The notes under the pieces: generated by a model
The model's input: the letters and a program-made list of their open reading frames with translations, nothing else
Told to the model about the DNA's origin: nothing
Database searches by the model: none
Shown: in pieces, positions 1 through 22,575 of the stretch
Numbering within the stretch: position 1 is the first letter of the stretch
How the letters are laid out: each line of letters begins with the position of its first letter
Made by a program: the position numbers and the translations under genes
Virus record (IMG/VR): IMGVR_UViG_3300044613_000878
Location: 1 to 22,575 of that record
DNA: 22,575 bases
DNA from: a virus
Direction: 5' to 3' (one strand)

Positions 1-178
1 GTTTCACAGATGAACTCGAAGTGTTGTTCGCATAAACCCAAATCTCATCAAACGTGCCGACAGTCGTACCAGCAACAGCAGTATGCACCGTCACCGTTGA
101 GCCAGTGCCCGTGCCCGTCACCTTGATAGCCAAACCATCAGTCGAACCCGACAGTTTCTTCTTCGTAAATGTAGACAT
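1..178 (-). CDS. Small virion-associated protein, 3' end cut by window edge
   Basis: ATG at 176-178, with a good ribosome binding site (AGGAG) about 7 bases upstream. The first 59 codons are visible and the stop lies beyond the left edge. The protein starts MSTFTKKKLSGSTDGLAIKV and continues with Thr/Gly/Val-rich sequence, including a HTAVAG segment and FDEIWVYANN. This looks like the small beta-rich proteins often found among phage tail or decoration genes, which typically have a 'LSGSTxGxxIKV...HTAVAG' start. It follows the fibre-like gene with an 9-base gap and is part of the same minus-strand operon. Its exact role in the particle cannot be told from the sequence; tail-associated or decoration are the likely options. 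Confidence 0.75.
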   Translation of the reverse strand, partial: MSTFTKKKLSGSTDGLAIKVTGTGTGSTVTVHTAVAGTTVGTFDEIWVYANNTSSSSVK

Positions 179-187
179 GAATTACTC

Positions 188-679
188 CTAACTAAACACT
201 TGGATTTGAATAACGTCAACCGACGGAGGAATACTAATCGCCGCCCACTTCAAACCAGTTGAAGCAGACGAATCAGCGGTCAACACGTAGTCGTTGGTGC
301 CAACTCCGAGGCGAGCAACATCAGTCCCATTGAACGCAACAAGGTCACCCTTCGTCGTATAGCGCGACGCCAAGAAGTTCGCCTCATCAGCATCATCCGC
401 TGAGAACACAGGATAAATCGTCGCACCAGACGCATGACTCTGAGCAGTCGTATCATCCTGCGCACGAGTCAAAGTCAACACGGAGCCTGAGATGGTGGCG
501 CTGCACTTCTCCTCGCTCGCAGTCCCAGGGCTAATGACAACATAGAAAGGGACGGCTGCCGTTGAAGGCCAGCCTGTAGTCGCCGCCAACGTAGCCGACG
601 TGTCACCAGCCGACAAAGCGTTGGTAATGGTCGTCTGCGCCGCTGCGCCCTTATATTGTCTGCGAGTTACTGCTGCCAT
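188..679 (-). CDS. Fibre-like tail appendage protein (163 aa)
   Basis: The protein is Ala/Thr/Ser-rich and beta-like. Residues about 15-95 form a module with an 'ALSAGDTSATLAATTGWP' start and a 'GSVLTLTRAQDDTTAQSHASGATIY' end, a pattern common in phage appendage proteins. Residues about 105-147 hold a second recurring fibre motif: 'TTKGDLVAFNGTDVARLGVGTNDYVLTADSSASTGLKWA' in form, meaning KGDL, then ARLxVG, then YVLTADSxxxxGLKWA. The protein stops soon after (IQIQVFS), so it is short for a receptor-binding fibre and may be a connector or baseplate-proximal piece. The start lies just after the stop of the 617-residue gene, with AGGA upstream. Host binding is inferred from family resemblance only. 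Confidence 0.7.
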   Translation of the reverse strand: MAAVTRRQYKGAAAQTTITNALSAGDTSATLAATTGWPSTAAVPFYVVISPGTASEEKCSATISGSVLTLTRAQDDTTAQSHASGATIYPVFSADDADEANFLASRYTTKGDLVAFNGTDVARLGVGTNDYVLTADSSASTGLKWAAISIPPSVDVIQIQVFS

Positions 680-685
680 TTCGTC

Positions 686-2539
686 CTATCTTACGCTACG
701 CATGACCACTATAGCAGTACCCTCAAAGTCGTTCGTCCGATGGGCGTTCACCAATTGGGCTATCTGCATCTGCACGTTCTCCACTACCACCGCGAACGTT
801 TCTTCGTTCTCCTGGTAGGTGACCACTCGGGGGGTTTCCACAAGGTCGCGCAGGTAGGCGAGTTCGCGGTCGACGTCCTGCCAGTATTCGCGTCCGTTGA
901 TTGACAGTTTGTGGTGCATGATGAGGGGGACGGAGAAGATTTGGGAGCGTAGCGGGGCGGCGTAGGCGCGTGCCATCCAGCGGGTGAGGGTTGGTCCTGT
1001 GCTGGTTACGGCGTCACGGGCGAGGGTGACTTTGATTTCGGCTTCGAATACTTTGTCTTCTAGCCCGTCGAACGTTTTTTCTTTGACGTTCGGGGTGGAC
1101 AGGGTGGCGAAGTCGAAGAAGTCTCCGCCATCTGATGCGACCGCCATCGTGACTGAACCTTTCAACGGTAGGCAGCGGATGTCCAGTTTGGGGATGAACT
1201 TGGCGTCTGGGACACCCCATCGGTAGATGCCTGAGCGTAGGTAGCCAGAGGAGACGAGGTTGGTGGCGTGGGGTGTGAACACGCCGACACCTGAGACGGT
1301 GAAGAGTGGCTTGTTTTGGAACTCGTGGATTGACTGCACCGTACCTTGTGCGGTAGCCATCAAGTCCGATGCGTACGCGGGTTGGTTCGGGGAGATGAAC
1401 ACGGAGATGTCCATGCGTCCGATGCCTGTTGAGGTGGAGTCAAAGTTTGACCAGGCAAAGTACACGTATTGACCGATGCCTGCCATCGCTCCGACTGCTG
1501 CACCTGTTTGTACGAGTGGTCCGACGGTGAGGTTGCCGTCGGTGTCTGCCGAGCAGAAACGGAACCCTGTGGTCGTGCCCAGGATGATGTAGCCGAGGTA
1601 GCCGTAGATGGATTGGACGATTTCTCCGAGGGGTAGTTCGGCGGCTGCGGTTGGGATGGCAAGTGCTGTGCCATCGGCTTGGATTTGCGTCTTGTAGATA
1701 ATGCTCGTATTGCCTGCGTAGCCTGCGGCATAGATGTGGGTTTGTCCAGCAGCGAAACCTACCCACGTCCAGTTCGTGTTCGGATGCGTATAGAGCGGAG
1801 ACGGGTTATTCGCTGACGAACCTGCCGCGGTGGTGATGTTCCAAATCTTGCGTTTATCGGTACCCTGCCCAGCGACCATCAGACGCCCCCTGACGTAAGC
1901 CAGGACTCCAGCCTCAATACCCGTGATGTACGCCGAAGAAGTAGAGATGCCAGCGTTGGTCTGGTCAATGTCGCCGTTGTCGTACGAGTAGAACACGTTG
2001 TAGCCGTCAGACGTAATCGAATACAGGTTTGATGTTTTGGTACCTGTCACCGTTGTGACCGTCACGAAATCGCTGGTGTATCTAACGGTCTGTCCGTCAG
2101 TTCCATAGAGGCGACCATCAGCAGTCACCGCATACAAGTTCGTACCAGAAGTCGGATACACGTTCGTCGTATCCTTCAACAGACTGAGCCTGCCCTTCGT
2201 CCACGGGTCCACACCCTTGCTCGAATAGAACCTGTACGCCTCAGCGTCAGCCGTATCCGAATACTGTTGCCCTGCACCGTAATGCCATGATGACTGCGAA
2301 CGACGCCACAAACCCTGCGGGTTCAACGCACCTTCGCCAGGTTCCGTTGACTGGTCAACCGAATCACGAACACGAGCATCGAACTGGCGATTGAACGCGT
2401 TCGCCTTCATATCCAACATGTACGGGCGACCGTTGATAGCGACAGGGAAAACGTCAGGAACTAACTGGGTTGCACCCGTCCCTGTATAGAACGATGTTGC
2501 TGGACGGAAAGCGTCTTTGAAACGCGTCAGCGTAGCCAT
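686..2539 (-). CDS. Candidate tail nozzle / beta-propeller tail protein (617 aa)
   Basis: A 617-residue protein with many short strand-like blocks. It contains repeated 'LYAVTADGRLYGTDGQTVRY', 'NLYSITSDGYNVFYSYDNG' and 'HIYAAGYAG...IIYKT' type segments (about residues 135-300), which look like propeller blades. The C-terminal part (about 440-617) is a separate beta-rich region ending FEGTAIVVMRSVR. It directly follows the 294-residue gene with a 3-base gap, and its ribosome binding site (AGGAAGT) overlaps that gene's stop. In T7-like phages the nozzle (gp12) follows the adaptor (gp11) and carries a propeller, so size order and context fit a nozzle or equivalent distal tail protein. I cannot show homology; a general minor tail protein is the alternative. 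Confidence 0.6.
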   Translation of the reverse strand: MATLTRFKDAFRPATSFYTGTGATQLVPDVFPVAINGRPYMLDMKANAFNRQFDARVRDSVDQSTEPGEGALNPQGLWRRSQSSWHYGAGQQYSDTADAEAYRFYSSKGVDPWTKGRLSLLKDTTNVYPTSGTNLYAVTADGRLYGTDGQTVRYTSDFVTVTTVTGTKTSNLYSITSDGYNVFYSYDNGDIDQTNAGISTSSAYITGIEAGVLAYVRGRLMVAGQGTDKRKIWNITTAAGSSANNPSPLYTHPNTNWTWVGFAAGQTHIYAAGYAGNTSIIYKTQIQADGTALAIPTAAAELPLGEIVQSIYGYLGYIILGTTTGFRFCSADTDGNLTVGPLVQTGAAVGAMAGIGQYVYFAWSNFDSTSTGIGRMDISVFISPNQPAYASDLMATAQGTVQSIHEFQNKPLFTVSGVGVFTPHATNLVSSGYLRSGIYRWGVPDAKFIPKLDIRCLPLKGSVTMAVASDGGDFFDFATLSTPNVKEKTFDGLEDKVFEAEIKVTLARDAVTSTGPTLTRWMARAYAAPLRSQIFSVPLIMHHKLSINGREYWQDVDRELAYLRDLVETPRVVTYQENEETFAVVVENVQMQIAQLVNAHRTNDFEGTAIVVMRSVR

Positions 2540-2542
2540 CGG

Positions 2543-3427
2543 CTACTTCCTAAACTTGATTGGATACTGCGCCTTCAAACGTGCCGCCTCCGCAATAATA
2601 CGCTCACGACGCAAACGGGCAAGACTCGTAACCGAATCACGAACAGCACCAGGAGGAACCTCGTCAGGTCGACGCGTATCCCCCTGAGCCTCAATGAAGT
2701 TTCGTTTGATTTCACGTCCGTTCATCATCCGCAAAATGACACCAGTTTCCACAATGTCATCACACGTAGCAGGCAGGAAGCAGTTGGTGGTCAGGTCGGA
2801 TGACTCTGCGGTGGCACGCACAAACGGGGCCTTATAACGCACACGTACCGAACCTGCCATCACAGGCTCATCAAACACGAGCGTGTTCCCTGACGCGAAA
2901 TCGGTTGTTGGCAAACCTGTTTGTAGACGCACGTAACTCAACACAGGATGGTCGTCGGCAAGATAGCGGAGACGTGCATCCAACAGTTCGATAATTGTTC
3001 CAGAGTTCGTAATGTTGATTTGACGGTCCGAACCGTTATAGGTGAGGTCGGTGGTGACGACACGGAACAGTCCGTTCATCGTTGACGACAAGTCGTCCAG
3101 TTCGGCGTTTACTGCATCGAGCATTTGCGCTCGCGGGAAGCGCGGATTGACCGTAGCAAGTACGTTGGCTGAGTGAGCCGCAGCGGTCGTGCCGCTGAAT
3201 CCTCGTTCCACTGTGAGCGTTTTGGTTGCCGTGTTCGCTTCCCAAACGTAAAAGAGTTCTGATTCAATTTCGAATACAGAACCAGCACGAAAGCCGCCAA
3301 GGTCATAAGACAGAACAACACTTGTCGTGCTGCTATCGAGGCTTGTCGCCAACTTGTTGCGTTCTTCAACGACCCCTGCCAACATCTGACGCGAAGCCCT
3401 GTTCAGGACCGTCGCAACTGTCGTCAT
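2543..3427 (-). CDS. Candidate head-to-tail adaptor protein (294 aa)
   Basis: The N-terminal part (about 20-90) is a small beta module: 'LATSLDSSTTSVVLSYDLGG', 'GSVFEIESELFYVWE', 'LTVERGFSGTTAAAHS'. Modules of this kind recur in phage structural proteins. From about residue 95 (PRFPRAQMLDAVNAELDDLSS) the sequence turns helical with beta insertions, and it ends in a basic helix (RLRRERIIAEAARLKAQYPIKFRK). Placement just before the large propeller-like tail protein fits an adaptor of the T7 gp11 type, but this rests on gene order and not on a diagnostic motif. The start codon overlaps the stop of the 52-residue basic gene by 4 bases (ATGA), suggesting coupled translation. Confidence 0.6.
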   Translation of the reverse strand: MTTVATVLNRASRQMLAGVVEERNKLATSLDSSTTSVVLSYDLGGFRAGSVFEIESELFYVWEANTATKTLTVERGFSGTTAAAHSANVLATVNPRFPRAQMLDAVNAELDDLSSTMNGLFRVVTTDLTYNGSDRQINITNSGTIIELLDARLRYLADDHPVLSYVRLQTGLPTTDFASGNTLVFDEPVMAGSVRVRYKAPFVRATAESSDLTTNCFLPATCDDIVETGVILRMMNGREIKRNFIEAQGDTRRPDEVPPGAVRDSVTSLARLRRERIIAEAARLKAQYPIKFRK

Positions 3428-3582
3428 CTTACTCCGTAGGTACCGTACCCTGGGAACGAACCTGCTTGTGCTTTGGCAGACGACTTACGAGTGCGCTTGC
3501 CTTTCTTCGCTTTCGGTGCAGGACGATACTCCTTAGCAGGAGCGCCCTTCACGGAAGACTTCTTGTTCTTTGGGAGAGGCAT
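3424..3582 (-). CDS. Small Lys/Arg-rich protein (52 aa)
   Basis: The ATG at 3580-3582 shares one base with the stop of the 38-residue gene (TAATG), and the stop overlaps the next ATG (ATGA). The protein begins MPLPKNKKSSVKGAPAKEY and ends AGSFPGYGTYGVR; 15 of 52 residues are Lys or Arg, with only one Glu. There is no predicted membrane segment or cysteine. The tight coupling on both sides makes it very likely a real gene despite its size. Its function is unknown. The charge suggests nucleic acid binding, or filling of the negatively charged interior of a particle, but that is inference. Confidence 0.75.
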   Translation of the reverse strand: MPLPKNKKSSVKGAPAKEYRPAPKAKKGKRTRKSSAKAQAGSFPGYGTYGVR

Positions 3583-3698
3583 TACTTACGCTTGCCCTTC
3601 TTACCGCGCTTCATCTTGCCGTACTCCATCATCTGTTCCTTCTTGGACTCAGACTTCTCGTGACGCATCTTGGCAGCCTTGGACTTGTACTTGCTCAT
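3582..3698 (-). CDS. Small highly basic protein (38 aa)
   Basis: The sequence starts MSKYKSKAAKMRHEKSESKK and ends MKRGKKGKRK; 16 of 38 residues are Lys or Arg. An unusually complete ribosome binding site (AAGGAGGT, 3706-3713) sits 7 bases before the ATG, the strongest such site in this cluster, so the gene is likely well translated. The stop shares a base with the next ATG. The predicted form is a short amphipathic or disordered basic helix. I do not recognise a named family. It may act with the neighbouring basic peptides in DNA or RNA binding or in particle assembly; none of this is shown. Confidence 0.75.
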   Translation of the reverse strand: MSKYKSKAAKMRHEKSESKKEQMMEYGKMKRGKKGKRK

Positions 3699-3720
3699 GG
3701 GTGTTACCTCCTTGGAAAGA

Positions 3721-3975
3721 CTACCACTTTACGCGGTCAGCCCAATATGCGGCAGACATCTTGCCCTTGGCAATGTTCTTGGCGTGACGGGCTTTGAACG
3801 CACGGTTGCGGGCACTGCCCTCTGGGGAACCTTTGACACCCTTTTGTCCGAAGCGAATCAGTTTGACTTCGCTACCAGATTTGGCAAGTACCGCATGGGA
3901 TTTCTTGGGGTGGCTTGGTGTCGCTTTCGGCTTGTTGTAGCCAGAAAAACGTTCACCTCGATAGTTGATACTCAT
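3721..3975 (-). CDS. Conserved small basic phage protein, VKLIRFGQ/VKGSP type (84 aa)
   Basis: The protein reads MSINYRGERFSGYNKPKATP, then HPKKSHAVLAKSGSEVKLIR, FGQKGVKGSP, and ends ARHAKNIAKGKMSAAYWADRVKW. I recognise this pattern (KSHxVLAKxGxxVKLIRFGQ, VKGSP, FKARHxKNIxKGKMSAAYWAxxVKW) as a conserved small phage family, which I believe is catalogued as a domain of unknown function (DUF6321-like; name from memory). Twenty of 84 residues are Lys or Arg. Its ATG overlaps the stop of the 53-residue gene (ATGA). The dense conservation points to a real structured role, perhaps nucleic acid binding, but the function is not known to me. Confidence 0.85.
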   Translation of the reverse strand: MSINYRGERFSGYNKPKATPSHPKKSHAVLAKSGSEVKLIRFGQKGVKGSPEGSARNRAFKARHAKNIAKGKMSAAYWADRVKW

Positions 3976-4133
3976 TGACGTTTAGCCCACGCGTTATCGA
4001 CAAGATTCGGGTAGGGGCGACCCGCATCGGCGGCACGTCGTTTCGCAGCAGACTTCTGCTTTGGAGTCAACGGCTTGGATTTCTTATTTGGGTTCTTTTT
4101 GTCCCAGAACGCTTTCTTACTTTTTCTTTGCAC
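3972..4133 (-). CDS. Small basic phage protein with GTG start (53 aa)
   Basis: I place the start at GTG 4131-4133, because a clear GGAGG site at 4140-4144 sits 6 bases upstream. An in-frame ATG at 4158-4160 is further inside the previous gene and lacks such a site. The protein then begins (M)QRKSKKAFWDKKNPNKK and ends RPYPNLVDNAWAKRQ; 17 of 53 residues are Lys or Arg. The segment 'KSKPLTPKQKSAAKRRAADAGRPYPNLVDN' in form (LTPKQK..A...A...GRPYPNLVDN) looks conserved in phages. It overlaps the 46-residue gene by 17 bases in another frame and the 84-residue gene by 4 bases. Function unknown. Confidence 0.78.
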   Translation of the reverse strand: MQRKSKKAFWDKKNPNKKSKPLTPKQKSAAKRRAADAGRPYPNLVDNAWAKRQ

Positions 4134-4257
4134 GGCGAGCCTCCGACAATGCGATGGCAACAGCCTGCTTGCGCTTGGTTACCTTTTTACCTGATGACGA
4201 CTTCAGCGTTCCACGCTTATATTCGCCCATAACTTTTTGTACCTTGGTCTTTTTCAT
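4117..4257 (-). CDS. DUF6496-like small basic protein (46 aa)
   Basis: The protein starts MKKTKVQKVMGEYKRGTLKS, continues SSGKKVTKRKQAVAIALSEA and ends RRAKKK. The pattern KVMxEYKxGxLKS...KVTxRKQAxAIALSEA is the signature of a short protein family widespread in phages and some bacteria, which I know as DUF6496. It is probably a helix-turn-helix-sized fold, and its function is unknown. Seventeen of 46 residues are Lys or Arg. The ATG at 4255-4257 overlaps the stop of the glycosyltransferase gene (ATGA), and its 3' end contains the ribosome binding site of the next gene. This opens the run of five tiny basic genes. Confidence 0.88.
   Translation of the reverse strand: MKKTKVQKVMGEYKRGTLKSSSGKKVTKRKQAVAIALSEARRAKKK
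4140..4144 (-). promoter_or_regulatory. Ribosome binding site that fixes the GTG start of the 53-aa gene
   Basis: GGAGG on the minus strand lies 6 bases before GTG 4131-4133, inside the end of the DUF6496-like gene. It is the reason for choosing GTG over the upstream in-frame ATG at 4160. Confidence 0.7.
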
Positions 4258-5357
4258 CGTACCTCCACTGTATATGCATCAACATAACCTGACGCGAGCA
4301 GCACGTCAAGCACCCCTTCAGGTACCCGCAGCGGGACGCCCTTGACAAACTTGTAGGTCTTGTCGGCGATGTCGCATTGGAGGCTGCGTTTCAAGGTGAC
4401 GTGATGCCAGAGGGTAGCCGTCTCGGTTGCAAGGTCGGTGAGCAGGGTTCCTGCGGGGAGGGTGTCTGCGAGTTGTCTGGCAGCCGATGTCCACGACCAT
4501 TTGCGAACCTCGGGCAGTTTGGCTTTCGCCCACGCCAGATAGGTGTTGTGGTTGGCGTACATTTCACGCATCGCCTCCGCCAACTCCCGTGGGTCGGTTT
4601 CATCCCAAGTGCCACCATAAATCGACGGTGACGGCTTATGGCTTAGAACGAACGGGGCGAGATGGGCGAAACCTTTCTGTCCCGAGGAGTCATTGAGAAT
4701 CGTTGGAATACCGCACGCCATCGCCTGCAACGGCATCAACCCGAAACCTTCGCCTCTGGTGATGGCGATGTAGCAGTCGGCTTGATGGAAGTAGTCGATG
4801 GTTTCTTGGTCGGTGAACCAGGCTCGGTGCATAAACACGTTGTCAGGCAACTTGAGGTCAGGTATGCCGTGTGCTTCAGGGTTGGGTTTGAGGTGGAGTT
4901 CGGCGTCAAGGTCAGCAAGTTTGAACGCCTCCAACACGATGTCCAACCCTTTACGCAACCACTGTGACCCGCCAGCATGGAACCTGAACCTGGGGTTGGC
5001 TGGTCGTTGTTTGGGTTTCCAAATCTTTGTGTCCACCCCCAACGGAACCTTATGCACATTCTTGTGATGTCGAGAAAACAACTCGACGTTATGGTCGCAG
5101 GGGACGATGATTTGGTCGTAGACGTTCATCCAGTCGATGAATCGTTGGTTGAGTTGGGTGGATTCCCACATCGTAAAACAGGCTCGCCACTGGTTCTTGT
5201 AGAACGTGTCAATTTGGTATGGCTGCATCATGTTCACCATGACGCTCGCATGTTCGTGCAACGTCACATCTTTGGGCACATGGTCCATGAACCCTTTGAA
5301 CATTGCACCGTACCCGTAGCGCGGGTGCGGATACCCCAACCAGGATTGGTGATTCAA
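4254..5357 (-). CDS. Family 4-type glycosyltransferase (GT-B fold) with C-terminal tail module
   Basis: The enzyme should transfer a sugar from a nucleotide-sugar donor to an unknown acceptor. The C-terminal Rossmann half is clear: PLGVDTKIWKP (105-115), FRFHAGGSQWLRKGLDIVLEAF (124-145, the usual 'xxGxxxxRKGxDxxLxAF' element), then ADCYIAITRGEGFGLMPLQAMACGIPTI (193-220). In the usual EX7E donor motif the first Glu is E203, but the second position is Q211. Beyond about 311 is an extension, with residues 333-359 (KTYKFVKGVPLRVPEG...LLASGYV) resembling small phage structural domains of the FluMu type. It starts with TTG, overlapping the upstream stop as TTGA. The N-terminal half is short but complete-looking. 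Placement among tail genes suggests it decorates virion or host-surface molecules; this is inferred. Confidence 0.82.
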   Translation of the reverse strand: MNHQSWLGYPHPRYGYGAMFKGFMDHVPKDVTLHEHASVMVNMMQPYQIDTFYKNQWRACFTMWESTQLNQRFIDWMNVYDQIIVPCDHNVELFSRHHKNVHKVPLGVDTKIWKPKQRPANPRFRFHAGGSQWLRKGLDIVLEAFKLADLDAELHLKPNPEAHGIPDLKLPDNVFMHRAWFTDQETIDYFHQADCYIAITRGEGFGLMPLQAMACGIPTILNDSSGQKGFAHLAPFVLSHKPSPSIYGGTWDETDPRELAEAMREMYANHNTYLAWAKAKLPEVRKWSWTSAARQLADTLPAGTLLTDLATETATLWHHVTLKRSLQCDIADKTYKFVKGVPLRVPEGVLDVLLASGYVDAYTVEVR

Positions 5358-5587
5358 TCTGCAATCTTCTCTAGTTTGGCTGACCCGTCAATCTTCGTTG
5401 GCTGCCCGCCAGTGCGACGGATGCGCTTGTAGGCATCCAGGTCTTTGTCTAACTGTTTCTCTTTGGCGTTCAAATGTTGGACGTTGTGGCGTGTTGGCAT
5501 CGCAGACCCAGACATGCGCACATGCGAAATGCGGCAAGCGAAACAGCCTTCAACGTCGAGTGTCGGGTGTGTTTCTGCGTGTTTCAT
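5354..5587 (-). CDS. Small CxxC/His protein, possible zinc-binding (77 aa)
   Basis: The N-terminus MKHAETHPTLDVEGCFACRI holds H3, H7, C15, C18 and H22, a plausible metal site. A charged helical region (NAKEKQLDKDLDAYKRIRR) and a flexible end (GGQPTKIDGSAKLEKIAD) follow. The 'HPxLxVxGCFxCxI' start looks familiar to me from small conserved proteins of actinobacterial phages, usually beside head or tail genes. The start follows AGGGGAAA, and the stop overlaps the TTG start of the glycosyltransferase. A role is not known. Zinc binding is inferred from residue spacing alone. Confidence 0.75.
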   Translation of the reverse strand: MKHAETHPTLDVEGCFACRISHVRMSGSAMPTRHNVQHLNAKEKQLDKDLDAYKRIRRTGGQPTKIDGSAKLEKIAD

Positions 5588-5593
5588 TTTCCC

Positions 5594-5878
5594 CTACGAA
5601 ATGTATGCGCCGTAACCTGCCGCGGTAAGACTAGCAACTTCATCAGCCGACACTTGATTATCCGTCCCACCCCAATACACCTTGGAGATGGTGGTGATGT
5701 CGTTCGGTTCGTTCTCCGTGTAGGTGCCGTTGGTGAGTAGGAACACGTTCCTACCGCGAGGTTCGGCATCGAAATGTTTGAACAGCGAATATGCCATCCG
5801 CGCCTCTTGGGAATCAAACTCCTTGGGCGGAATACCCAGAACCATGAAGTCATCGGTTGGTGGTCTAAAGATGCTCAT
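5594..5878 (-). CDS. Small protein sharing the C-terminal module of the repeat fibre (94 aa)
   Basis: Residues about 44-94 (NVFLLTNGTYTENEP ... VYWGGTDNQVSADE ... AAGYGAYIS) align without gaps to the last 51 residues of the 360-residue neighbour, with 27 identities by hand count. The N-terminal part (MSIFRPPTDDFMVLGIPPKE) is unrelated. The module 'NVxxLTxGxYT...I.K.YxGG...VxAxExAxLxAAGYGxYxS' occurs in phage appendage proteins as I know them, possibly as an anchoring or capping domain. Its ATG overlaps the stop of the 360-residue gene (ATGA), so the two are probably translated together and may sit in the same structure. Confidence 0.75.
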   Translation of the reverse strand: MSIFRPPTDDFMVLGIPPKEFDSQEARMAYSLFKHFDAEPRGRNVFLLTNGTYTENEPNDITTISKVYWGGTDNQVSADEVASLTAAGYGAYIS

Positions 5879-6957
5879 GAGACGTAATCACCATAGCCTG
5901 CTGCAACCAGGTCGGCCTTCTCTTCGGCGGTCACAAAGTTTTGGGAGCCGCCGTAATAAATCTTGGCAATCAGGTCATAGTCCCGCTGCTCGACAGTCGT
6001 GTAAGAACCGTCGGTCAGTTTGTAGACGTTGCTGCCTGCGTAGGTGGGTAGGGCATAGCGGAACAGGCGACCCGCAATCGACATGTCGTCACGGTCCGCT
6101 GCCGCAATCTCAGTGGTTGCAGGTGGGCGGAACAGCAGCAGTTTGACTGTGGTAGTGGACTCGTTGCTGGTGCCCGAAGCCGAGGCGGTGCGCTGTGCGA
6201 CACGAGCCGACACAATCTCCCTGCCACCCGTACCTGATGCTGTAGCGGTACGGAAACGGGTAATGAGACGTAGCACAATCGCCGCACCCGTTCCCGTGCC
6301 CGTGGCGGTGCGGGGTGCGATGTGTAGTTGGCTGACGCTCGATGCGCCTGTCCCCGAGGCGGTGCCCATGCGTGCACGGGTAACTGCGCCTGCAGCCGTC
6401 TGGGTGCCTGTGCCTGCGGCTGTGGCGGTGCGTGGCACGATACGAAGCCCTGTAGCGGTCTGGGTGCCCGTACCTGAGCCAGATGCGGTGAAGGCGCGGG
6501 TGACCACGCCAGACGCGCTAGAAGCCCCTGTGCCTGCGGCTGAGGCTGTACGTGGCGCGATATGCAAACCGACAGCACCACTCCCTGTGGTCCCTTGACC
6601 ACTGGCAGTGGCAGAGCGTGGGACGACACGCTCACCCTCAGCGGTCTGCGTACCCGTGCCAGTGGCGAGTGCCGTGCGCTTGGCAACCAGCACCGTAGTG
6701 GTCGATGATGCACCTGACCCTGAACCTGTCGCAGTACGCAGCGATAGAACTAGACGTTGCGCAGTTGACGACCCTGTACCTGCTGCTGAAGCAGTACGGT
6801 CAACGACGACTAGACCGCGATAGAAACCTTGCGTCGTCTTATAAGGAGAAGCGAAATAGACGACCTTGCGGTACGTGTAGTTCGGTACTTCTTCAAACTC
6901 TCGAAATCCAGGAGAGTCGGTGAACCCGAAACTGAAATCGGTGACTCCAGTAGCCAT
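5875..6957 (-). CDS. Repeat-containing fibre-like protein (360 aa)
   Basis: Residues 1-50 form a distinct head (VTDFSFGFTDSPGFREFEEV, PNYTYRKVVYFASPYKTTQG). Residues 54-264 consist of eleven repeats of the type R-T-A-[ST]-[AG]-[SAT]-G-T-G followed by a variable strand. The GxG element recurs at 60, 80, 100, 120, 142, 162, 182, 202, 222, 242 and 262: an exact 20-residue period with a single 2-residue insertion between the fourth and fifth. This suggests a regular beta-solenoid or trimeric beta fibre shaft. Residues 293-360 form a C-terminal module shared with the 94-residue neighbour. It is likely a thin tail or head fibre. It may vary in length between relatives through gain or loss of the 60-base unit. 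Confidence 0.75.
   Translation of the reverse strand: MATGVTDFSFGFTDSPGFREFEEVPNYTYRKVVYFASPYKTTQGFYRGLVVVDRTASAAGTGSSTAQRLVLSLRTATGSGSGASSTTTVLVAKRTALATGTGTQTAEGERVVPRSATASGQGTTGSGAVGLHIAPRTASAAGTGASSASGVVTRAFTASGSGTGTQTATGLRIVPRTATAAGTGTQTAAGAVTRARMGTASGTGASSVSQLHIAPRTATGTGTGAAIVLRLITRFRTATASGTGGREIVSARVAQRTASASGTSNESTTTVKLLLFRPPATTEIAAADRDDMSIAGRLFRYALPTYAGSNVYKLTDGSYTTVEQRDYDLIAKIYYGGSQNFVTAEEKADLVAAGYGDYVS
6166..6798 (-). repeat. Coding tandem repeat, 60-base unit (11 degenerate copies)
   Basis: This is the DNA under residues 54-264 of the fibre-like protein. Each unit encodes R(T/S)A(S/T)xxGxG plus 11-12 variable residues, and the spacing is 60 bases except for one unit of 66. The units are diverged in the variable half but keep Gly/Thr/Ala codons in the core. 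Such arrays can change copy number by slippage or recombination. Confidence 0.8.
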
Positions 6958-6971
6958 ATGGCTACTTCACC

Positions 6972-7334
6972 TCAATCCAGTGTCAGGGTCAGCGAAGTGA
7001 TTTGGAAAGTGTCGCCAGCGGTTACCGCAGCAGAGGACGACAGGGCGCCCTTCCACAAACAGTTGCCTGTGGTGGAGTTATCCCACAGCGAGAAATGCGA
7101 ATAGGTTTCCGTGGTGGAAACGTTCGTCCACTCAACGGTCGCAGAAGAAGCCATCGAACCAGATGACGCAGCAGAAAACGTGACTTCCCTGCGGGTGGTC
7201 TCTGTGGCTGCGTTGCTTGTGCCCGCTTCGCCTGGGTCTCCAGTGTGGAGTTTTACGTAGACGTTGCTCACCGAGAACGATTGAGCGCGAAGGGTATCAA
7301 GCAGTTTGTTTTCTGCGTAGTTGGAAATCGACAT
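6972..7334 (-). CDS. Tail-associated protein of the HTGDPG type (120 aa)
   Basis: The sequence begins MSISNYAENKLLDTLRAQSF, followed by VYVKLHTGDPGEAGTSNAAT, RREVTFSAAS, VEWTNVSTTETYSHFSLWDN and a beta-rich end (GDTFQITSLTLTLD). This order (YxENKxLDxLR, VYVxLHTGDPGEAG, RxxVTF, SHFxLWD, ITSLTL) is a recurrent small phage protein I associate with tail or fibre genes of actinobacterial and other phages. The start follows a GAGGTAAC site. It is the first gene after the capsid terminator, so it may depend on read-through or on its own weak promoter. The structural role is likely; the exact location in the virion is not known. Confidence 0.75.
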   Translation of the reverse strand: MSISNYAENKLLDTLRAQSFSVSNVYVKLHTGDPGEAGTSNAATETTRREVTFSAASSGSMASSATVEWTNVSTTETYSHFSLWDNSTTGNCLWKGALSSSAAVTAGDTFQITSLTLTLD

Positions 7335-7351
7335 CAGTTACCTCGCGCAAA

Positions 7352-7360
7352 ATGATAGCA
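7352..7360 (-). promoter_or_regulatory. Possible extended -10 element after the capsid terminator
   Basis: TGCTATCAT on the minus strand, with TATCAT as the -10 hexamer and the TGC extension, lies 18 bases before the start of the 120-residue gene. There is no recognisable -35, because that position falls in the terminator stem. If used, it would restart transcription for the tail genes. Confidence 0.3.
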
Positions 7361-7373
7361 GAGAAAACAGAAG

Positions 7374-7412
7374 TGGGGGGAGCGGGGTAGGGGAGGAAAC
7401 CCCGCCCCCCCA
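7374..7412 (-). terminator. Strong terminator-like hairpin after the capsid gene
   Basis: The arms 7374-7388 and 7399-7412 pair over 14 base pairs (TGGGGGG/CCCCCCA and GCGGGGT/ACCCCGC, with one bulged A at 7381) around a 10-base loop. Read on the minus strand, the stem is followed by CTTCTGTTTTCTC, a T-rich tail. It lies about 25 bases after the capsid stop codon and is the strongest hairpin I found in the window. It probably ends or reduces transcription after the capsid gene. Confidence 0.75.
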
Positions 7413-7424
7413 CCGATTCTGTCT

Positions 7425-7442
7425 GAACTAATTACTTAGTTC
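7425..7442. repeat. Inverted repeat over the capsid stop codon
   Basis: GAACTAA and TTAGTTC form a perfect 7-base-pair inverted repeat with a 4-base spacer, spanning the last codons and stop of the major capsid gene. It could stabilise the mRNA end or be chance. Confidence 0.4.
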
Positions 7443-8398
7443 GCGCCGAGCGACGACGACGACTCAATGCGACGCAGTGAAGCCTCGCGGAATCGTGCGT
7501 AGCCACCAAGCCAGTACCAGCCGACAGGCTGGAAGCGCTGGAGCACGTCGACCACTGGACCGCGCACAACGCGTGGGAACGCGCCGTTGCCATCCACAAT
7601 CGAGTGAGCCTTGGCGAGTGCCTGACGTCCACAGATGTGGGTGCAGTACGCATCCACGGTGCCCGTCGAGCCTGAGCCGTTCGAGGCGTTCTCGAAAATC
7701 TTCGCACGTGGCGTCTCAATGAAACGCACACCTTCGAAGGCTCCGATTTCGCCGTTGTAGATACCTGCTGGGTCGCTGTACACGTGCGGGTCACGCCACG
7801 ACGCAACACCCGTCTCGCGACGGAGGTCGTAACTTACATCGGGGTGGATGTAACCCATGTACATGCCGTTGAACGAAACGGCGTTGGCCTTGCGAAGAGC
7901 AGCAACAACGCGGCGAACGTCGTTCGCCTCAATGATGTCTGCTGCCGCAATGTTGTTGCGAGCCGTTGGGGTGGTGGTTCCGCCACCGCCGTACACGACG
8001 TTGGTGCCAGCGGCAAGCACGTCACGGATAACTCCGTCGATGCTGATACCAGCGTTGTAACCAACGAGGTTCGCGGCTGCTGCATCCACGTCAAGGAACG
8101 AGGTGCCACGCAACTTGGCGGTGGTGTTCACGGCGTTGCCGTACTCATCCAGCGTCACTTCAACTTGGCTGTCGCCCATCACCACTGGGGTGACGTCGGT
8201 GTCCTCGGTGAGGGTGCTGGTCTTTTCGCTCAAGTCGTTGAAGATGGTGAACTTCACGCTTGAACCTGGCATTGCTTGTGCGACTGGCATCACGTCTGCA
8301 ACCGCGTCGAACAGAAGTTCGGAGCGGAGTGCGAAGTACGCAATCCTGTCAAATGCAACCTGGTCTGTGAGCAGGCTGCTCTGTTGTGTCTTGGACAT
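7436..8398 (-). CDS. Major capsid protein, N4-gp56 family (HK97 fold)
   Basis: A 320-residue protein with the hallmarks of the N4-gp56-type major capsid family: a beta-rich E-loop region with VKFTIFNDLSEKTSTLTEDT (48-67); DEYGNAVNTTAKL (84-96); SIDGVIRDVLAAGTNVVYGG (119-138); the strongly conserved NGMYMGYIHPDVSYDL (177-192); IYNGEIGAFEGVRFIETPRA (213-232); and a terminal DVLQRFQPVGWYWLGGYARF (284-303). It should form the icosahedral shell. The scaffold-like gene lies immediately upstream, with its own promoter-like sequence, and a terminator follows, consistent with the high expression a capsid protein needs. The length is normal to slightly short for the family. No separate head protease or decoration gene is evident nearby. 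Confidence 0.9.
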   Translation of the reverse strand: MSKTQQSSLLTDQVAFDRIAYFALRSELLFDAVADVMPVAQAMPGSSVKFTIFNDLSEKTSTLTEDTDVTPVVMGDSQVEVTLDEYGNAVNTTAKLRGTSFLDVDAAAANLVGYNAGISIDGVIRDVLAAGTNVVYGGGGTTTPTARNNIAAADIIEANDVRRVVAALRKANAVSFNGMYMGYIHPDVSYDLRRETGVASWRDPHVYSDPAGIYNGEIGAFEGVRFIETPRAKIFENASNGSGSTGTVDAYCTHICGRQALAKAHSIVDGNGAFPRVVRGPVVDVLQRFQPVGWYWLGGYARFREASLRRIESSSSLGAN

Positions 8399-8414
8399 TA
8401 CCTGTTATTGCTTT

Positions 8415-8433
8415 CCCCCGACAGGCACGGGGG
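8415..8433 (-). promoter_or_regulatory. Hairpin in the leader between scaffold and capsid genes
   Basis: CCCCCG and CGGGGG pair perfectly around a 7-base loop in the 43-base gap, ending 16 bases before the capsid start. The ribosome binding site of the capsid gene is weak (AACAGGTA). The stem could protect or punctuate the capsid message or alter its translation. Confidence 0.45.
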
Positions 8434-8441
8434 CCTGCGGG

Positions 8442-8894
8442 CTAGATGTTTTCTGCTTCTTGCCTTGCTTGAGCCAAAATCTGCATCACTTCATCCTGGT
8501 TACGAGCCTGGTTGAGTTTGGTATTCCAGTCAACAACGGGTTCGCTCGTCTCGCCAGCGCGTTGTGCTCGCGTAATGCGATTCCAAGCGTCAGCCTCAGA
8601 CTTGGCTTGCGCATTATCCGCAGCCGCCTGAATGAGTCGGGCTTCTTCCGCCGCTGTCCTAATCGCCTCGGGGGTGATTTCACCTTCGTAACCTTTTACG
8701 AAATACTTAGCCATCGGGTTATCCATTGGGATTCCCGCCTTCACAAACGCATATTCGCGTTTGAGTGCTTCCGCTTCCGTCAATGCTTGCTCTTTAGCCT
8801 TCAACTCTTTTTCGAGTTGACGCATCCGTGCCCGCACTGGGTCCTTCGGTGCCTCATCGCCAGTTTCGTCTTCGAACTCGTGGACGTTTGACAT
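8442..8894 (-). CDS. Capsid scaffolding protein (150 aa)
   Basis: This acidic, helical protein lies immediately upstream of the major capsid gene. Residues 1-20 are acidic (HEFEDETGDEAPKDP), and residues 21-50 form a likely coiled coil (RMRQLEKELKAKEQALTEAE). FVKAGIPMDNPMAKYFVKGY (50-69) and ITPEAIRTAAEEARLIQ (73-89) follow; this arrangement is typical of phage scaffolds I know from actinobacterial phages. The C-terminal helix (QDEVMQILAQARQEAE) would be the capsid-binding part in such proteins. The start follows AAAGGAG. It is probably needed for procapsid assembly and absent from mature particles; this is inferred from family and position. Confidence 0.82.
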   Translation of the reverse strand: MSNVHEFEDETGDEAPKDPVRARMRQLEKELKAKEQALTEAEALKREYAFVKAGIPMDNPMAKYFVKGYEGEITPEAIRTAAEEARLIQAAADNAQAKSEADAWNRITRAQRAGETSEPVVDWNTKLNQARNQDEVMQILAQARQEAENI

Positions 8895-8913
8895 TGGCTC
8901 ACTCCTTTACCCA

Positions 8914-8936
8914 CACCAGGTTGGAGGTTCCTGGTG
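8914..8936 (-). promoter_or_regulatory. Stem-loop in the scaffold leader with a CCTCC loop
   Basis: CACCAGG and CCTGGTG form a perfect 7-base-pair stem with a 9-base loop (AACCTCCAA on the transcribed sense). The loop can pair in part with the AGGAG ribosome binding site of the scaffold gene a few bases further on. The element would lie in the 5' leader made from the promoter at 8961-8991. Confidence 0.45.
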
Positions 8937-8954
8937 GCTGTTGTCTTATGTGAC

Positions 8955-8970
8955 GTGCTAACTGTAGCAC
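8955..8970. promoter_or_regulatory. Inverted repeat over the -10 of the scaffold-capsid promoter
   Basis: GTGCTA and TAGCAC are separated by four bases, a perfect 6-base inverted repeat that covers the -10 hexamer. The position would suit a repressor or activator site. Confidence 0.4.
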
Positions 8971-8991
8971 ATCATCATCTACGCATGTCAA
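8961..8991 (-). promoter_or_regulatory. Promoter-like site for the scaffold-capsid cassette
   Basis: On the minus strand there is a perfect TTGACA (8986-8991), then 19 bases, then TACAGT (8961-8966) preceded by TGC, giving TGCTACAGT. The spacer is a little long, but the extended -10 would compensate. It lies in the 102-base gap before the scaffold gene, the largest gap inside the operon besides the terminator region. Start of transcription would be near 8953. Confidence 0.6.
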
Positions 8992-8996
8992 GTACC

Positions 8997-10088
8997 CTAC
9001 TGTGCGGTACCGACACCCGTTTCAACTGTGCCCGATGTGGCGCCCGAGGTGCGAGCGAAACTGCCTCCGCCCATGAACTCTCCGACACGTTGAGCGCGAC
9101 GACGCTCCAACTCCTGCTGTGCCTGCACATCGAACCCAAGAGCCGCCCCAACCTTCTGCTCCTCAGTAAGGGCTGTTTCTCCGCCCATCTCCTGATAGAG
9201 ACCAGCCAACTGACCAGCCCTCTGGAACGCAGCCTGGGCTTGCTCAGCGGTGTAGCCGCGAGCCACCAAATCCTCTGCGGTAGCAGCACTGACCTGGAGT
9301 CCTGCCTGTTCCCTGCCGCGGGCACCGATACGGGCAGCCTCAACTTGGCGACGCAACGCAGGCTCAGCACGGGTAGGGTCAATAAAGTAGGCGGCAAGGG
9401 ACGCCTCATCGTTACCGACCTCTGGGTAGAACTGGCGCATCGTGTTCAGGACTGCTGGGTCGGCGTCACGAACTTTGGCGAAACCTTCGTCGATACGGGC
9501 TTGGAACTCGGCTGGCGAAACATCCCCCTCAATGAGTTTCTGGAAGTCATCAGGGGAGTCATAGAACGCCTGCGGGAGGCGGTTGGATACCAGCACGGAA
9601 CGGTACTGCTGTTCCAGCCCAATGTAGGTAGCGGGGTCAAGTTCGGGTAGTCCGAGACGGGCGCGGGCAGCGTTGCCTTTGAACCGTGTCTGGAACTGTT
9701 GACTTTCGCGAAGGTTGAACAGAATGGCGTCAGAGTCCTCGATACCTTGGGCGAGAAGACCACGGATTTGGGTTTCCAAACCTTGCAAGCCTGCGCGTTG
9801 CAGGAAGGTGTTTATGACACCGAAAGCGTTTTCTTGGCGTTGGGTGGTAGCAGCACGTTCGGCGGCTTGGGTTGCGGCAAACTCGGCTGCACGCTGTTCG
9901 CGGTCCAAACGGGCGATGCGTTCTGTTTCTGTTTCTCGTGGCGCAGTTGGCTCGACAGGTCGTTCTGCTTCCACGCCCAACGCTGCCCGCAGCGCAGCAG
10001 CCTGCTCTGGGGTCTGGTTAGCGAACGCCTCATCGAGTTGACTACGCAACTCGGGCAAGTCAATAGGACCAAGTGGTACGTTGCTCAT
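8997..10088 (-). CDS. Internal or minor virion protein (363 aa)
   Basis: A helical protein. Residues about 50-100 form a charged, probably coiled-coil region (ETERIARLDREQRAAEFAAT). This is followed by FLQRAGLQGLETQIRGLLAQ, LPELDPATYIGLEQQYRSVL, DVSPAEFQARIDEGF, LAAYFIDPTRAEPALRRQVE and GYTAEQAQAAFQRAGQLAGLY. The YFIDPxRAxPxLxRQxxAAxIGxxxxxxG segment looks to me like a family of structural proteins next to the capsid genes of actinobacterial phages. It is the last of four linked genes (1560, 263, 588 and 363 residues) between portal and scaffold, joined by ATGA overlaps. Likely packaged inside the head or ejected with DNA; no enzyme motif seen. Confidence 0.65.
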   Translation of the reverse strand: MSNVPLGPIDLPELRSQLDEAFANQTPEQAAALRAALGVEAERPVEPTAPRETETERIARLDREQRAAEFAATQAAERAATTQRQENAFGVINTFLQRAGLQGLETQIRGLLAQGIEDSDAILFNLRESQQFQTRFKGNAARARLGLPELDPATYIGLEQQYRSVLVSNRLPQAFYDSPDDFQKLIEGDVSPAEFQARIDEGFAKVRDADPAVLNTMRQFYPEVGNDEASLAAYFIDPTRAEPALRRQVEAARIGARGREQAGLQVSAATAEDLVARGYTAEQAQAAFQRAGQLAGLYQEMGGETALTEEQKVGAALGFDVQAQQELERRRAQRVGEFMGGGSFARTSGATSGTVETGVGTAQ

Positions 10089-11851
10089 GCTCTAAATCCA
10101 AACTTCTTCTCTAAATCCATCACCAGGTTACTTGCCTGCTGCTTCGCTTCATTCGTGAACTGCCAACCATACTTGTCATCTGACTTCAGTTTGGTAATCC
10201 AATCCGTCAACGACATCGGCTTCTCCCCCATCAACGCTGAAGCGAACTGAGTAGGCACACCGTTCCCATCAAGGAACGCCACCTGGTCAGGGGCCTTCTC
10301 CAAGACGCGTGAAGCAATCTGTTGATACGGCGAGAAAATCGTTTCCACCGATACGCCACGGTCCAACAAGTCTGCGAACGGCGCATACGACACCTTGGCA
10401 AGGTCACGCAAATTGTTGCGCAACATGTCCTCCGTCATCACCACACCACTGGCAGGGTCGGTTTCTTGGGCGAGGATGCGGCTGATTTGTGTGTCGTCTG
10501 GGCGTTGACCGTAAGCACGATAGATGGCTCGGATACGGTCTGCGTCTTCGCCACCCAACGCCGTTTTCGCAGCGACAGGGGTTGTGAAGTCTGGGGCTAC
10601 GGAACCGCGTTTGAACGCGGCACGATACACGAGACGCCCGAGTTCAACAGCGCTGGCTCCGTTGCGGGCTGCTACGCCTGCGACTTCTTCAAGGGTTGCC
10701 TGGTCAAACTGGATTTCGCCGTACTCCCCACGAATCTTGTCAATCTGTGCTTGCACAGATAACTGTTTCTCGGCAGGTGTCTTGACATCAAAACCCTGCT
10801 GATTCCTTGTGGTGTTGAGACCATACGGCGTTTTCTTGAGTTCCTGAACGAACTGCGCTTTGCCCTCTTCGGATTTGAACCATTCCTGCTGGACGGCTTT
10901 GCGCAACAAATCAGGGACACCCTCAAACTTGGGGTCCAAAAGGTATGCGTATTCGCCTGCCTGTTCAGCAACTAACGCTTCCCAGTTCGTTACCTTTTTC
11001 TTACCAGCCTTCAACTGGTCACGAACATCTTTACGGTTCTGCGGTGTGTCGGGCAGACCAGATGATGCCAGAGCAGCGTCGACATCTGCCTTCGTTACGG
11101 CAACAGGGGCGGCAGGTGCGCCAGTTCCACCCATACCAGCAGGGGCGGTAACACCCGTGGTTGACGGTCCAGCGCCAAATCCAGTGCGACCCATTGCATC
11201 AGTACGTGCAGATACGGGAGGTTGGCGAACGACGCCAGTTTGTCCAACGCCAACACGAACATTAGGACCTGGCTGATTTACGGCAGAAATAACTTGGGTA
11301 GACAACGCGCCCGTTGCCTCTTGGTACCTTTTGAAATCTTCTGGGTCTTTCGTTGCCTGATAGCGGTTCCAGAATCCTTCGGCGTAATCCTTTTGTGCTT
11401 GGATGTCGTCACGCGTAATCATGATGCGAACACGCAACTTGTCCAGCGAGTCGACCAGTGTCTTGCGGTTCGAACGCAGACGTTCTACCAGTTCCGTGGC
11501 GCGTTCACGGGAATACGTGCGATTCCCCACCCTGATGTTCTCTGTGCGACTTGCCGTGAAAGCGTCATCAAAAGCGGCAAGTTCCTCATCGTTGGTCTGT
11601 ATGCGAGTACGAATTGTTTCCAAATCGGTATACGCTTTTTGCAGTTCGTTGACGGGAACGCCATTTACGCGAGAGTTCGCAATGGTTTTTACAACATTGG
11701 CAATGTCGCTAAACAGACCCCAGTTGTAAGACTGTGCTTCATCTTCGGTTATGTTGCCAGACTGCACTTGACGCCACAGTGCTTCTTTTGCTGCCTTGGG
11801 TATTCTTAGCGCGTTTATCCACGGCGCATCATTGTCCCACGGATTCATCAT
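10085..11851 (-). CDS. Large helical virion protein, possible ejection protein (588 aa)
   Basis: Residues 1-45 include NALRIPKAAKEALWRQVQSG. Residues about 60-200 are long charged helices, probably coiled coil (AYTDLETIRTRIQTNDEELA, RLRSNRKTLVDSLDKLRVRI). A Pro/Gly/Ala linker covers about 200-255. The C-terminal half contains EYAYLLDPKFEGVPDLLRKA, VQELKKTPYGLNTTRNQQGF and the end block PMSLTDWITKLKSDDKYGWQ followed by TNEAKQQASNLVMDLEKKFG. The combination of 'LLxPxxxxxPDLLRKA', 'KTPYG/W' and the PMxLxDWxxxLxSDxxYGW end is one I associate with structural proteins of actinobacterial phages. No lysozyme or protease residues are visible. ATGA overlaps on both sides. Function is inferred from context. 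Confidence 0.65.
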   Translation of the reverse strand: MMNPWDNDAPWINALRIPKAAKEALWRQVQSGNITEDEAQSYNWGLFSDIANVVKTIANSRVNGVPVNELQKAYTDLETIRTRIQTNDEELAAFDDAFTASRTENIRVGNRTYSRERATELVERLRSNRKTLVDSLDKLRVRIMITRDDIQAQKDYAEGFWNRYQATKDPEDFKRYQEATGALSTQVISAVNQPGPNVRVGVGQTGVVRQPPVSARTDAMGRTGFGAGPSTTGVTAPAGMGGTGAPAAPVAVTKADVDAALASSGLPDTPQNRKDVRDQLKAGKKKVTNWEALVAEQAGEYAYLLDPKFEGVPDLLRKAVQQEWFKSEEGKAQFVQELKKTPYGLNTTRNQQGFDVKTPAEKQLSVQAQIDKIRGEYGEIQFDQATLEEVAGVAARNGASAVELGRLVYRAAFKRGSVAPDFTTPVAAKTALGGEDADRIRAIYRAYGQRPDDTQISRILAQETDPASGVVMTEDMLRNNLRDLAKVSYAPFADLLDRGVSVETIFSPYQQIASRVLEKAPDQVAFLDGNGVPTQFASALMGEKPMSLTDWITKLKSDDKYGWQFTNEAKQQASNLVMDLEKKFGFRA

Positions 11852-12639
11852 GCACCTCCGAACGCACGTTCAAACAGGTCAGCCAATGTACGGAAACCCT
11901 CAACCTGAACTTCTTCTTCACGACCACGAGTCACCGCCTGCGTAGCCAACGTGCCCAACGCTGGAGCCTGCTCCGTACCGTAAGCCGCTTGACGTTCACG
12001 TGCCTGGACAAACTGCACAGCCTCACGAACCTCTTGCGGGGTCATCGAACGACCTAACTGGCGGAACGACTCATCACGCAACACCGTCTGAATATCCTCT
12101 TTCGCCGTAACACGAACAGTACGCCCAGTGGATGCTTGACCGCCAGGGTATTCGTTCTTCAGATACGCCAAGCCGACATCTTCGGTCACACCCCAACGGT
12201 TCAACTCCAACAAATACTTTTGTGCTGCTTCCAAATCTTTGCCGTCAAACGTGGTAAGTGAAGGCTTACCGCCCTCATACAGACCGTAATCGGCAAGCGT
12301 GTTCAACAATGCGAGACGTTCACCGCGACCTTTGCTTGCCAAGAAACGGTACGCCTCAGTATCCAAGTTGTATGGGTCGTATGGTGCACGCTTGATGACA
12401 CCATTGCCGTCAACTAGACCTGGACCTTTGTAATACGTTTTGTTTCCACGCTGAACAAAGTACTGTTGGTTGTAATAATCTTGTGTGCCTGCAAGGGCGA
12501 GGGAACCTTGGGTGACGGGGCGTTCAGTGAACTGGAAATCTGCGCCCAACGAATAGCGTGGCACCCCAGCCGTACCTGTAGTGACGGTGGGCATCGGCTC
12601 AATGTCCACAATCGGTTGTGGTGTTGGCGTGTTGCTCAT
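11848..12639 (-). CDS. Virion-associated protein of unknown function (263 aa)
   Basis: A Pro/Thr-rich start (MSNTPTPQPIVDIEPMPTVT) is followed by a folded part (YYNQQYFVQRGNKTYYKGPG, YDPYNLDTEAYRFLASKGRG). Residues about 170-220 form a helical module (RVTAKEDIQTVLRDESFRQL, GRSMTPQEVREAVQFVQARE) that resembles the small helical segment found beside large internal proteins of actinobacterial phages. It ends LADLFERAFGGA. The gene lies between the 1560- and 588-residue genes and shares 4 bases with each. I do not recognise a catalytic motif. It is likely a partner or chaperone of the two large proteins, or a small internal protein. Confidence 0.6.
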   Translation of the reverse strand: MSNTPTPQPIVDIEPMPTVTTGTAGVPRYSLGADFQFTERPVTQGSLALAGTQDYYNQQYFVQRGNKTYYKGPGLVDGNGVIKRAPYDPYNLDTEAYRFLASKGRGERLALLNTLADYGLYEGGKPSLTTFDGKDLEAAQKYLLELNRWGVTEDVGLAYLKNEYPGGQASTGRTVRVTAKEDIQTVLRDESFRQLGRSMTPQEVREAVQFVQARERQAAYGTEQAPALGTLATQAVTRGREEEVQVEGFRTLADLFERAFGGA

Positions 12640-15600
12640 AGTTCGTCGACCTCTGATGCTAGTTCACGGTCCCACACTCTCTGGAAATCTGGGACAGCAT
12701 CCGCCAATGCGGTACCGATGTTGAACAGCCATTGACGCAAATCGGCTGCCTGTTTCGCTGTAGCGAACCCGCCTTCTTTACCGCCTGCTGCCACATATTG
12801 AGCGACGGCTTGGTCTCGATACGTCAAGTATTCGCGGGCTGCGCCAGCAATCTCATTGTTGACAAGCCGAGGGTCAGCGACAGCACGCTTCATTTCTCTA
12901 ATGTTGCGGTCAAACTCGCCAACCGTGAACACTGGTTTGGCTGGGAAACCAGGGAACTTTTTGTTGATGGTTTCACGTTGGCGACGCAACCAGTCTTTGA
13001 CTTCCGCGGGCGGATACTTGCCTGCTTGCCGTTTCAGGTCACGGTAGATGGCGTTACCGACACGGAATTGGGCTAGGTCAATCATCTCCGAGGCGGTCAA
13101 ACGTTCACGTTTCCCTGTGCGAATCTGGCGGTCCCACACGGAGAACGAGAAGTCGTCTCCACCTGGGGCGAAGTAGGCGCCAGTAAGCGGGAAAGCCTCT
13201 AGAACGGCACCGTTTTTGCGTTCCCATTCACCGAACTGTTCCGTAGCGGCAATACCAGGTTGCATGGCTTGGGTCTTTGACGAAATGTAGAGCAGGGCAT
13301 CATCGCCGTAGATGCGGAGGAACTCGCCCACTGCTGTGTCGTAGTTTGTGGCTTGCAAGTCTTGGAACGCTTTCAGCAGATACGAGGCGTAGATGTCACC
13401 CTTGTCGGTTTCGACGATGGCTTCTGGGGTTCCCGAGGTTGGTCCGAGGAACTGTGAAAGTGCACGGAAACCTGTGAGGACACGTGCCCGCCACTTGGCG
13501 TCTTGGAGGAGGCGTTCTTTTTCGGCTGGGTCTTCAAGGGTGTATTCGCCTGATGCGGCGAGTGCGCGTACGGTTTCGGTGTAGGTGTTGGCGTAGATGG
13601 ATTCGGTTTTCCCTGGATTGTCACGCAAAGCGGAATACACCTTGTTGACGTACCCAGGGACTAGTGCACCAGGCTTCTTTCTTCCGTAGGGCAGGAGGAA
13701 CTCGACGATGGCGTCGGTGGATGGGGTGTCTGGGATGAGTTCTGATGCTGCGATTTGGGCGACAGGTCCGATAGATGGGATGACTTGGAGACCCATCGAC
13801 AAGCCTTTGACTGGTGCCTGCAATGGTGCGTTGACGCCAGTAATTAGTTTCGAAAGGTCGCCTGAGAATGGGATGTTGAATGTGTTCTGTCCAGTAATCG
13901 GGTCCTTGTAGAAGAATCCTTGTCCGTCGTTGTCGGGGTCGAAGTTGACTGCACCGTTGTATACGAGTTGTGCGCGACGGATTCGGGTTGGGTCTTCGAC
14001 AAGGAATGAGCCGTAACGCTTCAACACTTCACGCCACGCAGGACCGAACGGGACAATGATTCGCAGGATGTCTTCGAGGTTGTTGCGTTCGACGGCGTTG
14101 AACAATGTTTCTTTCGTGTCGTTCAGGGCGCGGAGACCTGCGTAGTCTTCCAACTGTTTGACGGTGCCCGTGCCGTTAGCGGAGTCAAGTTTCGCTATAA
14201 GTTCGTCGTACTGTTTTTTGCCGCCGAACAATGCTTCTTTGCTGATGCTGAGTCGTGATGCGCGACCATCAATGGAGTCCTTGAACAGTTGTGCTTGTTC
14301 GCGTGTCAACAGGTCGGCGTTGTCGATGAACTGTTCGTAGTAGAACTGGCGGTAGATAGGGGAGCGTTCAAACTTGCGGCTTGCGGTTCCGTATGCGTTG
14401 TCGAAGAAGAAGTTGACGCCACGGTTCCACAACTGCAACGCTTCCTTCTGCCGACCCGTGATGCCCAACGCGTCCGCTTCGCCCAACTCTGGGGCGTACT
14501 TCACTCTGCTTGGCAGATTGTTGCCACGAGTTTCGTACACCTTTTTGATGTAATCCTGAAGTTCTTTTTGTCCGAGTGGGGTGTCCCATACGTCGTTGTC
14601 GGAGAGTCGGCGAACAGTCCATGAAGTGTCGCTGTTTACTGCGGTGACAACGCCACGGATGTCTTTGCCGTTTTCGACGCCGAGACGAACCTCGGAGCCG
14701 ACACCGCGACGCAGTGTGCCAGCAACGAAGTCGGCATCTTTCAGATTGCGTGGGTCAATGGTTTCTGATGTTGCCAATGGGAGGCGTCGGTGCGCGACAG
14801 CGAAACGGAGTGTCTCGTCGCCACCTGTGGTGAGGTCGATTCGTGGGTTGCCGAGACGGTTTATCCAACGTGCCAACACGTCATCGGTTACTTGACCTGC
14901 TGCAACACGAACACTGTGCATCCGTTGGGTGCCTGGGTCATAAACATCCAAGCCGCCTTCCAAATAGCGGCGAAGTCTGTCCAACGCTTTGACGGCTTTC
15001 GGGTCCTGGTTATTGCGCAACCAGGAAACAATTTCCTCTGTCGGGATACCTTTGGCGACAGCGTTGTTGATTTGGTCCAACGATAGACGGCGAAGTTCTT
15101 CATACATGCCTTTGAGGTATTGGGGTCGGTTGCTGACCTTGCTGACGGTGACCATCGAGTTGCTGCGAAGGGCACGCCTGTAGGTTGCTTCTGGGTCGTC
15201 GATGTTGCGACGCAACCCGAACGACAACGCTTCTTCAAAGTCGGAGGTGTATTCGTCCCAGTTCGCTGCGATTCTGGCGTAGTCTTCGTCGGCGAGGGCG
15301 CGACCAACGAAACTTTCGGGCAGGGTTTTGCCGAGAACGATTTGCATGTAGCGGATGGGGTGGTTGAAGAATCCTGTTTTGCCGACGGTTGCCATACGGA
15401 TTTGGGCGTCGAACATGTTGCGGAAGATGTAACCGCCAGTCATCAAGGTGAGCGGTTTCCACACTTCGTTTTGCAGATAGTCGGCAACGGTGATAGCGGC
15501 ACGTGATTTGCCTGCCCCGCGGATGAGTTGTCGTGGGGCTTCTTCGAGTGGTACGCCCGCGGCAACAGCGGCAGCGGATGGGACGTCAGCGAACTTGGCT

Positions 15601-17318
15601 TGCTTGGATAGTGCGCGACGGATGAACGGGTTTGCGGTGACGCGACGTACGGCACGCAGGTCGGGTAGGACTTGGATTTTGTCGGCAAGTTCAGCAAGCG
15701 AACCTGGGCCAGCGAGACGTAAATCTGCAAGGGTCGCAGGGTTCAGGTCGCCATCGAATACGAGTTGGCCTGAGTCTTTCAATGATTGCAGCAAGCCGAA
15801 GTCGTCGATTTCGCCTGCTTCGTTGATGAGGTAGAGGCGTAGTTCTTCTCGTGCTTTGGCGACACGTTGGAAAAGTTCGTTGGCTACTTCGTCAGCGTCG
15901 GCTTTGACGAGCGCACCGAAACCTTTGCTGAGTTCGTCGGAGACGGTTTTCTTGACAATCTTTTCGAACACTTGGTTGACGCGTCCTGAGCCTGCGGCGT
16001 TCGGGTCAGCGAACACTTCCATGACTTCTTGCATGAACTCTTTGCCTTCTTTTTCGGTGAGTTTGAGTCCGATGGACTTCAGGTAGTTTCCGTACGAGTT
16101 GACGGCTGCAACCGAGTCGCGGCTGGTTCCAGTTTTGATGACCATTTCTGGCATCTTTGTCAACAGTTTGCTGTTGCGAAGGTTGTTGTAGACAGGGATT
16201 CGTTCGCGGCGTTTGACGATTTCGCGGATATCGGTTGGGAACAAGCCAGACAGTTCGGCATCCATGCGGTTGGTTTGTTCACCGATGATTGCCAACACTT
16301 CTTCTCGGCTCTTGGCTTTCGCTAAACGATTCGCCTCCGAAACGTCAATCTTCCCTTTGAACACGTTCGAGAAAATGTCGTACGCATCATCTTTTTCAAC
16401 GAGCATGTTGACGAGACGTTGAGCCTTGCCGTTTGTTTCTACCCAGTTGCGGAACTTGGATGCGTTCCATGCGACCATCTCGCCGTCGGACAAACCTGCT
16501 GCTGCGAGTTCGCCTGCGCGAGCAACTTTGGCGAACGCCGCAATCTCATCAGCGGTCTGAATGACAGGTATTGCTGCTTTGCCTGCACGGGCAGCCGCAA
16601 GAACTTTGCCGCCGTAAAGGGTTGGGTCAGCAAAAATTGCTACCGAAGCATCAACCAAACCAGACAATATGTTGTACGGCTTAGACCCAGGAGCGAACAC
16701 CACATCTGCTGCACCGCGACCCAACGTCCACGCAGAACCGTTGATAGTGCCACGCACACGACGCGCACGCTCAGACTGCTTCTCTGCGGCGGTACCACCC
16801 ATGAAGAAACCTTCACCAGAAGTAATCGCTTGACCAGTCGCAGGGTCAACCTCACCCTTCGCGGCAGCAAGCATCGTGCCGAGCGACGTCGACTTGAACC
16901 AGCCATCAAACCCTTGCGGATTGTCCCTGTTCAAAAGTTGTGACGAAACGTTTTGCACCAACTCGGGAGCAAGATTCAACGTTGCGAACGTGTAACGCGA
17001 AGCCGCTTTGATTGGGTCATAGACGTTACGTTCAAACCAATTCTTCTTACGTGGAGGATTCGGGTCCAAACGTTGCGGCAACTGCTTACCCGACTGCGCA
17101 GACGCAGCGTTCACCAACTGGTCCGATGCACCCGCTTTTGCTAACGCAAGAATCTCACCAGGTTTCATCCACGGATTCGCACGATAAATCTGTCCGATAC
17201 GCGCCGACAAATCAGGTGTAGCAAGAGCAGCAGCCTGCTCACGAACCTTGTTCTTGGATTCAATCCCGCTAAGGATTACATCCTCGTCAGCCTTTTCTGG
17301 CAACACCCCGAAGGACAT
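12636..17318 (-). CDS. Giant internal virion protein (1560 aa)
   Basis: This single open frame takes up about one fifth of the window. It is mostly helical, with Ala/Arg/Lys-rich stretches. Notable blocks: WFERNVYDPIKAASRYTFAT early on; a Gly-rich and hydrophobic part (about 160-270); MTGGYIFRNMFDAQIRMATV near 626-645; a small beta domain near 880-930; PFGPAWREVLKRYGSFL near 1090; a hydrophobic GVNAPLQAPVKGLSMGLQVI near 1165; and KPGALVPGYVNKVYSAL near 1213. No lysozyme, protease, RNA polymerase or ADP-ribosyltransferase motif is recognisable by eye. Its place between portal and scaffold is where many phages encode a MuF-type or ejected protein. The hydrophobic blocks would suit a membrane-crossing ejection protein, but this is inference. 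Confidence 0.7.
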   Translation of the reverse strand: MSFGVLPEKADEDVILSGIESKNKVREQAAALATPDLSARIGQIYRANPWMKPGEILALAKAGASDQLVNAASAQSGKQLPQRLDPNPPRKKNWFERNVYDPIKAASRYTFATLNLAPELVQNVSSQLLNRDNPQGFDGWFKSTSLGTMLAAAKGEVDPATGQAITSGEGFFMGGTAAEKQSERARRVRGTINGSAWTLGRGAADVVFAPGSKPYNILSGLVDASVAIFADPTLYGGKVLAAARAGKAAIPVIQTADEIAAFAKVARAGELAAAGLSDGEMVAWNASKFRNWVETNGKAQRLVNMLVEKDDAYDIFSNVFKGKIDVSEANRLAKAKSREEVLAIIGEQTNRMDAELSGLFPTDIREIVKRRERIPVYNNLRNSKLLTKMPEMVIKTGTSRDSVAAVNSYGNYLKSIGLKLTEKEGKEFMQEVMEVFADPNAAGSGRVNQVFEKIVKKTVSDELSKGFGALVKADADEVANELFQRVAKAREELRLYLINEAGEIDDFGLLQSLKDSGQLVFDGDLNPATLADLRLAGPGSLAELADKIQVLPDLRAVRRVTANPFIRRALSKQAKFADVPSAAAVAAGVPLEEAPRQLIRGAGKSRAAITVADYLQNEVWKPLTLMTGGYIFRNMFDAQIRMATVGKTGFFNHPIRYMQIVLGKTLPESFVGRALADEDYARIAANWDEYTSDFEEALSFGLRRNIDDPEATYRRALRSNSMVTVSKVSNRPQYLKGMYEELRRLSLDQINNAVAKGIPTEEIVSWLRNNQDPKAVKALDRLRRYLEGGLDVYDPGTQRMHSVRVAAGQVTDDVLARWINRLGNPRIDLTTGGDETLRFAVAHRRLPLATSETIDPRNLKDADFVAGTLRRGVGSEVRLGVENGKDIRGVVTAVNSDTSWTVRRLSDNDVWDTPLGQKELQDYIKKVYETRGNNLPSRVKYAPELGEADALGITGRQKEALQLWNRGVNFFFDNAYGTASRKFERSPIYRQFYYEQFIDNADLLTREQAQLFKDSIDGRASRLSISKEALFGGKKQYDELIAKLDSANGTGTVKQLEDYAGLRALNDTKETLFNAVERNNLEDILRIIVPFGPAWREVLKRYGSFLVEDPTRIRRAQLVYNGAVNFDPDNDGQGFFYKDPITGQNTFNIPFSGDLSKLITGVNAPLQAPVKGLSMGLQVIPSIGPVAQIAASELIPDTPSTDAIVEFLLPYGRKKPGALVPGYVNKVYSALRDNPGKTESIYANTYTETVRALAASGEYTLEDPAEKERLLQDAKWRARVLTGFRALSQFLGPTSGTPEAIVETDKGDIYASYLLKAFQDLQATNYDTAVGEFLRIYGDDALLYISSKTQAMQPGIAATEQFGEWERKNGAVLEAFPLTGAYFAPGGDDFSFSVWDRQIRTGKRERLTASEMIDLAQFRVGNAIYRDLKRQAGKYPPAEVKDWLRRQRETINKKFPGFPAKPVFTVGEFDRNIREMKRAVADPRLVNNEIAGAAREYLTYRDQAVAQYVAAGGKEGGFATAKQAADLRQWLFNIGTALADAVPDFQRVWDRELASEVDEL

Positions 17319-17668
17319 CAGTACCCTTCACGAATAAACGAATCCAAAAGGTCAGCCAAATCATCGTTCGGGAAACGTTGATAAATAGCCTTCAACTCCT
17401 CAATCACATTGTCACCACCAGGAGACATCATCGGAATACCCGCAGCGACAGGACCAACACCAGCACCGAATGGTGCGCCAGCAGTAATCGGCTCATCAGG
17501 ACGAGCAGTCGGAGAAGTCAACGAACCAGGGGCAGCGGGCGCGACACGACGAGCCGCCTGTTGTGCACGCTGCTGAGTTGGTGCGGCACCAGTTGGCATC
17601 GCTTGAACGCGACGTTCCTGTGCGGCACCCTCACCGTATGTTTGACCTTTGAACTGTGGCTGAACCAT
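17318..17668 (-). CDS. Small Pro/Ala/Gly-rich protein after portal (116 aa)
   Basis: The N-terminal two thirds look disordered (TGAAPTQQRAQQAARRVAPA, SLTSPTARPDEPITAGAPFG). A conserved-looking C-terminal helix follows (VIEELKAIYQRFPNDDLADL, LDSFIREGY). The pattern 'TARPxEPxTAGxPxGxGxGP ... LxxxYxxxPxxDLxxLL' looks familiar from genes next to the portal in actinobacterial phages. The start lies directly after the portal stop with GGGGGA upstream, and the stop shares a base with the start of the giant protein (TGATG). It may link portal and internal proteins; function not known. Confidence 0.65.
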   Translation of the reverse strand: MVQPQFKGQTYGEGAAQERRVQAMPTGAAPTQQRAQQAARRVAPAAPGSLTSPTARPDEPITAGAPFGAGVGPVAAGIPMMSPGGDNVIEELKAIYQRFPNDDLADLLDSFIREGY

Positions 17669-19423
17669 TTATCCCCCGAGTTGTGCGAGTAGAGCATCTA
17701 ACGGCGGTGCGCCAGCAGGACCAGCCACAGGTGCCTCAGCACCCATACCTGGCATCGCTAACCCTGGCATCGTCTCAGGGGAACCCTGCGGCATTGCTTC
17801 GGCTTGACGTTGACGGGCACGCTCATCAGTTTTCGCCACAGCCTCAAACAACGGAACATCCTGCTCCACAACAAGACGAGTCAAATAGGCGAGGTCCTCT
17901 GGCTGGTATGGGCCTTGCGGGTTCGCAGCCTGCTGCTGGATAGATGCGAGCAGGGCGTCTTCGACGCCTTCTGCGATGATGCGGTCATGCTCAAAATCGG
18001 GGTCCGAAATCAGCGGGTCAGCCTCACGAGCCGACTCTTTCGACATCAAACCAGTACCAAGACGCTGCCCTAAACCGATAATCAGGTTGTTGACGTCGGT
18101 GCCAGCAGCCGAATATGAAACGAAGTGGTAGTCGGTCTGCCACACCTTCATCGGCGTGTACGTTTCCTGTCCCTGTGTCATACGACCAGACATGAAGAAC
18201 GTCTTAGGTTGAGAACCCCAATAGGATTTCTCTAATGCGATTGCGATTTTATCCTCGTGGAGTAACGAGTTGGCAAAGATTTCTTGTGCTTCTTGTACAC
18301 GGTAATCCACGGTCGCAGAAAGAACGGCTTCGCCGCGGCGACCAGTTCGGATATTGGTTGCGGACTCTCCGCCGAACTCGGCGGGTATCGCGCCTTCAAG
18401 ACGTTCTTGGCGCTCCAAACGGTCGAGGGCTGTGTCGGTTTTGTAACCAGGATTTAGTTGCAACTGCTGGATGTCGCCACCTTTGACAACACCAAGGATG
18501 CCTGACTTGCCGTCAGCCATCTGCAAGATTTCAGGATTCTCACCAGGACGAGCAATCAAATACTCCTCGGGAAAGATGCCGCGCTCGATAGCAATTTCGG
18601 TCAACGCCTGCAAACGTGCACGCGTGTAGTACATGCCGAGCACACCGTCGAATTGTCCTCGCGGTTTATCGAGGGTGATTCGTTGAGGGACAACGGCAAG
18701 TGGCATACCTGTGCGATTCGGGATGGCTTCCAACAGGATTGCTTGCAACCCTGCACGTTCAGACGCGGACAACTCGGGATTGTCTTCTGCACCCAACACG
18801 ATGAGTTGCATCGAATCATCACACACATACTCAAGGAGGGTGTAGCGCGAGTCGGAATCAACGCGACCGAAACGCAACTGGTTAGAAACCAACTCTCCGT
18901 AGTTCTTCAACAGCCATGAGGCGGTGACGCGTGACGTGAAGATGCAGTTCTCTGGAACCACATCGTCATCGTCCATTGGTGCGGCGAACGTGTCCAACGG
19001 ATTGCGAACCTGCCACTTAGGAGTCAACGTCGCAAAGTCGGGCTTCAAAAACACAGGCGATGACGAGTATGCGAGAAGGTGGCGTGCGCGGCGACGCAAC
19101 TTCATTTGCATGCGGTTCTCATCCCAGAAACCGAGCATCGCTTTCTTGCGCATACGCGCATACTTCTTGGCGTTCTCGGACCCTTCCTTCACAGGAGGGA
19201 AGTATGGGTTCGGCATTGTCGACGACACGCGCATCGACATCTGTTCCAACCCTTGTACGAGCAGGTTGGCGACGTTAGTTTTCGCGTTGCGGTCTAACTC
19301 GTTGAGTGGAACCACGACGTCGCCGTTGGCAAGGTCGCGCACGCGACGCATCTGCTCATGCACGGGGCCAGCAGCGAGTCGGCGCTGATGGTACAGTTCA
19401 ACGATTTCGTCTAGCGAGCGCAA
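17669..19423 (-). CDS. Portal protein (584 aa), TTG start
   Basis: The portal forms the dodecameric ring at the packaging vertex. The assignment rests on position after the large terminase, size, and sequence: MRSLDEIVELYHQRRLAAGP start; TNVANLLVQGLEQMSMRVSS (about 49-68); TMPNPYFPPV; a helix-rich clip region; RTGRRGEAVLSATVDYRVQE (363-382); and a C-terminal crown-like part IGLGQRLGTGLMSKESAREA followed by DPLISDPDFEHDRI (about 450-483), which is typical of phage portals. The last 60 residues are Met/Pro/Gly-rich. The first possible start after the preceding stop is TTG at 19421-19423, with GGGAG upstream. No ATG is available before codon 25, and the duplicated fragment at 19684-19761 keeps the same TTG, which supports it. 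Confidence 0.85.
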   Translation of the reverse strand: MRSLDEIVELYHQRRLAAGPVHEQMRRVRDLANGDVVVPLNELDRNAKTNVANLLVQGLEQMSMRVSSTMPNPYFPPVKEGSENAKKYARMRKKAMLGFWDENRMQMKLRRRARHLLAYSSSPVFLKPDFATLTPKWQVRNPLDTFAAPMDDDDVVPENCIFTSRVTASWLLKNYGELVSNQLRFGRVDSDSRYTLLEYVCDDSMQLIVLGAEDNPELSASERAGLQAILLEAIPNRTGMPLAVVPQRITLDKPRGQFDGVLGMYYTRARLQALTEIAIERGIFPEEYLIARPGENPEILQMADGKSGILGVVKGGDIQQLQLNPGYKTDTALDRLERQERLEGAIPAEFGGESATNIRTGRRGEAVLSATVDYRVQEAQEIFANSLLHEDKIAIALEKSYWGSQPKTFFMSGRMTQGQETYTPMKVWQTDYHFVSYSAAGTDVNNLIIGLGQRLGTGLMSKESAREADPLISDPDFEHDRIIAEGVEDALLASIQQQAANPQGPYQPEDLAYLTRLVVEQDVPLFEAVAKTDERARQRQAEAMPQGSPETMPGLAMPGMGAEAPVAGPAGAPPLDALLAQLGG

Positions 19424-19426
19424 GGG

Positions 19427-19675
19427 TTACATGCTCCCGCGACGAAGACCGCCTCCGCGCATAAAAGACTTCATGCCTTCGACAAGGGAGCGGGTGCCAA
19501 ACTCTGCGGTGCGACCAGATAAATAATCTTTGTGGGTTTGCGCTTGACTTGTTCCGCCAAGTGTCGATTGCCATTTGCCTGCGTGCATGTACTCAACACG
19601 CCATTCACCTGGAGCGGGTGGGCCTTGTACGGGTGGTGTTGGCGTCTGATTGGAAGTCTTCTTCTTAGCACGCAT
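19427..19675 (-). CDS. Small protein, second copy of a pair (82 aa)
   Basis: The N-terminal part is Pro-rich (KKTSNQTPTPPVQGPPAPGE) and includes WRVEYMHAGKWQSTLG. The C-terminal part (KDYLSGRTAEFGTRS, EGMKSFMRGGG) matches the 90-residue neighbour at 22 of 28 positions by hand count. The N-terminal parts of the two do not align. The start codon and 42 bases before it are identical to those of the other copy. It stops 3 bases before the TTG of the portal. The function is unknown. The pair sits between terminase and portal, so a role in head assembly or packaging is a guess from context. Confidence 0.72.
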   Translation of the reverse strand: MRAKKKTSNQTPTPPVQGPPAPGEWRVEYMHAGKWQSTLGGTSQAQTHKDYLSGRTAEFGTRSLVEGMKSFMRGGGLRRGSM

Positions 19676-19717
19676 AGTGGTTCTCAGGATAACACATCAA
19701 ATCCACGAAGGGCGCCA
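19673..19717 (-). repeat. Exact 45-bp direct repeat, copy 1
   Basis: This is identical over 45 bases to 20041-20085. It holds the start codon and leader of the 82-residue gene and, further upstream, a relic of the last codons and stop of the terminase gene (WRPSWI then TGA), here without the rest of that gene. Confidence 0.95.
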
Positions 19718-19761
19718 CATGCGTGGTGATACAGTTCTACGATTTCGTCAAGCGACCTCAA
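19684..19761 (-). pseudogene. Portal 5' fragment fused to a terminase tail relic (25-codon frame)
   Basis: After the stop of the 90-residue gene, TTG at 19759-19761 opens a frame reading (M)RSLDEIVELYH, the exact first 12 residues of the portal. After these, HACGALRGFDVLS comes from crossing into the terminase-end repeat in another frame, then TGA. Against the resident portal, codons 2, 4, 8, 11 and 12 differ (6 bases in all) and every change is synonymous. A good ribosome binding site (TAGGAG) lies before the TTG, so a 25-residue peptide could still be made. It is a relic of a second portal gene. Confidence 0.85.
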
Positions 19762-19770
19762 AGGTGGCTC

Positions 19771-20043
19771 CTATTTTCCAGTAATGCGACTACCGCCACC
19801 ACCGCGCATGTAACTTCGCATACCTTCCAATACGGAACGAGTACCAAACTCAGAGGTGCGACCAGAAAGCGAATCTTTTGCGGCTCTTTGATATGCGGCT
19901 GTTTCTTTTCCATACGGACCAAAAATGTCACCTGATTGCACTTGCACGTATGCTTTTCCGCCACGCAAAAAATATCGGTCCCTGTGTATTTCGTCGTCGA
20001 GGTCGCCAGATTTCTTTTTGTTGTTTGTGCGGTTCTTGGCCAT
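19771..20043 (-). CDS. Small protein, first copy of a pair (90 aa)
   Basis: The protein starts MAKNRTNNKKKSGDLDDEIH and continues RYFLRGGKAYVQVQSGDIFG, PYGKETAAYQ, ending with KDSLSGRTSEFGTRS, EGMRSYMRGGG and SRITGK. The last third is closely similar to the 82-residue gene downstream, while the first two thirds are different. The charge is basic overall. It lies 21 bases after the terminase stop and would be the original position of this gene between terminase and portal. I do not recognise the family. The shared C-terminal part (LSGRTxEFGTRS..EGMxSxMRGGG) is probably the functional core. Confidence 0.75.
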   Translation of the reverse strand: MAKNRTNNKKKSGDLDDEIHRDRYFLRGGKAYVQVQSGDIFGPYGKETAAYQRAAKDSLSGRTSEFGTRSVLEGMRSYMRGGGGSRITGK

Positions 20044-20085
20044 AGTGGTTCTCAGGATAACACATCAAATCCACGAAGGGCGCCA
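20041..20085 (-). repeat. Exact 45-bp direct repeat, copy 2
   Basis: This copy is in its natural setting: the last seven codons of the terminase (including the TGA at 20065-20067), the short intergenic leader, and the ATG of the 90-residue gene. It matches 19673-19717 at all 45 positions; the next base differs. Confidence 0.95.
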
Positions 20086-22041
20086 TAGGCGCGGCGGAGC
20101 CTTCACTGGACCCAACTCTGGCAGGTGCAGCATCGCAAACCAGGCTGCCATCACCAAGTCGGTACCGTTCTTTTTGTTCGGTGTCCATGATGCGAGTTCT
20201 TCTACGAAGGCGAGAGTCTTCCAGTTTTCTCTCATGGTTGGCATCCGTATCTGGCCTGTGCGGAACAGGTTGGGGAGGAGTGCTTCGACGCCAAGGTTTT
20301 CGTCTAGTTTGTTTCTGGAGGTTGTATGAGGGATGACGTTGACCCCGTGAAGGGCTTGCCACTTGCGAACGAAATCGTGAGCAAGGAGGAAGCGTTGAGC
20401 GGCGTTGACTTCGACTATCCAGTGGCTGATGGGGTAGCCCATATCGAACGACCTGTTTTGCCAAATCTCCATTATTCCGCCGTACTCTCGGCTAGAGGTA
20501 TCAAAACCAAGTAGTTCCTCAGCGGTAAGTTTGGTTCGTTCGCAGTCAATCAAATAACGCAGGTTGGTTTTGGGTTGGTAGAGCCACCATTGGATAGCCC
20601 AAAAGTTTGTGGGTGACGGGTCTACGGATGCAACCGAAATGATTGGGGGTTCCAGGTTGGATGGGATGTATCCAGGTCTGCGGTCATTGTCAATACACCC
20701 TGGGTACAACACACCGTCAGGTCCCATGCCGCCTGTAGCCCAGACACGTTCAATCAGATAGTTACCTTGCGCCATGTCCTCTTGCTGGTAGATGACTTGG
20801 AACTTGGCAGGCGTTGAGTGTTTCAGGTACGACAAGTCTTTCCACGACAGGCGGTACGGGTCCAGGAGTGGTCCGTTGGGCCACGGGGGTGCAGTAGTTT
20901 TCTTAGATTCTCTGCCCGTATCCAATTCTTCGTAGTAAGCCTTGTAAATAAAGTGGGTGTACTTGGATTTTTTTTCTGGTTCTTGGACGTCGGAAACGTC
21001 GGTGACGTCGGACCCGTCGTACGCGTCAGGGTCCTCCTCGTAAGTCACTTTGGCGAGACAGTGGGCGTAGAGGTCACCTGGCCCCAACCGCTGCCCGATG
21101 ACAGCCAGCAAGCCACCTGGGTCGACGCGTGCCTCAGCGACGGTATCCCACCGTTCCAAAAGTTTGTCGCGGGCAACGGACTCTTTGGCGTTCTCTGGGG
21201 TTGCCACGTCGTCGAACAAACAGAGGTCGGCACGATGACCGATGAACTCTGAGTCAATACCATACGACGACACCGTAGGTTCCTTGTTATCCAAACCCGA
21301 CAAATCTTCTTGCTCAACGATGAACTCCTCGGCACGCCACAACGCACCAGACGATGACGGTTTGAAACGCCCATAGTCGATAGAGAGGCAGCCTTCGGCG
21401 TTGATAGCCAACCCTTTCTCCACAAGAATCGGGTCAGGATGCAAAGGAAACGGACGTTCCAACGTTTCACGAATACGACGGCTATACATCTTCGCCAAGG
21501 TTTGTGTAGCCGAACCGATAAGTACACGAATCTTGCGATTCCTTACAATCATCCAACATGCGAAGTCATGAAACAGTGTCGACTTGCCTGCTCCTGGGGG
21601 ACAGTTGATGAGAATGAACTCTTTCTCTGGCGATTCCAGCATCTTGACAATTTTGTACGCAGCATCTACCTGCCACGGGCTAGGAACACGCCCCAAATAG
21701 CGTCGACGGAAGTAATCAAAATCATCCCAACCCCTCTGCGCCTCGGGGCTAAGACGCTCATAGGGGATGACAGGTGGCAAATCTGCGACATCCATCGCAT
21801 GTTTCCACTGCTCCGCCTGTACACCACCCTGCTTTTTGCGAACCTGACCGACCTCTACCTCAGCCAACTGGATTTCGGCGGTTGCTTTACGTCGTTTCGC
21901 TTCCCATCCTGATGCAGTGTTGGGGTGGATGCCAGCAATTTTCGCCGCATCTTGTATGGACATGCCTGCTGCACGGGATTGCCAGTAGCGGGCTACGTCT
22001 TGTGGCGGGATTTGCCGCCTCCCCGAACGACCAGCAGGCAT
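20065..22041 (-). CDS. terL: Terminase large subunit with N-terminal helix-turn-helix (658 aa)
   Basis: This is the ATP-driven DNA packaging motor and nuclease. Residues 24-50 form a helix-turn-helix (AAGMSIQDAAKIAGIHPNTA, SGWEAKR) of the kind found in small terminases. The ATPase follows: Walker A CPPGAGKST (147-155), Walker B LCLFDD (273-278, acidic D277/D278), and a coupling-like VIGQRL (314-319). The RNase H-like nuclease has probable metal ligands D474 (ASVDPSP), E544 (IVEVNAAQ) and D628 (NGTDLVMAAW). An acidic low-complexity insert lies at about 336-356. No separate small terminase is in the window, so the fused domain may do that job. The ATG follows the stop of the 88-residue gene by 3 bases. 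Confidence 0.92.
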   Translation of the reverse strand: MPAGRSGRRQIPPQDVARYWQSRAAGMSIQDAAKIAGIHPNTASGWEAKRRKATAEIQLAEVEVGQVRKKQGGVQAEQWKHAMDVADLPPVIPYERLSPEAQRGWDDFDYFRRRYLGRVPSPWQVDAAYKIVKMLESPEKEFILINCPPGAGKSTLFHDFACWMIVRNRKIRVLIGSATQTLAKMYSRRIRETLERPFPLHPDPILVEKGLAINAEGCLSIDYGRFKPSSSGALWRAEEFIVEQEDLSGLDNKEPTVSSYGIDSEFIGHRADLCLFDDVATPENAKESVARDKLLERWDTVAEARVDPGGLLAVIGQRLGPGDLYAHCLAKVTYEEDPDAYDGSDVTDVSDVQEPEKKSKYTHFIYKAYYEELDTGRESKKTTAPPWPNGPLLDPYRLSWKDLSYLKHSTPAKFQVIYQQEDMAQGNYLIERVWATGGMGPDGVLYPGCIDNDRRPGYIPSNLEPPIISVASVDPSPTNFWAIQWWLYQPKTNLRYLIDCERTKLTAEELLGFDTSSREYGGIMEIWQNRSFDMGYPISHWIVEVNAAQRFLLAHDFVRKWQALHGVNVIPHTTSRNKLDENLGVEALLPNLFRTGQIRMPTMRENWKTLAFVEELASWTPNKKNGTDLVMAAWFAMLHLPELGPVKAPPRLWRPSWI

Positions 22042-22044
22042 TAC

Positions 22045-22311
22045 TTAGTACAACGGTTTCCGTTTCGAAGACTTACGCGCCTCACTATACCCATCACCAG
22101 ACCCACCCGTAGACAAAGAACCACCATACGGCTTAGCACGAAACGTCGGCTTCCCAGAATCACGCCAACCAACACGACGGTCCCACTCATCAGCAGGCAA
22201 ACTCAAACCCTTCTTCGGTTTCCAAGAACGAAACACCGCAGCCTGCGGAGAAACACTACTGCGATTACCCCAACCAGAATCATCAACAGGTTTTTTCGGT
22301 TTGCGTGCCAT
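22045..22311 (-). CDS. Small basic protein before terminase (88 aa)
   Basis: The protein starts MARKPKKPVDDSGWGNRSSV, continues SPQAAVFRSWKPKKGLSLPA and DEWDRRVGWRDSGKPTFRAK, and ends in a Gly/Ser-rich basic tail (KSSKRKPLY). It is the first gene of the minus-strand operon and is followed by terminase with a 3-base gap. There is no Shine-Dalgarno site before the ATG; a TACTGT sequence lies only 10 bases upstream, so a leaderless or near-leaderless message is possible. I do not recognise the family. Being first and next to terminase, a packaging or regulatory role is conceivable but not shown. Confidence 0.65.
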   Translation of the reverse strand: MARKPKKPVDDSGWGNRSSVSPQAAVFRSWKPKKGLSLPADEWDRRVGWRDSGKPTFRAKPYGGSLSTGGSGDGYSEARKSSKRKPLY

Positions 22312-22330
22312 CAGTGCAAAAACAGTACCA

Positions 22331-22343
22331 CAACATCATGTTG
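22331..22343. promoter_or_regulatory. 13-bp palindrome, possible operator
   Basis: CAACAT, one central base, then ATGTTG: a perfect inverted repeat. It overlaps the -35 of the plus-strand promoter-like site and lies about 20 bases upstream of the first minus-strand gene, where one bound protein could affect both directions. Confidence 0.45.
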
Positions 22344-22370
22344 GAACAGTGGACACTCCTCTGCTACACT
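22341..22370 (+). promoter_or_regulatory. Promoter-like site facing right
   Basis: TTGGAA (22341-22346), 18-base spacer, TACACT (22365-22370) preceded by TGC as an extended -10. The TGCTACACT element resembles the TGCTACAGT of the scaffold-capsid promoter. It would drive genes to the right of the window. Confidence 0.5.
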
Positions 22371-22504
22371 CACAACGTCACGTCGAGAGACGCACAAAAA
22401 CTTAGCGAATACGGACCCTACACGGTTACATTCCTCCTCGTCACAATCATCGACGAGGGCAGCATGGTTAGACCGCATGGACAGATGGCCTGAAAAGGGG
22501 ACCG
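22371..22504. other. Leader or intergenic stretch at the right end
   Basis: I see no convincing gene here. It contains one hairpin (CCTCGTC 22436-22442 with GACGAGG 22452-22458, 9-base loop) without a T-run on either strand, so it is not a clear terminator. The short plus-strand frames through it have no family resemblance. It is probably an untranslated leader from the plus-strand promoter. Confidence 0.4.
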
Positions 22505-22575
22505 ATGGTGGTCGCCTTCTTTCGGTATAGAGAACAGACGGGTTCAGGCGTAAAAGAGAACTTGGGGGGGCTAAA
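22505..22575 (+). CDS. Possible start of a rightward gene, cut by window edge
   Basis: An ATG at 22505-22507 preceded by AAAAGGGG (4 bases away) opens a frame that runs to the window edge: MVVAFFRYREQTGSGVKENL then GGL. It would be the first plus-strand gene, downstream of the promoter-like site at 22341-22370. With only 23 codons visible the case is weak. The G-run at 22564-22570 could instead be the ribosome binding site of a gene starting just beyond the edge. Confidence 0.25.
   Translation, partial: MVVAFFRYREQTGSGVKENLGGL

Follow-up and report, generated by a model that had tools for sequence, protein, structure and literature searches.

The window analyzed here is the whole 22,575-nucleotide stretch of the virus record IMGVR_UViG_3300044613_000878, an uncultured phage known only from metagenomes, and the gap between its terminase and portal genes raises a question of origin: how did a phage come to carry the order terminase end, small gene, portal start twice in a row? 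The slot genes, the terminase and the portal all lie on the minus strand, where the terminase is followed by two small genes, B (90 aa) and A (82 aa), with 12 portal codons and then a second terminase end between them, and last by the complete portal (Table 1). We conclude, with a probability of about 0.85, that recombination left this arrangement as a scar in an exchangeable slot between the terminase and portal genes, with B and A derived from different sources.

The repeated order had been pointed out in a preliminary description of the sequence, together with the reading that the first portal copy is cut to 12 codons and joined to a second terminase-end relic. Both points were confirmed. 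The terminase-end and leader repeat is 54 bp long, and its first 45 bases on the plus strand are identical. The portal start is repeated at 19386-19427 and 19724-19765 (83% identity), and the C-terminal parts of A and B form a 93-nt repeat (71% identity in the alignment). The stub of the first portal retains a GGAG ribosome-binding-like motif and a start codon, and the 25-codon open reading frame that it opens stops 8 nt upstream of gene A. Downstream of the portal, the window encodes a 1560-aa protein (12636-17318) with weak profile matches only.

Table 1. Positions of the features at the terminase-portal slot of the window, and of nuclease genes in the slots of two relatives.
Feature	Record	Positions	Strand	Remark
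Terminase large subunit, 658 aa, left slot flank	window	20065..22041	-	PHROG phrog_38, E 2.9e-63
Terminase end and leader, repeat copy 1, extending to the gene B ATG	window	20041..20094	-	94% identical to 19673-19726
Small slot gene B, 90 aa, class-2 tail GGGGSRITGK	window	19771..20043	-	98% identity to L002's only slot gene
Foreign portal-start relic, 12 codons, peptide MRSLDEIVELYH as in the resident	window	19726..19761	-	6 silent differences
Junction, microhomology CACCA (portal start / L002/L007-type terminase end)	window	19724..19728	-
25-codon chimeric ORF: 12 portal codons, then out-of-frame terminase-end relic	window	19684..19761	-
Second terminase end and leader, repeat copy 2	window	19673..19726	-	19 nt from CACCA are an exact match to the L002, L007 and L008 terminase ends
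Small slot gene A, 82 aa, class-1 tail GGGLRRGSM	window	19427..19675	-	tail and spacer 87-89% to L007, L018, L006
Resident portal protein, 584 aa, right flank	window	17669..19423	-	PHROG phrog_104, E 2.7e-19
Endonuclease VII (PF02945)-type gene	L013 slot	about 5510-6000
Endonuclease VII (PF02945)-type gene	L017 slot	about 4290-4820

Two portal starts, their donors and the join

The relic and the resident portal start encode the same peptide with different codons. The relic reads TTG AGG TCG CTT GAC GAA ATC GTA GAA CTG TAT CAC and the resident reads TTG CGC TCG CTA GAC GAA ATC GTT GAA CTG TAC CAT. The six base differences affect five codons and are all silent, in agreement with the preliminary description; six random changes in 36 nt would all be silent with a probability of about 8.5e-5. 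That description took the synonymy to mean that the relic came from a portal diverged under selection in a different phage. The conclusion holds because relic and resident match two outside donors, but synonymy alone would also permit an in-place duplication followed by change in the resident.

We found B-type genes immediately upstream of complete portals in two relatives, L002 and L003. The portal starts closest to the relic are those of L020, L002 and L003 (1, 2 and 3 of 38 bases differ, respectively), and these differ from the resident at 5-6 bases. In L007 and L008, in contrast, an A-type tail and spacer are followed by a portal start that differs from the resident at 1 of 38 bases and from the relic at 5. 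Relic and resident therefore come from different lineages. The match to L002 covers B and relic together (98.1% over 320 bp, with an identical run of 257 bp; flanks 74-90%) and drops on both sides, to 74% in the last 200 bp of the terminase and to 80-89% in the portal. The tail of gene A and the 30-nt spacer before the portal are common to L006, L007 and L018. Two classes can be distinguished among these sequences: class 2 combines the tail GGGGSR-I/L-TG-K/R with the portal start AGG-TCG-CTT, and class 1 combines the tail GGGLRRGSM, the shared spacer and CGC or CGT as second portal codon. Judging from these combinations, each class travels as a unit. The relic follows a class-2 gene and the resident a class-1 gene, the pattern to be expected had each portal start arrived together with its own gene.

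The preliminary description named as support a relative in which the 90-residue gene directly precedes a full portal with the relic's codons, as well as relatives with a single small gene. L002 represents the former, its B gene being 98% identical and its portal start 2 of 38 bases off, and relatives were found to carry at most one tail gene, except for the nearly identical record L091. Far from occurring in all close relatives along with both small genes, which was to count against the proposal, the relic is present in no relative but L091. Searches of viral contigs for the exact relic and for the exact second terminase end matched L091 only, and the exact donor portal start was found in no record apart from L091. 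Cultured phages gave no DNA match and only distant portal matches (about 24%), and no portal relative was found in host genomes.

The nearest relative of the surrounding backbone is L012, which is about 94-99% identical in terminase and portal and has an empty slot of 24 bp. Only at the edges of the slot does identity to L012 fall further, to 86% in the last 14 bp of the terminase and 89% in the first 38 bp of the portal. The last 200 bp of the terminase are 97.5% identical to L012 and L013, and the resident portal is 97% identical to L007 over its first 38 nt and 100% identical to L012 over the following 37 nt. The second terminase end opens with CACCACGCATGTGGCGCCC, as in L002, L007 and L008, and is L013/L040-like thereafter. 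Complete portals read CACCAG onward and those terminase ends read CCACCACGC, which places the join within CACCA. The join thus has a short sequence shared by both partners, and an overlap of at least 5 bp would arise by chance with a probability of about 0.005.

The terminase-portal slot across relatives

We compared 114 distinct terminase-portal regions. The slot is empty (about 20-55 bp) in 62 of them, it holds one tail gene in 10, and the tandem represents a single type; the remaining regions contain small genes of other kinds, long proteins or genes of the Endonuclease VII type. A scar calls for single-copy states among relatives, and both the single-tail and the empty slots provide them. 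All confirmed loci of a scan for the tail (13/13) lie in the terminase-portal slot. Counted as minimum changes on a FastTree portal tree, without inferred direction, slot states changed at least 26 times among 101 records (at least 18 times between empty and filled) and at least 11 times among 29 close relatives in the tree (at least 7 between empty and filled). The 24-bp slots of L012 and L014 are identical and the first 40 bp of their portals are 98% identical, with measured flanks at 73-91%; the empty allele is exchanged too. By these comparisons, the contents of the slot between terminase and portal are actively exchanged, and the scar is one event there, which records how viruses splice pieces of their relatives at one busy exchange site. 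A literature search for a hypervariable terminase-portal gap returned nothing specific.

In more distant relatives (L033-L036, L042-L051, L177, L178 and L180), the slot holds one long, mostly basic protein of 359-1126 aa; these proteins gave no useful match to Pfam or PHROGs. The slot protein of L016 (231 aa) has an N-terminus weakly common to that of L033.

Origin of the tandem

During co-infection or in a concatemer, codon 12 of the portal of a B phage would have been joined to the terminase end of an A phage at CACCA, leaving B and A in tandem, separated by a portal stub and a terminase-end stub. This block would have entered an L012-like backbone by exchange, its edges falling within roughly the last 14 bp of the terminase and the first 38 bp of the portal. 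The simplest account is that a B-slot phage and an A-slot phage underwent an illegitimate cross at CACCA, combined with homologous exchange at the block edges. The product could stay viable, since both small genes and the portal are intact. The preliminary description had proposed a frozen unequal crossover between co-infecting relatives. Its scar reading stands and the donors were found, but one crossover of whole genomes is insufficient. We rejected such a single crossover on the terminase flank, which is unlike that of the B donor L002 (74%) and like that of L012/L013 (97.5%). Given these L012/L013-like last 200 bp of the terminase, an additional exchange at its edges must have brought the block into an L012-like backbone. 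Moreover, the second terminase end is a mosaic (19 nt L002/L007-like, then L013/L040-like), so at least one further exchange is needed; the order of events is not fixed by these data.

Both scar formation by microhomology and mosaic exchange have been described before (PMC9391042, PMC3945230, PMC2327257). In the segmental duplications of T4 (PMC9391042), tandem copies of small genes likewise form via short matches and one match is left between them; here, however, the units come from different phages, there are only two of them and no laboratory selection was applied. The relaxed homologous recombination of temperate phages (PMC3945230, PMC2327257) also yields exchanged segments bounded by short diverged homology, but it swaps allele for allele, whereas here both were kept with a stub between them and no recombinase was identified. 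It is rare that one natural recombination event in uncultured phages can be traced, as here, to close donors and a recipient backbone, with its join placed exactly.

The tandem may instead have begun within one phage lineage, as an in-place duplication of the segment from terminase end through small gene to portal start, whose downstream copy was later exchanged for an A-type allele by ordinary homologous recombination. This reading agrees with ours on the scar and departs from it on the direct cross. L002 has both partners of the join (the CACCACGCATGTGGCGCCC terminase end and the AGG-TCG-CTT portal start) and microhomology is known to produce tandem duplications in T4 (PMC9391042), but the scheme needs one step more than a direct cross of B-slot and A-slot phages, and a B-B tandem was not found among the 114 regions. 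We consider it possible but doubtful.

Homing could act as the driver of exchange: a free-standing Endonuclease VII-type nuclease would cut empty or differently filled slots, repair would import the contents with short flanks, and the tandem would be a by-product. Terminase neighbourhoods are known sites of homing nucleases (PMC10448857), and F-CphI is a homing enzyme with an Endonuclease VII motif (PMC6083498). Across 17 records, PF02945 genes occur in the slots of L013 and L017 and nowhere else. The portal of L013 is 78-79% identical to that of the window over bases 38-150 and 94-99% identical over the remainder, as co-conversion would leave. This reading is compatible with the scar; nevertheless, it would account for drive at the slot and not for this particular join, the L013 and L017 nucleases are putative cutters, and the window carries no Endonuclease VII gene. 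Since no Endonuclease VII domain was found at its slot, the locus does not qualify as a free-standing homing locus of the F-CphI/Endonuclease VII type, and we judge homing an unlikely explanation of the tandem. Like the nuclease genes that bound exchanges near terminase genes (PMC10448857), the slot is an accessory site beside an essential terminase that sometimes holds a homing-type nuclease; in contrast, the slots here mostly contain basic proteins, small or long, or are empty, and the nuclease belongs to the Endonuclease VII type.

An assembly artefact is very improbable. Co-occurring B and A strain variants, each of which exists singly in nature, would have been joined via the terminase-end repeat, and its exact 45 bp could in principle mislead an assembler, which leaves a small doubt. 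Stub and terminase end share no more than 5 bp at their join, however, too little for an assembler to invent. Furthermore, the record IMGVR_UViG_3300002835_005521 (L001/L091), 99.7% identical to the window, has the same arrangement with 0 differences in the slot and 44 over 14,883 bp, which makes a one-off error unlikely, although the two records may come from related samples. Their 44 differences are clustered in short tracts separated by long identical stretches, suggesting recombining strain variants.

Finally, an old functional arrangement, in which the stub (with its GGAG motif and start codon) and the 25-codon frame ending 8 nt before A couple the translation of two needed small genes, is scarcely credible: it is confined to two nearly identical records and relatives manage without one or both genes.

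Proteins encoded in the slot

Neither A nor B matched Pfam or PHROG profiles. The conserved C-terminal tail of the family spans about 25-34 residues and is under purifying selection (dN/dS mostly 0.06-0.35). Bodies and tails are reassorted: L003 and L018 share a body and differ in tail class, as do L007 and L020, and the body of gene A resembles that of L155 (E 8e-5), a distant relative with another tail. The preliminary description held that the two small genes are alike in their C-terminal parts and unlike in their N-terminal parts; we observed this pattern, and the N-terminal difference reflects swapped bodies under a conserved tail rather than the divergence of one gene.

Slot proteins are basic whatever their sequence or length (pI >9 in 49 of 50; median 10.55), and the product of the gene after the portal is acidic (pI >9 in 4 of 96; median 5.0). 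Basic charge and position together suggest that these proteins act in the head or close to it. A structure prediction for B from a 12-sequence alignment suggested a three-strand body and a tail helix, at a confidence too weak to interpret (mean pLDDT 60; pTM 0.37). We tentatively view the slot products as basic accessory proteins produced together with those of the head; within the tail family, the conserved tail would perhaps keep a shared role while the body varies. It is distinctly less likely that they form a combinatorial family of basic, virion-associated accessory proteins in which the tail docks to a shared head or portal partner and swappable bodies act on different host targets, so that the tandem phage would carry two payloads. 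The internal proteins Ip1-Ip3 of T4 (PMC12373910) are likewise accessory proteins that vary, are non-essential and keep one terminal part conserved. In T4, however, the signal is N-terminal and packaging has been demonstrated, whereas here the conserved part is C-terminal. No T4-type N-terminal capsid-targeting signal was found in the slot proteins, whose basic MAKK-type start is a short shared leader only.

These results point to a slot next to the packaging genes at which exchange recurs, and to a small-protein family absent from Pfam and PHROGs, with a conserved tail and swapped bodies. They make it testable what the tail binds and why the slot is so often emptied and refilled. One pair of relatives also differs by loss within a body: L008 (3424-3666) corresponds to L007 (639-1046) with an in-frame deletion of 55 body codons, and the two are otherwise nearly identical, with the tail intact.
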